From Selenomonadaceae bacterium (GTDB lineage: Bacteria; Bacillota; Negativicutes; Selenomonadales; Selenomonadaceae): 64,000 bases of DNA. The notes beneath the pieces are model-generated. The model had not been told where the DNA came from, did no database searches, and saw only the letters and a list, made by a program, of their open reading frames with translations. Position numbers and translations under genes: made by a program. Position 1 is the first letter of the stretch; every line of letters begins with the position of its first letter. The DNA is taken from the NCBI GenBank assembly GCA_017549815.1, contig JAFYNH010000006.1, positions 1 through 64,000 of the forward strand, read 5' to 3'. Of the stretch, positions 1 to 64,000 are shown in pieces.

Positions 1-690
1 ATTATGACATTTGCGCCGCTGTTGCTGATAGTATCGTTACCTGCGCCAGAATCGATAGAAACGCTGTCTCCTAAGTTGGTAATGTAATCGTTATCTGCGC
101 CGCTACTGATTGTGACATTTGCGCCGCTGTTGCTGATAGTATCATTACCTGCGCCCGCGTCGATTGAGACACTCGCGCCCGTGTTGGAAATTTCGTCCGC
201 GCCGTTAAGTGCTTTAATTGTAACTTCGTTGCCTTCATTCTCAAGGTAGTCATTACCTGCGCCAGAATCGATAGAAACGCTATCGCTCAAATTGGCAATG
301 TAATCTTCATTTGCGCCGCCGCTAATTGTGACTTTCGTACCGCCGTTGGCAATAACATTGACGCCGTCGCCCATGTCTATTGAAACACTCGTACCCGTGT
401 TGACAATTTTATCCGAGCCGCCGAGTGCTTTGATTGTAACGTTGTTGCCGCTATTATCAATCGTATCGTGACCCGCGCCCGCGTCGATAGAAACGCTGTC
501 GCCTACGTTTGTAATGTAATCGTCCTCTGCGCCGCCGCTGATTGTGACTTTCGTGCCGCCGTTGCCGATAACGTCCGAACCTGCGCCCGCGTCGATTGAG
601 ACACTCGCGCCCGTGTTGACAATTTCGTCTTCGCCGCTGAGTGCTTTGATTGTAACTTTGTTGCCGCTGTTATCAATCGTATCGTCGTAA
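1..690 (-). repeat. 108-bp tandem coding repeat in alternating A/B form (216-bp higher-order unit)
   Basis: The codons for VTI recur at exactly 108-bp spacing (about 109, 217, 325, 433, 541 and 649). Alternate copies read VTISGG-like (A) and VTIKAL-like (B), so the true unit is 216 bp (72 residues). The repeats lie inside the RTX-like gene and are beta-roll turns. They continue past the left edge. Confidence 0.85.
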
Positions 691-3662
691 TTCGTGCCTG
701 TAATCAAAGTACTATTGGCGGAATTGTTTGTATATCTGATTTCGTTGCCGTCAACGCCGCCGCTATCTTCTTCGATTAAGCCATTAATAACAGTTACTGC
801 GCCCGTGAAGCCTTTCAAATCGATCGTGCCTCTGACCGCGTTGTTTTTCTTTATAGTGATTATGGAGCCGTCCCGCGTCGCAGTGAAAGAGTTGGGAATA
901 AGAATCGTATCGTTTTCCGTGAAGCCAATGATGACATCTTCGCCGAATTCAGCGTTATATGCGAAACAGTTCCCGCCTTGATCTCCAATTCTTCTCATGG
1001 TGTCATTGCCGCTACCGCCGATTATCGTTGAATTGTAGCTTGTAAAACTGATTGAGTCGTCACCCGCGCCCGCGTCTATAAAGTTAAGAGCATTGTGAGA
1101 TGCAATACTGTCATAATAATAAGCAAAAGTTATTGTGTCGTTATCGTTGCCGCTGTTAATCGTATTCTGACTACCAGTTACGCTTATGGTGTCTTTTCCT
1201 GCTCCCGTCTTGAATAAGCTCAGAAGACCGCCGGCTTTCAAATAATCGTCATCTGCGCCGAGATCTACATAATTCACGCCAATGTTGCTGTAAAGAATTT
1301 CGACGGAATCTTTTCCCGCGCCACCGTAAACGATATTCTCACTGTCGGTTATGACAGCGGAGTCGTTGCCGCCACCGAGCAAGAGAACATTTTCATTGCC
1401 AGCGACAGTCGCTAAGTCAATGCCGTTGCCGCCGACCAATGTATTATTTACCGCTTGCCAATCGAAGAAAATTTTATTGGTGCCGCTGTCGCCCGTGAGG
1501 ATTGTATTTTCCATGCCGCTTGTAATTGTTACGGAATTGGAGCCTGCGCCGACGTTGATATTGTTGTTATTGCCAGTGTTAGTGACTTCATCGTTACCTG
1601 CGCCCGCGTCAATGCTGTTGTTACTGCCGCTGACGTTGATTGAATCGGCTCCTGTGCCCGTCTTCAAAGTGTTGTTGTTACCAAGCCCGTCGATTTTCCA
1701 TGCATTGTTGTTAGTCGTGATATTTTGTTTAAAAGCTGAATTCGGAGTGTAGACATAATTTGTAGCCGCGCCGACGCTGTACTTTGCTTCTGTAGTTGTG
1801 GCGACGGGATTTTGTTTGGTATCGCCGACGTAATAGGTTGCGTTGCCCGACGAAAGACTAACCTTCGCGATCATCTCGGAAGGAACAAAAGTACCCTGCG
1901 TATCAAGGGCGGTCTGTTTTGCTAAGTAGCGAAGGAGCATATAACCGCCAGCGTAGGAGTAATCCTCTCCGGTGTATTCGTCAGTTAAATTTATAACCGA
2001 GCTTAAAGAGTCGGCATTTTTAGCGAGCTGTTTAATCGAATAGGTGCGCTTGTCGTCTATGCCGTGCGTGACTTCCGCCATGCCTTCTGATATAAAATTT
2101 GGCAAGTACGCAAAATAATTATCTTTAGCCGCCATAAGGGCATGAGTAAATTCGTGCGCAATAGTTCTGTCAAGGTAAACGAAAGTATTTTCTGCGCCGC
2201 CGTCAACGTCATTATAATTTACTAGGTCGTCGTAATAATCTTTGTTGATGATTAAATCAAGCTGGGTAGCTGCGCCAGAGACAGGAGAATAATAGTAACT
2301 TACAGCCGCCAACGCATTTGAGCCGCCTTCGATTTTATCGAAATGCAAGTTAATAACTAGGGGTGTGGCGTCGTCGTCAAGGAAACTATAACCGTAATCG
2401 AAATAATTGAGATTGAGGCTTTCCTTCATCCACCATTTATAAATCGAGGCGACAATGTATTTCTCATACTCGTTGCCCGTGTCGCTCGAAGAAGAATCGG
2501 TTCCCACGTCGTCAAATGAATCGAAAGTTTTAAGTACGGTATAACTTCCGTCCTTGTTTTTATAGCGTCTGTCGCAAACGTTCAGAGTTAAGCCGTTAAA
2601 CGTAAAGCTCATAAGTTCGGGATAAACCGACGCGACTTGCCCAACGATTGAACCTTGTTTAGCCGCCGTATTAGTCGAGACAAAATTGGCATCAGTATCA
2701 GTGCCGGAGACGATAAAGCCGCCGACGGGCACAGGGTCTGAAGGATTAATCGCCTTCGTCAGGTCGACTTTGATAACTTTATTGCCGCTGTAAGTCGTCG
2801 TGCCTTGCGTGTTGAAATAGTTATCGTTGCCGTCAAGAATAATGTTGCTTGCATTGGTTGCCGAGTCTGCATTGACAACGCCTCTACTCGACTTTGAAGG
2901 CGTGGGATTACCGGGCAAATCGCCGCTCGTCTGCGCGGTATCTTCTTCAACCCAAATTTCGTCGCCCGAACCTTTAACGTCGGTTTGAGTGATGGCGTCG
3001 CCGAGAGTGATAACGCTGGTGTTACCTCTCAAAATGTTTTTAGTGGCGTCGTAGTTTAAAAGGACTACGGACTTAACGGAGCTGTCGATAAAGATTGAGT
3101 TGTTACCGTTTGCAACGTCAATCGTGGCGGTCGCACCTTTAATCGTTATAAAGTTATTTCCTGCGCCCGCGTTGATTGAATCTTCGCCGCCCGAAATAAT
3201 TGTATCGTTGCCCGCCGTCGCCTTAATTATCCAGCCGTTAGTGCCCGTGTCGATACTTTGCGGAGCGTCGGTCATTGCCTCGTAGTAGTTGCCGTATTCG
3301 GGCACAATATTTGCCTTGCTTTTTTCTACGCCCGTACCGATAACCGCGCCGCTATCTAAGGTGATATTTGCGTCGGAGCCAGTAATCGCGCCCGTGTCGA
3401 TGTTATCTAAATCGATGCCGCACTTTTCCTTAAGAAAATTAATCCAACCGTTTGAAGAATCTGCTTCGTTGTAACTTCTGCAATCGCTGATGAAACTGTC
3501 GATTAAATCTTGGATACCATTAAAGTTCGAGCTTGCCTTTATTGCTTGGTCGAGAATGTCTTTGGCTAAAGCTTGTTTATTCGCTTCGCTCGTGCCGCTT
3601 GACTTAAAAGAATGGGTATCCAATGCCTCCATGAAATTTTTGATGACTTGTTGCGGTGTCAT
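1..3662 (-). CDS. RTX-like repeat protein with HEFTH zinc metalloprotease domain (3' end outside window)
   Basis: The reading frame is open from an ATG at 3662 (AAAGGAG ribosome site 9 nt upstream) to the left edge, giving 1,220 codons with no stop. There is no N-terminal signal peptide, which fits type I secretion through a C-terminal signal, but that end is not visible. Residues 1-120 are helical and polar. A first block of glycine/aspartate repeats of GAGNN or GGND type follows near 140-200. Around residues 503-507 lies HEFTH, with downstream glutamates in FISEGMAE, as in gluzincin-type zinc peptidases. From about residue 640 onward the protein is almost entirely DxGxGND-like beta-roll repeats, which in RTX proteins bind Ca2+. 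The C-terminal part has an exact 36-residue period. Likely role (inference): a calcium-stabilised secreted or surface protease. The substrate is unknown, and no type I transporter lies in the window. Confidence 0.85.
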   Translation of the reverse strand, partial: MTPQQVIKNFMEALDTHSFKSSGTSEANKQALAKDILDQAIKASSNFNGIQDLIDSFISDCRSYNEADSSNGWINFLKEKCGIDLDNIDTGAITGSDANITLDSGAVIGTGVEKSKANIVPEYGNYYEAMTDAPQSIDTGTNGWIIKATAGNDTIISGGEDSINAGAGNNFITIKGATATIDVANGNNSIFIDSSVKSVVLLNYDATKNILRGNTSVITLGDAITQTDVKGSGDEIWVEEDTAQTSGDLPGNPTPSKSSRGVVNADSATNASNIILDGNDNYFNTQGTTTYSGNKVIKVDLTKAINPSDPVPVGGFIVSGTDTDANFVSTNTAAKQGSIVGQVASVYPELMSFTFNGLTLNVCDRRYKNKDGSYTVLKTFDSFDDVGTDSSSSDTGNEYEKYIVASIYKWWMKESLNLNYFDYGYSFLDDDATPLVINLHFDKIEGGSNALAAVSYYYSPVSGAATQLDLIINKDYYDDLVNYNDVDGGAENTFVYLDRTIAHEFTHALMAAKDNYFAYLPNFISEGMAEVTHGIDDKRTYSIKQLAKNADSLSSVINLTDEYTGEDYSYAGGYMLLRYLAKQTALDTQGTFVPSEMIAKVSLSSGNATYYVGDTKQNPVATTTEAKYSVGAATNYVYTPNSAFKQNITTNNNAWKIDGLGNNNTLKTGTGADSINVSGSNNSIDAGAGNDEVTNTGNNNNINVGAGSNSVTITSGMENTILTGDSGTNKIFFDWQAVNNTLVGGNGIDLATVAGNENVLLLGGGNDSAVITDSENIVYGGAGKDSVEILYSNIGVNYVDLGADDDYLKAGGLLSLFKTGAGKDTISVTGSQNTINSGNDNDTITFAYYYDSIASHNALNFIDAGAGDDSISFTSYNSTIIGGSGNDTMRRIGDQGGNCFAYNAEFGEDVIIGFTENDTILIPNSFTATRDGSIITIKKNNAVRGTIDLKGFTGAVTVINGLIEEDSGGVDGNEIRYTNNSANSTLITGTNYDDTIDNSGNKVTIKALSGEDEIVNTGASVSIDAGAGSDVIGNGGTKVTISGGAEDDYITNVGDSVSIDAGAGHDTIDNSGNNVTIKALGGSDKIVNTGTSVSIDMGDGVNVIANGGTKVTISGGANEDYIANLSDSVSIDSGAGNDYLENEGNEVTIKALNGADEISNTGASVSIDAGAGNDTISNSGANVTISSGADNDYITNLGDSVSIDSGAGNDTISNSGANVI

Positions 3663-3713
3663 AATTCATCACTCCTTTGATTAACCAAAAAGAACCTTTA
3701 CCTATTAAAGCAT

Positions 3714-3742
3714 TTTATAATACTAAAGATGAACTTTGTCAA
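3714..3742 (-). promoter_or_regulatory. Sigma70-type promoter of the RTX-like metalloprotease gene
   Basis: On the minus strand a TTGACA (-35, 3742-3737) and TATAAA (-10, 3719-3714) are separated by 17 bp. They sit about 50 bp upstream of the ATG at 3662. Read by eye only. Confidence 0.6.
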
Positions 3743-3792
3743 ACGGTTAAGTTTACTTTTTGCGTTGGCGAATTCTTTACGAGGATTAAGCC

Positions 3793-3821
3793 TTGAAATT
3801 ATTTTAAGGTTGTGTTAGATT
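3793..3821 (+). promoter_or_regulatory. Promoter upstream of first terD gene
   Basis: TTGAAA (3793-3798), a 17-bp spacer and TAGATT (3816-3821) lie about 37 bp before the terD ATG at 3859. Together with the opposite promoter at 3714-3742 this is a divergent regulatory region between the RTX-like and Ter genes. Confidence 0.5.
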
Positions 3822-3858
3822 ATTTGAGGTTTCAGAAATTGTTAGGAGGAAATTTTTT

Positions 3859-4437
3859 ATGGCAATCAGTTTGAAAAAGGGTCAGAAAGTCGACCTCACG
3901 AAAACAAATCCCGGCTTGAAAGAAGTTTTAATCGGGCTTGGTTGGGATACGAACAAATATGACGGCGGCAAGGACTTCGATTTGGATTCTTCCGTTTTCC
4001 TTCTCGGCGCGAGCGGCAAAGTTGCAAGCGATGATGATTTCGTTTTCTATGGCAACCTCAAGCATAAGAGCGGCGCGGTTGAACATATGGGCGACAATCT
4101 CACGGGCGCGGGCGAAGGCGACGACGAGCAAATTAAAATCGACCTCAGCAAAGTTCCCGCCGAAGTTGAGAAAATTGACTTCACCGTTACGATTTACGAG
4201 GCTGAAGAACGCAAGCAAAACTTTGGACAAGTCGAGAATGCCTTTATTCGCGTCGTGAATCAGGCGACCAATGAAGAGCTTATCCGCTACGATCTCGGCG
4301 AAGATTTTTCTATCGAGACGGCAGTTGTTATCGGCGAACTTTATCGCAACAAAGGCGAATGGAAATTCAACGCCATTGGTTCGGGCTTTAGTGGCGGACT
4401 TGCTTCGCTCGGCAGAAACTACGGCGTAAACGTGTAA
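3859..4437 (+). CDS. terD: TerD family protein (copy 1)
   Basis: This 192-residue, single-domain protein covers the whole TerD family length. It contains the [10 protein letters not shown] start, GLGWD, DFDLD near residue 42, [15 protein letters not shown] followed by an acidic GEGDDE run, the [13 protein letters not shown] block and a C-terminal WKFNAIGSG. In the family, paired acidic motifs such as DFDLD and GEGDDE bind Ca2+. Ter proteins are linked to tellurite, phage and stress tolerance as cytoplasmic or membrane-associated metal-responsive scaffolds. The ATG follows AGGAGGAAA. It is near-identical in layout to the copy at 18759-19337. A promoter and a downstream terminator suggest it can be transcribed alone. 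Confidence 0.93.
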
Positions 4438-4500
4438 CTAGGAACTAGGGACTGGGAACTAGGAATTAGTTCCTAAAAACTCGCTCCTAGTTCCTAGCCA
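4437..4500 (+). repeat. Heptanucleotide (GGAACTA-like) intergenic repeat with fold-back
   Basis: Degenerate 7-nt units (GGAACTA, GGGACTG, GGAACTA, GGAATTA) run from the terD stop and are then mirrored. CTAGGAACTAGG at 4438-4449 pairs perfectly with CCTAGTTCCTAG at 4486-4497. It is one of at least seven such intergenic sites in the window. Confidence 0.75.
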
Positions 4501-4502
4501 AG

Positions 4503-4540
4503 GAGTAGGGAATAGATTTTTGCTAATCCCTACTCTTTTT
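4503..4540 (+). terminator. Rho-independent terminator after terD copy 1
   Basis: GAGTAGGGA at 4503-4511 and TCCCTACTC at 4527-4535 form a perfect 9-bp stem, followed directly by five T. It lies 23 bp before the next gene, so it may attenuate rather than fully end transcription. Confidence 0.65.
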
Positions 4541-4562
4541 CTAACGAAAGGAGATTTGTAAA

Positions 4563-5174
4563 ATGGCTGTCAATCTTCAAAAGGGACAGAAAGTTTCGCT
4601 CAAAAAATCCAACGGTAAAAAACTTACGCGCCTTATGGTCGGACTCGGCTGGGACGCGGCTGATAAAAGCAACGGCGGCGGTGGTTTCTTCAGCAACCTG
4701 TTCGGCGGCGGCAAAAAAAATATTGACTGCGACGCCTCTGTTTTCCTCTGTCAAGGCGGAAAATTCGTCGATAAGGAAGACCTCGTTTATTTCGGCAACC
4801 TCGAACATAAAAGCCACGCCGTTAAACATATGGGCGACAACTTGACGGGTGAGGGCGAAGGCGATGACGAACAAGTTTTTATCGACCTTGACAAACTGCC
4901 GAGCCAATACGACAAGTTGATTTTCGTCGTCAACATTTATAAAGCCGTCGAGCGCAAACAACATTTCGGCATGATTAAGAACGCTTTTATCAGAATCATT
5001 GATGATGAAACCCGCGAGGAGCTTTGCCGTTTCAATCTTAGCGACGATTATAACGATATGCTTTCGATGATTGCGGGCGAAGTTTATCGCTACAAGGACG
5101 AGTGGAAATTCAACGCTGTCGGCTCCGGCACTACCGATACAGGGCTTAGCACTTTGGCGCAGAGGTTCGTATAA
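4563..5174 (+). CDS. TerD family protein with Gly/Phe-rich loop insertion
   Basis: This 203-residue TerD-domain protein starts at an ATG after GAAAGGAG. It shares KKGQ-type start, GLGWD, the GDNLTG plus GEGDDE acidic motif and the terminal WKFNAVGSG with the other copies, but it differs in two ways. A glycine-rich loop with GFFSNLFGGG replaces the YDGGKDFDL stretch before IDCDASVF. The acidic DFDLD motif is reduced to IDCD, so one Ca2+-ligand set may be altered (inference). It is the first gene of a tight cluster: a glycosyltransferase follows after 3 nt, then a nucleosidase-like protein and a Ca2+ pump. It may act as their regulatory or scaffold partner (inference). Confidence 0.88.
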   Translation: MAVNLQKGQKVSLKKSNGKKLTRLMVGLGWDAADKSNGGGGFFSNLFGGGKKNIDCDASVFLCQGGKFVDKEDLVYFGNLEHKSHAVKHMGDNLTGEGEGDDEQVFIDLDKLPSQYDKLIFVVNIYKAVERKQHFGMIKNAFIRIIDDETREELCRFNLSDDYNDMLSMIAGEVYRYKDEWKFNAVGSGTTDTGLSTLAQRFV

Positions 5175-5177
5175 GTC

Positions 5178-6287
5178 GTGGAAAATGCAACTAATAATCA
5201 GCACGTCACGGAGCCAACCTGCGCGGTTTCCGTGATTATCGCAATGTACAATGTGGAAAAATATATCGGCGAATGCTTGGAAAGTCTTTTGAATCAGACG
5301 ATGCAAGACTTTGAAGTTATTTTAGTTGACGATTGCTCAACGGATTTTTCGCGGGCAGTCGTCTACAGTTTTTTATCTAAGTTCAAAGGCAGATTAAAGC
5401 TGTTCAAGTTTAAAGAGAACACTGGTTTTCCCGGTATTCCCAGAAATTTTGCGTTGGGTAAGGCTCGCGGCAAATACGTTTATTTCCTCGACAGCGACGA
5501 CATTTTGACGGCGACAGCCCTTGAGGAACTCTATAACGTCGCGGAAAATTTTAATGCCGAAGTTGTTCACGTCGAGAAATTTTTTATGTTCAATGACGGG
5601 AACGACAAAGATACAGCTAAAGTTGCCAGCTTTCAGATAAGCGAATTTGTAACCGAGCCGACGCTTGAAACTTCCGACATTGGCGAACGCGTCACACGTT
5701 TTACACAATTTGGATATTTATGGTGGGCTTGCAACAAACTTTTTCTTAGAAAATTCCTTGTAGACAACGACATAAAATTTATTCCAGTAAAAATCTTTGA
5801 GGATATGCTTTTCGCGTTCAAGAGCATTATCAACGCCAAAAATTATGTGCGCGTCCCGTTTGTGAGCTATTACTATCGCATAAGAGAAAAATCTCTTTCG
5901 CACGAGGCTCGCGACTTTATTTCTTGTTTACAGACGACTATTGAAGTCTTCAGAGCATTGGATAACTTAATGGACACTCAAGAATTTTTTAAAGAGAATT
6001 ATCAATACAGATATAAAGTGTTGGATTTCTTTATGCAAATCCGCTTTGAAGTTACATCAAAAAATCTTTTCAGCGATAGCGATTTGCATCCAGCGGATCT
6101 CTTTAAATTCTTCCGTGAAAAATTTTTTGCTAGCAATTCGGTGGTCGACTACGCCGCTTTAACGGCTTATCTTTTCCTAAACGCTCATGTTTTTAAACTT
6201 TATACAATGCAACAGGCGGAAGAAATTGAAAATCTCAGGACGCAAGTCGACGAGCTGAAAAAAATAATTTTGGAGGCTGTACGTTGA
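5178..6287 (+). CDS. Family 2 glycosyltransferase
   Basis: This 369-residue protein has a GT-A fold. VSVIIAMYN near residue 18 opens the nucleotide-sugar site, VDDCSTD lies near 50-56 and DSDD at 105-108 is the metal-binding DxD element. The C-terminus (about residues 340-369) is a short heptad-like coiled coil (EEIENLRTQVDELKKI). The likely start is GTG at 5178, 3 nt after the TerD-like gene's stop, with a weak ribosome site, so translational coupling is plausible. The donor and acceptor sugars cannot be read from the sequence. It shares family and layout with the five-gene GT2 array at 11.2-16.2 kb but is more distant from those copies than they are from one another. Confidence 0.9.
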   Translation: MENATNNQHVTEPTCAVSVIIAMYNVEKYIGECLESLLNQTMQDFEVILVDDCSTDFSRAVVYSFLSKFKGRLKLFKFKENTGFPGIPRNFALGKARGKYVYFLDSDDILTATALEELYNVAENFNAEVVHVEKFFMFNDGNDKDTAKVASFQISEFVTEPTLETSDIGERVTRFTQFGYLWWACNKLFLRKFLVDNDIKFIPVKIFEDMLFAFKSIINAKNYVRVPFVSYYYRIREKSLSHEARDFISCLQTTIEVFRALDNLMDTQEFFKENYQYRYKVLDFFMQIRFEVTSKNLFSDSDLHPADLFKFFREKFFASNSVVDYAALTAYLFLNAHVFKLYTMQQAEEIENLRTQVDELKKIILEAVR

Positions 6288-7228
6288 GAAATTCGATAAT
6301 AAAAGTTTTGCTCATCGCGCTTGTTACGGCGACAACGCTTTGGGCGACGACTCCGACTTATGCACAAACTCAAAATATTGAGAACGCCGACAACATGGCA
6401 GACGTAGCGGGCAATTCCGCTGAAAAATTTTATTCCACATTGCCCAAAGCCAAAGGCGATTATAAAAGCCGCGTGCGCCCGATTTTAATTGAAGGCGCAA
6501 TGAACACCGAGACAGAAGTTTTAGTTCGCGCCTTGAAAAATCCCGTGACTTACAGCGAGTTGAATTATCTGTTCGTAGCGGGCACCTACAAAGATTATCC
6601 TGTCGTTGTCGTAAGAACGGAACAGGGTATGGCGAATGCGGCGGCGGCAACCGCTCTTGCGATTAAGAAATTTAATCCCGTCGCCGTTATCAATCAAGGC
6701 ACGTCGGGCGGGCAAGACCCCGCGTTGAATATCGGCGACATCGTTATTGGCTCGCGCAGTTTCGATTATACCGCAGTTAAGGTTGCTTACTCTGCAGCGG
6801 GCGAAGGAGCCGACTTGACTAATCAGGAAATGCGCGGTGTTTACTCTTATGACGCGGCGAGTGGCAAATTTCAGCCCTATAAAGAATACTTCCCCGATTC
6901 GACGCTTTTTAAAATCGCTCAGAATGTTGCCGACGCCAATAAAAATTTTAACGTTGTGACGGGCGTTATCGGCACAGGCAACACTTGGCTCCAAAACATT
7001 GACTATATAAATTTCCTGCATGAAACATACGGCTCAAGTTGCGAGGAAATGGAGACCAATGCCGTCGCGCAGATTTGCCAAAATGCGGACGTTCCGTTTA
7101 TCGGTATTCGCGTTCTGTCAGACAACATTACCAAAAGTCATGACTACGTTCCCGAAACGGGGAAAATTTGTCAAGATTTTGTTTTGCTCGTCGTGGAAGA
7201 ATATATCCGCGACCTTTTGAAAAAATAA
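6284..7228 (+). CDS. Exported MTA/SAH nucleosidase-like (purine nucleoside phosphorylase superfamily) protein
   Basis: The gene starts at TTG (6284) after GGAGG and overlaps the glycosyltransferase stop by 4 nt. The first ~27 residues form a signal peptide (MRNSIIKVLLIALV followed by a TYAQ cleavage region). The remainder resembles 5'-methylthioadenosine/S-adenosylhomocysteine nucleosidase: GAMNTETEV carries the N-terminal catalytic glutamate region, NQGTSGGQDPALNIGDIV matches the ribose/phosphate loop, SCEEMETNAVAQ carries the substrate-binding glutamate, and VLSDN carries the catalytic aspartate. MTA/SAH nucleosidases cleave adenine from MTA and SAH and are normally cytosolic. The signal peptide places this one outside the inner membrane, so scavenging of extracellular nucleosides is an inference. 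Length is 314 residues against about 230 for the cytosolic enzymes. Confidence 0.85.
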   Translation: MRNSIIKVLLIALVTATTLWATTPTYAQTQNIENADNMADVAGNSAEKFYSTLPKAKGDYKSRVRPILIEGAMNTETEVLVRALKNPVTYSELNYLFVAGTYKDYPVVVVRTEQGMANAAAATALAIKKFNPVAVINQGTSGGQDPALNIGDIVIGSRSFDYTAVKVAYSAAGEGADLTNQEMRGVYSYDAASGKFQPYKEYFPDSTLFKIAQNVADANKNFNVVTGVIGTGNTWLQNIDYINFLHETYGSSCEEMETNAVAQICQNADVPFIGIRVLSDNITKSHDYVPETGKICQDFVLLVVEEYIRDLLKK

Positions 7229-7243
7229 TTTGGAGGTTTTAAA

Positions 7244-9874
7244 TTGAAGATAACAGGTTTAACCGACGCGCAAGTTCAGGAGGCTAAGGCGAAGTACGGC
7301 GACAACAGCATTACTGAACAAGCTCGCGAAGGTTTTTGGGATAAGCTCAAGGGAAATTTCGACGACCCAATTATAAAAATTTTGCTCTTCGCGCTCGCGC
7401 TTAACGTCTTTTTTGCGTTCATGGGTAAGGCGGAGTGGTATGAATCGGTCGGTATCGCAATAGCGGTTTTGTTGGCGACAATGGTATCGACTTTTTCCGA
7501 ATACAAAAACGAAAATGCTTTTCAAAAATTGCAGGCAGAGGCGTCGCTTATAAAGTGTAAAGTCTATCGTAACGGCGCAGTTGCCGAAATTCCGATTAAC
7601 GAAATAACTATGGGCGATTGTGTCATGTTGCAGACGGGCGACAAAATCCCTGCTGACGGTGTGATTATCGACGGCTCTATTCAAGTTGACCAATCGATTT
7701 TGAACGGTGAGGCTAAAGAAGAAACTAAAACTCCCGCGCCCGATTCCGCTACCGAAACCGAATCCGCCGAGAGTACCGATTTTCTTAATCCGCATAAAGT
7801 TTTCCGCGCAGCAGTCGTAGCGGGCGGCAATGCCGTTATGAAGACTGTCACGCTCGGCGACAATACCGTTTATGGAAAAATCGCGGGCGAGTTGCAAATT
7901 GATGAAGACCGCGATACTCCGCTTAAATTAAAACTCACCGACCTTGCCGGGCAAATTTCTAAGTTCGGTTATATCGGCGGTGTCGCGATTGCGGTTGCGT
8001 TCATGTTCGAGCGAATTGTTATTCAAAATAATTTCGACGGCGCGTTAATGGCGGCTTATTGCTCCGACTGGATGAACGTTTTAAATAGTCTCGTCGAAGC
8101 GGTTATGCTTGCCGTTATAATTATCGTTATGGCGGTTCCCGAAGGTTTGCCGCTCATGATTGCGATTGTTTCTGCGCAGAATATGGGCAAGATGTTAAAG
8201 GATAACGTCCTTGTCCGTAAAACGTCGGGCATTGAGACGGCGGGCAGTTTGAACATTTTATTCAGCGATAAGACGGGCACGATTACTAAAGGTTTACTTG
8301 AAGTCGTCACGTTCCTTGACGGCACGGCGACTTTTACGGACACTTTCGACAAGCTCAGCCAAAAACTTCAATCGCTTGTTTCGCTTAGCGTCCGATTTAA
8401 CAGCGGCGCAGTTATTACGGGCGATAAGATTGTCGGCGGCAACATGACGGACAGGGCGTTGTTAGGTTTTATAATCGGCAAGGACAATCCTCCCAATGTC
8501 AAGGTCGGCGACACGGTTCCTTTCGACAGTGCGAAAAAATATTCTATGGCGAAAGTCAGCGGCGATTATGATTTATGGCTTATCAAGGGTGCGCCCGAAC
8601 GTCTTTTGGACAAATGCTCTTACTACTACGACAGCAACGGGCAAAAGCAAAAACTTAATTCACACGCGCAGATTAACGCTAAGATTGACGAACTTGCCAA
8701 CCGTGCGATAAGGACGCTTGCGCTTGTTACTTACGACGGCGAAGTTACGGACGGCAATATTCCCGACAGCGGCTTAACTTTTGTAGGTGTAACGGGCATT
8801 CGCGACGACGTGCGCCCCGACGCCATTAAAGCTATTGAGCAAGTTCACAGTGCGGGCGTTCAAGTCGTCATGATTACGGGCGACAGAAAAGAGACCGCGC
8901 AGGCTATTGCTAAAGAGGCGGGGCTTATCGAAATTGACGACGCGATTGTTATAACGAGTGCCGAACTCAACGCAATGAGCGACGACGAAGTTAAGCAAAA
9001 TCTCCCGAAGATTCGCGTTATTGCTCGCGCTTTACCGACGGATAAAAGTCGTTTGGTTAGGCTTGCACAGGAATTGAATTTGGTTGTCGGCATGACAGGC
9101 GACGGCGTAAACGATTCGCCCGCGCTTAAAAAGGCTGATGTCGGCTTTGCTATGGGCGGCGGCACCGAAGTCGCTAAAGAGGCAAGCGAAATTGTTATCC
9201 TTGACGACAATTTTAAATCTATAGGTCGCGCAATCCTTTATGGCAGAACCATATACAACAACATTAGAAAATTTTTGATATTCCAGTTGACGATAAATGT
9301 TGGAGCTGTTTTAATCTCGTTTGTATGTCCTTTACTCGGTTTAGAGAATCCTTTGACAATTACGCAGATTTTGGCAGTAAATCTTGTCATTGACGTTCTT
9401 GCGGCTATGTCATTCGGCGGCGAACCAGCTTTGTTGGAATATATGAACGAAAAACCTAAGAGGCGCGATGAAAATATAATTAGCCCATATATGTATTCTG
9501 CCATAGCAACAGGGGCGACGTGGAGTTTTATAATGGGATTGATTTTCTTGCTGACAGATTTTTCACATTCTCATTTTCGCGACAACGAGGCATTGATGAC
9601 AGGATATTTTGTTTGGTTCATATTTTTGGCTGTCGCTAATGCCTTTAATACTCGAACCAATAAACTAAATCTCTTCAGTCATCTCAGCGAAAATCCAGAC
9701 TTCTTAAAAGTAATGGGACTTATCGTCGTTGTCCAAGTATTATTTGCGGAATTTGGCGGCGTAATTATGCGTTGTTTTGGATTGACGATTAATGAATGGA
9801 TATTTGTAACTGCTTTTGCACTAACGATAATCCCAGTTGACATGATTCGTAAGCTTATTGTCGGCTCGAAGTGA
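7244..9874 (+). CDS. Calcium-transporting P-type ATPase (P2 type)
   Basis: This 876-residue protein opens with a TTG start after GGAGGT. It has an N-terminal cation-ATPase cytoplasmic domain, transmembrane helices near residues 45-85, an actuator domain with LNGEAKEE, and helices with the PEGLP ion-site motif. The phosphorylation motif DKTGT follows near residue 342 and the hinge TGDGVNDSPALKKAD near 617-631. Several C-terminal helices with NPLTITQILAVNL end the protein. This is the layout of SERCA/PMCA-like calcium pumps, which expel Ca2+ from the cytosol. The actuator motif reads NGEA instead of the usual TGES, a substitution seen in some members. It is the last gene of the TerD-GT2-nucleosidase cluster, 15 nt after the previous stop, which suggests that calcium export and the Ca2+-binding Ter protein are expressed together. 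Confidence 0.93.
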   Translation: MKITGLTDAQVQEAKAKYGDNSITEQAREGFWDKLKGNFDDPIIKILLFALALNVFFAFMGKAEWYESVGIAIAVLLATMVSTFSEYKNENAFQKLQAEASLIKCKVYRNGAVAEIPINEITMGDCVMLQTGDKIPADGVIIDGSIQVDQSILNGEAKEETKTPAPDSATETESAESTDFLNPHKVFRAAVVAGGNAVMKTVTLGDNTVYGKIAGELQIDEDRDTPLKLKLTDLAGQISKFGYIGGVAIAVAFMFERIVIQNNFDGALMAAYCSDWMNVLNSLVEAVMLAVIIIVMAVPEGLPLMIAIVSAQNMGKMLKDNVLVRKTSGIETAGSLNILFSDKTGTITKGLLEVVTFLDGTATFTDTFDKLSQKLQSLVSLSVRFNSGAVITGDKIVGGNMTDRALLGFIIGKDNPPNVKVGDTVPFDSAKKYSMAKVSGDYDLWLIKGAPERLLDKCSYYYDSNGQKQKLNSHAQINAKIDELANRAIRTLALVTYDGEVTDGNIPDSGLTFVGVTGIRDDVRPDAIKAIEQVHSAGVQVVMITGDRKETAQAIAKEAGLIEIDDAIVITSAELNAMSDDEVKQNLPKIRVIARALPTDKSRLVRLAQELNLVVGMTGDGVNDSPALKKADVGFAMGGGTEVAKEASEIVILDDNFKSIGRAILYGRTIYNNIRKFLIFQLTINVGAVLISFVCPLLGLENPLTITQILAVNLVIDVLAAMSFGGEPALLEYMNEKPKRRDENIISPYMYSAIATGATWSFIMGLIFLLTDFSHSHFRDNEALMTGYFVWFIFLAVANAFNTRTNKLNLFSHLSENPDFLKVMGLIVVVQVLFAEFGGVIMRCFGLTINEWIFVTAFALTIIPVDMIRKLIVGSK

Positions 9875-9877
9875 AAA

Positions 9878-10981
9878 TTATTCGTCACGTGCCAATAAAT
9901 ATTCAATAGGCTTGCCGAAAATCTCGGCGAGCTTTTCTTTTTCTCTTTCCATAAAACTACGTTCACCGCGCATTTTGCGAGCAACAGAATTTTTCTCCAA
10001 ACCCATTAGCTCCGCAAGCTTGGCATATGAAATTTGGCGAACATCCAATTCGGCTTTCAAATTCTTATAGGGACTTTTACCGCGATTTTTTGATGAAGAT
10101 TTAACGTAGCCGCCGTCGTCGTCGCGCTGAAACAAATAATCGATTGGCTTATTGAAAAATTCCGCGAGCTTGGCTTTATCGTTTTCCGTAAAATTTCTTC
10201 TGCCATGCATCTTTTCAGAGACGCTTGAGCTATGTATGCCAAGAATTTTTGAAATGTCAGTATATGTGAGTTGGCGATTGTCGATTTCATTCAGCAAATT
10301 TTTGAAGGGAGTTTCGCCGCGATTTTTCTCCGAAATTTTTATGCAAGTTTCCTGCGGACGCTCTGTTCCATAGATGGGATTTTTCTCACCTGTACGAGAT
10401 TCCGACATTCTGTCGCGTGTTTCGTCTTTGGGAATTTGCCCTTTTTTCGCCTTAGAAAGATTTGCGCAATGTTCAGGTGAGCGAATTTTTCCTGTGAGTG
10501 CCTTTGAAATATTAGCACCGACTTCGGGTTTGCGTTTCTTGCCTTTACGTGCTGCTGATAAATTTGCACAATGTTGAGGAGAGAGTTTCTTACCTTTTTG
10601 TGCCGCTGAAATGTTTGCACACTGTTCAGGCGTTCTTTTTTTGCCAGTATTTGCAGCAGAAACTCTTGCTCGCATTTCGTCCGTCCAGCCGACTACTCCG
10701 TCGCCGCCGTCAGTGCGATTGTAACCCGTCGGGCATTTGCTCCTAAGTGCGGCAATATAAAATTTTTCCCACTTGTCGAGTTCCTCTTTTGAAGAGCAAC
10801 TTTTGATGACGCCGTAACGGAAATTATTCTTACCGTACTTTTTAATTGCGTTGCCGATTGCAGTATCTCTCTTGGCGTGTTCCTTGAATCTCCTTTTTAA
10901 CGGCTTAACGGTTTGCCCGACATACTTCTTGCCGTTGACCATGTTCCAAATGAGATACACCACTCCGAATACTACCGTCAT
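9878..10981 (-). CDS. GIY-YIG homing-endonuclease-like protein with NUMOD3 repeats and two C-terminal HTH units
   Basis: The likely start is the ATG at 10981 (AAAGGCGG upstream), giving 367 residues; a longer form from 11038 is possible. Residues 1-90 form a GIY-YIG nuclease domain (GVVYLI, YVGQT, an arginine in RRFKEH and NRTDGG). Residues ~95-205 hold five to six NUMOD3-type DNA-binding repeats of about 17 residues (TPEQCANIS, SPQHCANLS, KPEVGANIS, SPEHCANLS). The rest consists of two related ~70-residue units that start KNRG-SP/TP and carry a lambda-repressor-like helix-turn-helix (DISKILGIHSSSV; KLAELMGLEKNSV). GIY-YIG enzymes with NUMOD modules are typical free-standing or intron-borne homing endonucleases. 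The gene converges on the Ca2+ ATPase with a 3-bp gap. No intron is evident here. Confidence 0.85.
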   Translation of the reverse strand: MTVVFGVVYLIWNMVNGKKYVGQTVKPLKRRFKEHAKRDTAIGNAIKKYGKNNFRYGVIKSCSSKEELDKWEKFYIAALRSKCPTGYNRTDGGDGVVGWTDEMRARVSAANTGKKRTPEQCANISAAQKGKKLSPQHCANLSAARKGKKRKPEVGANISKALTGKIRSPEHCANLSKAKKGQIPKDETRDRMSESRTGEKNPIYGTERPQETCIKISEKNRGETPFKNLLNEIDNRQLTYTDISKILGIHSSSVSEKMHGRRNFTENDKAKLAEFFNKPIDYLFQRDDDGGYVKSSSKNRGKSPYKNLKAELDVRQISYAKLAELMGLEKNSVARKMRGERSFMEREKEKLAEIFGKPIEYLLARDE

Positions 10982-11206
10982 AATACATTCCGCCTTTCTT
11001 TGTGTTTGACTTAACGGCGCGAGCGGTTTATAATGCAAACGTTGGTTTTCGGCTCTGCCGTGTTAGGTTGGATTTTTAAAGCGATTCAATTCTAACATTG
11101 CAGAGTTTTTTCGTCAATGGAAACAAAAATTTTGAAAGGATATTTTGGGGGCGCGTAGAAAAATTCCGTCGAAGTATCCAATATTTTTTTATTCGAGGAG
11201 TTTTTT

Positions 11207-12211
11207 ATGGATAAGAATTCCCCTAAGGTCTCCGTGATTATCCCCGTCTACAACGCGGAAAAGTATTTAAGCGTCTGCCTTGAAAGTATTTTGATACAGA
11301 CGCTGACGGACTTTGAAGTTATCGTGGTTGATGATTGCTCAATGGATAACAGCGTCGCCATAGCCGAAAGTTACCTTGAACGATTCGGCGGGCGGCTGAA
11401 GATTTTAACTCTGGAAGAAAATACGGGCAGTGGAGCCGTGCCGCGCAATGTTGGGCTTGAATATGCTCGCGGCAAGTATGTTTATTTTGTAGACGCTGAT
11501 GACTTGTTAATTGATATTGCGCTTGAAGAACTTTACAACTGCGCGGAAAAATATCAGGCGGAAGTGGTTTATGCTGAGGCTCTTTTAACATGCGATGCGG
11601 AACCAATTCCGACAAAATTTGAAACAGCTTTTTGGGAACCTGCTTTAACAGTCGAGGAGCCGATTTTAGAAAGCGAGGATTTTGCTAAGCGCGTTCAAAA
11701 ATTTGTAGATATTAAGGTTCGTTGGACACCTTGGGGAAAATTTTTGCGTCGAGATTTTCTAATCGATAACAGGATAAAATTTTTGCCGCTGACGATTGTT
11801 GAAGACGGCATTTGGACATTTGAATTGCTCTGCTTGGCAAAAAGCTGGTTGCGTATACCGACGCCGCTTTATGTCTATCGTTCAAATGAAACTTCAGTAA
11901 CGCGGCAACAACGTTCGCCCGAACAACTTCTAAAATTCTGGACGAATCCACTGATAACTGGCATAGATTATTTAGATAAATTCATGAATAGATTTGAATT
12001 TTTTCAACGTCACCAAAATTATAGTGTGCGCGTCATTAACGTTATCGCAAATGAATGTTTCCAATTTATGAAGAAGGCTTTTAAAGAATTGGAGCCGCGT
12101 GAGCTTTATGAAATTTTTAAACAAGAATTTCAACATGACAAAGAACACGCCGCATTGATTGCCTATTTGTTGTTCATTGCCAATACCTACAGAAATGAGT
12201 TGACGAAATGA
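11207..12211 (+). CDS. Family 2 glycosyltransferase (tandem array copy 1)
   Basis: This 334-residue GT-A glycosyltransferase follows a 225-bp spacer in which no gene or clear promoter is visible, and its ATG comes after CGAGGAG. VSVIIPVYNAEKY at residues 8-20 forms the nucleotide-binding start, VDDCS lies at 41-45 and the metal-binding DADD at 96-99. WTPWGKFLRRDF near 175 and a conserved PLYVYRSNE near 225 shape the acceptor side. It is the first of five genes in which each stop overlaps the next start by 4 nt (ATGA), so the array is one transcript with translational coupling. The sugar specificity is unknown. Confidence 0.92.
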   Translation: MDKNSPKVSVIIPVYNAEKYLSVCLESILIQTLTDFEVIVVDDCSMDNSVAIAESYLERFGGRLKILTLEENTGSGAVPRNVGLEYARGKYVYFVDADDLLIDIALEELYNCAEKYQAEVVYAEALLTCDAEPIPTKFETAFWEPALTVEEPILESEDFAKRVQKFVDIKVRWTPWGKFLRRDFLIDNRIKFLPLTIVEDGIWTFELLCLAKSWLRIPTPLYVYRSNETSVTRQQRSPEQLLKFWTNPLITGIDYLDKFMNRFEFFQRHQNYSVRVINVIANECFQFMKKAFKELEPRELYEIFKQEFQHDKEHAALIAYLLFIANTYRNELTK

Positions 12212-13203
12212 AAATCTCTGTGATTATTCCCGTTTATAACACCGAGAAATATCTTGCTGTTTGCTTGGAAAGTCTTTTAATACAAACGCTGACGGACTTT
12301 GAAGTTATCATTGTTGACGATTGCTCGACAGACTCAAGCCTTTCGATAGCCGAAAGTTATCTTGAGAAATTCGGCGGACGATTGAAGATTATTACTTTGG
12401 AGGCTAACACGGGTAGCGGAGCTGTACCGCGTAATGTCGGGCTTGAATATGCTCGCGGCGAATATGTTTATTTTGTAGACGCCGATGACTTGATTATCGA
12501 TACTGCGCTTGAGACGTTTTATAACTTTGCGGAAGAATATAAAGCGGAAGTGATCTATCCCGATTCTCTTTTTGTCTGCAATGCGGAGCCGATTCCCAAA
12601 AATATTACAATAGCGTCATGGGATCCTAGTTTAAATGTTGAGATACCGACTTTTGATACGAATGATTTTTCTGAGCGTATGAAAAAATTTTTAGCTCTTC
12701 AATATAAGTGGCCACCTTGGGCAAAATTTTTGCGTCGCGATTTTTTGATTGACAATAATATAAAATTCCCTAGCATGAGAATTTCTGAAGACATTTTTTG
12801 GACGTTTAAGCTTGTTTGTTTGGCAAAAAGATTTTTATATATCCCGACGCCGCTTTATGTTCAGCGTTCAAACGAAACTTCGATGACGAGAAGCAATCGT
12901 TCTGCGGAACAGGATTTAATTTTTTGGATTAATCCTCTCTTGCAGGGCGTGGAACATTTTGATGAATTTATGAATACGATAGATTTCTTTTATCAAAACC
13001 CTGGAATTCGGTTGCAAGTTCTGAATTTATTTGTGAACATTCATTTTCAACATATGTTCAAAGCCTTTAACGAATTGGAGCCGCAGGCGGTTTACGAAAT
13101 CTTTCTGCGCGAATTTTCAAAGGCAGGTAGTACGCAACCCGCACTGATTTCTTATCTGCTCGTTACGAACAATCTTTATAGAAACGAGTTGTTGACCAAA
13201 TGA
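12208..13203 (+). CDS. Family 2 glycosyltransferase (tandem array copy 2)
   Basis: This 331-residue paralogue of copy 1 has the same GT-A motifs (ISVIIPVYN, VDDCSTD, DADD) and the same acceptor-side landmarks (WPPWAKFLRRDF, PLYVQRSNE). Its 5' catalytic half is almost the same DNA as copy 3: an 88-bp run at 12242-12329 is identical to 13234-13321. The 3' half differs widely. That pattern points to recent duplication or gene conversion of the donor-binding half with divergence of the acceptor half (inference). The start overlaps the previous stop by 4 nt. Confidence 0.92.
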   Translation: MKISVIIPVYNTEKYLAVCLESLLIQTLTDFEVIIVDDCSTDSSLSIAESYLEKFGGRLKIITLEANTGSGAVPRNVGLEYARGEYVYFVDADDLIIDTALETFYNFAEEYKAEVIYPDSLFVCNAEPIPKNITIASWDPSLNVEIPTFDTNDFSERMKKFLALQYKWPPWAKFLRRDFLIDNNIKFPSMRISEDIFWTFKLVCLAKRFLYIPTPLYVQRSNETSMTRSNRSAEQDLIFWINPLLQGVEHFDEFMNTIDFFYQNPGIRLQVLNLFVNIHFQHMFKAFNELEPQAVYEIFLREFSKAGSTQPALISYLLVTNNLYRNELLTK

Positions 13204-14192
13204 AAGTTTCTGTAATTATTCCCGTTTACAACGCCGAGAAATATCTTGCTGTTTGCTTGGAAAGTCTTTTAATACAAACGCTGACGGACTTTGAAGTTAT
13301 CATTGTTGACGATTGCTCGACGGATAGTAGCGTTGCCATTGCCGAAAGTTATCTTGAAAAATTCGACGGGCGATTGAAGATTATTACTTTGGAGGCTAAC
13401 ACGGGTAGCGGAGCTGTACCGCGTAATGTCGGGCTTGAATACGTTTGCGGCGAGTATGTTTATTTTGTGGACGCTGATGACTTGATGATTGATGTTGCAC
13501 TCGAAGAACTTTTTAATTTGGCGGAAGAATATCGAGCGGACGTAGTTTACATGGATAGCGGTTTCCTGTGCGGCGCAGAACTTGTTCCGAAAAGCATTGT
13601 TCAGATAAAGTGGGATCCTGATTTTGCTGTTGATGAACCGACTTTTGAGCCAGACGACTTAAACGAACGTGTTAAAAAGTTTTTAAAGAATGGCTTTGTA
13701 TGGTCGCCTTGGACAAAATTTTTACGTCGAGATTTTCTAATTGACAACAACATAAAGTTCCCGAAAATGAGAATCTCGGAAGATGCCTCGTGGACTTTTG
13801 AAATTATCTACCTTGCGAAGAAAATTTTGCGTGTTCCAAATCCTCTGTATGTTTGGCGTTCAAATGAAGACTCTATGACGCGCAACGCTCGTCCGCCCGA
13901 ACAGGATTTAATTTTCTGGATTAATCCACTCATGAGCGGCATGGATATTCTTATGAAATTTATGAGCGGCTTAGATTTTTTCAAGCAAAATCCTGCGATT
14001 TGTTTCCAAGTTTTAGACTTATTCGCGAATATTCACTTTAAAAACATGTCGCGGGCTTTCAACGTGCTTGAACCTGATAAAATTTATAAGCTATTCTTAC
14101 GTGAATTTTCAAAGGCATGCAGTACACAACCTGCGCTGATTTCTTACCTGCTTATCATGAACAATCTTTATCGAAATGAGTTGAGCAAATGA
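13200..14192 (+). CDS. Family 2 glycosyltransferase (tandem array copy 3)
   Basis: This 330-residue GT-A glycosyltransferase starts VSVIIPVYNAEKY, with VDDCSTD and DADD in the usual places. Besides the 88-bp run shared with copy 2, a second stretch of about 70 bp (near 13371-13441) is identical to copy 2. The acceptor side (WSPWTKFLRRDF, PLYVWRSNE) has diverged. It overlaps its neighbours by 4 nt at both ends. The product probably adds one sugar in a short surface glycan or protein glycan made by the array (inference). Confidence 0.92.
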   Translation: MKVSVIIPVYNAEKYLAVCLESLLIQTLTDFEVIIVDDCSTDSSVAIAESYLEKFDGRLKIITLEANTGSGAVPRNVGLEYVCGEYVYFVDADDLMIDVALEELFNLAEEYRADVVYMDSGFLCGAELVPKSIVQIKWDPDFAVDEPTFEPDDLNERVKKFLKNGFVWSPWTKFLRRDFLIDNNIKFPKMRISEDASWTFEIIYLAKKILRVPNPLYVWRSNEDSMTRNARPPEQDLIFWINPLMSGMDILMKFMSGLDFFKQNPAICFQVLDLFANIHFKNMSRAFNVLEPDKIYKLFLREFSKACSTQPALISYLLIMNNLYRNELSK

Positions 14193-15178
14193 AAGTTTCT
14201 GTGATTATCCCTATGTACAACGCAGAAAAATATTTAAACATGTGTTTAGAAAGTCTTTTGATTCAGACACTGACGGACTTTGAAGTTATCGTAGTTGATG
14301 ACGCCTCAACGGATAACAGCGTTGCCATTGCCGAAAGTTACCTTGAACGATTCGGCGGGCGGCTAAAAATTTTAGTTCTGGAAGAAAATACAGGGACGCC
14401 CGGCTTGCCTAGAAATATCGGGCTTGAATATGCTTGCGGCGAATACGTTTACTTTGTTGACAGCGACGATTTTATTATCGACAGTGCGCTTGAAAAGCTT
14501 TTCAACTGCGCAGAAAATTATCGTGCTGAAATTATTTTCACAGACAGCAGTTTCGGTTGCGGCGAGGAATTAATCCCCGAAAATCTTGAGTTCGTGACAC
14601 ATTCCGACGAAAAAATTCTTGACGAAGAGCCGACCTTTGAGACTGAAAATCTCGCCGAGCGCGTTGAAAAATTTTTAAGGTTTGGATTTGATTGGGTAAC
14701 GTGGCTGAAATTTTCGCGCAGAGATTTTTTGACGGAGAACAAAATTTATTTTCCCGCCGCCAAAACTTCCGAAGACGGCGTTTGGACGTTTAAAATTCTC
14801 TGCACGGCGGAAAGATTGTTGCGTATTCATGAGCCGTTTTACGTTCAAAGATCTAATAAAAATTCAATCACGCGGCGCAATCGTTCGCTCGAAGACTGGA
14901 TAATTCTTCATACAAATTCTCTGATTAAAAATGTCGATTCCCTTGCCGAATTCATGAGCGGGTTAGAGTTCTTCCAAAAAAATCCTGCGACGCGCCTGCG
15001 TATAATCGACTACTTCATAAGCAAACACCTTGTGCAAATGGAACTTGTAAAAAATAAATTAAGTGCGAACGAACTCTACGAAATCTTTCAGCGTGAATTT
15101 TTGAAAACTTCTTCGCCTGCGCTAAGTGCCTATCTTCTGCTGTTGACGAAACTTTATCGAAACGAGTTGGCAAAATGA
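14189..15178 (+). CDS. Family 2 glycosyltransferase (tandem array copy 4)
   Basis: This 329-residue GT-A enzyme has VSVIIPMYNAEKY, VDDASTD and DSDD. The metal-site residue set is DSDD rather than the DADD of copies 1-3, and the loop after the nucleotide site is TGTPGLPRN instead of TGSGAVPRN. This suggests a changed donor or acceptor preference (inference). The acceptor half keeps WVTWLKFSRRDF and YVQRSNKNS. Its 5' part is closest to copy 1 in DNA (the AESYLERFGGRLKI segment). It has 4-nt overlaps on both sides. Confidence 0.91.
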   Translation: MKVSVIIPMYNAEKYLNMCLESLLIQTLTDFEVIVVDDASTDNSVAIAESYLERFGGRLKILVLEENTGTPGLPRNIGLEYACGEYVYFVDSDDFIIDSALEKLFNCAENYRAEIIFTDSSFGCGEELIPENLEFVTHSDEKILDEEPTFETENLAERVEKFLRFGFDWVTWLKFSRRDFLTENKIYFPAAKTSEDGVWTFKILCTAERLLRIHEPFYVQRSNKNSITRRNRSLEDWIILHTNSLIKNVDSLAEFMSGLEFFQKNPATRLRIIDYFISKHLVQMELVKNKLSANELYEIFQREFLKTSSPALSAYLLLLTKLYRNELAK

Positions 15179-16155
15179 AAGTCTCCGTTATTATCCCACT
15201 CTTCAACGCCGAAAAATATCTGCGCGGGTGTCTCGAAAGCCTGTTAATTCAAACGTTCGCGGATTTTGAAGTTATAGTTGTTGATGACGCCTCAACGGAT
15301 AATAGCGTCGCCATTGCCGAGAGTTACCTTGAACGTTTTGGCGGGCGACTCAAAATTATTTCTCTGCCGAAAAATACGGGTAATGCGTCCGTTCCGCGCA
15401 ACGAGGGCTTGAGATTTTCTCGCGGCGAATATATTTTCTTCATGGACAACGACGACTTGCTCGTTGATAATGCGCTTGAAATTCTTTACAACTGCGCGGA
15501 AATTTATCGGGCAGACGTGGTTTATATGGAGCGCGGTTTTCTTTTAAACGGCGAAAAATTCACGGCGGCGACTTGGGATAAAGGAAATTTTTCCGTCGAT
15601 AAGCCGACACTTGAAACGCCAAATCTCTTTGAACGTTTGGAAAAATTTTTGCAAACAGGTTACGGCTGGGCTCCTTGGACAAAATTTCTGCGCCGCGATT
15701 TTCTTATCGCCAACGAAATAAATTTCCCGCGTGTGAAAATTTCCGAAGATGTTCTCTGGACGTTCAAAGTTATCTGCCACGCTGAAAATTTCTTGCGCGT
15801 CCCGAATCGACTTTACGTTTGCCGTTCGGCAGAAAATTCTTGGTCACGAATCAAGCGCGAACCCGCCGAAGAAATAAAATTTTGGCTCGACCCGCTCATT
15901 AAGGGCTTAGATTATCTTGATGACTTCATGGACGAATTTGAATTTTTCGCGCAGAATCCGAATTACCGCTTTGAAGTTACAAATTTTTTTGTTAAAATGC
16001 AGGTTGCAGGAATGCTTGGCGCGTTGAAGAATTTAACCCGATATGAGCTGTACGAAATTATTCATCGCGAATTCAACGGACGACACGCCGCGTTAATTGC
16101 AAATTTATTCGTCGTGATGAACTTTTACCGAGATAAATTTTTGGAGGCTTACTAA
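15175..16155 (+). CDS. Family 2 glycosyltransferase (tandem array copy 5)
   Basis: This 326-residue GT-A enzyme is the last in the array. It has VSVIIPLFNAEKY, VDDASTD and a changed metal motif, DNDD, in place of DADD/DSDD. The acceptor side keeps WAPWTKFLRRDF and LYVCRSAENS. It starts in a 4-nt overlap with copy 4. No clear terminator follows: 15 bp downstream begins the inverted repeat of the TnpB element, so the original end of the array transcript may have been disturbed by that insertion (inference). Confidence 0.91.
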   Translation: MKVSVIIPLFNAEKYLRGCLESLLIQTFADFEVIVVDDASTDNSVAIAESYLERFGGRLKIISLPKNTGNASVPRNEGLRFSRGEYIFFMDNDDLLVDNALEILYNCAEIYRADVVYMERGFLLNGEKFTAATWDKGNFSVDKPTLETPNLFERLEKFLQTGYGWAPWTKFLRRDFLIANEINFPRVKISEDVLWTFKVICHAENFLRVPNRLYVCRSAENSWSRIKREPAEEIKFWLDPLIKGLDYLDDFMDEFEFFAQNPNYRFEVTNFFVKMQVAGMLGALKNLTRYELYEIIHREFNGRHAALIANLFVVMNFYRDKFLEAY

Positions 16156-16221
16156 CAGCTAAAACAAAATTATAAAAAGTTACAAATCAATGTGGATTTT
16201 TAAAGTATTAAGGTGAACAAT

Positions 16222-17382
16222 ATGCTAAAATCGTTTAAAGTGATGCTCGTACCGAATAAACGCCAACGAACGCGATTATTTCAATTCGCAGGGACAGCTC
16301 GCTTTGCTTATAACTGGGCATTGCGAAAGGAAATTGACGCTTACGAGGCGAACGAAGAATTTATAAGCAACAACGATTTGCGCAAAGAATTTACCGTACT
16401 TAGGAACTCCGCCGAATATCAGTGGCTCAAGACGATTTCAAATAACGTGCCAAAGCAAGCTATAAAGGATTGTGTCGACGCCTACCTCAATTTTTTCAAA
16501 GGATTGACGGAACGACCGCGATTTAAGAGCAAAAGACGTGGCGATTTTAGTTTTTATCAAGACACGGACAAAATCCGAATCACGGCGACACACGTTAAGC
16601 TTGAGGCGATAGCAACTAGTAAGAAACGAAATAAGCAAAAGTTGAATTGGTTCAGACTTACCGAAGTTGGGAGAATTCCCGTTGGAGTGAAATACAAAGA
16701 GCCGCGAATTACTTTTGACGGTTTGAATTGGTGGTTAAGTGTTGCTGTTGAATTCGAGCCTGAAAAATCTGAACTTAGCGATGAAGTCATCGGCATTGAC
16801 TTAGGCATAAAAAGTTTGGCGGTGTGTTCAGACGGCACGACTTATCCGAACATCAACAAGACGAAGACAATCAGGCGATTAAAAAAGAAACAGCGTCGGT
16901 TGCAACGCTCTGTTTCTCGAAAATATATCATGAACAAGAAAGGAGAACGTTACTCGAAAACGCGCAACATTATAAAGAGTGAGAAAAAACTTTTAAGGGT
17001 ACATCACCGATTGGCGAACATACGGCAGAATTATCGACACCAAATCACGAGCGGATTGATTAAGCGAGAACCAAGCGTAATCGTGCTTGAAGATTTGAAC
17101 GTGAAGGGCATGATGAAGAATCGTCATTTAGCAAAAGCAGTGCAGGAACAAGGATTTTATGAATTTCGGCGGCAGATTGAGTATAAGGCGTCGTGGGCAG
17201 GAATAACCGTTATTATCGCCGACAGATATTATCCGAGTTCAAAAACCTGCATAGCTTGCGGACACGTGAAGAAAAATTTGCGGTTGTCGGAGCGAATTTA
17301 CCACTGCGAAGAATGCGGCAATGAAATTGACCGTGACTTACAGGCGGCGATAAATCTGGCAAATTATGTACCCGTTCGTTAG
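16222..17382 (+). CDS. tnpB: TnpB (OrfB) RNA-guided nuclease / transposon-associated protein
   Basis: The likely start is ATG at 16222 (MLKSFKVMLVP, the usual TnpB opening) behind AAGGTG. Length is 386 residues, normal for the family. RuvC-like catalytic residues are visible as IDLGIKS (Asp ~193), LEDLN (Glu ~290) and IDRDLQAAINL (Asp ~369). A zinc ribbon with CIAC and CEEC (about 343-346 and 362-365) separates the last two. TnpB proteins are guided by an RNA from the element's right end to cut DNA and so keep the transposon in place. All catalytic residues are present and there is no frameshift, so it may be active. Confidence 0.92.
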   Translation: MLKSFKVMLVPNKRQRTRLFQFAGTARFAYNWALRKEIDAYEANEEFISNNDLRKEFTVLRNSAEYQWLKTISNNVPKQAIKDCVDAYLNFFKGLTERPRFKSKRRGDFSFYQDTDKIRITATHVKLEAIATSKKRNKQKLNWFRLTEVGRIPVGVKYKEPRITFDGLNWWLSVAVEFEPEKSELSDEVIGIDLGIKSLAVCSDGTTYPNINKTKTIRRLKKKQRRLQRSVSRKYIMNKKGERYSKTRNIIKSEKKLLRVHHRLANIRQNYRHQITSGLIKREPSVIVLEDLNVKGMMKNRHLAKAVQEQGFYEFRRQIEYKASWAGITVIIADRYYPSSKTCIACGHVKKNLRLSERIYHCEECGNEIDRDLQAAINLANYVPVR

Positions 17383-17476
17383 CGGGGAATTCAAGCCTGT
17401 GGAGCGTCATACCAAACGTAAGTAGCTACGGCAAAAGCGGACGCGTTGAAGCAGGAATGAAACATAAGAGTTTTTA
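17260..17476 (+). ncRNA. Possible omega RNA region of the TnpB element (boundaries approximate)
   Basis: In TnpB elements the guide RNA overlaps the 3' end of tnpB and runs to the right end of the element. The non-coding stretch 17383-17476 here is GC-richer than its surroundings and has the structured look of such ends. The call rests on position and family knowledge; the fold was not computed. Confidence 0.35.
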
Positions 17477-17507
17477 CAACTTTTTATAAGTTTTCAGTAA
17501 CGGTGAG

Positions 17508-18710
17508 ATGATGGAGCTTGGCAAGGGACAAAAAATCCCGCTCAAAGAAAATTTCTTGACATTTAAATTTGAACGCCCGACTTCCGCGCTCGAAATCGAT
17601 ACGGCGGCTTTCCTGACTCAAGCAAACGGCAAAGTTGCAGGCGATGAAGATTTTGTCTTCTACGGGAACGCTCGTCACAATTCGGGCGGTGTCATTCTCG
17701 AAAATGACGCTGTGGAAATTGACTTGAATAAAATTCCGCGCCACGTCGAAAAAATTTCTCTGACTGCTACGATTTACGACGCCGAAAAACGCAGACAAAA
17801 TTTCAGCATGATTCGCGGCGCAGTCCTAAAAATTTTCAGTAGGCAAAACGAAATCGCAACGTTCCCGCTCGAAAATTTCACCGTCGAAAATGCGATTGTT
17901 CTCGGCGAAATTTATCGCTATAAGGGCACGTGGAAATTTAACGCGACTGGCGCAGGTTTCAGCGGAGGATTAGCCGCGCTTTGTAAAAATTTTGGTATCG
18001 AAGTTAATGACGTTGCGCCGCCTCCGCCACCACCCGAACCGCCAAAATCTAAAATCAATACTCGGCGCGAGAAAGTTAAAATCCCTCCGCCACCTGTTGA
18101 ACCTACTCAACCTAAAAAAGTTGAACTTCGCAAGGGGCAAAAGGTTAATCTCACTAAGAAAGGTGCACAGCTCGGCGAAATCGTCATCAATCTGAATTGG
18201 AGTCAGCCGCCGCCCAGTAGCGGTTTCTTCGGCAGATTTAAAAGCAAAGGAATTGACCTCGACCTTGCTTGCCTGTTTGAACTTAAGGACGGAACTATCG
18301 GCGCGGTGCAAGCTCTCGGAAATCATTTCGGCACTTTGAATTATCCGCCTTACATTGCGCTTGACGGCGACGACAGAACAGGCTCAGTTGCGGCGGGCGA
18401 GACAATTCGCGTCAATGGCAAATTCACTGACAAAATTCGCAGGATTCTAATTTACACGTTCATTTATGAGGGCGCGGCGAATTGGGAAGAGGCTAAGGGC
18501 GTCGTTACGGTTAAATGCCCCGGCAGTCCCGAACTTATCGTACGCATGGACGAATACGGCTCGACTAAACACACCTGCGCGATTGCCCTGCTAGAAAATG
18601 TCGGCGGGACTTTCAGCGTTGAAAAAGTTGTAGACTTCTTCGACGACTCGGAGCAAATGGATCATGCGTTCGATTGGGGACTTAGTTGGACGGTCGGCAG
18701 AAAAGATTAA
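17508..18710 (+). CDS. TerA-like protein: TerD domain, proline-rich linker, second Ter domain
   Basis: In this 400-residue protein, residues 1-165 form a shortened TerD-like domain. It keeps EIDTAAFL, DEDFVFYGN, EIDLNKIP, TIYDAEKRRQNF and WKFNATGAGFSGG but has lost the GDNLTG/GEGDDE calcium motif, replaced by LENDAVEI. A linker with PPPPPPEPP and IPPPPVEP spans about 168-205. Residues 208-400 form a second domain (ELRKGQKVNLTKKG, LDLACLFEL, DGDDRTG, FIYEG, WTVGRKD) like the C-terminal domain of TerA. Two ATGs are adjacent at 17508; the ribosome site is CGGTGAG. The gene begins only 18 bp beyond the right inverted repeat of the TnpB element, so its native promoter may be lost or supplied from the element (inference). 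Confidence 0.85.
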   Translation: MMELGKGQKIPLKENFLTFKFERPTSALEIDTAAFLTQANGKVAGDEDFVFYGNARHNSGGVILENDAVEIDLNKIPRHVEKISLTATIYDAEKRRQNFSMIRGAVLKIFSRQNEIATFPLENFTVENAIVLGEIYRYKGTWKFNATGAGFSGGLAALCKNFGIEVNDVAPPPPPPEPPKSKINTRREKVKIPPPPVEPTQPKKVELRKGQKVNLTKKGAQLGEIVINLNWSQPPPSSGFFGRFKSKGIDLDLACLFELKDGTIGAVQALGNHFGTLNYPPYIALDGDDRTGSVAAGETIRVNGKFTDKIRRILIYTFIYEGAANWEEAKGVVTVKCPGSPELIVRMDEYGSTKHTCAIALLENVGGTFSVEKVVDFFDDSEQMDHAFDWGLSWTVGRKD

Positions 18711-18758
18711 TGCATAATGCGCAATGCGTAATCATAAAATTTTTTGGGAGGAATTCTT

Positions 18759-19337
18759 ATGGCTATCAGTTTGCAAAAGGGGCAGAAGGTTGACTTGACG
18801 AAGGGCAATCCTTCTTTGAAAAAACTTTTAATCGGGCTTGGCTGGGACACCAATAAATACGACGGCGGGCACGATTTCGACCTCGACGCGGCGGCGTTCC
18901 TTTTGGGCGCGAATGGCAAAGTCAACAGCGACGACGATTTTGTTTTCTACAACAATCTCAAGCATAAGAGCGGCGCAGTTGAGCACATGGGCGATAACCT
19001 CACTGGTGAGGGAGAAGGCGACGACGAAGAAATTAAAATCGACCTCAGCAAAGTTCCCGCAAATGTCGACAAAATTGACTTCACCGTCACGATTTACGAC
19101 GCCGACGCTCGCAAACAAAAGTTCGGGCAAGTTGAAAACGCTTACATTCGCGTAGTTGACGACGAGACGGGCAAAGAATTAATCCGTTACGATTTGGGTG
19201 AAGATTTCTCGATTGAAACGGCGGTTGTTGTCGGTGAAATTTATCGCAATAAGGGCGAATGGAAATTCAACGCCATTGGTTCGGGCTGGAGTGGCGGCTT
19301 GGCGGCTCTCGGCAGAAATTATGGCGTCAATGTGTAA
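18759..19337 (+). CDS. terD: TerD family protein (copy 2)
   Basis: This 192-residue protein is the same length as the copy at 3859 and differs at scattered positions only. It has [50 protein letters not shown] and [13 protein letters not shown]. All acidic Ca2+-type motifs are intact. The ATG at 18759 follows GGGAGGAA; an upstream TTG at 18744 would add five residues but lacks its own ribosome site. It lies 48 bp downstream of the TerA-like gene, likely in the same transcript, and is followed by a heptamer-repeat tract and a terminator. Confidence 0.93.
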
Positions 19338-19425
19338 TTAGGAATTATGAAATAGTTTTTAGGAACTAGTAGTTATTAGTTTCTAGTTTCTAGTTCCTCG
19401 TCCCTAATTACTAGTTATTAGGAAT
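19337..19425 (+). repeat. Heptanucleotide intergenic repeat with fold-back
   Basis: GGAACTA-type and TAGTTCC/TAGTTTC-type 7-nt units follow the terD stop, with GGAACTAG and CTAGTTCC arms able to pair. Same family as the tract at 4437-4500. Confidence 0.65.
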
Positions 19426-19436
19426 GCGCAATTTAA

Positions 19437-19468
19437 GAGGCTCGCGGCTACGGTCGGGAGTCTTTTTT
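19437..19468 (+). terminator. Terminator between terD copy 2 and lpxB
   Basis: A GAGGCTC arm and a GGGAGTC arm form a stem that includes G-T pairs, followed by six T. The lpxB promoter begins immediately afterwards. Confidence 0.5.
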
Positions 19469-19469
19469 G

Positions 19470-19498
19470 TTGAAAATTTTTCGGCGGCAAAATATAAT
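19470..19498 (+). promoter_or_regulatory. Promoter of the lpxB-msbA operon
   Basis: TTGAAA (19470-19475), a 17-bp spacer and TATAAT (19493-19498) lie 25 bp before the lpxB start. Confidence 0.6.
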
Positions 19499-19523
19499 TG
19501 GCGCATTTAAGGTGGTGTAATTT

Positions 19524-20642
19524 TTGAAGATAATGATGTCGGCGGGCGAGGCTTCGGGAGACGTACACGGCGCAGGGCTTGCTCGCGAAATAAAAAAAAT
19601 TTCTCCGTCCACAGAACTTTTCGGGCTTGGCGGAAATCTTATGGAGGAGGCGGGCGTCAAGCTTGTCCGCAATTACAAAGATTATAACGTTATGGGCGTC
19701 GTTGAAGTCATAAAAAATCTGCGCAAGATTTTGAAACTCCTCGACGACTTAACGGAAATTATCCGCGCAGAACGTCCCGATTTGCTCGTCCTTATTGATT
19801 ATCCCGATTTTAATTGGCGACTCGCAAAGCGTGCAAAGAAATTGGGCATAAAAATTTTATCGTACATTCCGCCGTCGGCTTGGGCATGGCGAAAGGGCAG
19901 AGCTAAAACCTGCGCGGCAATAGCAGACGTATTCATTGCGATTTTCCCGTTCGAGTTGCCCGTTTATGAGGCGGCGGGCGCGAAAATATTTTTCTTAGGC
20001 AATCCGCTTGTCGACACGGTTAAGCCGTCAATGTCAAAAGTTGAAGCACGAAAATTTTTCAACGTCAAAGAGTCCGAACAAATAATTTTGTTAATGCCGG
20101 GCTCGCGACGACAGGAAATAAAATTACTCTTGCCCGAAATGCTCGGCGCGGCGAAACTTTTACCCGATAAAAAATTTTTCCTGCCCGTAGCGGACGGCGT
20201 GGACGAAGTTTCTTTGCGAGAAAAAATTGACGCGGCAGGAGTCGAAATAACTTTGATAAACTCTGCACGGCGATACGACTTGATGAGCATAGCGGACGCG
20301 GCGATAGCGACTTCGGGCACGGTCGTTTTAGAGGCGGCACTTTTAAACTTGCCGTGCGTCGTATTATACAAAATGGCTCCGCTGAATTTTTTTATCGGAA
20401 AACTTTTGGTAGACATAAAATTTTTCAGCCTGCCGAATATCCTCGCCGAAGAAAAAATTTTAACTGAACTCCTTCAAGACGAAGTTACACCTGAAAAAAT
20501 TTCGTCCGAAGTCCTCAAGCTTTTGGAGAATCGGGAACTAATCACGCGAAAATTGCAATCGGCTTGCGCTAAACTCGGCGAATCGGGCGCGGCGGCTCGT
20601 GTCGCTCAAAAAATCTTGGAAACGGCAGGTGACAAACTTTGA
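19524..20642 (+). CDS. lpxB: Lipid-A-disaccharide synthase
   Basis: This 372-residue protein of family GT19 starts at TTG (19524) after GGTGGTG. It shows SAGEASGDVHG at residues 6-16, the glycine-rich IPPSAWAWRKGRA segment, LPGSRRQEI near 190 and a C-terminal ATSGTVVLEAAL/PCVVLYK donor site. The enzyme joins UDP-2,3-diacylglucosamine and lipid X to form the lipid A disaccharide at the inner membrane. Its presence shows the host makes lipopolysaccharide. It is first in an operon that ends with msbA, with two small unknown genes in between. Confidence 0.96.
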   Translation: MKIMMSAGEASGDVHGAGLAREIKKISPSTELFGLGGNLMEEAGVKLVRNYKDYNVMGVVEVIKNLRKILKLLDDLTEIIRAERPDLLVLIDYPDFNWRLAKRAKKLGIKILSYIPPSAWAWRKGRAKTCAAIADVFIAIFPFELPVYEAAGAKIFFLGNPLVDTVKPSMSKVEARKFFNVKESEQIILLMPGSRRQEIKLLLPEMLGAAKLLPDKKFFLPVADGVDEVSLREKIDAAGVEITLINSARRYDLMSIADAAIATSGTVVLEAALLNLPCVVLYKMAPLNFFIGKLLVDIKFFSLPNILAEEKILTELLQDEVTPEKISSEVLKLLENRELITRKLQSACAKLGESGAAARVAQKILETAGDKL

Positions 20643-20905
20643 AGTTTGATTTACAATTATTTACGGAGAAAAACTTAGAAAATCAAACTCCGGCGCAACT
20701 TCGCAAGGGCATTCGCTCATTGAACAATAGAATTGACGAACATTTTGCCAAAATTAAAAACCCTGAAAAAATTTATAAAGATTGGTATGACGAACCGGAT
20801 AAACAAGAAGGGCGAATCGGACATTGGCAACACGAGATTAAAAGATTTGCTGAATCAATTCAATATCGCGTCGAAGAATTAGAAAAGAGAGGAGAAAAGC
20901 CATGA
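20639..20905 (+). CDS. Small protein with phage-type N-terminus, unknown function
   Basis: This 88-residue protein starts at TTG within the lpxB stop (4-nt overlap). The opening MKFDLQLF resembles an N-terminal peptide common on phage and prophage structural proteins of Firmicutes (family memory, not searched). The rest is charged and helical, with a tryptophan-rich middle (DWYDEPDKQEGRIGHW) and a likely coiled-coil C-terminus. It overlaps the next gene by 4 nt. It may be a captured phage gene that joined the lipid A operon. I do not recognise a functional family. Confidence 0.65.
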   Translation: MKFDLQLFTEKNLENQTPAQLRKGIRSLNNRIDEHFAKIKNPEKIYKDWYDEPDKQEGRIGHWQHEIKRFAESIQYRVEELEKRGEKP

Positions 20906-21135
20906 ATGAACAGATGAATTTCGACGACATGCGCTACATAATCGGAAGTGTTATGGAGTATGCTTATGAATCAATAAAAGATGAAAAAGAAAAACCTACA
21001 GAAATGAATAAAGGTCGCGCATTGGCTTATTGGGAAGTTTTGGACACAATTTACAGTCGGTTAATTATTTGCGAGCAAAATCCTAAGGATTTCGGCTATT
21101 CCGACGACTGGGAAAAGCCCTTTTTTGCTAAATGA
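20902..21135 (+). CDS. Small acidic protein, unknown function
   Basis: This 77-residue protein, in ATGA overlaps with both neighbours, has a helical N-terminal half (MRYIIGSVMEYAYESIKDE) and an AYWEVLDTIYSRL segment. There is no signal peptide or membrane helix. Position and tight overlaps indicate co-translation with the preceding small gene and msbA. It may form a pair with the 88-residue protein; no function is proposed. Confidence 0.65.
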   Translation: MNEQMNFDDMRYIIGSVMEYAYESIKDEKEKPTEMNKGRALAYWEVLDTIYSRLIICEQNPKDFGYSDDWEKPFFAK

Positions 21136-22856
21136 AAAACTATAAACGACTTTTAATTTATATCAAACCTTATTTGGGAACGTTCGGGCTAGCGATAATC
21201 TGCATAATCTGCGCGTCGGGCGCGAATTTATACCTGCCTTGGATAATCAAAGATATGATTGACAAAGTGCTTGCCGAACGAGATATGGCAATGCTGAATT
21301 TTATATCGGTGAGTATAGTGGTCGTCTTCGCGTTCAGAGGATTTTTTTACTATTGGCAATCGTATTTGGTATCGTATATCGGGCAAAGGGTCGTCGTGGA
21401 CGTGCGCGAAGTCATGTTTAAAAAATTTCAGCGAATGCCAATGGCTTACTTCGACAAACACCAAACGGGCGAAACAATGAGCTACTTAACAAACGATGTC
21501 GGGGCAATTCAATCCGCGCTTGTCGATAACCTAATCGAAATGTTCACGGAAGGCGCAATCTTAATCGGCTCAATCGCCATGATGTTTTATCTCGATTGGA
21601 AATTGACGCTTTTGACGCTGATAACGGTGCCGCTAGTCGCTTGGGCAATGAGAATCTTCGGTAAGAAAATAAAATCGACGGGCACGGTAATTCAAGAAAA
21701 ATTGGCGGATATAACGTCGTTATTGCAGGAAAGTATTTCGTCAATCCGCGTCGTAAAATCCTTTGTCCGAGAAAGTTACGAAATCGACCGTTTCAAAGTG
21801 GAAAACGAATTGAACTTTAAGGCGACAATGGACAACGTGCGCTTAACGAGCCTTTTAACGCCGACGGTAGAATTTTTGGCGGCAGTCGCAGTAACGCTTA
21901 TTGTATGGTTTGGCGGTTATGAAGTCGTCAACGGAATCATGTCAGCGGGCGCGTTGGTGGCGTTTTTAACTTACGCTGTCAATTTAGCAAACCCCGTCAA
22001 GAGATTATCGCGCATTTACGGGCGACTTCAAAAGGCAATGGCGGCAATCGATAGAATTTTTACCGTACTTGACCTGCCCGAAACCGTCAACGATAAGCCG
22101 AACGCGATTGACCTGCCAAAAGTCGTCGGGAGCGTGACTGTTGAAAATGTGACGTTCAGTTACGACGGAATTCATAATGCGCTGGAAAATGTCAGCTTTG
22201 AAGTCAAGCCCGGTCAAATGATAGCCTTTGTCGGACCGAGCGGCGCGGGCAAATCGACTATTGCGAATTTAATCCCGCGCTTTTACGACGTGACGGAAGG
22301 CGCGATTAAAATCGACGGGAACGACCTGCGCGACGTAACTGTTAATTCTCTGCGCGAGCAAATCGGTATCGTGCCGCAAGAGACGTTGCTTTTCTCGACA
22401 ACGGTTATGGAAAATATTCGCTATGGACGACTTGACGCGACGGACGAAGAAGTTATCGCGGCGGCAAAGTCGGCTAATGCTGATAAATTTATTCGCGACT
22501 TGCCCGAAGGTTATCAAACGCAGATTGGCGAACGTGGCTTGAATTTGAGCGGCGGACAACGTCAACGCATGGCGATTGCGCGAGCTATGTTAAAGAATCC
22601 GCAGATTTTGATTCTGGACGAGGCAACGAGCGCACTTGATACCGAAAGCGAAAAAATTGTTCAAGCGGCTCTTGATGATTTAATGGTCGGACGGACAAGC
22701 TTTGTTATCGCGCACAGACTAAGCACGATTTTTGCGGCGGATAAAATTTTCGTCATTGATAAGGGCAGAATTTGCGAGTCGGGCACGCATAAGGAACTTT
22801 TGGAACTTGGCGGCGTCTACAGCAACCTTTACAACATACAATTTAGTTCGCTCTAA
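21132..22856 (+). CDS. msbA: Lipid A export ATP-binding/permease protein MsbA
   Basis: This 574-residue half-transporter has six transmembrane helices in residues ~15-300, then an ATP-binding domain with GPSGAGKST (Walker A, about 375), the LSGGQ signature near 478, ILILDEATSALD (Walker B) and the H-loop in VIAHRLST. MsbA flips lipid A-core from the inner to the outer leaflet of the inner membrane as a homodimer. The link with lpxB in the same operon supports this rather than another ABCB-type exporter. Confidence 0.93.
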   Translation: MKNYKRLLIYIKPYLGTFGLAIICIICASGANLYLPWIIKDMIDKVLAERDMAMLNFISVSIVVVFAFRGFFYYWQSYLVSYIGQRVVVDVREVMFKKFQRMPMAYFDKHQTGETMSYLTNDVGAIQSALVDNLIEMFTEGAILIGSIAMMFYLDWKLTLLTLITVPLVAWAMRIFGKKIKSTGTVIQEKLADITSLLQESISSIRVVKSFVRESYEIDRFKVENELNFKATMDNVRLTSLLTPTVEFLAAVAVTLIVWFGGYEVVNGIMSAGALVAFLTYAVNLANPVKRLSRIYGRLQKAMAAIDRIFTVLDLPETVNDKPNAIDLPKVVGSVTVENVTFSYDGIHNALENVSFEVKPGQMIAFVGPSGAGKSTIANLIPRFYDVTEGAIKIDGNDLRDVTVNSLREQIGIVPQETLLFSTTVMENIRYGRLDATDEEVIAAAKSANADKFIRDLPEGYQTQIGERGLNLSGGQRQRMAIARAMLKNPQILILDEATSALDTESEKIVQAALDDLMVGRTSFVIAHRLSTIFAADKIFVIDKGRICESGTHKELLELGGVYSNLYNIQFSSL

Positions 22857-22876
22857 GAATTTTTAATTGAATTCCA

Positions 22877-22904
22877 ATGACAAACGGATTTTGAGTGCTA
22901 TAAT
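22877..22904 (+). promoter_or_regulatory. Promoter of the proline-rich repeat protein gene
   Basis: ATGACA (22877-22882), 16 bp, then a perfect TATAAT (22899-22904), 28 bp before the ATG. Confidence 0.55.
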
Positions 22905-22932
22905 TGCGGAAAAAATTTAAGGAGAAATATTC

Positions 22933-23451
22933 ATGAAGAAAAAAATTCTTAGCAGTTTATTAATCGGCGCGTTCGTATTTGGCTTAGGCGCGGCGGATAT
23001 TCAGCCCGTCAGCGCGGAAACGCCCGCTAAAATTAATCTTTCTACTCCTCCCGAACCGCCCAAAGATAAAGACGGAAACCCTATGGCTCCGCATGATAGA
23101 AATAATGGCGACAATTCCAATCGTCCCGAACCGCCCAAAGATAAAGACGGAAACCCCATTGCGCCACCCGACAAAAATAATGGCGACAATTCTAATCGTC
23201 CCGAACCGCCTAAAGATAAAGACGGCAATCCTATGGCTCCACCTGACAAAAATAATGGCGACAATTCCAATCGCCCCGAACCGCCCAAAGATAAAGACGG
23301 AAACCCCATTGCGCCACCCGACAAAAATAACGGCGACAATTCTAATCGTCCTGAACCGCCTAAAGACGCTAACGGAAACCCAATGGCTCCACCCGATAAA
23401 AATAACGGCGATAATTCTAATCGTCCGACGCCGCCCGATAGAAATAAATAA
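22933..23451 (+). CDS. Secreted proline/asparagine/aspartate-rich repeat protein
   Basis: This 172-residue protein begins with an ATG after AAGGAG. Residues 1-29 are a clear signal peptide (MKKKILSSLLIGAFVFGLG followed by an alanine-containing cleavage region). The mature part is five copies of a 25-residue unit (PEPPKDKDGNPMAP then a DKNNGDNSNR-type tail) plus a short sixth start ending PTPPDRNK. It has no cysteine, no membrane anchor and no known enzymatic motif. Such low-complexity segments act as spacers or wall/outer-membrane-associated extensions in other proteins; here there is nothing else, so the function is open. It has its own promoter and terminator. Confidence 0.85.
   Translation: MKKKILSSLLIGAFVFGLGAADIQPVSAETPAKINLSTPPEPPKDKDGNPMAPHDRNNGDNSNRPEPPKDKDGNPIAPPDKNNGDNSNRPEPPKDKDGNPMAPPDKNNGDNSNRPEPPKDKDGNPIAPPDKNNGDNSNRPEPPKDANGNPMAPPDKNNGDNSNRPTPPDRNK
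23050..23440 (+). repeat. 75-bp tandem coding repeat (25 residues), with a 150-bp higher-order pattern
   Basis: Five 75-bp units alternate between GNPMAP and GNPIAP versions. Units 2 and 4 are the same except for about one base, which shows duplication of a two-unit (150-bp) block. Confidence 0.85.
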
Positions 23452-23472
23452 TCTGCGTGAACAAAATAAAAC

Positions 23473-23508
23473 TCCCGTCACTCGACTTGAGCAGCGGGAA
23501 TTTTTTTA
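23473..23508. terminator. Bidirectional terminator
   Basis: TCCCG and CGGGA arms with an inner CTC/GAG pairing are followed by eight T on the plus strand and a T-rich stretch on the minus strand. It serves the repeat-protein gene and the convergent phosphoesterase gene. Confidence 0.6.
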
Positions 23509-24183
23509 ATCACTCTGCCAAATCTTATCGCTCAAAATATCTATGCAAGAAATTTTCCCGTCTGGCATGAACGAGCCAGTATCCATAAGCGTAATTTTAT
23601 TCTTTAGGCGAATCGGATAGTACCAATTGCGCTTGATAAACGGCGTCGGCGTATGCCCGCAAATGATATTCGCCTTGCCCTTGTAACCGTTATAAAATTT
23701 CTCGCGAATCCAAAGTAAATCTTCTTCCGATTGTTCTTCCAACGGCTTATCTGGATTCAAGCCCGCGTGTACAAAAATATAATCCTCGCCGTTAATTTCC
23801 ATTTGATGAAAATAAGGACGATTGTTTATGAAGTCCATAGCTCGCGGAAATGCCGACGGGTCTTTTTTACGCCACTCCTCGAACTCCGCCTTAGTCTTAT
23901 TGCCGCCGTTCGGGAGCCAAATATATCCTTCGGTGCCGCCCAGCGCGTAATAATACAACATCATCTGTTCATGATTTCCGCGCAGAGCTACGACATTAGG
24001 CTTTTCGCTCATTTCCATTGCCCAGCGCAGGCAACGCATATTTTCTTCGCCGCGATCCACGTAGTCGCCGAGCAAAATCAGAAAATCCTGCCGCTCGTCG
24101 AATTCGATTTTGTGGAAGAGCGACAACAAGCGCGTAAATTTCCCGTGCATGTCCCCTATTACCAATATCCGCCGATAATCCAT
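23506..24183 (-). CDS. Calcineurin-like metallophosphoesterase (PPP-type serine/threonine phosphatase fold)
   Basis: The likely start is ATG at 24183 (GGAGGCGCG just upstream), giving 225 residues. The family motifs are complete: GDMHG at 10-14, GDYVDRG at 39-45, GNHE at 69-72, and later histidines in FVHAG and CGHTP. These bind two metal ions and define the bacterial PrpA/ApaH-like group, which dephosphorylates proteins or splits dinucleotide polyphosphates. The exact substrate cannot be told. It lies downstream of, and in the same direction as, the TerD-vWA gene and is a plausible partner in the Ter module (inference). Confidence 0.88.
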   Translation of the reverse strand: MDYRRILVIGDMHGKFTRLLSLFHKIEFDERQDFLILLGDYVDRGEENMRCLRWAMEMSEKPNVVALRGNHEQMMLYYYALGGTEGYIWLPNGGNKTKAEFEEWRKKDPSAFPRAMDFINNRPYFHQMEINGEDYIFVHAGLNPDKPLEEQSEEDLLWIREKFYNGYKGKANIICGHTPTPFIKRNWYYPIRLKNKITLMDTGSFMPDGKISCIDILSDKIWQSD

Positions 24184-24286
24184 CGTCGCGCCTCCAAACT
24201 CTATTTTTACGTTGAATATTTCTGCCAACAAAGAAAATTTCCTGCATTATTTCCACACGTTCGCGACGCTGATAAAATTATTTATC

Positions 24287-25591
24287 TCAAAAGCCGAAAA
24301 GCCCTTTGACTTTATCAGAAAAAGATTTTTCGGGCGGCGGAGTCGGACGTAAATTTTTAGCCGAGCCGTCGAGTATGCCTTTATCTTTAGCTAACTTAAG
24401 CCACGCTGGAAATTCATTAAGCAAGCGAGAATAAATTTCTTCGTTCGGTACCGATTTAAAATCGTCAAGCGCGAAAAAATTTGCATTGTCAATATAACGC
24501 CCGTCCATATCATCCAGCTTTTCGAGGATGCCGTAATCTTTGCCGCTTACGCCGACGAATTGCCAGAATATCGGCAGGTACGACGACTCAATCAAAAGTC
24601 TTTTTATCGCGCCCGTCCTGTAAATGCCGCCGTCGGTAATGAAAACGGTATACGCGGGCAAAGTAATCGTCTCGTATTCGGCGATAATTTCTTTCATAAC
24701 AGCAGGTTCGTTGTTAGTGCCGCCAAGAGAACGTTGTAATTCCTTCCAATCGGAAGGGACGGCTTGCTCGTAATTCTTCATATTGACGGAAGGACGACGT
24801 TCACAATTACTGCCGTAATACCAAAAATCAAGTTCGCTGTCGTCGTCGAATTGAACTGCAACAGGCAAGACTTTATTAACAATCTCTTGAACGGTTCCGT
24901 CTTTGTAACTGTGATTCATTGATCCCGAAATATCCAAAACCAGCGCGACGCGAGCCACAACGTCCAAAAGTTTTCTTTTCTCCAACTCGACTTTGAGCGG
25001 CTTAACCAGAGAAATTAATTTCGGAGCACCATCGGCAATTTTTTTCTCCAGAGAAATTTTTTTAGGAGTGGGAGGAGGAGTTTCCTCTTTAATTTCTTCG
25101 CCGCCGTAAAAGGCAAGGAGTGTGTCGAGTCCGCCATTAAAGCCGCGTGCTACGACGTTAAATCGCCAGCCGTCCTTCCGATAAATTTCAAGCGACGTGA
25201 TAGCTTTTTCCTGTTCAAAGTCGCCGCCGCTAAAGGTTGCAGAGATTTCATCGCCGATAAAAATTTTGTGCGAAGAAATTTCACTCATAACGCCCGCGCC
25301 GTCAATCGAGCCAGTAAACACCAGCTTATTAATCGTCTGCGGCAAGTCGTTCAGCCTAATCGAAAACTCCATGCCCGACGGAATTTTTTTACCGACAATC
25401 TCACCGCTCGGCGAGCTAAGCTGATTATAAAAAATCATATACCTATCGTCGGAAAGTTTATCATCCTTGTCGACGCCAAAGCAACAAAAATCATAAGTTG
25501 CCGCGCCCTCAATCTGCAACTTAATCTTCAATGGACGATTCAAATTAAAATATTTTTCGAGTTTATCACGTGTGCCGCGTTCAGCAATCAT
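24287..25591 (-). CDS. TerF-like protein: TerD domain fused to von Willebrand factor A domain
   Basis: The start is taken as ATG at 25591 (GCGGAGGTG before it), giving 434 residues; an overlapping GTG three codons upstream is less likely. Residues 1-165 are a divergent TerD-like domain (YDFCCFGVDKDDKLSDDR, MIFYNQ, FTGSIDG, WRFNVVARGFNGG) without the usual GDNLTG motif. After a short proline-rich linker, residues 213-400 form a vWA domain with an intact MIDAS (DISGSM at 220-225; a TDGG loop further on). MIDAS motifs bind a divalent metal and a partner acidic residue. TerF-like proteins join the Ter complex. The gene is expressed away from serS and is followed by the phosphoesterase. Confidence 0.88.
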   Translation of the reverse strand: MIAERGTRDKLEKYFNLNRPLKIKLQIEGAATYDFCCFGVDKDDKLSDDRYMIFYNQLSSPSGEIVGKKIPSGMEFSIRLNDLPQTINKLVFTGSIDGAGVMSEISSHKIFIGDEISATFSGGDFEQEKAITSLEIYRKDGWRFNVVARGFNGGLDTLLAFYGGEEIKEETPPPTPKKISLEKKIADGAPKLISLVKPLKVELEKRKLLDVVARVALVLDISGSMNHSYKDGTVQEIVNKVLPVAVQFDDDSELDFWYYGSNCERRPSVNMKNYEQAVPSDWKELQRSLGGTNNEPAVMKEIIAEYETITLPAYTVFITDGGIYRTGAIKRLLIESSYLPIFWQFVGVSGKDYGILEKLDDMDGRYIDNANFFALDDFKSVPNEEIYSRLLNEFPAWLKLAKDKGILDGSAKNLRPTPPPEKSFSDKVKGLFGF

Positions 25592-25684
25592 GTTAAACAC
25601 CTCCGCAAATTTTATAACATAAAAAATTTGATTTACAAAGCCGATTTTGTTAGACTGTGGAAAAATTTTTGGGAGGAATGAACT

Positions 25685-26953
25685 TTGCTTGATATGAAAT
25701 TTGTACGCGACAATCTGGATTTGATTCGCGCCATGTTAAAAAATAGGAATAACAGTCTTAGCCTTGACAGTTTTGGCGAGTTAGAGCAGAGACGCCGCGC
25801 TATTCTTGCCGAAGTCGAACAGCTTAAAGGTCAGCGCAATACGACTTCAAAGAAAATCGGAGCGATGAAAAAAGCCGGCGAAGATACCGAAGAAATTTCT
25901 GCCTCTGTTCGTCAAATGGGCGTTAAAATTTCCGAACTCGACGCCGAACTCCGCGATATTGAAAATAATCTGCGCGATTTGCTTTTGCATATTCCTAACA
26001 TTCCCGCTGATGACGTGCCGATTGGCGTTGACGATTCGCAAAATCCCGAAGTCCGTAAATGGGGGACGCCGCGCAGTTTCGACTTTGAACCTAAGGCGCA
26101 TTGGGATATTGGGACGGGCTTGAATATTTTCGACTTCGACCGCGCAGGCAAAGTTACGGGCGCACGCTTTACTTTTTATCGCGGGCTTGGAGCGCGTCTT
26201 GAAAGGGCTTGTATAAATTTCATGATGGACTTGCACGCCAACAAGCACGGCTATACTGAAATGCTCGCGCCGTATATCGTCAACCGCGACAGCATGGTTG
26301 GTACGGGACAACTCCCTAAATTTGCCGAAGATATGTTTAAGCTTGAAGGATTGGATTATTACCTCGTGCCGACCGCCGAAGTTCCCATGACGAATTTTCA
26401 CCGCGACGAAATTTTATCCGCCGACACCTTGCCCGAATATTACGCTTGCTACACGGCTTGTTTCAGAGCGGAGGCGGGCGCGGCAGGTCGTGACACTCGC
26501 GGCTTGATTCGTCAACATCAATTTAACAAGGTCGAGTTGATTAAATTCACTAAGCCCGAAGATTCTTGGAACGAGCTTGAAAGTATGGTTGCCGCCGCTG
26601 AGGACGTTTTAAAAGTTTTGGAAATTCCCTATCGCGTCGTGTTGCTTTGTACTGGCGATATGAGTTTCACCTCCGCCAAAACTTACGACATTGAAGTTTG
26701 GATGCCCGCGCAGAATAAATATCGCGAAATTTCTTCCTGCTCCAACTGCACCGATTATCAAGCTCGCCGCGCTAATATCAAGTTCCGCCGCGAAAATAAA
26801 TCTAAGCCCGAATTTGTTCACACTCTTAACGGGTCGGGCATTGCGGTCGGAAGGACGGTCGCCGCGATTTTGGAAAATTATCAGCAGACGGACGGCTCCG
26901 TTAAAATCCCTAAAGCCCTTGTGCCTTACATGGGCGTTGAAGAAATTCGCTAA
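25685..26953 (+). CDS. serS: Seryl-tRNA synthetase
   Basis: This 422-residue protein starts at TTG after GGGAGGAA. It has the N-terminal tRNA-binding coiled-coil (residues ~30-105) followed by a class II core: motif 1 around 180-200, motif 2 ([21 protein letters not shown]), a serine-site [18 protein letters not shown] and motif 3 [16 protein letters not shown]. It charges tRNA-Ser (and tRNA-Sec in hosts that use it). No T-box leader is visible in the 84 bp upstream. Confidence 0.97.
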
Positions 26954-26956
26954 GCT

Positions 26957-27781
26957 ATGGATAAGAAAAAAATAAAAATCGTCGGCATAGGCGAGGGCGG
27001 GGCGCGAGCTGTCGGCAAGATGATTGCGTCGGGCGTCGGAAATAAGAACGTCGATTTCGTTTCAATCGGCAAGGACGAAAATATTTTATTGACGAGCGCG
27101 ACGCGGAATAATATTTTTCTCAATCAAGACCCGCCGACGGTTTATAAGAATATTTCTGCGGCTCTACGCGACGCCAAGTTGATAATTATCGTGGCGGGTA
27201 TCGGCGGCACGTCGGCAACCCAAGCGATTCCGCGTATTGTTTCGCTTGCCAAAAATTCAAACGCAACGACAGTAGCCTTTGTCAGCAAGCCGTTTGTGTT
27301 GGAAAGTGCCGAGCGTAAAAAAAATGCCGAATATTGCCTGAATAGTCTGCGCGAAGTCGATACGACTTTTATATTTCCCGCCGAGAAATTTTTTCTGTTC
27401 CGGCTTTATCAAAAGGAAGTTTCAATCGCCGAGTTGTTCGAGGTTGCCAACGAAATTTTTTATCAAGGCGTGAAAATTTTTCTGGAAATAAGTTCGGATA
27501 AGAGTACGCCTTTGAAATTGGGTGAGGCGTCATTAGGCTATGGCTTTGGCGCGACAGTCCTTGAGGCGATTAAAAGTGCCGTTAAATTCCCTGCGCTTGA
27601 GGAAAACGAAATCAAACATTCTAAGAAAATTTTTGTTAGGCATACGGGCGGCAGTGATTCGGCGTCGAAGAATTTTATTAAGAAAATGATTAGTTCGGAC
27701 GCGAAACTTTTTTGGCAGGTCGACAATTCGCAAGGAGAAAAAACTTTCGCCGCGATAATTTTCAGCAGGAAGGAAGGCTGA
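26957..27781 (+). CDS. Divergent FtsZ/tubulin-superfamily protein lacking the T7 loop
   Basis: This 274-residue protein aligns by eye along most of FtsZ. IKIVGIGEGGARAVGKMI matches the N-terminal nucleotide site. AGIGGTSATQAIPRIV near 80-95 replaces the tubulin signature GGGTGTGAAPVVA, with several glycines lost. FVSKPFVLES matches VVTKPF, and EANEIFYQGV-like residues 162-172 match the helix before the T7 loop. The catalytic T7 loop (NxDFxD) is replaced by ISSDKSTPLKLG. GEASLGYGFGATVLEAIKSAVKFPALEE matches the C-terminal domain start. The FtsZ C-terminal tail is missing. GTP binding is doubtful and GTPase activity in a filament is unlikely (inference). The gene directly follows serS (3-nt gap) and overlaps no other gene. 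A regulatory or structural FtsZ-like role is possible; it is not the main ftsZ. Confidence 0.72.
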   Translation: MDKKKIKIVGIGEGGARAVGKMIASGVGNKNVDFVSIGKDENILLTSATRNNIFLNQDPPTVYKNISAALRDAKLIIIVAGIGGTSATQAIPRIVSLAKNSNATTVAFVSKPFVLESAERKKNAEYCLNSLREVDTTFIFPAEKFFLFRLYQKEVSIAELFEVANEIFYQGVKIFLEISSDKSTPLKLGEASLGYGFGATVLEAIKSAVKFPALEENEIKHSKKIFVRHTGGSDSASKNFIKKMISSDAKLFWQVDNSQGEKTFAAIIFSRKEG

Positions 27782-27784
27782 ATC

Positions 27785-28591
27785 ATGATAAAAATTATTC
27801 TCTCCGACATTGATGGCACCTTTCTAACGAACGATAAAAAGACGCCCGCTCTTCATGAAAAGGCGATTAAAGCTGTCGTCGCGAAGGGCTTGCGCTTTGT
27901 CTTTGTCTCTGCGCGGATGCCTGAAGCGATTTATCCGATAACCGACGCGCTTAGTATGGCTCACACGCCCGTTATAAGTTATGGCGGCGGCTTTGTATTG
28001 ACGGAGGAGGCGGAAATTATTTTCGATAAAAAAATGCCCGCCGATGACTCCATAAAAATTTTGGCGGAAATGAAACGTCGTTGGCAAGATATTTCGATTA
28101 ATTATTATACGGGGCGTCGTTGGTTCGTCGAGAAAATGGACGCAAGGATTCAGCATGAAGCCGACATTACGTCCGCGCAGGTTGAGCTTGGAAATTTTGA
28201 CGAACTTTTAAGCAAAAATATTTTCCCGAACAAAATCATGATAATCTGCGAGCCGCCAACGTGTAAAGAAATGGAAAGCGAGCTTGGTAAAAAATTCCCT
28301 GCTTTGAACGTCGTCCGCAGTGCACCACACCTTTTGGAGATTATGGACAAGAGCATTTCAAAGGCGACGGGCATAAAAATTTTGCTTAAACATTATGGCT
28401 TTGAATTCGACGAGGCGATTGCTTTCGGCGATAATTATAACGATGTTGAAATGCTTGAGCTTATTCCGCAAAGTGTGGTTATGGCGAACGCGCCCGATAA
28501 AGTTAAAAAGCTCGCCGCCGCTGTTACTGATTCCAATGAGGACGGCGGCATATACACTTACCTTGCTAAAATTGGAGTTATCGCGCCTTAA
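27785..28591 (+). CDS. Cof-type HAD-superfamily phosphatase (copy 1)
   Basis: This 268-residue protein has ILSDIDGTFL at residues 4-13 (the DxD nucleophile motif), SARMPE, a C2-type cap domain (residues ~85-190) and FGDNYNDVEML as the C-terminal metal-binding motif. Cof/YidA-like enzymes hydrolyse sugar phosphates or cofactors such as FMN and pyridoxal phosphate; the substrate cannot be deduced. It starts 3 nt after the FtsZ-like gene and is a recent tandem duplicate of the next gene. Confidence 0.92.
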   Translation: MIKIILSDIDGTFLTNDKKTPALHEKAIKAVVAKGLRFVFVSARMPEAIYPITDALSMAHTPVISYGGGFVLTEEAEIIFDKKMPADDSIKILAEMKRRWQDISINYYTGRRWFVEKMDARIQHEADITSAQVELGNFDELLSKNIFPNKIMIICEPPTCKEMESELGKKFPALNVVRSAPHLLEIMDKSISKATGIKILLKHYGFEFDEAIAFGDNYNDVEMLELIPQSVVMANAPDKVKKLAAAVTDSNEDGGIYTYLAKIGVIAP

Positions 28592-28606
28592 GAGGAGGTT
28601 TGCCCC

Positions 28607-29407
28607 GTGATAAAAATTATTCTTTCCGACATTGACGGCACCTTTCTTAATAAGGATAAGAAACCGTGCTCCCTTCATGAAAAGGCGATTAAGGCTGTCA
28701 TTGCTAAGGGCTTGAAGTTTGTATTTGTCTCTGCGCGAATGCCCGAAGGAATTTATCCGATAACTGACGCGCTGGGCATGGCTCACACGCCCGTTATCAG
28801 CTACAGCGGCGGGCTTGTCCTTACCGAGAACGAGGAAGTTCTTTTCGACAAAAAAATTTCCGCCGACGACGCTAAAAAAGTTTTGGCGGAAATGAAACGC
28901 ACTTGGCAGGATATAACAATCAGTTATTATACAGGTCGCCGCTGGGTCGTTGAGGCTATTGATAAGCGCGTCGAACGCGAGATTCAAAACAGCAAAGCTC
29001 CAGTCGAGATTGGGAACTTCGACGAACTTTTAAGCGCAAATCTTTTGCCGAATAAAATTTTTATCCGTTGCGAGCCGCCGACCTGCGCGGAAATGGAACG
29101 CGAACTTGGCAAAAAATTTCCTATGCTGAACGTCGTCCGTAGTGCGCCTTATCTTTTGGAGATTATGGACAAGAGTATTTCAAAGGCGACGGGCATTGAG
29201 GTTTTGCTGAAACATTACGGCTTCACTGTCGACGAGGCGATTGCTTTTGGCGACAATTATAACGATGTCGAAATGTTCCGCTACATTCCGCAAAGCGTAG
29301 TTATGGCTAATGCGCCCGACAAAGTTAAAAAGTTAGCCGCCGCTGTGACTGATTCCAATGAAGACGGCGGCATTTATACTTACCTTAAAAAAATCGGCGT
29401 GATTTAA
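28607..29407 (+). CDS. Cof-type HAD-superfamily phosphatase (copy 2)
   Basis: This 266-residue protein starts at GTG (28607) behind AGAGGAGGT. It has the same motifs as copy 1 (SDIDGTFL, SARMPEG, FGDNYNDVEMF) and ends in the same PDKVKKLAAAVTDSNEDGG stretch as copy 1. The two copies match at most positions, with differences concentrated in the cap domain (residues 90-180), so they may differ in substrate (inference). The 3' end overlaps the convergent galE end by 4 nt. Confidence 0.92.
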   Translation: MIKIILSDIDGTFLNKDKKPCSLHEKAIKAVIAKGLKFVFVSARMPEGIYPITDALGMAHTPVISYSGGLVLTENEEVLFDKKISADDAKKVLAEMKRTWQDITISYYTGRRWVVEAIDKRVEREIQNSKAPVEIGNFDELLSANLLPNKIFIRCEPPTCAEMERELGKKFPMLNVVRSAPYLLEIMDKSISKATGIEVLLKHYGFTVDEAIAFGDNYNDVEMFRYIPQSVVMANAPDKVKKLAAAVTDSNEDGGIYTYLKKIGVI

Positions 29408-30393
29408 TCGTTGTAACCGTTCGGATGCGACTTATGCCAATTCCAAGCGGTCGCAATAATTTTTTCTACGTTGTCGAATTGCGGAGTCCACTTCAAAATT
29501 CTCTTAGCTTTATCGCTTGAGGCAATTAATCGAGCCGGGTCGCCCGGTCGACGCGCTCCAAGCTCTTTTTTTATTTCTTGTCCCGTGACCTTTTCAGTCG
29601 CATCGATAATCTCTTTTACGGAAAAACCTTTGCCGCTCCCCAGATTGAAGAAATTCGATTCGCCGCCCCCGCGAAGATAGTTCAAGGCGCAAATGTGAGC
29701 GTCCGCCAAATCTAAAACGTGAATATAATCGCGAATACAAGTCCCGTCGGGCGTCGGATAATCGTCGCCAAAAATAGTAATATGGTCGCGCTTACCGAGC
29801 GGAACCTGTAAAACTAACGGAATCAAATGCGTTTCGGGGTGATGATCTTCGCCAATCGAACCGTCTTCAATCGCGCCCGACGCATTAAAATATCTTAAGC
29901 TGACGTAGCGAACGCCTTGCGCCGCGCTGACTCGCTTCATCATCATTTCCATAATTAATTTGGAGTCGCCATAAGGATTAACGGGAATTGTAGCGTCGTC
30001 CTCGCTAATCGGGATTTTTTCTGGCTCGCCGTAAACCGCCGCCGTTGAACTAAAAATAATTTTATCAACGCCACACTCAGTCATAGCCTCAAGCAAAATC
30101 TGCATACCATAAACGTTGTTGTTAAAATATTTCAGCGGAAGGATAACGCTTTCGCCCGCCTCAATATAAGCCGCGAAGTGAAAAACTGCCTCAATTTTAT
30201 TCTCGGCAAAAATTTTTTTTAGTGCGTCCTTATCCCTGATGTCGCACTCATAAAATTTGACGGACGGATTAATCGCGGCACGATGACCTTTACTTAAGTT
30301 GTCGGCGATAATAACTTCCTCGCCCGCCGCTAAGAGTTGCCTGACGGTATGCGAGCCGATATAACCCGCGCCGCCGCAAACTAAGATTGCCAT
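29404..30393 (-). CDS. galE: UDP-glucose 4-epimerase
   Basis: This 329-residue extended short-chain dehydrogenase has GGAGYIGSH at residues 7-15 (NAD site), FHFAAYIEAGES, the catalytic SSTAAVYG serine and YGDSK (Tyr-x-x-x-Lys type), and the late SDKAKRILKWTPQF typical of GalE. It interconverts UDP-glucose and UDP-galactose and so feeds sugar nucleotides to the glycosyltransferases in the window. The ATG follows GAGGAG. Confidence 0.95.
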   Translation of the reverse strand: MAILVCGGAGYIGSHTVRQLLAAGEEVIIADNLSKGHRAAINPSVKFYECDIRDKDALKKIFAENKIEAVFHFAAYIEAGESVILPLKYFNNNVYGMQILLEAMTECGVDKIIFSSTAAVYGEPEKIPISEDDATIPVNPYGDSKLIMEMMMKRVSAAQGVRYVSLRYFNASGAIEDGSIGEDHHPETHLIPLVLQVPLGKRDHITIFGDDYPTPDGTCIRDYIHVLDLADAHICALNYLRGGGESNFFNLGSGKGFSVKEIIDATEKVTGQEIKKELGARRPGDPARLIASSDKAKRILKWTPQFDNVEKIIATAWNWHKSHPNGYND

Positions 30394-30427
30394 AAAAAAT
30401 TTCTCCTCTCAAAAATTTTCATGACAA

Positions 30428-30455
30428 AATTTAACACAGCAAAAAGTTTTGTCAA
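30428..30455 (-). promoter_or_regulatory. galE promoter (left copy of a duplicated promoter)
   Basis: On the minus strand TTGACA (30455-30450), a 16-bp spacer and TAAATT (30433-30428) lie about 35 bp upstream of the galE ATG. The same arrangement recurs exactly 265 bp to the right. Confidence 0.6.
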
Positions 30456-30459
30456 TACA

Positions 30460-32889
<2,430 letters not shown>

Positions 32890-32893
<4 letters not shown>

Positions 32894-33381
32894 GGATTAT
32901 CGGACTTTGGGCAATGCTGTTGATTTTGCTTTACTCCCTGCAGACTTCGCTATTGACTTATATAAGCTTTGGCGGATTCAGCGCAAATTTAATGCTCCTG
33001 CTGACGGTATCAATCGCCTTTCTGCGCGGGCACAAGTACGGAGCTTTTTTCGGATTTATGGCGGGGTTATTGCAAGATTCGACGACGGGAAGTTATTTCG
33101 GGCTGGCGACTTTTAGTTATATGACAGTCGGGCTAATCTTCGGGAAATTTTCTGTAAATTTATTCCGAGATCAATCGCTGTTGCCGGTGATAAGTTCGAT
33201 TCCCGCGCTGGTGATTCATTTCGCGATAACGATAGGATTTTTATTTTTGCTCAAATACCAAGTAGATTTGGCGCGATTTTTGCGGGAAGATTTTTGGTCT
33301 ACGGCGATAATGCAGATTGTGCTTGCCTACCCCGTGCATCAAATCGTTGTGAAGTTAAACGATTATGCTAAGAGAAGGTAA
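32890..33381 (+). CDS. mreD: Rod shape-determining protein MreD
   Basis: This 163-residue protein starts at GTG in a 4-nt overlap with mreC. It is almost all membrane: five or six helices with the typical FRGHKYGAFFGFMAGLLQDS-like centre. MreD completes the MreBCD elongasome complex. The gene is followed by a heptamer-repeat tract. Confidence 0.9.
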
Positions 33382-33463
33382 TAGGGACTAGGGACAAGGG
33401 ACTAGGTGTCAGGGGCAAAGGGCTTTTCCCTAAATCCCGACCCCTGAATCCTAAATCCTAAGG
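33382..33463 (+). repeat. Heptanucleotide intergenic repeat with fold-back
   Basis: The tract reads as consecutive 7-nt units: GGGACTA, GGGACAA, GGGACTA, GGTGTCA, GGGGCAA, AGGGCTT, TTCCCTA, AATCCCG, ACCCCTG, AATCCTA, AATCCTA. It switches to the complementary sense midway, so it can form a long imperfect hairpin. It ends at the gatC ribosome site. Confidence 0.8.
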
Positions 33464-33475
33464 AGGGAATTTTTT

Positions 33476-33766
33476 ATGAAGATAAGCGAACAGGACATTA
33501 AGACGGTCGCGAGCTTGTCGCGGCTTAGAATTCGCGAGGAAGAAAAGGAAGACGTACTTTTTCAGCTCAATAAAATTTTAACATACGTCGAGAATTTGCA
33601 GACGCTTGACACGACGAACATTGAGCCGACAACTTACGCGCTCCCTATGCAAAATGTTTTCCGCGCAGATGAAGTTAAACCGTCGCTTGACAGAGAGCTT
33701 GCGTTGTCAAATGCGCCGCTCAAAGAAGACGGATATTTTAAAGTTCCGCGAGTATTGGAGGCTTGA
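33476..33766 (+). CDS. gatC: Aspartyl/glutamyl-tRNA amidotransferase subunit C
   Basis: This 96-residue protein of family-typical length has KTVASLSRLRI at the N-terminus, FQLNKILTYVENLQTLDT in the middle and a terminal KVPRVLEA. GatC stabilises GatA and holds GatAB together; the complex makes Gln-tRNA(Gln) and Asn-tRNA(Asn) by transamidation. The ATG follows AAGGAGGGA. It overlaps the region of the gatA ribosome site. Confidence 0.95.
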   Translation: MKISEQDIKTVASLSRLRIREEEKEDVLFQLNKILTYVENLQTLDTTNIEPTTYALPMQNVFRADEVKPSLDRELALSNAPLKEDGYFKVPRVLEA

Positions 33767-33768
33767 TT

Positions 33769-35202
33769 ATGGCTTTACACGATAAAACGGCTCACGAATT
33801 GCACGACCTTTTACAAGCTAAGAAAATTTCTGCGGCGGAATTGACTGCCGATATTTTTAAGCGCATTGACGAGGCGGAAGATAAAATCGGCGCGTATTTA
33901 ACGTTGACTCGCGATAAGGCAACGGCGGACGCTAAAGCTGTCGATGATAAAATTGCTCGCGGCGAAAAAATTTTTCCGCTCGAAGGTATTCCCTGCGCGA
34001 TTAAGGATAACATTTGCACCAAAGGAATTCGGACGACTTGCGCCTCGAAAATCCTTGAAAACTTTATCCCGCCCTACGACGCGACCGCTTATAAGAAACT
34101 CGCCGCGCAGAATGTTATTGTTGTCGGCAAGGCTAATCTTGACGAATTCGCAATGGGCGGCTCAACCGAAAATTCCGGCTTTCACGTGACGCGCAACCCG
34201 CATAATTATGATTGTGTACCGGGCGGCTCATCGGGCGGAAGTGCGGCGGCAGTCGCGGGCGGCGAGGCGATTTTTTCTCTCGGCTCCGATACTGGCGGCT
34301 CAATTCGTCAGCCTGCAAGTTTCTGCGGCGTCGTAGGATTTAAGCCCACTTACGGCAGAGTTTCGCGCTATGGCTTAGTCGCTTTTGCGTCGTCGCTCGA
34401 CCAAATCGGTTCCTTTACTCATGACGTGACGGATTGCGCCTTAGTTCTTAATGCGATTTGCGGGCATGATGAAATGGATTCGACTTCGACCGCCGCGCAG
34501 GTTCCCGACTTTACTAAAAGTTTGGTCGCCGACGTTAAGGGCTTGAAAATCGGCTTGCCCGCTGAATATTTCGTTAAGGGTATCGACGCCGAAGTTGAGA
34601 CGGCTGTCCGCAACGTCGCCAAGAAATTTGAAAGTCTCGGCGCGGAGATTGTCGAAATAAGTTTGCCGCATACCGAATACGCAATTTCGACTTACTATCT
34701 GATTGCGCCCGCCGAAGCCGCTACAAATCTTGAACGTTATGACGGCGTGAGTTATGGGGCGCGGGTTGACGGCGCGGACGTTGTCGAAATGATGACGAAT
34801 ACCCGCACAGAGAAATTTGGCGCGGAAGTCAAACGCCGCATTATGATTGGCAACTATGCACTTAGCGCGGGCTACTACGACGCTTATTATCTTAAGGCTC
34901 TCAAAGTTCGGACGTTGATTCAAAAGGATTTCATTGACGCTTTTAAGAATGTCGATTTGATTTTGACGCCGACAACGCCTAATGCCGCGTTCAAGCTCGG
35001 CGAAATGACTTCCGACCCGCTCAAAATGTACTTGCAAGATATTTGTACCGTTCCTGTAAATATCGCGGGTTTGCCGGGCGTCTCGGTTCCTTGCGGCTTT
35101 AATAAAAGTAATTTGCCGCTCGGTTTCCAATTAATCGGCAAAGCTCTTGACGAAGAAACTATTTTGCGTGCGGCGTATACTTATGAAGTAAACGGCTTGT
35201 AA
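33769..35202 (+). CDS. gatA: Aspartyl/glutamyl-tRNA amidotransferase subunit A
   Basis: The start is ATG at 33769 (GGAGG 7 nt before, inside gatC), giving 477 residues. It belongs to the amidase signature family: KDNICTKG supplies the catalytic Lys, PGGSSGGSAAAVA the two serines (cis-Ser and the nucleophile in GSDTGGSIRQPASFCG). GatA releases ammonia from glutamine for the transamidation. gatB does not follow: the next gene is tig, with its own promoter. Confidence 0.96.
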   Translation: MALHDKTAHELHDLLQAKKISAAELTADIFKRIDEAEDKIGAYLTLTRDKATADAKAVDDKIARGEKIFPLEGIPCAIKDNICTKGIRTTCASKILENFIPPYDATAYKKLAAQNVIVVGKANLDEFAMGGSTENSGFHVTRNPHNYDCVPGGSSGGSAAAVAGGEAIFSLGSDTGGSIRQPASFCGVVGFKPTYGRVSRYGLVAFASSLDQIGSFTHDVTDCALVLNAICGHDEMDSTSTAAQVPDFTKSLVADVKGLKIGLPAEYFVKGIDAEVETAVRNVAKKFESLGAEIVEISLPHTEYAISTYYLIAPAEAATNLERYDGVSYGARVDGADVVEMMTNTRTEKFGAEVKRRIMIGNYALSAGYYDAYYLKALKVRTLIQKDFIDAFKNVDLILTPTTPNAAFKLGEMTSDPLKMYLQDICTVPVNIAGLPGVSVPCGFNKSNLPLGFQLIGKALDEETILRAAYTYEVNGL

Positions 35203-35225
35203 TTTTAAAAAACTTATGCTAGTAT
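35197..35225 (+). promoter_or_regulatory. Promoter of the tig gene
   Basis: TTGTAA (35197-35202), 17 bp, TAGTAT (35220-35225). The -35 overlaps the gatA stop. It lies about 43 bp before the tig ATG. Confidence 0.45.
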
Positions 35226-35268
35226 TATCGCCGCATTGCACAAAGAATTAGGAGGCTATCATTAAAGT

Positions 35269-36645
35269 ATGAAACTCACTCAGAAAAAAATAGACGATTA
35301 TAATATCGAATTGACCGTCGAAGTAGAGGCGGCTGAATTCTCCAAAGAAATTAAACGTGCCGCGAAATTGCTCAGCGACCGCGTAAGCATTCCCGGTTTC
35401 CGCAAGGGCAAAGTTCCGCAAAAAATTCTTGAACAACACATTGGCAAGGACGGTCTCATTAACGAGGCGTCTGATATGCTCATTCAAAAATCCACCCGCG
35501 AGGCTCTTAGAATTTTAGGTTTGACGCCCGTCAGCGAAAATAAAGCGGATGTCGTCACGAACAAGGAAGGCGAGAATTTCGTCTTCACGCTGACTTTTGT
35601 CCCCTTCCCGGAAGTTACGCTCGGCGAATATAAAAATCTTGAGGCTGAAAAAGTCGTTGAGCCTGTCACCGACGAAGAAGTTGATAAACAAGTCGAGGCA
35701 ATGCGCGGACATCATGCCAACTTAATCGACGCGGCTGAAGGCGACGCCATTGTTGACGGCGACTTTATCACGCTGGATTATACGGGCACGGTTGACGGTG
35801 AAAAATTTGCAGGTGGCGAGGCTAAAGACCAGCCGTTGGAAATCGGCTCGCATAAATTTATCGGCGACTTCGAGGAACAACTTATCGGCGCAAAAGTCGG
35901 CGAGGAGCGCACTGTTAAAGTCACTTTCCCCGAAGATTATCACGGCAAAGACGTTGCGGGTAAGGACGCCGAATTTGCTTGCAAAATCAACAGCATCAAA
36001 CACCGCGAACTTCCCGAACTTAACGACGAGTTCATTCAAAAAATCAGCACCTTCAAGACCGTCGACGAATATAAAGCCGACATTCGCAAGAACATGGAAA
36101 CCAACGCCGAACGCCGCGCAGTCGAGGCTCAAGGGCAAGCGGTTATCGAAAAAGCCGTTGCGAATATGACGATTGATTTGCCGCCCGTCATGATTGAAAA
36201 TCGTATAACTCAAATGATTAACGAGTTCGACGCGAATCTCCGGACGCAAGGCATTAACATTCAACAATACATGGCGTTTTCGGGAATCGAAATGGAAAAA
36301 CTGCGCGAGGATTATCGCGAAGCCGCCAAGAAAAATGTTTTAACCGACATAATGCTTGAGAAAGTCGCGGACGTTGAAAACATTACGGCGGCTCAATCCG
36401 AAATCGATTTTGAAATCGCGATGATGGCGCAAATGTATCGTATGCAGCCGAAACAAATCGCAAAGTATCTTACAGAAAACGGGCAACTTCCCAACATTGC
36501 AAGTTCAATTCGCCGCCGCAAGGCAACAAAATTTATCTTGGACAATATGGCGGGCGCAAAAAAAGTTGAGGAAACAGCGGCTCCCGTTGAAGAGGTTAAA
36601 GAACCGACAGAAACTAAAGAGACTACGGAAACTAAAGAAGATTAA
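35269..36645 (+). CDS. tig: Trigger factor (ribosome-bound chaperone)
   Basis: In this 458-residue protein, residues 1-145 form the ribosome-binding domain with the GFRKGKVPQK signature at about 43-52. Residues ~150-245 form the FKBP-type prolyl isomerase domain (DFITLDYTGTVDGEKFAGGEAKD). The remainder is the helical substrate-cradling arm, ending in an acidic tail (EETAAPVEEVKEPTETKE). It binds nascent chains at the ribosome exit. The order tig-clpP-clpX-lon-engB is the usual Firmicutes protein-quality cluster. Confidence 0.96.
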   Translation: MKLTQKKIDDYNIELTVEVEAAEFSKEIKRAAKLLSDRVSIPGFRKGKVPQKILEQHIGKDGLINEASDMLIQKSTREALRILGLTPVSENKADVVTNKEGENFVFTLTFVPFPEVTLGEYKNLEAEKVVEPVTDEEVDKQVEAMRGHHANLIDAAEGDAIVDGDFITLDYTGTVDGEKFAGGEAKDQPLEIGSHKFIGDFEEQLIGAKVGEERTVKVTFPEDYHGKDVAGKDAEFACKINSIKHRELPELNDEFIQKISTFKTVDEYKADIRKNMETNAERRAVEAQGQAVIEKAVANMTIDLPPVMIENRITQMINEFDANLRTQGINIQQYMAFSGIEMEKLREDYREAAKKNVLTDIMLEKVADVENITAAQSEIDFEIAMMAQMYRMQPKQIAKYLTENGQLPNIASSIRRRKATKFILDNMAGAKKVEETAAPVEEVKEPTETKETTETKED

Positions 36646-36654
36646 ACATTTTCT

Positions 36655-36684
36655 AAGGGCGTGAAAGTTAAGACGCCCTTTTTT
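36655..36684 (+). terminator. Terminator after tig
   Basis: AAGGGCGT (36655-36662) and ACGCCCTT (36673-36680) form a perfect 8-bp stem running into six T. The clpP start follows 25 bp later. Confidence 0.8.
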
Positions 36685-36708
36685 AAAAAAATTTTTGAGG
36701 TGAACATT

Positions 36709-37305
36709 ATGTCTTACTATGTGCCGATGGTTATCGAAAAGACAAGTTACGGCGAACGCGCCTACGATATTTATTCCCGCCTTCTCAAGGATAGGATTGT
36801 CTTTTTGGGTGGTCCGATTAATGATGATGTTGCCAATTCGGTTGTCGCGCAACTCCTTTTCCTTGAAAGCGAAGACCCTGACAAAGATATTCACCTTTAC
36901 ATTAATAGTCCCGGTGGCGTTGTGACGGCGGGGCTTGCGATTTATGATACAATGCAGTATATTAAACCCGACGTTTCGACAATTTGTATCGGGCAGGCGG
37001 CAAGTATGGGTTCTTTGCTCCTTACGTCGGGCGCGAAGGGAAAGAGATTTGCGTTGCCGCTGGCGAGGATTATGATTCATCAACCGTTAGGCGGAGCAAG
37101 TGGTCAATCAACCGATATTCAAATCCAAGCGCGAGAAATTTTGAGACTGCGCGAAGTCGGCAACGATATTCTGTGCAGACATACGGGGCAGCCGAGAGAA
37201 AAAGTTATGGCTGATACCGAGCGCGATAACTTCATGACGGCAGAGGACGCCAAAGCTTACGGCTTGATTGACGACGTTATCAGCAGACCGTTAGCTAGGG
37301 ACTAG
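36709..37305 (+). CDS. clpP: ATP-dependent Clp protease proteolytic subunit
   Basis: The start is ATG at 36709 ([14 protein letters not shown] before it), giving 198 residues, the family norm; the frame extends upstream across the tig terminator but that part is not coding. The catalytic triad is Ser99 (GQAASMGS), His124 (MIHQPLGG) and Asp173. ClpP forms the double-heptamer chamber used by ClpX, whose gene is next. Confidence 0.96.
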
Positions 37306-37368
37306 GAACTAGTTGTTGGGAACTAGGGACTAGACTAGTTCCCAGTTCCTAATTCCTAATAACTAAAA
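37299..37368 (+). repeat. Heptanucleotide intergenic repeat with fold-back
   Basis: Units such as GGGACTA, GGAACTA and GGGAACT are followed by CTAGTTCCCAGTTCCTAA-type complements, forming a hairpin between clpP and clpX. It starts within the last codons of clpP. Confidence 0.75.
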
Positions 37369-37380
37369 GGGGGTGCAAGC

Positions 37381-38664
37381 GTGTTAAAGTTTGGAAACGA
37401 CCGCGCCGCGTTAAAATGTTCATTTTGCGGGAAGTCCGAGCACAGCGTAAGAAAATTAATCGCTGGCTCCGGCGTTTACATTTGCGATAATTGCGTCGAA
37501 CTCTGCAACGAACTTTTGCAAAAAGATTTAGACGACGACGACGAGGAAATAGTCGGTACCGATAAAATGCCCAAGCCTAAAGAAATTTGCGCCAAACTCG
37601 ACGAATATGTAATCGGGCAGACGGAGGCTAAGAAAACTATTTCGGTTGCCGTTTATAATCACTACAAGCGAATCGGACATAACCCCGTTGGCAGGGAAGG
37701 GCTAGAGTTGCAGAAATCCAATATCTTGATGATTGGCCCGACGGGTAGCGGTAAAACTCTTTTGGCGCAGACGTTATCTAAGATTTTAAATGTGCCGCTT
37801 GCGATAGTCGACGCGAATTCTTTAACGGAAGCGGGCTACGTCGGCGAAGACGCGGAAGACGTTTTACTCGCGCTTATCCAAGCCGCAAAAGGTGACGTGT
37901 ACAAGGCGGAACACGGAATAATTTACATAGACGAAGTTGACAAAATCGCCCGCAAGCCCGGCATGTATCGCGATATTTCGGGCGAAGGCGTTCAGCAAGC
38001 CCTTTTAAAAATTTTGGAAGGTACTCGCGTCAACGTTCCTATTCCGAACAATAATAATAATCGTCACGGGCAGAGCGGACAAAGTCAGCAACCCGAATTC
38101 GTCACTATGGACACTAAAAATATTTTGTTCATATGCGGCGGCGCGTTTAACGAGTTGGATAAAGTCATTGAGGCGCGGACGCGGGGCAGTCAGCTTGGTT
38201 TCGGTTCAAAAGTCGTTTCAAAGGAAGAAAAAGATGTCGGGCGAACGTTAAAAGATGTCTTGCCGGACGACTTGATAAAAGACGGGCTTATCCCCGAATT
38301 CGTCGGACGCTTGCCGATAATTGTAACGCTCGACGCGCTTGACGAAAAAGCCTTGATAAAAATTTTAACCAAGCCGAAAAACGCGCTGATTAAACAATAT
38401 CAAAAGCTCATGGAAATGGACGGCTCAAAGCTCACTTTCGACGACGAGGCACTCCAACTGATAGCGCAAGAGGCGATTCAACGCAAGACGGGCGCACGCG
38501 GTTTAAGGTCGATACTTGAACGGGTTATGCGCAATGTAATGTACGAAGTGCCGAGTATAGGCGGCAACACGCTTTGCAACGTCACTAAGGAAGATATTTT
38601 GTATAATCAGGAGCCAAAGCTCAGAGCGAATACCAAAAGGGTTAAGAGAACAACGAACGGATAA
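37381..38664 (+). CDS. clpX: Clp protease ATP-binding subunit ClpX
   Basis: This 427-residue protein starts at GTG (37381) behind AAAGGGGGTG. The N-terminal zinc-binding domain has CSFCGKSE and CDNCVELC. The AAA+ core has GPTGSGKT (about 120), a Walker [12 protein letters not shown] and sensor/arginine-finger regions, and the middle has the [16 protein letters not shown] and EFVGRLP segments typical of ClpX. It unfolds tagged substrates and feeds ClpP. Confidence 0.97.
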
Positions 38665-38667
38665 ATT

Positions 38668-38742
38668 TTAGGGACTGGGGACGTAGGGACTTGGGACTAG
38701 GAGTTGTTAGTTTCTAGTCCTTAGTCCCTATTCCCTTAAAAA
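38668..38742 (+). repeat. Heptanucleotide intergenic repeat with fold-back
   Basis: AGGGACT, GGGGACG and GGGACTT type units are followed by TAGTCCT, TAGTCCC and TATTCCC units. The arms GGGACTA/TAGTCCC can pair. It lies between clpX and the lon ribosome site. Confidence 0.75.
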
Positions 38743-38755
38743 GGAGGAAATTTGC

Positions 38756-41074
38756 ATGGCTGAAAAAATAAATTTGCCGCTCGTGCCGCTAAGGGGAGTA
38801 GTCGTCTTTCCCAACATGATAATGCACCTCGACGTTGGGCGCGACACTTCGGTCAATGCACTTGAGGCGGCAATGGTTGGCAACAAACGAGTTTTTCTTG
38901 TAGCGCAAATGGATATTGATAACGATTCGCCCGGCGAAGAAGACCTTTATGAAGTCGGCACGATTTCGGAGATTCGGCAGATAATCAAGTTGCCCGACGG
39001 AAATGTTCGGGTTTTAGTCGAGGGCATGAGTCGCGGCGTTATGTTGGAGTATCGCGAGCTGGAAGATAAAAATTATGTCGAGGCTGAAATTGAAGTTCAC
39101 GAGGACACTTGGAGCGACACATTGGAGACGGAAGCACTGGTTCGCGGCGTCGTTCATGAATTTGAAGAGTGGGTTAAGCTAAGTAAAAAAATTCCGTCTG
39201 AAACTTTCGTAGCGGTGACGATACTTGAAGATTTCGGGCGGCTAGCGGATTTGATAGCGAGTCATTTGAATTTGAAATTGGATTCTAAGCAGGAGATTTT
39301 GAATTGCTTAGACGTTGAGGAGCGGCTTGAAAAACTTTATAAAATTTTGGCGCGTGAGCTTGAAGTTTTGCAAATGGAGTTTCAGATAAATACGCGCGTC
39401 CGCAATCAAATGGAAAAAATGCAGAAGGATCATTATCTGCGCGAGCAACTCAAGGCGATTCATAAAGAACTTGGCGAAGATGAAGACGTTGCGGAAGAAG
39501 TTTCAGAGTATCGCCAAAAAATTGCGGAGGGCGATTATCCCGACGAAGTCAAAGAAATTTTGGATAAGGAATTGAAACGCTTAGAGCGGATACCGTCAAT
39601 GGCGTCGGAGGGCAACGTTATTCGCACTTATATTGAGTGGCTAATTGATTTGCCTTGGAAAGTTTCTTCGGAAGATTCAATGGACATAACAGAGGCGGCG
39701 AAAATTCTTGACGCAGATCATTACGGTTTGGAGAAAGTCAAGGAGCGCATTTTAGATTTTCTCGCCGTGAAAGTTTTGACAAAGGATAAACCCGCGCCGA
39801 TTTTATGTTTAGTCGGACCTCCGGGCGTCGGTAAAACTTCTTTGGCGTCGTCGGTTGCGAAGGCTACGGGCAGAAAATTTATTCGGGCGAGTTTAGGCGG
39901 CATACGCGACGAGGCTGAAATTCGCGGGCACAGGCGGACTTATGTCGGAGCAATGCCCGGCAGAATTATTCAAGGCTTAAAAAAGGCGGGCACGAACAAT
40001 CCCGTTTTTCTGCTTGACGAAATCGATAAACTTGGGAAGGACGGTTATGCGGGAGATCCGTCGGCGGCATTGCTTGAAGTGCTTGACCCCGCGCAGAATA
40101 ATTCTTTTAACGACCATTATATTGACACGCCGTTTGATTTGTCGAAAGTGCTTTGGATTGTGACGGCGAACAGTCTTTCCACGATACCTAAGCCGTTGCG
40201 CGACAGAATGGAAATTATTACGCTGTCGAGCTACACGGAGAACGAGAAATTTGAAATTGCCCGCCGTTACTTAACTAAGCGGCAGAAAGAAGAAAACGGA
40301 CTTAAGAAAGGCGACGTAGTTTTTGCTAAGGGCGTCCTTCAAGAAATTATTGCGGAATACACGCGGGAATCGGGCGTTCGTGAGCTTGAACGGATAATCG
40401 GGCGTGCATGTCGGAAAGCGGCTCGCAAAATTGTCGAGGGGCATGAGGGCGTTGTCTACGTTACGAAAAAAAATCTGCGCGACTTCATAGGTCGTCCGAA
40501 ATTTTTACAAACACGCGCCGAAAAGCAACCGCAAATCGGAGTATCAACGGGCATGGCGTGGACGGAAGTCGGCGGCGACATTCTCCCGACTGAGGCGATA
40601 GTTTTAAAGGGCAACGGCAAACTTTTATTGACGGGGCATTTGGGCGACGTTATGCAGGAGTCCGCGCAGGCAGGATTAACTTATATACGCAGTCGCAGTG
40701 ACTTGATGAAACTCGACGACGACTTTTACGAGAAAAATGATATTCATGTTCACGTTCCCGAAGGCGCGGTTCCAAAAGATGGTCCAAGCGCGGGAATAAC
40801 TATGGCAACCGCAATGATTTCTGCTTTGACCAAGAAAAAAGTCCGCAGTGATGTCGCTATGACGGGCGAAATTACTCTGCGCGGAAACGTCTTGCCGATA
40901 GGCGGGCTTAAGGAAAAAGTTTTGGCGGCTTATCGCGAAGGTATGCACACGATTATTTTACCGAAAGAAAACGCGCCCGATATTGAAGATATTCCAGAAA
41001 GCGTTCGCGAGAAATTGGAATTCGTGCCCGTAGAAAATATGGACGAAGTTTTGAAGACTGCGTTAATTCAGTGA
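38756..41074 (+). CDS. lon: ATP-dependent Lon protease (LonA type)
   Basis: This 772-residue protein has an N-terminal substrate-binding domain ([15 protein letters not shown]), a long coiled linker (residues ~190-290), an AAA+ module with GPPGVGKTS and FLLDEIDK, and a C-terminal Ser-Lys protease domain ([14 protein letters not shown]; the lysine in [10 protein letters not shown]). Lon degrades misfolded proteins and many antitoxins. A toxin-antitoxin-like module lies directly downstream, between lon and engB. Confidence 0.97.
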
Positions 41075-41084
41075 GGTTTTAACA

Positions 41085-41327
41085 ATGGAAAATCATGATG
41101 AAGTTGCTACGACTGAAGAAAAGCCTAAAAAAATTTTGGTGACGAATACATTTTTGAATAGTCTTCTTCTTGATTCTGATGAATTGCCTTCGCTTGAAGA
41201 ACAAATTGTTGCGGCTTGTAAGGAAATCAATTTAATGCGCAAAGGTTTGTTGCCCGAAAAAACGTGGGACGACCTTAAAGCCGAACTCGAAGAAGATTTT
41301 GACGAAGACAACAACGAGGAGGAATGA
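41085..41327 (+). CDS. Small acidic antitoxin-like protein (copy 1)
   Basis: This 80-residue protein starts 11 bp after lon and ends with an acidic tail (EEDFDEDNNEEE). The core VAACKEINLMRKGLLPEKTWDDL is repeated in the next small gene (SCKEINLMRKGLLP), so the two are paralogues. Small acidic proteins placed just before a RelE-like toxin are typical antitoxins, often with an N-terminal DNA-binding part. Here no clear HTH is visible. The assignment is an inference from position and from overlaps of 3-4 nt with the following genes. Confidence 0.6.
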   Translation: MENHDEVATTEEKPKKILVTNTFLNSLLLDSDELPSLEEQIVAACKEINLMRKGLLPEKTWDDLKAELEEDFDEDNNEEE

Positions 41328-41332
41328 TTTTT

Positions 41333-41536
41333 ATGGCGGATGAAAAACGCTACTGCACCATTGAAGAATCGATTATCGAATCATGCAAGGAAATCAATTT
41401 AATGCGTAAGGGCTTGTTGCCTAAGCCAAGTGGCAACTGGCGTGATTGGATTGAAGGGCTTCGCGAAAAGTATAAAGATGATTTGGAAGAAAAAGAAGTT
41501 ATAACTCCGATTAAGAAAAAGGTTGCGCTGAGATGA
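41333..41536 (+). CDS. Antitoxin-like protein (copy 2), partner of the RelE-like toxin
   Basis: The start is ATG at 41333 (GAGGAGG 10 nt before); an ATG at 41324 is too near the ribosome site. Length is 67 residues. It contains SCKEINLMRKGLLP as in copy 1, then a tryptophan-rich WRDWIEGLREKY and a basic end (IKKKVALR), unlike the acidic tail of copy 1. It overlaps the toxin gene by 4 nt, the usual arrangement for a type II antitoxin. No family was recognised with certainty. Confidence 0.65.
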   Translation: MADEKRYCTIEESIIESCKEINLMRKGLLPKPSGNWRDWIEGLREKYKDDLEEKEVITPIKKKVALR

Positions 41537-41886
41537 TAATTAAATGGACTGAAAAGATTAACAGCGACATTGATTACTACATCAAGAAAAAGAAATACAA
41601 AAAAATCATCGACGATATAGCATCAATATTGCCGGATTTGGAAGCAGGAAATTTTCTTGGCGACAGACTTTCGGGGTTCAATCTGCCCGAAGGTGCGGCT
41701 CTCTATAAAGTTCGCATTGCAAACACTTCAGCGAACGTCGGCAAATCAAATGGTTTCCGCCTCATTTATTACGTTGCGGTAGAAGACGAAATTTATCTCG
41801 TAACCATTTACTCCAAGAAGGACGACGAACGCATTCCAAATGACGCACAAATTGCCATGCTTGTTAATAATGTACTCGAATTTTGA
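41533..41886 (+). CDS. RelE/ParE-superfamily toxin-like protein
   Basis: In this 117-residue protein, the C-terminal half GFRLIYYVAVEDEIYLVTIYSKKDDERIP follows the RelE/HigB pattern of a five-stranded sheet ending with basic or aromatic residues. RelE proteins cut mRNA on the ribosome; ParE members poison gyrase. The N-terminal half is lysine-rich (YYIKKKKYKKI). Catalytic residues are not sure enough to choose between activities. It starts in ATGA overlap with the antitoxin-like gene. Confidence 0.72.
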   Translation: MIIKWTEKINSDIDYYIKKKKYKKIIDDIASILPDLEAGNFLGDRLSGFNLPEGAALYKVRIANTSANVGKSNGFRLIYYVAVEDEIYLVTIYSKKDDERIPNDAQIAMLVNNVLEF

Positions 41887-41902
41887 ACGGGAAATTTTTC
41901 AA

Positions 41903-41935
41903 GCCGCCTTCCGACTTCGGAGGGCAATTTTTTTA
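41903..41935 (+). terminator. Terminator after the toxin-antitoxin-like operon
   Basis: GCCGCCTTCCG and CGGAGGGC arms around ACTT form a GC-rich stem, followed after AA by seven T. Confidence 0.65.
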
Positions 41936-41946
41936 GAGGAAATCAT

Positions 41947-42558
41947 ATGGAAGAAATTAAAGTTATCAAAAGCGAATATGTAACTTCGGCGGTGAGCAAG
42001 GCGACTTGTCCCGAAGAACTTTTGCCCGAAATTGTTTTCGTCGGTCGCTCGAACGTCGGAAAATCTTCGCTGATAAATTCCCTTACCAACAGAAAATCTT
42101 TGGCTAAAACTTCGGGAACGCCCGGTAAAACTCAGACGATTAATTTTTTTAAAGTCACCTTGAAAACTCCCGACGAAGTTTATCACAAAATTTATTTTGT
42201 CGATTTGCCCGGCTACGGTTACGCCAAAACTTCAAAGACCAATCGTAAGCTCTGGGCAAAATTTATCGACGAATACCTTTCGAGCCGCCGCGATATAAAA
42301 TTTGTCTGTCAACTTATCGACATGCGCCATCCGCCTATGGAATCCGATTTGAATTCTTTCGCGAGCCTTGTCGAAAAAAATTTGCCCGTGCTGATTATCG
42401 CAACCAAATCCGATAAGCTCGGCAAAACCGAACGTCAAAAACATCTCAACGTTATAAAAAATGCTTTGAGCGTCGACGCAGATTCAATCATTCCTTACTC
42501 GTCGTTAAAAAATGAAGGGCGTTCAGATTTGCTTGACGTTATCCTAAACTCTTTGTAA
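41947..42558 (+). CDS. engB: Ribosome biogenesis GTPase EngB (YsxC)
   Basis: This 203-residue GTPase has GRSNVGKSSL (G1) near 36-45, the GTPGKTQ switch, DLPGYGYA (G3) and ATKSDK (G4). EngB is an essential GTPase needed for 50S subunit assembly. It usually follows lon directly in Firmicutes; here the toxin-antitoxin-like genes lie between them. Confidence 0.95.
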   Translation: MEEIKVIKSEYVTSAVSKATCPEELLPEIVFVGRSNVGKSSLINSLTNRKSLAKTSGTPGKTQTINFFKVTLKTPDEVYHKIYFVDLPGYGYAKTSKTNRKLWAKFIDEYLSSRRDIKFVCQLIDMRHPPMESDLNSFASLVEKNLPVLIIATKSDKLGKTERQKHLNVIKNALSVDADSIIPYSSLKNEGRSDLLDVILNSL

Positions 42559-42559
42559 A

Positions 42560-42598
42560 ATAGGAACCAGTTAATAGGAACTGGGAACTAGGGGAGAG
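42560..42598 (+). repeat. Heptanucleotide intergenic repeat (one sense only)
   Basis: Units AGGAACC, AGGAACT and GGGAACT run between engB and ahbA with no complementary arm. Confidence 0.6.
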
Positions 42599-42606
42599 AG
42601 TTTAAA

Positions 42607-43065
42607 ATGAAACGGCTTTCAACTTTCGATAAAGAGTTGTTGAATCTTTTGCAGGGCGACATACCGATTTGCAGTCACCCGTTCGCGGAATTGGCGCGGC
42701 GTCTCGGCACTGAAGAGAACACTGTCCTTGAAAGACTTCGCGAATTAAAATCGGCGGGCTTTCTGCGGCGAATAGGAACTTTCTTTGATTCAAATAGTCT
42801 GGGTTATCAAGGGACGCTGGTCGCGTTGAAAGTCGAGCCTTCGGAAATCTGCGCGGTCGCTGAGGCTGTCAATCGCTATCCGGGCGCAACTCATAACTAC
42901 GAACGCGAAGGAGTATACAATCTTTGGTTTACGTTGTTGACGCCCAACGCGGAATATGAATCAAATATTTTGTCGGAAATTCGCTCTCTGCGCGGCGTCG
43001 AAGATATGCTTAAGCTTAAGGCGAACAAGAAATATAAAATCAATGTTCAGTTCAAACTCCAATAG
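42607..43065 (+). CDS. ahbA: Siroheme decarboxylase subunit AhbA (Lrp/AsnC-like)
   Basis: This 152-residue protein has an N-terminal winged-helix (DKELLNLLQGDIPICSHPFAELARRLG) and a C-terminal Lrp-type ligand domain (residues ~70-150, with RRIGTFFDSNSLGYQG). AhbA and AhbB form the heterodimer that removes two acetate carboxyls from siroheme to give didecarboxysiroheme in the alternative heme route. The DNA-binding part no longer acts as a repressor in this family. The pair with the next gene, rather than the sequence alone, decides the call. An Lrp regulator is the alternative. Confidence 0.82.
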   Translation: MKRLSTFDKELLNLLQGDIPICSHPFAELARRLGTEENTVLERLRELKSAGFLRRIGTFFDSNSLGYQGTLVALKVEPSEICAVAEAVNRYPGATHNYEREGVYNLWFTLLTPNAEYESNILSEIRSLRGVEDMLKLKANKKYKINVQFKLQ

Positions 43066-43080
43066 CGCGGAGGGTCGGAG

Positions 43081-43557
43081 TTGGAAAATTTAAGTCGTCG
43101 TGACAAGGAAATCATTAAGGCATTGCAGGAAGATTTTCCGTTGTGCGAAGAACCGTATAAAATTTTGGCGGCACGTGTCGGCATAAGCGAAGAAGAATTT
43201 TTGCAACGGGTAAAGGAGCTTGTCGACGAAAAAAAAATTCGCAAAATGGGCGCAGTCCTCCGCCATCGCGAAGTCGGTTTCAATGCCAATGCTTTATGCG
43301 CGTGGCAAGTTCCGCCAGACAAACTCGACGAGACCGCGCAGATTATGAGTTCCCATGCGGCAGTTTCGCATTGCTACGACAGGACGCCCGCCCCGAATTG
43401 GAATTACAATCTTTATACGATGATTCACGCCACGACCCGCGAGGAATGCGAAAAAATTATCGGCGAACTTTCAGCTTTAACAAGCGTCACCAATTATAAA
43501 ATTCTTTACACTAAAAAAGAATGGAAGAAAACAGGCATGAAGTATTTCTGCGAATGA
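43081..43557 (+). CDS. ahbB: Siroheme decarboxylase subunit AhbB (Lrp/AsnC-like)
   Basis: This 158-residue protein starts at TTG (43081) after GGAGGGTCGGAG. The same fold as AhbA (RDKEIIKALQEDFPLCEEPYKILAARVGI) is followed by MGAVLRHREVGFNANALCAWQVP, with histidines typical of AhbB near the substrate site, and YDRTPAPNWNYNLYTMIH. With AhbA it forms siroheme decarboxylase. ahbC and ahbD are not in the window. Confidence 0.82.
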   Translation: MENLSRRDKEIIKALQEDFPLCEEPYKILAARVGISEEEFLQRVKELVDEKKIRKMGAVLRHREVGFNANALCAWQVPPDKLDETAQIMSSHAAVSHCYDRTPAPNWNYNLYTMIHATTREECEKIIGELSALTSVTNYKILYTKKEWKKTGMKYFCE

Positions 43558-43559
43558 AG

Positions 43560-43584
43560 AGCTGTCGCTGAGGCGGCTTTTTTT
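43560..43584 (+). terminator. Terminator after ahbB
   Basis: AGCTGTC and GGCGGCT arms (with G-T pairs) around a 5-nt loop, followed by seven T. The next promoter begins 2 bp downstream. Confidence 0.65.
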
Positions 43585-43585
43585 G

Positions 43586-43615
43586 TTGTCAAAAGGCAAT
43601 ATGAAGTTGTATAAT
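43586..43615 (+). promoter_or_regulatory. Promoter of the ilvBN operon
   Basis: TTGTCA (43586-43591), 18 bp, TATAAT (43610-43615), 30 bp before the ilvB start. The spacer to the start is too short for a leader-peptide attenuator. Confidence 0.55.
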
Positions 43616-43645
43616 CGGCGAAGTAATTTTTAGGAGGTTGAGATT

Positions 43646-45337
43646 TTGAGAATGAATGGAGCACAGGCACTGCTTGAGTGCTTGAAGAATGAAGGCGTCG
43701 AATTAGTATTTGGTTATCCCGGCGGCGTTGTGCTGAAACTTTACGACGAAATTTATAAAATGGAATTCCCTAATATTTTAACGGGACACGAACAAGGCGC
43801 GGTTCATGCGGCAGACGGTTATGCGCGGGCAAGTGGCAAAGTCGGCGTAGTTATCGCGACTTCGGGACCGGGCGCGGCTAATCTTGTCACGGGCATAGCT
43901 ACTGCAAATATGGATTCAATCCCGCTTGTTTGCATAACGGGACAGGTTGCCAATCCCGCCATAGGTAAGGACAGCTTTCAGGAGGTCGACGTTAGCGGCA
44001 TAACTTCGCCCATTACAAAGCACAATTACCTTGTTAAAAACGTGAATGATTTGCCGCGTATCGTCAAAGAGGCGTTTTTTATCGCGAAGACGGGCAGACC
44101 CGGACCTGTGGCGATTGATATTGCTGCTGACGTGTTCAATACCGAATTTGACTTTGAATATCCCGACGAAATAAATCTGCGCGGCTACAGCGGAAAAAAT
44201 CCCGTTACGGAGTCGGACGTTGATGAAGTTGTTAAAGCTGTCGAGGCTTGCGAACGTCCACTGATTTTCGTTGGTGGCGGCGTAACAAGTTCAGACACTT
44301 CAGAGGATTTAAGAAAGGTTGTAACGCGACTGGGTTGCCCTTCGACTTCAACGCTTATGGGGCTTGGCTGTATTGACGCAGACACCGACGGATTTTTAGG
44401 CTTTGCGGGTATGCATGGCTCCTACGGCGCAAATATGGCGATTCAAGCTTGCGACTTGCTCCTTTGTATTGGAATGCGTTTCAGCGACAGAGTGACGGGG
44501 CGCGTCAAGGATTTTGCGCCGAATGCAAAGATTGTACACTTTGAACTTGACCCCGCCGAGATGAATAAAAATGTGCAAGTCGATTTAAAAGTTTTGGGCG
44601 ACTTGCGCGAATCTCTGCCGCTGTTTAAAAATAAATTGGACGAATCACTTACGAACTTTGCCGAGAAATTTTCTACGTGGAAGAATCAAGCCGTTGCTAA
44701 AGGTTGGGAGCACCCATTTAGTTGGCAAGACGAAGGCGACGAGATTAAACCCGGCGCACTTATCAGCAAAATCAGCAGTATTTGCGACGACAATACAATC
44801 GCCGTTACGGACGTTGGGCAACATCAAATGTGGGCGGCGCAATTTTTTAAAGCTCGCAAGCCACGCCAATTCTTAACAAGCGGCGGACTTGGCACTATGG
44901 GTTACGGACTTCCTGCGGCTATGGGCGCGAAACTCGCTTGTCCCGATAAAAATGTTGTATTGTTCACGGGCGACGGCTCAATCATGATGAATATTCAAGA
45001 GCTTGCGACGCTTGCCGACAACAACATTGATATTAAAGTCGTCATTGTCCACAATTTTATTCTCGGCATGGTCGGGCAATGGCAGAGATTATTTTACAAT
45101 CATCATTATTCGGCGTCGGAACTCAAATATAAGCGCGACTTCGTTAAGATAGCACAGGCAATGGGCGTTCGCGGCTATCGCTTGACTAAGGCGGAAGAAT
45201 TGGACGATGATTTAGTCGAAATACTTTTCTCGAAGGGCGCGGCAGTTATCGACGTTTATGTTCCCGAAGAGGAAAACGTTTTGCCTATGGTTCCGGGCGG
45301 CAGACCTTTAGATCAAATGGTTTTGGGCAAGGGGTGA
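43646..45337 (+). CDS. ilvB: Acetolactate synthase large subunit
   Basis: In this 563-residue thiamine-diphosphate enzyme, the N-terminal domain has VFGYPGGVVLKLYDE and GHEQGAVHAADGYARASG with the catalytic Glu. The C-terminal domain has the ThDP motif GDGS then a run to MNIQELATLADNN. It condenses pyruvate (or 2-oxobutyrate) for branched-chain amino acid synthesis. The likely start is TTG at 43646 (GGAGG 8 nt before), with an ATG two codons later as an alternative. Confidence 0.96.
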   Translation: MRMNGAQALLECLKNEGVELVFGYPGGVVLKLYDEIYKMEFPNILTGHEQGAVHAADGYARASGKVGVVIATSGPGAANLVTGIATANMDSIPLVCITGQVANPAIGKDSFQEVDVSGITSPITKHNYLVKNVNDLPRIVKEAFFIAKTGRPGPVAIDIAADVFNTEFDFEYPDEINLRGYSGKNPVTESDVDEVVKAVEACERPLIFVGGGVTSSDTSEDLRKVVTRLGCPSTSTLMGLGCIDADTDGFLGFAGMHGSYGANMAIQACDLLLCIGMRFSDRVTGRVKDFAPNAKIVHFELDPAEMNKNVQVDLKVLGDLRESLPLFKNKLDESLTNFAEKFSTWKNQAVAKGWEHPFSWQDEGDEIKPGALISKISSICDDNTIAVTDVGQHQMWAAQFFKARKPRQFLTSGGLGTMGYGLPAAMGAKLACPDKNVVLFTGDGSIMMNIQELATLADNNIDIKVVIVHNFILGMVGQWQRLFYNHHYSASELKYKRDFVKIAQAMGVRGYRLTKAEELDDDLVEILFSKGAAVIDVYVPEEENVLPMVPGGRPLDQMVLGKG

Positions 45338-45342
45338 AAATT

Positions 45343-45843
45343 ATGCAGAAATATTTTTTAGCGGTGTTGGTTGAAAATAAGCCGGGCGTTTTAACTCACG
45401 TTTCGGGCTTAATCAGCCGTCGCGCCTTCAATATCGAGAGCATTTCGGCGGGCTATACTGAGGAGCCGTCCGTCACTCGCATAAATATTGTTGTCAGCGT
45501 CGAATCGGAGAATGAGCTTGACCAAGTTGTTAATCAGCTCGGCAAATTAATTGACGTTATTAAAATCGTGAATCTTAGCAAGTCGCCTTCGATTGAGCGT
45601 GAACTCGTCATGATTAAGGTTAAGGCGAACAAGGAGACCCGCGCAGATTTAGTTAGCGTCGTGGATATTTTCCGTGCGCAGATTGTCGACATAACTAGCG
45701 AAAATATTGTTATCGAGTTGACGGGCAGTCAGAATAAAATCGATGCGATTTGCGAAGTTTTAAGCGATTATGAGATTGTCGAAATTGCGCGGACTGGGAC
45801 GATAGCCTTGTCGAGAGGTCCGATACCCGTTAAGGCTATGTGA
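45343..45843 (+). CDS. ilvN: Acetolactate synthase small (regulatory) subunit
   Basis: The start is ATG at 45343, giving 166 residues; an in-frame GTG nine bases upstream overlaps the end of ilvB. The N-terminal ACT domain has YFLAVLVENKPGVLTHVSGL and RRAFNIESISAG. The C-terminal half matches the second regulatory domain (ERELVMIKV). It confers valine feedback and full activity to IlvB. It overlaps the next gene in TGATG, so the lipoprotein gene is translated from the same mRNA. Confidence 0.95.
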   Translation: MQKYFLAVLVENKPGVLTHVSGLISRRAFNIESISAGYTEEPSVTRINIVVSVESENELDQVVNQLGKLIDVIKIVNLSKSPSIERELVMIKVKANKETRADLVSVVDIFRAQIVDITSENIVIELTGSQNKIDAICEVLSDYEIVEIARTGTIALSRGPIPVKAM

Positions 45844-47114
45844 TGAAAAAATTTTTTCTCTTATCCCTTATCCCTTTTCTCTTGTCTCTTTTCGTCGGCT
45901 GTGGGAATCAGATTGAGACGGTGCCGCCGTTGCCCGGAACTTTGCCGAGTATTTTGACTGCGCCAGAGAAAGTTGATACTGACGTTTATTTTGACGCGAC
46001 AGTTTCTATGAAAGGCTTTACGACGTTGGCGGCGGACAATGTTTATATCACTTTGCCCGATTTGCTGGGCGATTTATGCGGGGCGGCGGGTGAAGTTAAA
46101 TTCTACAGTTTTGGCGAGCAAATTTATCCGCTTGACGGCAGGAGTTATAGAAATTTTGCGACGCCTGAAGTTTATAATGAGGCGATAACTGCCGTTGCCA
46201 ACGTCGTCGACCGCGCAGATACTTCGCACCTTTCCATAATCGTTACGGATTTATTTGAGAGTGACTCCGATTGGTCAAACGTTACTCAAAAACTCCGCGA
46301 CAAATTTTTTGCGAATCAATTTGCGGTTGCGGTTATTGGGATAAAAAATTCGTTTCACGGAGAAATTTTTGATATTGGGTTGAATGCCGCCCATTTTAAT
46401 TACAATTCTGCCGACAATCCCGAACGTTATCGACCGTTTTATTTGTTGGTAATGGGGCGCGATGACGTTGTAAAAAATTTTTTGCGCAAGTTCAATGAGC
46501 GGCAGACTTTGCCGAATGACACGGACTATTTATTATTGTCGGAGAATTTGACGGAGACGGCGAGCGACTTTTCCAATTTTGAGTTGGACGAGGTGGAAAA
46601 TTTTTATTCGGATAATACATTGGGCTTGGATAATCGGGTTAAGGAATTCGGCTTGGATAAATTTTCGGAGGCGGCGTCATTTATATTGAACTGGAATTAC
46701 GAGCCGCCGCTGGGAAGTTGTCCGCTTGACTTATCCGATTTTGATACTGATATTGAGATTTTTTCTGTAGAAAATGATGATTGGACGCCTTTAACCAAGA
46801 ATGATATACGAGTCAGCCTCTTGAAAGACGGCAGACAGTCGGGGAATTTTTTAATAAAAGTTACGTTGACGCCCGAAAAAACATTGGCTGAAGGGAAATT
46901 AAATTTTGTACGGATAAAAATCATGCCGAAGGAAAGCGGTTACAAATTGCCGTCGTGGATAGAATTTTGGAGCGTGAACGTTGACGGAGCGGCTAAAAAC
47001 TTTGACGGCTCAAAGACTTTGAACTTAACGCGGATTTTAGGTTCGCTGAAAGATTCGGTTTTTACAACGTCGCGCCCCGCCCTGATGAACATAAATTTTG
47101 TAGTAACTCCTTAA
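45843..47114 (+). CDS. Lipoprotein with von Willebrand A-like domain
   Basis: The start is ATG at 45843 (overlapping the ilvN stop), giving 423 residues. A signal peptide ends in a lipobox (LFVGC) with lipid-modified Cys20. The mature protein opens with proline/glycine-rich residues, then an Asp-Ala-Thr-Val-Ser segment (VYFDATVSMKGF) at about 53-64 that is a degenerate MIDAS. LSIIVTDLFES further on matches the fold's second acidic strand. The end shows beta-strand-rich regions (VSLLKDGRQSGNFLIKVTL). vWA lipoproteins often support envelope or secretion complexes. No family was recognised with certainty. It leads into the phosphoethanolamine-transferase-like gene. Confidence 0.7.
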   Translation: MKKFFLLSLIPFLLSLFVGCGNQIETVPPLPGTLPSILTAPEKVDTDVYFDATVSMKGFTTLAADNVYITLPDLLGDLCGAAGEVKFYSFGEQIYPLDGRSYRNFATPEVYNEAITAVANVVDRADTSHLSIIVTDLFESDSDWSNVTQKLRDKFFANQFAVAVIGIKNSFHGEIFDIGLNAAHFNYNSADNPERYRPFYLLVMGRDDVVKNFLRKFNERQTLPNDTDYLLLSENLTETASDFSNFELDEVENFYSDNTLGLDNRVKEFGLDKFSEAASFILNWNYEPPLGSCPLDLSDFDTDIEIFSVENDDWTPLTKNDIRVSLLKDGRQSGNFLIKVTLTPEKTLAEGKLNFVRIKIMPKESGYKLPSWIEFWSVNVDGAAKNFDGSKTLNLTRILGSLKDSVFTTSRPALMNINFVVTP

Positions 47115-47118
47115 AAAA

Positions 47119-48963
47119 ATGTCGGACACAAAAAAATTTTTAGCTTATGCGGCGTTATATTATTATTTAGGCGAAGTTTTTTACATTGACATAGGACAGC
47201 CTGCCGCCGCGCAATATTTTTTGCCGCCGTTGCCCGCAACGTTGGCACTTTTATTTTTAATCCAATATGCCTCCCGCGCAGAGATTTTTTCGCGAGCACA
47301 TTTGCCGAATTTACTAACGGGGCTTGTGTGGTGTATGGCGTTTCCGCTGTTTTACACGTGGACTTATCAACGGCAATGGTTTATGTCGCTGATTTATTAC
47401 GATTTTGCAGTCGGGACGGCTATTTTTATATTTTTGGCGAGCGCGACGGTAATTTTACGTTCGCCGCTGATAATTTGCGGCTTGAATTTGTTTTTCTTAT
47501 TCGTGCCGCTAATCGAGCTGATTTATTATTGTCTGACGTGGCATTGTTTATCGCCGGCGTCGCTTATGGCAATTTATCTGACGAATTGGCACGAGGCGAT
47601 TGAATTTATCCGCGCAATGATAGGATTTCCGACCGCAACGATAATTTTTTTGCTTATCGGAATGGTTTTGAGATATTTTTATAAGATTCATAAAGAATTT
47701 GCCTTGAAAACAGTTTTAGACAAAAAAAAAGTTGCGGCGGCGATAATTTCATTAATTGGGAGCTTAGCCGCGCTGATTTATTATGTTCCGCAAACTTCAA
47801 TGGCGGGATTATGGAAAACGGTTACAGATTACGCCGAGCAAACTCAACTTTACTCAAAAAATTACGCTGAACGAGTTGCCGACCTAAAAATTACTACGGA
47901 AAACGATTTAAGCGGCACAATAATTTTAGTCATCGGCGAATCTGCAAGCCGCGATTATATGCAAGTGTATAATCCTGATTATCCGTATGAAAATACTCCT
48001 TGGCTGAGTTCAAAGGCAAAAAGAGAATTTATTCCGCCGAGATTGCCTGATGACGTTAAAATTAATCCCGATTATAAAGAAACGCCCGAAAATACGCCGA
48101 ACTTAACGCCTACAGACGGGAAATTTATTCTTTTCGATAATGTTTATGCGTCGTGGACTCAAACGGTGCCTGTTCTTCAACGCGCCTTGACTGAGCAAAG
48201 CCAATACAACGACAAGGAGTTTTATGATTCGGTTTCTATAATCGACGTAGCGCGGAAGGCGGGCTATAAAACTTATTGGTTCAGCAATCAAGGACGCTAT
48301 GGCGAATTTGACAGCGCGATAACATTAGTAGCAAAAACTGCGGACGTTTCGGAGTGGACGGACGACGCCTTTGATTTTTCGGAGCTTGAGGACGAGATTT
48401 TATTAAAATTCTTTGATAAAGTTAATCCGAACGAGAAAAATTTTATCGTCTTCCACTTAATGGGCAGTCACATTTACTATAACAGCCGCTATCCGCGCAG
48501 ATTTAAAAAATGGGTGACTAAAGACGGTACGGGCATGATGTTGGCGGCTCCGAGCTACGCCAATTCGATTTTGTACACGGATTTTGTCCTGTCTAAAATT
48601 TTTGATTACGCCGCGCAGAATCTTAACTTGCAAGCGATGATTTATTTCTCAGATCACGGCGAGGACTTGGAAATTTCTCACAATCCTGACGTGTTCCGCT
48701 TTGAAATGTTACGAATCCCGATGTTCATTTACGTTTCGCCCGAATATGAAAAAATTTTCCCCGACCGAGTAACAACGCTTGAAAATAATCAAGAAAAATA
48801 TTTTACAAACGATTTAATTTATGATACTTTTTGCGGGCTGATAAATGCGCTGTCAAATCGCTACGACGCGGAGCAAGATTTTTCGTCCGCCGAATACAAA
48901 TTCAATCGCGAAACCCTGACGACCATGCTCGGTCAGCATAAATTAACAGAAGACAGGAAGTGA
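47119..48963 (+). CDS. Phosphoethanolamine-transferase-like membrane enzyme (alkaline phosphatase superfamily)
   Basis: This 614-residue protein has five or so N-terminal membrane helices within residues ~10-235. The periplasmic domain starts near 260 with ILVIGESASRDYM, the metal-binding Glu and the nucleophile position (Ser here, as in CptA/OpgE-type members; Thr in EptA). HLMGSHIYYNSRYP and SDHGEDL (about 510) supply further metal ligands. Such enzymes put phosphoethanolamine on lipid A, core or glycans. The specific target is unknown. The C-terminal ~60 residues are a soluble extension. It starts 4 bp after the lipoprotein gene, so both share the ilv transcript or a promoter inside it. 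Confidence 0.82.
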   Translation: MSDTKKFLAYAALYYYLGEVFYIDIGQPAAAQYFLPPLPATLALLFLIQYASRAEIFSRAHLPNLLTGLVWCMAFPLFYTWTYQRQWFMSLIYYDFAVGTAIFIFLASATVILRSPLIICGLNLFFLFVPLIELIYYCLTWHCLSPASLMAIYLTNWHEAIEFIRAMIGFPTATIIFLLIGMVLRYFYKIHKEFALKTVLDKKKVAAAIISLIGSLAALIYYVPQTSMAGLWKTVTDYAEQTQLYSKNYAERVADLKITTENDLSGTIILVIGESASRDYMQVYNPDYPYENTPWLSSKAKREFIPPRLPDDVKINPDYKETPENTPNLTPTDGKFILFDNVYASWTQTVPVLQRALTEQSQYNDKEFYDSVSIIDVARKAGYKTYWFSNQGRYGEFDSAITLVAKTADVSEWTDDAFDFSELEDEILLKFFDKVNPNEKNFIVFHLMGSHIYYNSRYPRRFKKWVTKDGTGMMLAAPSYANSILYTDFVLSKIFDYAAQNLNLQAMIYFSDHGEDLEISHNPDVFRFEMLRIPMFIYVSPEYEKIFPDRVTTLENNQEKYFTNDLIYDTFCGLINALSNRYDAEQDFSSAEYKFNRETLTTMLGQHKLTEDRK

Positions 48964-48989
48964 TTAGTTTTAATGCAGATTAACATTAT

Positions 48990-48996
48990 CCCCCCC
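48990..48996 (+). other. Homopolymeric C7 tract in the 5' end of the glycosyltransferase pseudogene
   Basis: An ATG at 48973 reads for 11 codons and stops (TGA 49006). With one C fewer (C6), the same ATG would run straight into PAISVIIPMYN. No other start codon exists in the GT frame between the stop at 48971 and the conserved core. Slipped-strand phase variation or a sequencing or decay frameshift are both possible. Confidence 0.6.
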
Positions 48997-49395
48997 AATA
49001 TCATATGATTTCCCTGCAATTTCCGTTATTATTCCTATGTATAATGCGGGAAAATATATCGAAGAATGTCTTGACAGCCTCCTTGCGCAAACTTTTCAAG
49101 ATTTTGAAGTCATTGTGGTTGACGACTGCTCGATGGATAACAGCGTTCAAATCGTCGAAAGCTACAAAGAAAAATTCTATGGACGACTTCAACTTGTCGT
49201 ACTTGAAAAGAATTCTGGGGGCGGAAGCAAACCACGTAATCTCGTTCTTAAACTCTCAAGAGGCGAATATATTTTTTTCGTAGACAGTGACGACTTTATA
49301 ATGTTGAATGCCCTTGAGACCTTATACACGACGGCAGAAGAATATGATGCTGAGGTCGTTTATTATTCCTCTAATTATCATCCGCGCCGTAAGAG

Positions 49396-49558
49396 TATAT
49401 AAGGCGCATTTGACGAATTAAAAATTAAATAGTAGTATATTTGCACTACCATGGGACACACGGGAAGTCACGCTTGTGGAGACTATGTAAGACGCAACCT
49501 CGGCGCAACAGTCGTTGAAGCAAGAATCCCTCCGGCTTTAGCTGTGGGGGAGTGTCAA
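49396..49558 (+). mobile_element. Remnant of an IS200/IS605 (TnpB-type) right end inside the glycosyltransferase pseudogene
   Basis: The sequence interrupts the reading frame between residues that are adjacent in the intact paralogue (NYH... and DDI/NDI-YLHKD). In one frame it reads GHTGSHACGD then ATVVEARIP, which resembles the end of TnpB. It closes with CCCTCCGGC and GCTGTGGGGG arms and AGTGTCAA, which is the typical structured right end of such elements. Three stop codons lie upstream in it. Left boundary is uncertain (about 49390-49402). It may be a MITE-like leftover. Confidence 0.6.
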
Positions 49559-52500
49559 GATATGAAGGAACCAAATGATATTTACCTTCATAAAGACGGC
49601 TTGGCTATAAAATTCCTTAAAGAAGGATTGGAAGACAAACCGACTTTGACGGTCGATGATAACAATAAAATCCTTCAAGAATTTTTGTTGGTAGAGGAAT
49701 GAAATTTAACTTGTACTTGGACAAAGCTTATCCGTCGCGACTTTTTAATTAAGAACGAAATTTTCTTTCCAGATGTATCTTTGGGCGAGGATTTTATTTG
49801 GTGCATTAACGTTTACTGTCATGTAAAAAGATTTTTGCGCATACAGATGCCCCTTTATTTTTATAGAAGATATGACATTAATTCCCTATCTCATACTAAA
49901 AAGAAACCTGCGGAAGAAATTTCTCGTTAGTTTAAAGAGTTTGATAGCTTTATAAAGTTTTTAAAGAAATTGGAAGAGCAAAATGACGTTTTATCGGAAA
50001 ATCCAATTTATTGTCTCGAGGCATCAAAACGGCAGTTTTCATGGTGTTTACATCGCATAAATGAAGAAATAACTCCATTATCTACACAAGAAATTTATGA
50101 AATTTTACGTTGTAAATTTTCCGATGATTCTTCAGGTTTGATAATTCCTTTCTTCTTCAGCCTTGTTGACTTGGAGAAAAGAGAAATCTCCCAAATGCGT
50201 AAAGATTTTGATGCCTTTACTGCAAGGATAGATATTAAACTGTTGCCAGAAACAGATATGGCAGATTTTAAAATCATTTCTATTTCCGATGATAGAGCTG
50301 GCGTATGGAAGCCAGATTTGTTTCAAAAGGGCGGCATTGGTTACGTAATTTATTCTTACGCTGGAAAATTGGAGTTTATCACCAAAGCTTCGTCAGACGG
50401 AAAAGTTCGTTTGAATCTTAGAGGTATAAATGTTTACGCTTCCGAAGATAAATCTGAACAAAATTTTGAGGTTATCGTGGTTGACGATTGCTCAAAAGAC
50501 TCAAGTTGCAAAGTTATCGAAAGCTATATTCCAAAATTTAATGGTCGCTTGAGTCTTTATCACATGAGCAGAAATTCCGGCAGTGCTCCTGCACCGCGCA
50601 ATAACGGTTTTCTTGTTTCACGCGGCGAATATATATTCTTCATGGACTCCGACGACACACTTACCAAAACCGCTTTAGAGGAAATATATACTCTCGCCAA
50701 AGAATACGATGCCGACGTTGTCTATTGTGAGAAATATTATATGTCGACGGGCGTCGGAGAAGAATACATCAAAAATATTCATCTCGCGGATAATCGGATT
50801 CAAAAACCGCCTTTTGTCGATAAACCAACATTCATTTCTGATAAATTATCTGACAGATTAGATGATTTGCTTGCGGGAAAATTTTGGGTTACTCCTTGGC
50901 AGAGATTCGTATCACGTAAATTGCTTGCCGAAAACGAGATAAATTTCCCTGAAATTATCGGTTGAGATGATGTCGTTTGGTGTTTTTTAGTTTTATGTTT
51001 TTCAAAAAAATTCCTGCGTGTGCCGAATATTTGTTATGTAAGGCGCATGTATGATGAATCTTTCACGCAAAGCAGTAAAAAATCTCCAATAAAAAAACTC
51101 CCAGCTACGAGTTCTTTTCCGCCCGCAATTTCGGTTATTATTCCTATGTACAACGCAGAAGAATATCTTACCGAATGCCTTAACAGTCTTTTAGTGCAAA
51201 CGTTTCAAGACTTTGAAGTTATAGTGGTCGACGACTGTTCAACCGATTCAAGTTGAGAAATTATCGAAAGTTATACGGAAAAATTCGGCGGACGTCTTAA
51301 GCTAATACATACGGAACAAAATTCTGGTGGCGGTGGTTATGTCCCCAGAAATATCGGACTCGAAACTTCTTGCGGCGAATATATTTACTTCATGGATGCC
51401 GACGATTTTATTTTGGACAATGCCTTAGAGACCTTGCACACTGCGGCAAAAGAATACAATGCCGATGTTGTTTATACTGGTTCTTATTATCAAATGAGTG
51501 CGCCAGATGATATTTGTGTCCACCGTGACGACGAGACCAGAAAATTAATTGGAGAAGGTTTGGAAGACGAACCTGACTTGAGAGTAGACGATCCGAATAA
51601 AAACCTCAGTAAACTACTTCTTGAAGGAAGAGATGGAAACTTCCGTGGTCCTTGGACAAAGTTGATTCGTCGTAAAGTTTTAGTTGAGAATAATATCGTT
51701 TTCCCAACTCAAATAACAAATGGCGGCGATTTTATCTGGGTCATTGACCTCTATTGTCATTCTGAAAGATTTTTGCGCATTTCGACGCCTATTTATTTCT
51801 ACAGGGTATATAATATCAAGTCTGTCACAAATACAAAACGAGAACCAGCTCAACATGTGGCTCATTGGATTTCGGGATTTGTTAATTTCATGAAATTATT
51901 ACGTGCCTTAGAAAATTAACATGAAGTTTTGTCGGAAAACCTTGACTATTGCAGAATGGCTTTGGCGAATCATTTTCGCTGGTATTTTGGTCGCTGTTAT
52001 GAAGAACTAAACAAATTATCTAAATCGGAAATCTATAATGTTCTGCACAACAAATTATCCGAAGATTCTTCCGAGGCATCTGTTCCATTTTTCTTTAGTG
52101 CTTTCGACGAAAAGCGAAAAGAAGTCGAAGCCTTGAATAAGAAATACAAGTCGATTTTCAATAAATTTACCGCAAGAGTGGACGTTAAATTGATACCTAA
52201 AACGGAGAAGGGCGAGTTTCAAATTTTTTCCGTGTCCGACGACAAAGCCAATGTATGGAAGCCTAATTGGTTCCAAAAGAATGGAATCGGTTATCAAATT
52301 CAGTCCTGCGCTGGACAATTAGATTTTATTGCTAAAGCTACTATAGACGGACAAATCAAATTGTGGCTTAGGGGAGTGGATGTTCATTCACCAGAAAATA
52401 AATCAAAGCGCGTTCCTTATTGGATTGATTATTCAAAGCTCATTGTAAACGGTAAGAATATCTTCAATAAGATTATGCCCGCTTGGCACGATAAGCCCTA

Positions 52501-52575
52501 TTACTATAACTTAGACGTAACAGCTGGTGATGAAATAACAATCGTAACTAAATGGCAACCGCACAGGAGCGACGC

Positions 52576-53328
52576 TTAAAAATTAATCGTCAGAGTAACG
52601 GGGCAATGGTCGCTACCGAAAATTTCGCTCTCAATCGTGGCGTCGGCAACTTTTTCTGTCAGACGCTCGGAAATTAAAAAATAATCAATACGCCAACCCG
52701 CATTGGTGAGCCGCGCCTTACGAAGATAGCTCCACCAAGTGTAGGCTCCCGTCAATGTCGGATTTCTTTGGCGAAAAATATCGACGAAGCCCGCGCTTAA
52801 AAGTTCGGAAAATTTGCCGCGTTCTTCGTCGCTAAATCCTGCGCTGTGATGATTCGACGCGGGATTTTTTAAATCAATCGGTTCATGCGCAACGTTAAAA
52901 TCTCCACAGACGATAACGGGCTTTTTTTTATCCAACCCCTTAAGATAATTTCCAAATGAATATTCCCAACTCATACGACGTTCAAGCCACTCCAGATTAT
53001 GCGAATTCGGGACGTAAACATTGACGAAAAAAAATTCTCCCAAGTCGAGAGTAATAACGCGCCCTTCATTATCGAATTCATCAACGCCTATTCCGCATGT
53101 AAAACCTTTCGGCTCAATCTTAGAAAAAATCGCCGTGCCCGAATAGCCTTTCTTGTCGCCGTAATTCCAAAACTGTTTGTAGCCGTCAAGCTGGAGAATA
53201 GCCTCGCCCGCTTGCATTTTAATTTCCTGAACGGCGAAAATATCCGCATCCAAATTTCTGAACGCTGGCATAAAATCTTTTTTCAAACGAGCACGCAACC
53301 CGTTCACATTCCACGATACAAACTTCAT
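52576..53328 (-). CDS. exoA: Exodeoxyribonuclease III
   Basis: This 250-residue protein has SWNVNGLRAR (N-terminal Asn), FAVQEIKMQ (metal-binding Glu), GYSGTAIFSK, CGDFNVAHEPIDL, the NAGWRIDYFLIS segment and a closing GSDHCPVTL with the catalytic Asp and His. It is an AP endonuclease and 3'-5' exonuclease in base excision repair. It overlaps the end of the glycosyltransferase pseudogene by 4 nt on the other strand. Confidence 0.95.
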   Translation of the reverse strand: MKFVSWNVNGLRARLKKDFMPAFRNLDADIFAVQEIKMQAGEAILQLDGYKQFWNYGDKKGYSGTAIFSKIEPKGFTCGIGVDEFDNEGRVITLDLGEFFFVNVYVPNSHNLEWLERRMSWEYSFGNYLKGLDKKKPVIVCGDFNVAHEPIDLKNPASNHHSAGFSDEERGKFSELLSAGFVDIFRQRNPTLTGAYTWWSYLRKARLTNAGWRIDYFLISERLTEKVADATIESEIFGSDHCPVTLTINF

Positions 53329-53348
53329 AAAAATTTCCTCCGAAACGA

Positions 53349-53388
53349 AAATGACTTGCCTCCGACAATCTTCAGAAGCAAGTCATTT
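53349..53388 (-). terminator. Terminator of the cold-shock gene
   Basis: AAATGACTTGC (53349-53359) and GCAAGTCATTT (53378-53388) form a perfect 11-bp stem. It is followed on the minus strand by a moderately T-rich stretch. Confidence 0.65.
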
Positions 53389-53416
53389 AGATAAGATTAG
53401 CAGTACAACGCTTAGA

Positions 53417-53617
53417 TTAGAGTTTTTTCACGTTGGCCGCTTGCGGACCGCGTTCACCCTCGATAATGTCGAAAGAAACATTCTGACCCTCGTCAAGAGT
53501 CTTATATCCGTCACATTGAATAGCCGAGAAATGAACAAAAACATCGTCGCCCTCTTCGCGAGCAATGAATCCGTAACCCTTTTCCGCACTGAACCACTTT
53601 ACCTTACCAACTGCCAT
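53417..53617 (-). CDS. Cold-shock protein (CspA family)
   Basis: This 66-residue OB-fold protein starts [15 protein letters not shown], with the RNP-1 motif (KGYGFI) and RNP-2 (DVFVHFS), then a C-terminal ERGPQAANV. It binds single-stranded nucleic acids and melts mRNA structure. The start follows GGAGG. A consensus promoter lies about 50 bp upstream and the 5' leader is short, so this copy is probably strongly expressed rather than cold-regulated by a long leader (inference). Confidence 0.95.
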
Positions 53618-53666
53618 GTTCCTAATACCTCCAATAAATTTATCGCTCTTTTGCGCAAGCTAGCTA

Positions 53667-53695
53667 ATTATAAACACCTGTAATTTTTCTGTCAA
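53667..53695 (-). promoter_or_regulatory. Consensus sigma70 promoter of the cold-shock gene
   Basis: TTGACA (53695-53690), 17 bp, TATAAT (53672-53667) on the minus strand, both boxes perfect; the strongest promoter in the window. Confidence 0.8.
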
Positions 53696-53736
53696 CCAAT
53701 AAAATTAACGTAGGGCAAATACTTTACATGAAGTCG

Positions 53737-53776
53737 AAAAGACCGCCAAACATTTATCATGAGTGGCAGTCTTTTT
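53737..53776. terminator. Terminator in the gap between cold-shock and downstream genes
   Basis: AAAAGACCGCCA and TGGCAGTCTTTTT arms pair with one mismatch or wobble. The sequence is T-rich at both ends, so it can stop the minus-strand gene whose end is at 53810. Confidence 0.6.
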
Positions 53777-53809
53777 AATTTCGTTCGGCAGAATTTTTGC
53801 CGCTTTAGT

Positions 53810-54616
53810 TTATTCGCCTAATGACGCCCCAGTAGCTCCGTTAAGTTCTTCGGCGCGTTTGTCGAAACGGCTCATGATTTCGTCATAGGTTTGCTTGGAA
53901 ATTTCGGGCATGTTGTCTTATCCGGTTGCGTCCTTCCAAGCGGCTCCAGCTTGTTTGAAACCTTCCTCAACAGCCGCTCGCATTTCCGCAAGTCTTTCGG
54001 GGTCATTGCCCGCTATTGCCGTCGCTAAGTCGAAAATACGAGACGAAACCGCATCAACCGACCAATCTCCACCGGGAGCGATAGCCTTAGCCGCATCTTC
54101 GGCATTGGTCGCTACTTCGGGAAGTCCGAAAAGAGATGCCTCAATTTGAGTACCGCCGAAGTTCAGGAAGCCGATACCGTTGTCCGCCCATTCCTGCAGT
54201 TTGTTGTTAGAATCGGTCATCGCTTGAATCATAATGTTGAGCATAGTGCTTTCTTGCATTTCAATATTTTCTTTGAGTTTGTCGACTTGCTCGGTAGCGA
54301 GACCTTTAGTTTCCTCTGTGCCTTTGAGCTCTTCTTGGAGAGCTTTGACTTGATCGGCATTCAAGCCTTTGGATTGTTGCTGGTCGTCGTCTTCGACAAA
54401 AGCTCCATCGGGCTTGTTCGTCTGCTGAGCTTGTTTCGCGGCATTGGAAATATCCAACTCGAAAGCTCCGCCAATTTTAGCCGAATCCGTTTGAGCTTGT
54501 CCCGATTGCTTGTTCTGCGCGGTTGTCTTAGAATTTGCCGTGTTCTTGGCTTGAGTCGCGTATTGCGCAAAGCCGCGAGTCAATCTTGAAAGGTTGCCAA
54601 TTTTGCTTACGTCCAT
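53810..54616 (-). CDS. Unknown protein, apparently cut by a nonsense codon
   Basis: From the ATG at 54616 the frame codes 232 residues to TAA at 53918-53920. It then continues for 35 more sense codons (DNMPEISKQTYDEIMSRFDKRAEELNGATG) to a second TAA at 53810-53812, so the original was about 268 residues. The N-terminal part is low-complexity and polar (Gln/Asn/Thr-rich); the middle has GGTQIEASLFGLPEVATNAEDAAKAIAPGG, a putative globular domain. There is no signal peptide or membrane helix. The function is unknown. The truncation removes only a helical end, so the protein may still fold. Confidence 0.7.
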
Positions 54617-54664
54617 GTTAAAGACCTCCTTTAGTTAAAAACACATTTACAAAACCCCGACGAA

Positions 54665-55144
54665 TCAAATCATCAAAAGTTCCATTAAGTCTAAACTGTG
54701 CTTTGCCTCCAATTTTGTTTCGGGCGAACCGTCGACTTTAGGCGGCGCGGAATAATCGGCGACGGAAACCATATGCGGTTTCTTGCGGAATTGTTCGGTG
54801 ATTTTCCCGTCCTCGTAGGTCGTTATCATTATCGAGCCGTCGGGCATGAATCGCTTAATTTTCTCGACGCAAGTTATCGTTACAGTCGAGTCGTCCTCGC
54901 GATTGGCATTGCCTGAATCTTCGTCGATTTTGACTTCGCCCGTCAATTCCTCGTGCATGTCGCGAATCTCGTTAAGTTGTTCCCGAACCGTTTCCATTTG
55001 CCGAACGTCGGTTTTGATATTGGAAATTTTCTCGGCGAGAATTTTTGAATACTCGGAGGCAATTCCGCCCTTTGATTTGTATGAAGACTGCGCGGAACTT
55101 TTTTTGATGCCCGCCACAGGATTTGTGACTTCCCAAATTTCCAT
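54665..55144 (-). CDS. Unknown protein of 159 residues
   Basis: The N-terminal segment is helical (SEYSKILAEKISNIKTDVRQMETVREQLNEIRDMHEEL), a probable coiled coil. A beta-rich part follows, with VEKIKRFMPDGSIMITTYEDGKI. It lies 48 bp upstream of the truncated gene in the same direction and shares its promoter. I recall no named family; a role beside the neighbouring pilin-like genes cannot be shown. Confidence 0.65.
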   Translation of the reverse strand: MEIWEVTNPVAGIKKSSAQSSYKSKGGIASEYSKILAEKISNIKTDVRQMETVREQLNEIRDMHEELTGEVKIDEDSGNANREDDSTVTITCVEKIKRFMPDGSIMITTYEDGKITEQFRKKPHMVSVADYSAPPKVDGSPETKLEAKHSLDLMELLMI

Positions 55145-55209
55145 TTTTATCGCGCTCCTTTCCTTAAATAGTTTATCGTCTTTCGGAGCGCACAGCTAAA
55201 ATTTTTTTA

Positions 55210-55238
55210 TTTATATCATTTGACGGCGGGCTTGTCAA
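55210..55238 (-). promoter_or_regulatory. Promoter of the two minus-strand unknown genes
   Basis: TTGACA (55238-55233), 17 bp, TATAAA (55215-55210). It lies about 65 bp upstream of the ATG at 55144. Confidence 0.6.
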
Positions 55239-55250
55239 TTTCAAAAACTT

Positions 55251-55279
55251 TTGCAAAGCGTCAAGGTCTGTGATATATT
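55251..55279 (+). promoter_or_regulatory. Promoter of the pilin-like cluster, possibly for a leaderless mRNA
   Basis: TTGCAA (55251-55256), 17 bp, TATATT (55274-55279). The first ATG is only 7 nt after the -10 box and lacks a ribosome site. Confidence 0.45.
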
Positions 55280-55285
55280 TTTTTC

Positions 55286-55684
55286 ATGCTAAAAATAATA
55301 AGAAACGAATGCGGCTTTCTCATGCTGAATGTAATTTTTCTGACGCTGATAACGTCTTTAGCCGCAACGATTTTATTCAACGCCGCGCCGAGAGTACACA
55401 ATCCGCAATCGACGCTACGATTAACCGCGCTTTATTTGGCGAACGAACAATTTGCGCAGTTGGAAAGTTTGGCGGCGGCGGGCGAGCCTCTTCAGACAAA
55501 TTTTTTAGGCAAGCCTGAAGATTTAATAACTGAAAATGCTGGTAAGGGCAAGCCAACGGAGTTTAAAGTCACGACTGAAGTAAGCGGCTCGAATCCCTAT
55601 GAAGTCACAGTTACGGTTACTTTAAAGGAAGGCGGGGGCAATTTTGAGGTTAAAGCTAAACGGACGATTTGGGTTGCTGAATAA
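55286..55684 (+). CDS. Pilin-like (type IV / type II secretion minor pseudopilin) protein
   Basis: In this 132-residue protein, a basic short leader is followed by GFLMLNVIFLTLITSLA, the form of a prepilin cleavage site (Gly-Phe) with hydrophobic helix. The mature part is small with beta strands (EFKVTTEVSGSNPYEVTVTVTL). The usual Glu at position 5 of the mature helix is absent (GFLML), so it may be a minor or atypical member. There is no ribosome site before the ATG. It is the first of three pilin-like genes that overlap or nearly touch. Confidence 0.65.
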   Translation: MLKIIRNECGFLMLNVIFLTLITSLAATILFNAAPRVHNPQSTLRLTALYLANEQFAQLESLAAAGEPLQTNFLGKPEDLITENAGKGKPTEFKVTTEVSGSNPYEVTVTVTLKEGGGNFEVKAKRTIWVAE

Positions 55685-56273
55685 AATCCGTAGTAGAGGC
55701 TTTGTATTCGTTGAATTCGCGATAGCCTTGCCGCTTTTAATTTTGCTTATGTACGGCTTGGGGAATGTAAGCGTAAAAATCTTTGAGTTGGGAAAAATTC
55801 AACTTGCCGACTACGTGCTAGAGGAGGAGGCTCAATACGTCATGGAAAGAATAACTCACTTAGCGCGAGCCGCCAAAGAAATTAAGCCTCTAAATGATTC
55901 CAACTCAATTAAAATTGTCTATCACGCGGTCGACAACAGTGAAAATTTTTACACTTTTAATGGAGATGAGCCTGCAAACAGATATTGGCTGTTTTCAAGC
56001 GAGGACGTATGGGAGACGCAATTTATTTTAGCTTACAAAAAAGATGGAAGAGATTATACGAACCTTTACGCTGTGCATCGCAATGATATACCTCCCAGCA
56101 ATCCGATAACGGGTGAAAATTTTTTCGGCGACACGCAACTGGTTTCTCTACAATGTGAACTCGACGAATCAAAAAAAATTTTACACATTGAACTTGTTAT
56201 GGCAAGTTTAGTAACGAATAACGAAATAAAAATTGCCACAGCAGTTTTCATGCCGGGCTTAGAGGTGCCTTGA
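55644..56273 (+). CDS. Pilin-like protein, second in cluster
   Basis: The N-terminal part RGFVFVEFAIALPLLILLMYGLG forms a prepilin-type leader with Gly-Phe cleavage and Glu at mature position 5 (F-V-F-V-E). The start is TTG at 55644 (a GGCGGGGG ribosome-like run 5 nt before) or TTG at 55674; both overlap the previous gene. The rest, about 170 residues, is a beta-rich globular domain with two cysteines not obviously paired. It resembles minor pilins that prime filament assembly. Confidence 0.65.
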   Translation: MRLKLNGRFGLLNKIRSRGFVFVEFAIALPLLILLMYGLGNVSVKIFELGKIQLADYVLEEEAQYVMERITHLARAAKEIKPLNDSNSIKIVYHAVDNSENFYTFNGDEPANRYWLFSSEDVWETQFILAYKKDGRDYTNLYAVHRNDIPPSNPITGENFFGDTQLVSLQCELDESKKILHIELVMASLVTNNEIKIATAVFMPGLEVP

Positions 56274-56920
56274 TGAATGAAAAAGGATTCGCAACGATTT
56301 TCGGACTCTGTTTGATTTTAGTTATCGCGCTGATAGTCAAGGGCATTCAAGAATCTGAAATGAATCACGCTTACGAAACGACAGATTATCAAGCCGAATT
56401 CGATTTACAAAATGCGGCGGAGAGCGGAATTTATAAAGCGGTGGCGATTGTACTTGCAAATCCAGATACCCTTATTTTCAACAAAGAATATCCGTCTGTT
56501 GGCAATGTCCGAAAAAAAGCTCAACATCCATTTACTCCCATAACAATAAATTCTTCAAGCGGTTCAATCAACGTAAGAGTTTGGGGCGAGCGGATTGTAA
56601 TCAAACCCTACGAAGTAAATTACGAAAGAATGACAAGCAATAAATACAACACATATCCTTTTATCGTCGAAGACAAGCAATATATTTGCCAGAAAGCTTG
56701 CGTATTTTTCAGCGTTGCCGAGCTAACCGACTCGCGCACTGGCGAAAAAAGTTATCGTCGCGCTTATGCTTACTTTATTGAATCTAATCTAAGAGAAAAA
56801 GGCGGTAGCATAAAGGAGGAAGTTCTTGTTGCCGAAGAGGAGAAAAATATTATTCATTTCATGGAAACAACTCAAAACAATTTAAGTTATAAGACAGTCA
56901 ATAATCCCGACAGACATTGA
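56273..56920 (+). CDS. PilX-like minor pilin protein, third in cluster
   Basis: This 215-residue protein starts ATG at 56273 (1-bp overlap with the previous stop). The N-terminal GFATIFGLCLILVIALIV and the following AEFDLQNAAESGIYKAVAIVLANP resemble PilX/GspK-like minor pilins with a long alpha-helical N-terminus. The C-terminus has FVEDKQ and FSVAELTDSRTG strands. Together the three genes probably form the tip or priming complex of a type IV pilus-like machine whose ATPases lie elsewhere (inference). Confidence 0.65.
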   Translation: MNEKGFATIFGLCLILVIALIVKGIQESEMNHAYETTDYQAEFDLQNAAESGIYKAVAIVLANPDTLIFNKEYPSVGNVRKKAQHPFTPITINSSSGSINVRVWGERIVIKPYEVNYERMTSNKYNTYPFIVEDKQYICQKACVFFSVAELTDSRTGEKSYRRAYAYFIESNLREKGGSIKEEVLVAEEEKNIIHFMETTQNNLSYKTVNNPDRH

Positions 56921-56922
56921 TT

Positions 56923-58140
56923 TTATTCGTAGCGCAGGGCGTCAATCGGGTCGAGACGCGCCGCCTTCCGCGCAGGTAACATGCCAAAGAAAATTCCTAC
57001 GAATAGCGAAAAGCCAAAGCTCGCCACGATACTCAAGCCGCTAATAACCGTCGTGAAGTCGCCGAATTTTGAAATAGCCTGCGCGGCTCCGATACCGATA
57101 ACAATCCCGATAAGCCCGCCGATTATGCTAATCATCGTCGATTCGATTAGGAATTGTAGCATAATACTGCTGTAGGTCGCGCCTATAGCTTTTCTTATGC
57201 CGATTTCTCGCGTGCGCTCGGTGACGGAAACCATCATAATATTCATAATGCCGATACCGCCGACGATTAGCGAAATGCCCGCGATTGAACCGAGTAGCAA
57301 AGTTATCATCGTCGTCGTTGAATTCATAGTTTCCATTAAGCTGGTTAGGTTGCGGACGTTGAAATCGTCTTCCGCGCCCGTCCTGATTCTGTGACGTTGA
57401 CGCAAAAGTTTTTCGATATTGCTTTGAACCTCGTCCATTTTATCGGCGTCGGAAACTTGTACGTTGATACTGCGGACGTAGGTTATGCCCAATAATCTTT
57501 CCTGCGCGGTCGTCAAGGGAATTAAAACAACGTCATCTTGGTCTTGTCCGCCCGTCGATTGTCCTTTGCTCACTAAAACGCCGATTATCGTATAAGGCGC
57601 GTTGCCAATGCGAATTTTCTTGCCGACGGGATTGACGCTCGCGAAAAGATTTGCCGCGACGGTCGAGCCTATAACCGCGACACGATTGCGAACGTCAACA
57701 TCATGCTGACTGAAAAAAAGTCCGCTCTTAAGCTCCAGCGATTGAATTGAAACGTATTCGGGAATGACGCCCTGCACAGACGAATTCCAATTCTCGTGCC
57801 CGTAAACAATTTGATAACTGCCCTGCACGGTCGGCGAAACGTAGGAGACATTTTTTATTTTATCCTTAATGGCTTGGGCGTCGTCGAAAGTCAAAGTTAC
57901 AACGGAACCTGCCGCGCCTCTTGGTCCTCCGCGATTGGAACTGCCCGGCATAACAATTAGCATATTTGAGCCGAGCCGCGAGATTGAATCGACGACATTT
58001 TTCTTAACGCCCATGCCGACGCTGACCATTGCAATAACTGCCGCCACGCCGATTATTATTCCCAGCATTGTTAAGAGCGTCCGCAATTTGTTTGCGATAA
58101 GGCTCAAGCCCGCCATTTTTAAAAGTTCAGTAAAAAGCAT
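56923..58140 (-). CDS. MacB-type ABC transporter permease
   Basis: The start is ATG at 58140 (AAGGAG before it), giving 405 residues. It has one N-terminal membrane helix (near 20-45), a periplasmic domain of about 220 residues and three C-terminal helices, with SVTERTREIGIRKAIGA near 308-324 between helices 2 and 3 and LPARKAARLDPIDALRYE at the end. This is the FtsX/MacB permease plan, which drives export of peptides, antibiotics or lipoproteins with a membrane-fusion protein. Its ATPase is the gene at 59951-60661, split off by two restriction-modification genes. Confidence 0.92.
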   Translation of the reverse strand: MLFTELLKMAGLSLIANKLRTLLTMLGIIIGVAAVIAMVSVGMGVKKNVVDSISRLGSNMLIVMPGSSNRGGPRGAAGSVVTLTFDDAQAIKDKIKNVSYVSPTVQGSYQIVYGHENWNSSVQGVIPEYVSIQSLELKSGLFFSQHDVDVRNRVAVIGSTVAANLFASVNPVGKKIRIGNAPYTIIGVLVSKGQSTGGQDQDDVVLIPLTTAQERLLGITYVRSINVQVSDADKMDEVQSNIEKLLRQRHRIRTGAEDDFNVRNLTSLMETMNSTTTMITLLLGSIAGISLIVGGIGIMNIMMVSVTERTREIGIRKAIGATYSSIMLQFLIESTMISIIGGLIGIVIGIGAAQAISKFGDFTTVISGLSIVASFGFSLFVGIFFGMLPARKAARLDPIDALRYE

Positions 58141-58172
58141 TGCATTCTCCTTGCTGTCGAAGTTCAAATTTC

Positions 58173-58907
58173 CTATATCGTTACCGTTTCTTTAACGAGC
58201 GAAATAAATTGCTTGAGATTTAAAATTTCATTTCTAAATTCCTCTGGAAAACTGTTTCTGTGTGGTTCGGGAACAATCAAAACTACTCTCTCAATCTTCA
58301 TTTCCGTCAGCTGTTGAACAGAAATTCCCTGTTGCAATGTGAACAAATACTTATTTTTATTTCTCACTCTGTCAGCCTCGTTGATGATTTGTCGCCAACG
58401 ATCTTTGCAAGTTGTTTTCGACGCCAAAACAATTAATTTGTCTGCATCATAATTTAGGTCGTGATATGCTTTGCCACTCGGAAAAATAAAATCTGGTTTC
58501 TTGTTAGCCTCCGTAACGACTTGCGATTCATAAGGCAAATAATTTCCGTCAAAAATTGCTGAAAGATGCCATTCGAGAGACTTCCCCGTGCGGCTTTTGC
58601 GACGATTTAAAATAAAATTTGCTAAATCAATAAAACTTTGCATCGTTTCAAATCCTTTATGAATTTGCTCGCCGTATCTTGCTCGTTCAATGCTTTGGAA
58701 CAATTCATATTCTAAATCAATCCATTGAAGTAATTTTTTGTCGGGATTTTTAACTATATCTTCCGAATGGTCGAAAATAATTTCATGAATTTCTCGCGCC
58801 GCTTGTGCCATTTTCTCGGCAGACGGAAAATCAACTTCGAGCTTGGATATAAATTCAGCAAATTCTTTCCTTGTGAGTTCTTCAACCGAATTATTTTTCT
58901 TTATCAT
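58173..58907 (-). CDS. Type II restriction endonuclease, EcoRII C-terminal-domain type
   Basis: In this 244-residue protein, the EcoRII-like catalytic core starts near residue 105 (GKSLEWHLSAIFD). PDFIFPS (138-144) and KTTCKDRWRQI (164-174) are the PD-(D/E)xK-type metal site and the specificity helix of EcoRII, PspGI and relatives. Known members of this group cut sequences around CCWGG. The N-terminal ~100 residues are helical and not the EcoRII effector domain, so it probably acts on single sites like PspGI (inference). It ends 33 bp before the MacB permease start and its start overlaps the methylase end by 4 nt. Confidence 0.85.
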   Translation of the reverse strand: MIKKNNSVEELTRKEFAEFISKLEVDFPSAEKMAQAAREIHEIIFDHSEDIVKNPDKKLLQWIDLEYELFQSIERARYGEQIHKGFETMQSFIDLANFILNRRKSRTGKSLEWHLSAIFDGNYLPYESQVVTEANKKPDFIFPSGKAYHDLNYDADKLIVLASKTTCKDRWRQIINEADRVRNKNKYLFTLQQGISVQQLTEMKIERVVLIVPEPHRNSFPEEFRNEILNLKQFISLVKETVTI

Positions 58908-59932
58908 TTTGCACTTTCCAAATCCTGCAGAGTTTCAATAATATTTTTAGCAACAGCAGTAACCAGCGGCACAACAACTGAGTTTCCGAATTGCTTGTAA
59001 GCATTTGTATCTGAAACGACGATTTTATAATTTTCTGGAAAACCCTGAAGGCGGGCACATTCTCTGGGCGTCAATCTTCGGGGATTTTTTTTGTCTTGAC
59101 GAATCAAAATTTCAGAGCCGTCTTTATAATATCTCGCGCTTAAAGTCCGAGAGACGCCGTTTAAATCCGGCAGACCAAATCCGAAACCGTTCCCTTTAGC
59201 TTTATGCTTATCTGCGTACATCTGTAAATAATTCCAAAGCTTATCGGATAAAGTATATCTGTCGTCAACGGGATTTTCCAAAATATCTTTCAAGACTGGG
59301 ATTTTTTCGGGCGGCTCAAAGTCAAAATTAAAATTTATAAAATTTTTATAGCGTTCACTGTCAAAGCCTACGATAAAAATTCTTTCGCGATGCTGTGGAA
59401 CAAAGATTTTCCCGTCAATTACTGCAGAAAAAATGGTATAACCCAAATCGTTCAAGGTCGCTGTAATAATTTGCCAAGTACGTCCGCCATCATGACTTTT
59501 AAGATTTTTAACATTCTCAAGCATAAAAGCTTTGGGGCGTTTTACCTCCAATATCCTGACTATCTCAAAAAATAAAGTTCCCTGCGTTTTGTCAAGAAAG
59601 CCAGTTTCCTTACCGAGACTGTTCTTTTTAGAAACGCCAGCGATTGAAAAAGGTTGACACGGAAAACCAGCAAGCAATATGTCATGATTCGGAATGTCCG
59701 ATGCCTTAATTTCGCGAATATCTCCTGCGGGAACTTCACCAAAATTATCACGGTAAGTCTTTTGGCAATTTTTATCCTGTTCACACGAAAAGACACATTC
59801 GCCGCCACAATTTGAAAAGGCAAGTCGCATTCCGCCAATACCCGCGAAAAGATCAATGAACGTAAATTTTCTTTCATCTAAAAATTTATGGTGATTTTTG
59901 AAGAGTGAAATTTGCATTTGGGATTTTGACAT
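58904..59932 (-). CDS. DNA (cytosine-5) methyltransferase, Dcm-like
   Basis: The start is ATG at 59932 (GGAGGAG 6 nt before), giving 342 residues. It has DLFAGIGGM (motif I, SAM site), GFPCQPFS (motif IV, catalytic Cys92), ENVKNL (motif VI), QHRERIFIVG (motif VIII), a short target domain around TLSARYYKDGSE, and the closing QFGNSVVVP (motif X). It adds a methyl to C5 of cytosine, here most likely to shield the site of the partner nuclease. The pair has 4-nt overlap and sits in the ABC exporter operon. Confidence 0.93.
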   Translation of the reverse strand: MSKSQMQISLFKNHHKFLDERKFTFIDLFAGIGGMRLAFSNCGGECVFSCEQDKNCQKTYRDNFGEVPAGDIREIKASDIPNHDILLAGFPCQPFSIAGVSKKNSLGKETGFLDKTQGTLFFEIVRILEVKRPKAFMLENVKNLKSHDGGRTWQIITATLNDLGYTIFSAVIDGKIFVPQHRERIFIVGFDSERYKNFINFNFDFEPPEKIPVLKDILENPVDDRYTLSDKLWNYLQMYADKHKAKGNGFGFGLPDLNGVSRTLSARYYKDGSEILIRQDKKNPRRLTPRECARLQGFPENYKIVVSDTNAYKQFGNSVVVPLVTAVAKNIIETLQDLESAK

Positions 59933-59950
59933 AAAGCACTCCTCCAAAAC

Positions 59951-60661
59951 TTAAACTATGTCAATAATTTCATGCGAATCTTTAGTTATGTCTTTGACAA
60001 TCTGCCCGTCCTTGACGAGAATTTGACGGTCGGCGGCTTGCGCAATGTCAGGTTCATGCGTAACTAAAATTATCGTCGAGCCCGCCGCGTGTAAGTCTCT
60101 AAAGATTTCCATTATCTCGCCCGTCGATTTGGTGTCCAAATTGCCCGTCGGTTCGTCCGCCATGATTATTGACGGTTTCATTGCTATTGCGCGAGCTATT
60201 GCTACACGTTGCCTTTGTCCGCCCGAAAGTTCGCTGGGTAAATGTTGTGCGCGGTCGTCGAGTGAAACTTTTTTAAGCGCGTCCATTGCCAACGAAAGCC
60301 TTTCCTTTGAACTTAAGCCCGCATAGACTGCCGGTAAAGCAACATTTTCCAAGCTCGTCAACTTCGGCAGGAGATTGAAATTTTGGAAGACAAAGCCGAT
60401 AGTTTTATTTCTGATTCGCGCAAGTTCGTCGTCTGAAAGCCCGCTAACTTCCTGTCCGAGCAATTTATAAGAGCCGACAGTCGGGCGGTCGAGACAACCT
60501 AAAATATTCATGAGCGTCGATTTACCAGAGCCTGAAGGTCCCATAAGCGCAACGAATTCGCCTTCATCAATGATTAAGTCAACGCCGTTGAGCGCGGCGA
60601 CTATCTCCGAACCCATTTTGTAAAGTTTTTTCACGCCCTTTATCGTGACGACGTTCGCCAT
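59951..60661 (-). CDS. MacB-type ABC transporter ATP-binding protein
   Basis: This 236-residue protein has [18 protein letters not shown] (Walker A), [27 protein letters not shown] (Walker B) and [12 protein letters not shown] (H-loop). This is the LolD/MacB-type ATPase. The ATG is preceded by AAGGAG. In most genomes it is followed at once by its permease gene; here the restriction and methylase genes (1.8 kb) come first. Confidence 0.94.
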
Positions 60662-60779
60662 AAATTTTTCTCCTTAGATAATTTTTATTATGATAGCAGA
60701 AAAAAATTCTGACTGCAAATTTGTTTGAGCGCGGCGAGCGGCATAAATTTTCTGAACGATTCGGTGCGTCTGCTGTTCC

Positions 60780-60833
60780 GTCGCTTTTAAAGCGACAAAA
60801 ATCCCCTGCCGCAATTTCCGACAGAGGATAATT
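60780..60833 (-). terminator. Double terminator after rpsO
   Basis: ATCCCCTGCCG/CGACAGAGGAT (60801-60829) gives a GC-rich stem that on the minus strand runs into five T. Just beyond is a second perfect palindrome, GTCGCTTTTAAAGCGAC (60780-60796). Confidence 0.65.
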
Positions 60834-60851
60834 TTTTTATCGAACAAATTT

Positions 60852-61118
60852 TTACTTGCGAAGGTTGAGTTGCGAGAGAATCTCACGATAACGATTGATG
60901 TCCTTCTTGTTGAGGTAGCTCAAAAGGCGGCGGCGTTGCCCGACCATCTTCAAAAGCCCGCGACGAGAATGATGATCCTTCTTGTGCTCCTTGAGGTGCT
61001 CGGTCAAGTACGAAATACGCGCCGTCAAAAGTGCAATTTGAACTTCGGGAGAGCCAGTATCGCCTTCGTGCACGGCGAATTTCTCCATAATCTCCTGTTT
61101 TGCCTGTTTGTCTAACAT
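60852..61118 (-). CDS. rpsO: 30S ribosomal protein S15
   Basis: This 88-residue protein of full family length has [28 protein letters not shown] and [11 protein letters not shown], the 16S helix 20/22 binding helices. S15 is a primary 16S rRNA binder and represses its own mRNA by binding a structured leader. The 88-nt leader upstream could do the same but no fold was computed. Start follows GGAGGA. Confidence 0.97.
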
Positions 61119-61205
61119 TTCAAGTCCTCCTGCGTAGATTTTTTACCCGTCAGCGAAGTCCGCGTCGGAGTGTCGACGAACTGCGCCGTAGTTAAGATTG
61201 ACGCA

Positions 61206-61234
61206 GTTTAACATAAGAATTTTTCAACGTCAAG
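61206..61234 (-). promoter_or_regulatory. rpsO promoter
   Basis: TTGACG (61234-61229), 17 bp, TAAACT (61211-61206) on the minus strand. Confidence 0.5.
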
Positions 61235-61248
61235 TTCCCAGTTCCTAA
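61232..61248 (+). repeat. Short heptanucleotide repeat (TTCC-sense)
   Basis: AAGTTCCCAGTTCCTAA-type units in the complementary sense only. It is the smallest member of the intergenic heptamer family and lies beside the rpsO promoter. Confidence 0.5.
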
Positions 61249-61261
61249 ATATCATCAACTA

Positions 61262-61290
61262 TTGACGGTTAGCGGCTTAACGAATAAAAT
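61262..61290 (+). promoter_or_regulatory. Promoter of the M16C peptidase gene
   Basis: TTGACG (61262-61267), 17 bp, TAAAAT (61285-61290), 28 bp before the ATG. Confidence 0.55.
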
Positions 61291-61317
61291 ATTTTTGACA
61301 TTGAAAGGAGCGATTAT

Positions 61318-64000
61318 ATGAATTTAAAAATCGGCGAAGTTTTGAACGGCTTTAGCTTGAAAAATCTTTCCGAAGTCGGCGAACTGAACGCCAAGACTTA
61401 CGAATTTGAACACGTCAAGACGGGTGCGAAACTTTTCTACGTCGCGGCGGACGACGATAACAAAGTTTTTTATATCGGATTCCGCACACCGCCCAAAGAT
61501 GATACCGGCGTCGCGCACATCGTCGAACATTCGGTTTTATGCGGTTCCAAAAAATATCCGCTTAAAGAGCCGTTTGTCGAGTTGGTTAAGGGTTCGTTGA
61601 ATACTTTTCTGAACGCCATGACTTATCCCGATAAGACCGTTTACCCCGTCGCGAGCCGCAACGCCAAAGATTTCCGCAACTTGCAGGACGTTTACCTTGA
61701 CGCGGTGTTTAATCCCGCCATGCTCACCACGCCCGAAATTTTAATGCAGGAAGGTTGGCACTATGAAATTAAAAATGCCGACGCTCCCTTGACTTACAGC
61801 GGCGTTGTCTATAACGAAATGAAAGGCGCATTGTCTTCGCCCGACGACATTTTGGGCAGTAAGCTTTTACACGAAACTTTTCCGCAGAATTGTTATGGCT
61901 ATCAATCGGGCGGCGACCCGGAGGCTATTCCGAATTTAACACAGGAAAATTTTATCGCCTTCCACCAAAAATTTTATCACCCGTCCAACAGCTTTATCTA
62001 TCTTTATGGCGACGTGGACATTGCCGAGCAACTCGAATATCTTGACCGTGAATATTTATCTGCCTTTGACAAAATCGAAGTTGATTCGGAAATTTCCTTA
62101 CAACCGACTTTCGCCCAAATGAAACGTGTTGATGAAGTTTATCCCATTGGCGAAGAAGAATCCGCTGATGAAAAAACTTTTCTCGCGCTGAATTTAATTG
62201 TCGGCGACGTGACAGATACTCTTACGAATTTAGGCTTGGGGATTTTAAGTCATGCGTTGTTCAGCAGTCCAGCCGCGCCCGTCCGCAAGGCTCTGATTGA
62301 TTCGGGCTTGGGCAAAGATGTTGACGTTGCTCTTGAGGACGATTTACGCCAGCCCGTATTTACAATCACGCTTAACGGCTCGGAGAAAAACCGCGTCGAA
62401 GAATTTTATTCTCTGCTTAACGACGAACTCAAAAAGCTTGTCGACAACGGCATTGATAAAACTTTATTGCAGGCGTCGATTAACTTAATGGAGTTCAGAC
62501 TTCGCGAGGCAGACTTCGGATTTGCGCCAAAAGGTTTGATTTACGGCTTGCGGCTCTTTAAGACGTGGCTTTACGGCGGCGACCCCAATGCTTATCTGCG
62601 TTATGAAGACGATTTGGCAACGATTAAACGCGGGCTTGACGAAAATTATTTTGAAGGGCTTGTTAAGAAATATTTGCTCGACAATCCGCATAAAGTTTTG
62701 ATGACGCTCGCGCCCGATAAATCTTTTGCAAAGAAACGCGACGCCGCGCAGGCTCAAAAACTTGAAGAAATTAAATCGTCCTTATCTCCCGCGCAGATTC
62801 AAAACATTATCGACACGACCGAGAAATTAAAACTCCGTCAGCAAGCTCCCGATTCGCCCGAAGCTTTGAAGACGATTCCGATTTTAAAGCGCGAAGACCT
62901 TAAGAAAGAGTCGGAAAAGTTGCCGTTGCAATTCCGCGACATTGACGGCACGCGGATTCTTTTCAGCAACATTGACACGCACGGCATAATTTACTTGACG
63001 TTTTACTTCGACGCCACGAAAGTTCCGCAGGATAAACTTCTGCACGCTTACCTTTTAACCGAACTTTTGGATAACATTGATACCAAAAAGCATTCCTACG
63101 AAGAACTTGCGATTCTTACAAACTTACATATCGGCGGCTTTGGAGCAAATCTCCGCGCAGATTCTGAAAATGGCAATCCGAATTCTTTTGCGCCGCGCTT
63201 GAAAATTTTCGTCAAAGCGTTGGAGTCGAAACTCGGCGACATGACAGAAATTCTCGCAGAAATTTTCAACGATACCGCCTTCACGAATAAGAAACGCCTA
63301 CACGAACTCATTGAAGAGGAGCAAATTTCCTTTGAATTGGGCTTGCAAAATATGGCAACGCAGATAGTTTCTTCGCAACTCGCCGCTTATCAGAGCAAGG
63401 CGGGAGCTTATAACGCCGCCGGTTATCTGCCCTACAATAAATTTTTAAAGGACTTGCTCGCGAACTTCGACGATAAATTTGATGAACTGGTTGACGATTT
63501 GTATGACGTGCTTGAGCGGCTGATTAATCGCAACGGGCTGATTGTCAGCGTCACGGCTCCCGAAGAACTTTATAAAAAATTCCGTCCGTATTTGAACGAT
63601 TTGCTTAAGAGTTTGAAGGCGGAGGAGTTTAAAAAAGAATTTTATTCCTTTGTCTGCAAGCCGAAGAATGAAGGGCTTTATTCGCAAAGTCGCGTTCAAT
63701 ACGTCGGCAAGGGCGCGAACTTTATCGAGCTTGGTCACGAATACACGGGTACGCTGAACATTTTGGAAACGATTTTGCGCTATGAATATCTGTGGACAAA
63801 AATCCGAGTGCAGGGCGGCGCGTATGGAGCCTTCGCGAGTTTCGGGCGCAATGGAAGTTTGTTATTCAGCTCTTATCGCGACCCGAACCTTAAAAAGACA
63901 CTTGAGACTTTCGACGGCACCGCCGATTTCCTTAAAAATTTCGATGTAAGCGACAGAGAAATGGACAAGTACATAATCGGGACGCTTAGCAAAATCGATA
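61318..64000 (+). CDS. M16C family zinc metalloprotease, presequence-protease-like (3' end outside window)
   Basis: 894 codons are visible of a protein expected to be about 970 residues. The inverted zinc motif HIVEH at residues 68-72 (ahead of SVLCGS and the downstream KGSLNTFLNAMTYPD) is the M16 hallmark; the second zinc-ligand glutamate appears further on in YNEMKGA. The family-specific second half (IRVQGGAYGAFASF near 832-845) is present. M16C enzymes are clamshell chambers that degrade small unfolded peptides. No signal peptide is visible, so it probably acts in the cytoplasm. The ATG follows AAAGGAG. Confidence 0.93.
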   Translation, partial: MNLKIGEVLNGFSLKNLSEVGELNAKTYEFEHVKTGAKLFYVAADDDNKVFYIGFRTPPKDDTGVAHIVEHSVLCGSKKYPLKEPFVELVKGSLNTFLNAMTYPDKTVYPVASRNAKDFRNLQDVYLDAVFNPAMLTTPEILMQEGWHYEIKNADAPLTYSGVVYNEMKGALSSPDDILGSKLLHETFPQNCYGYQSGGDPEAIPNLTQENFIAFHQKFYHPSNSFIYLYGDVDIAEQLEYLDREYLSAFDKIEVDSEISLQPTFAQMKRVDEVYPIGEEESADEKTFLALNLIVGDVTDTLTNLGLGILSHALFSSPAAPVRKALIDSGLGKDVDVALEDDLRQPVFTITLNGSEKNRVEEFYSLLNDELKKLVDNGIDKTLLQASINLMEFRLREADFGFAPKGLIYGLRLFKTWLYGGDPNAYLRYEDDLATIKRGLDENYFEGLVKKYLLDNPHKVLMTLAPDKSFAKKRDAAQAQKLEEIKSSLSPAQIQNIIDTTEKLKLRQQAPDSPEALKTIPILKREDLKKESEKLPLQFRDIDGTRILFSNIDTHGIIYLTFYFDATKVPQDKLLHAYLLTELLDNIDTKKHSYEELAILTNLHIGGFGANLRADSENGNPNSFAPRLKIFVKALESKLGDMTEILAEIFNDTAFTNKKRLHELIEEEQISFELGLQNMATQIVSSQLAAYQSKAGAYNAAGYLPYNKFLKDLLANFDDKFDELVDDLYDVLERLINRNGLIVSVTAPEELYKKFRPYLNDLLKSLKAEEFKKEFYSFVCKPKNEGLYSQSRVQYVGKGANFIELGHEYTGTLNILETILRYEYLWTKIRVQGGAYGAFASFGRNGSLLFSSYRDPNLKKTLETFDGTADFLKNFDVSDREMDKYIIGTLSKID

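What the first reader, a model, noticed from the sequence alone, without database searches (positions are those of the whole stretch)
26957..27781. Degenerate FtsZ paralogue lacking the T7 loop
The N-terminal nucleotide-site region and the C-terminal domain start align with FtsZ, but the glycine signature is reduced (GIGGTSATQ) and the T7 catalytic loop is gone. Such a protein could bind or cap FtsZ filaments, or have lost GTP use entirely. It sits between serS and two Cof phosphatases, 3 kb from mreBCD.
Basis: partly seen in the sequence, partly recalled or inferred. Interest (0 to 1): 0.7.

Follow-up and report, generated by a model that had tools for sequence, protein, structure and literature searches.

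The report
FtsZ relative stripped of GTP machinery
A bacterium of the Selenomonas group carries, besides normal copies of the cell-division protein FtsZ, a shorter copy that has kept the FtsZ shape but lost the parts that bind and split GTP, and selection still preserves it, so it may control the normal FtsZ rather than build the division ring itself.

Summary
Window 26957-27781 (+) encodes a 274-aa FtsZ-family protein ('class E'). In 32 of 32 distinct class E proteins the T3 loop (17 residues) and the NxDF core of T7 are missing and the GGGTGTG box is gone. It is not decay: dN/dS is 0.08-0.23 in the 14 closest of 210 pairs, the family is one clade (100/100), and it was found in 32 of 66 genomes of the genus and in no other among 380 of the class. 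Profile comparison (E 4e-39) and fold search place it with FtsZ.

New: 27 of 32 class E genes directly follow a PPP-type phosphatase gene; in the window's genome that gene is 3 kb away and E follows serS. The own genome has six FtsZ-family genes; two further degenerate kinds flank one canonical ftsZ.

Best reading: a pseudo-GTPase made from FtsZ that binds FtsZ without polymerising, most likely capping or sequestering it. Descent is secure; the mechanism is inference (about 0.4).

The parts
26957..27781 (+). class E gene: FtsZ-derived pseudo-GTPase, 274 aa
26984..27004 (+). kept T1 motif G-I-G-E-G-G-A (residues 10-16); the Asn that follows in FtsZ-A (N26) is Arg here and Lys, Arg, Gln or His in 31 of 32 class E proteins (the last one not printed)
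27068..27082 (+). T2/H2 segment G-K-D-E-N (residues 38-42); D40, E41, N42 are identical in 32 of 32 class E proteins
27134..27139 (+). site of the T3-loop deletion (17 FtsZ residues missing between residues 60 and 61)
   Evidence: 32 of 32
27197..27223 (+). remnant of the T4 glycine box, GIGGTSATQ (residues 81-89)
27290..27316 (+). T5 segment P112...E116...R120; the Pro, Glu and Arg are identical in 32 of 32
27377..27400 (+). class-E-specific motif P-A-E-K-F-F-L-F (residues 141-148) in place of FtsZ P-N-D-R-L-L (T6 Asn lost)
   Evidence: P, E, K in 32 of 32
27488..27520 (+). site of the T7-loop/H8 deletion (residues 178-188)
   Evidence: NxDF columns empty in 32 of 32; the column of the second catalytic Asp is empty in 18 and aligns by chance or otherwise with Asp in 7
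27521..27766 (+). FtsZ C-terminal-domain homologue; no linker or C-terminal peptide follows
   Evidence: Pfam FtsZ_C in 14 of 17 class E proteins, the window's own not among them
23506..24183 (-). PPP-family (calcineurin-like) phosphatase, 225 aa; its relatives lie directly upstream of class E in 27 of 32 genomes
25685..26953 (+). serS (seryl-tRNA synthetase by sequence, name recalled); class E follows it closely here and in G012, G024, G088
27785..28591 (+). Cof-type HAD hydrolase directly behind class E; a relative follows the phosphatase directly in 9 of 14 E-lacking loci

Best explanation
Class E is a functional pseudo-GTPase made from FtsZ. SHOWN by sequence: it keeps the two-domain FtsZ core but has lost phosphate loop T3, the T4 glycine box, the T6 Asn, the core of the catalytic T7 loop and the C-terminal tail, and it is maintained by selection. 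INFERRED: it cannot bind or hydrolyse GTP in the normal way and cannot form a normal filament of its own. INFERRED, most likely mechanism: it binds canonical FtsZ of the same cell and lowers or times its assembly. Its N-terminal face keeps elements that receive the T7 side of a neighbour (the H2 Asp, T5 Glu/Arg, an H6-H7 loop), while its own T7/H8 is missing. So it would add to the T7-exposing, growing end of an FtsZ filament and offer nothing for the next subunit: a cap of FtsZ origin. The phosphatase encoded beside it in most relatives that have E may set its activity or act in the same step; that link is weaker.
Against: No binding, localisation or expression data. The receiving face lost T3 (a contact region) and GTP, which normally help to hold the interface. 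E's N-terminal domain is more conserved than its C-terminal domain (0.658 vs 0.584), but FtsZ A/B shows a similar, smaller contrast (0.777 vs 0.730), so conservation does not single out one face. The C-terminal half of the model is confident only when one FtsZ row is in the alignment. E was not found in 34 of 66 genomes of the genus, among them 8 of the 14 best assemblies, so it is not needed for division in general.
Confidence: 0.4

Rival explanations
1. E no longer works with FtsZ. It is a repurposed FtsZ scaffold that serves as a regulatory or targeting subunit of the PPP phosphatase encoded directly upstream.
For: 27 of 32 E genes lie directly behind the phosphatase gene on the same strand, 10-28 bp apart in 13 of the 15 loci measured. 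The 14 phosphatases aligned are whole and highly alike. E has new invariant residues of its own (D-E-N; N52, L55, N56, D58; P-x-E-K). The pair is kept where the downstream HAD gene is not adjacent: of 20 E loci, 15 have the phosphatase upstream and 6 the HAD downstream.
Against: A related phosphatase occurs in 63 of 66 genomes (61 with over 290 bits), E in 32. In 9 of 14 E-lacking loci the phosphatase is followed directly by the HAD gene, so E was probably set into an older operon. In G000, G012, G024 and G088 E sits behind serS instead.
Confidence: 0.25
2. E is a non-catalytic partner subunit that co-assembles laterally or with the other degenerate paralogues (classes D and F) into a mixed division or shape scaffold.
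For: Five other FtsZ-family genes in the own genome, two of them degenerate in different ways. E and D group weakly in the tree (84/85).
Against: The tree program warns that long branches meet there. D and F also lie beside an ftsZ in L064, a record in which E was not seen (the rest of that genome was not searched by name).
Confidence: 0.15
3. E still binds a guanine nucleotide weakly through T1, T5 and the start of H7 and acts as a slow switch.
For: T1 glycines (two of four positions identical in 32 of 32), T5 Glu/Arg (32 of 32) and Phe of H7 (32 of 32) are kept; the following Asp is Asp in 25 and Asn in 7.
Against: T3 deleted, T4 lost, T6 Asn replaced in 32 of 32.
Confidence: 0.12
4. E is a decaying pseudogene.
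For: Loss of catalytic motifs; long stem branch 2.42.
Against: ORFs of 272-310 aa in 32 of 32, the same deletions throughout, dN/dS 0.08-0.23.
Confidence: 0.02

Closest known systems
FtsZ (TIGR00065; PF00091 + PF12327)
   Same: Two-domain fold, T1, T5 and H7 residues, profile match over both domains.
   Different: T3, T4, the T7 core, H8 and the C-terminal tail are lost; score far under the equivalog cut-off.
Extra FtsZ paralogues of Agrobacterium tumefaciens
   Same: Three FtsZ homologues, of which only one is full-length with linker and C-terminal peptide, and essential (PMC13170164, passages read).
   Different: Their motif losses were not compared here; E has internal deletions of T3 and T7 and belongs to another lineage.
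ARC3 of plant chloroplasts
   Same: Called a chimera of FtsZ and another protein in the title of a cited work; binds FtsZ and inhibits its assembly (PMC5855766, passages read). Precedent for an FtsZ-derived inhibitor.
   Different: ARC3 carries a MORN domain; E has no second domain. No sequence comparison with ARC3 was made.
MciZ of Bacillus subtilis
   Same: Proposed action: capping of the T7-exposing end of FtsZ filaments (PMC8936486, passages read).
   Different: MciZ is not an FtsZ homologue (recalled).
CetZ

Membership tests
FtsZ (working GTPase) | Score over the NCBIfam ftsZ equivalog cut-off | tested here: not met
   95.6 bits against 295.2; own FtsZ A, B, C score 428.9, 437.8, 311.6
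FtsZ (working GTPase) | Glycine box GGGTGTG (T4) | tested here: not met
   0 of 32 class E proteins keep it
FtsZ (working GTPase) | T7 loop NxDFAD | tested here: not met
   NxDF columns empty in 32 of 32
FtsZ (working GTPase) | C-terminal linker and peptide | tested here: not met
   the window protein ends after the core
FtsZ (working GTPase) | GTP binding, hydrolysis, polymerisation | not testable with these tools
   needs purified protein
FtsZ branch of the tubulin superfamily (by descent) | Pfam Tubulin/FtsZ domain over cut-off | tested here: met
   49 bits over 33; found in 17 of 17 class E proteins scanned
FtsZ branch of the tubulin superfamily (by descent) | FtsZ C-terminal domain | tested here: met
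   profile comparison over both domains, E 4.1e-39; Pfam FtsZ_C in 14 of 17 class E proteins, not in the window's own
FtsZ branch of the tubulin superfamily (by descent) | FtsZ fold predicted | tested here: met
CetZ | Nearer to CetZ than to FtsZ | tested here: not met
ARC3-type inhibitor | FtsZ domain fused to a MORN domain | tested here: not met
   274 aa, no other Pfam domain over cut-off
FtsZ filament cap (works like) | Binds FtsZ and shortens or blocks filaments | not testable with these tools
   inference from anatomy only

The most novel reading that the evidence does not exclude
This genus has turned duplicated FtsZ genes into a set of dedicated regulators by losing complementary parts: class D keeps only the nucleotide half, class F keeps a recognisable C-terminal half with a T7-like segment while its nucleotide half has decayed, class E has lost the active parts of both faces. 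D and F, encoded on either side of FtsZ-A, would cap opposite filament ends, and E would hold or release FtsZ under phosphatase control: a filament system that makes its end caps from the filament protein itself.
Probability: 0.22. Interest if true: 0.82.

Novelty: new variant of a known kind. Interest (0 to 1): 0.6.

Why it matters
Pseudoenzymes that regulate their active relatives are well known among kinases (recalled), but a bacterial FtsZ pseudo-GTPase under selection, in a genome with six FtsZ-family genes, would give natural separation-of-function versions of FtsZ. Different losses on the two filament faces make it directly testable which face each paralogue uses and which filament end grows. 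Nothing describing such a family came up in the listings of the open-access library that I saw (with 10 of 116 listed, 66, 69); subscription papers and preprints are not held there.

Tried and rejected
Pseudogene: rejected by dN/dS 0.08-0.23 and ORFs of 272-310 aa in 32 of 32 (the single TAA that one search counts in some rows is the terminal stop, checked for G017). CetZ: FtsZ is nearer in sequence and fold. Frameshift or assembly artefact: the same deletions are in 32 of 32 proteins from separate genomes.

Co-evolution of E with a special phosphatase: the 30 E genomes with a whole phosphatase gene score 412-500 bits against profile A3; of the 34 genomes without E, G064 (497) and G085 (490) score as high, two have no match, G028 and G005 only 235 and 199, and the other 28 score 292-407. 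A3 was built from loci with E, and E may simply follow one part of the genus, so this is no evidence of co-evolution. In G085 the contig ends 34 bases after the phosphatase gene; in G064 it does not and no E was found. Conservation contrast between faces: not specific. A further weak Tubulin-domain match in the own genome (C91:50218-50481, 22.6 bits, under cut-off) was not followed or counted.

Identity of the genus: I asked whether it is the large rumen bacterium Quinella (PMC9585023, passages read). The target of the published probe Quin1231 was found in 0 of 189 family genomes, but 16S itself was found in 0 of 66 genus genomes (the same search rang in 9 of 14 controls), so the test says nothing. 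A 2022 camel-rumen paper lists a genus UBA7018 in Selenomonadaceae (PMC9177762, one passage read).

Partial sets: alignment A1 used 17 of the 32 E proteins; the tree 14 of 32 (59 rows in all); the dN/dS run 21 of 32, with 14 of 210 pairs printed; neighbour checks 20 of 32 E loci and 17 phosphatase loci, of which 3 (G064, G085, G088) carry E-type phosphatases and were left out of the count of 14.

Full report
THE GENE. The window holds one ORF at 26957-27781 (+), 274 aa. It passes Pfam's Tubulin/FtsZ cut-off and matches the NCBIfam ftsZ model at E 3.6e-27, but with 95.6 bits it is far below the 295.2 bits required of a true FtsZ. The best PDB sequence hits are FtsZ (1e-17). I call it class E.

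THE GENOME. The window is contig C33 of a 2.77-Mb, 94-contig genome (94% complete). It encodes FtsZ A (C56), B (C17) and C (C56), each over the ftsZ equivalog cut-off and with T4 and T7 motifs; E; and two more degenerate members that flank A: D, 225 aa, a GTPase-type N-terminal domain without a C-terminal domain, and F, 274 aa, in which Pfam recognises only the C-terminal domain. That makes six. A seventh, weak match on C91 is under the Pfam cut-off (22.6 bits) and is not counted.

MOTIFS. Aligned with ten FtsZ proteins, the 32 distinct class E proteins lack the same 17 residues of T3 and the NxDF core of T7 (32 of 32); none keeps GGGTGTG; the T6 Asn is Ala in 27, Thr in 3, Val in 1 and Ser in 1; the T1-side Asn (N26 of FtsZ-A) is Lys, Arg, Gln or His in 31 (the last one not printed). 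The column of the second T7 Asp lies in a linker that aligns poorly: empty in 18, Asp in 7. Kept in 32 of 32 are the H2 Asp (D47 of FtsZ-A), Pro, Glu and Arg of T5 and Phe of H7; the Asp of H7 (D188) is Asp in 25 and Asn in 7. New invariant residues appear, among them D-E-N at 40-42 and P-x-E-K at 141-144. Loop roles (T1-T4 phosphates, T5 ribose, T6 guanine, T7 catalysis on the neighbour) are from passages of PMC8936486; the role of single Asn residues is recalled.

DISTRIBUTION. With the E profile, 32 of 66 genomes of the genus have one copy each (329-512 bits); among the 14 best assemblies 6 have it. Among 380 class genomes 33 matched at E<=1e-40; the extra one, G145, is a 400-aa frame at 140 bits, in line with ordinary FtsZ. 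So E was seen in this genus alone. Incomplete assemblies may hide copies; in G085 the contig ends just where E would start. The named records reached are Selenomonadales or Selenomonadaceae, one of them (L064, without E) from roe-deer rumen.

SELECTION AND DESCENT. In the tree of 59 proteins the 14 class E rows are one clade at 100/100 on a long stem. The nearest group cannot be told: the join with D (84/85) is between long branches. The 14 closest of 210 E pairs have dN/dS 0.08-0.23. Genomes with E mostly have two or more Tubulin/FtsZ-domain hits of at least 155 bits (27 of 32) and the others mostly do not (5 of 34), Fisher p 1.5e-8, but kinship is not corrected for (counted by hand). FtsZ_C proteins per genome: median 3 in the genus (66 genomes), 2 in the other genera of the family (123).

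NEIGHBOURS. In 27 of 32 genomes E directly follows a PPP-type phosphatase gene on the same strand. The exceptions: G000 (the window) and G024, where the phosphatase is about 3 kb away on the other strand; G012 and G088, where it is on another contig (in G012 a fragment at a contig end); G001, where none was found. In G000, G012, G024 and G088 E follows serS closely. In E-lacking genomes the phosphatase is followed by a Cof-type HAD gene in 9 of 14 loci, and the order phosphatase-E-HAD occurs in G010, G030, G016 and G072. So E was most simply inserted into an older phosphatase-HAD pair, and in the window's own line stands behind serS. The phosphatase matches Pfam Metallophos and resembles two models named protein-serine/threonine phosphatase and the ApaH model but is under their cut-offs; its substrate is unknown.

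MECHANISM. The FtsZ interface joins the T7 side of one subunit to the nucleotide side of the next, and the T7-exposing end is thought to grow (PMC8936486, passages). E lacks the T7 core and H8, so it should not serve as the catalytic partner. On the other face it keeps the H2 Asp and T5 residues and has an H6-H7 loop, but lost T3 and, by inference, the nucleotide. The simplest use is as a non-polymerising binder of FtsZ, most likely at the T7-exposing end. This is inference; conservation does not single out one face. ARC3 of chloroplasts is a precedent for an FtsZ-derived inhibitor (PMC5855766, passages), and Agrobacterium for extra FtsZ copies beside the essential one (PMC13170164, passages). 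The main rival is that E now serves the phosphatase.

VERDICT. FtsZ by descent, not an FtsZ by the tests of the family; a lineage-specific, selected pseudo-GTPase; function open.

Noticed in passing
L042 (own genome C56), 7977-8654, 8780-9949, 9963-10787: Three FtsZ-family genes in a row: D (N-terminal domain only, with GLGGKTGT), FtsZ-A, and F (Pfam FtsZ_C only, worn T7 'PGQPKIDIKAF'). F follows the canonical gene in 9 of 25 distinct loci examined, among them all 6 tree members of the clade that holds FtsZ-A; D precedes it in 5 of the 9, one of these partial.
   Followed up: partly
L112 (G025), 2553-3353 (-): A 266-aa FtsZ-like gene directly behind a canonical ftsZ keeps a T7 segment (VNLDFTDL) but lost T3 and parts of T5/T6; it joins class F in the tree (91/96) and looks like an intermediate.
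   Followed up: partly
L052 (G022), 878-2620 (+): A 580-aa protein with two FtsZ_C-like units in tandem and degenerate N-terminal parts, about 6 kb from class E in that genome.
   Followed up: no
window 24287-25600 (-): TerD domain fused to a TerF-type vWA domain, between the PPP phosphatase and serS; related genes lie at the same place in G012 and G024.
   Followed up: no
window 27785-28591 and 28607-29407 (+): Two tandem, similar Cof-type HAD genes behind class E; the related loci that have the gene show one.
   Followed up: no
family f1: Genomes of the 29 other genera of the family mostly hold two FtsZ_C proteins (median 2 over 123 genomes), so a second FtsZ is general in this family; one genome (G165) has six.
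   Followed up: no
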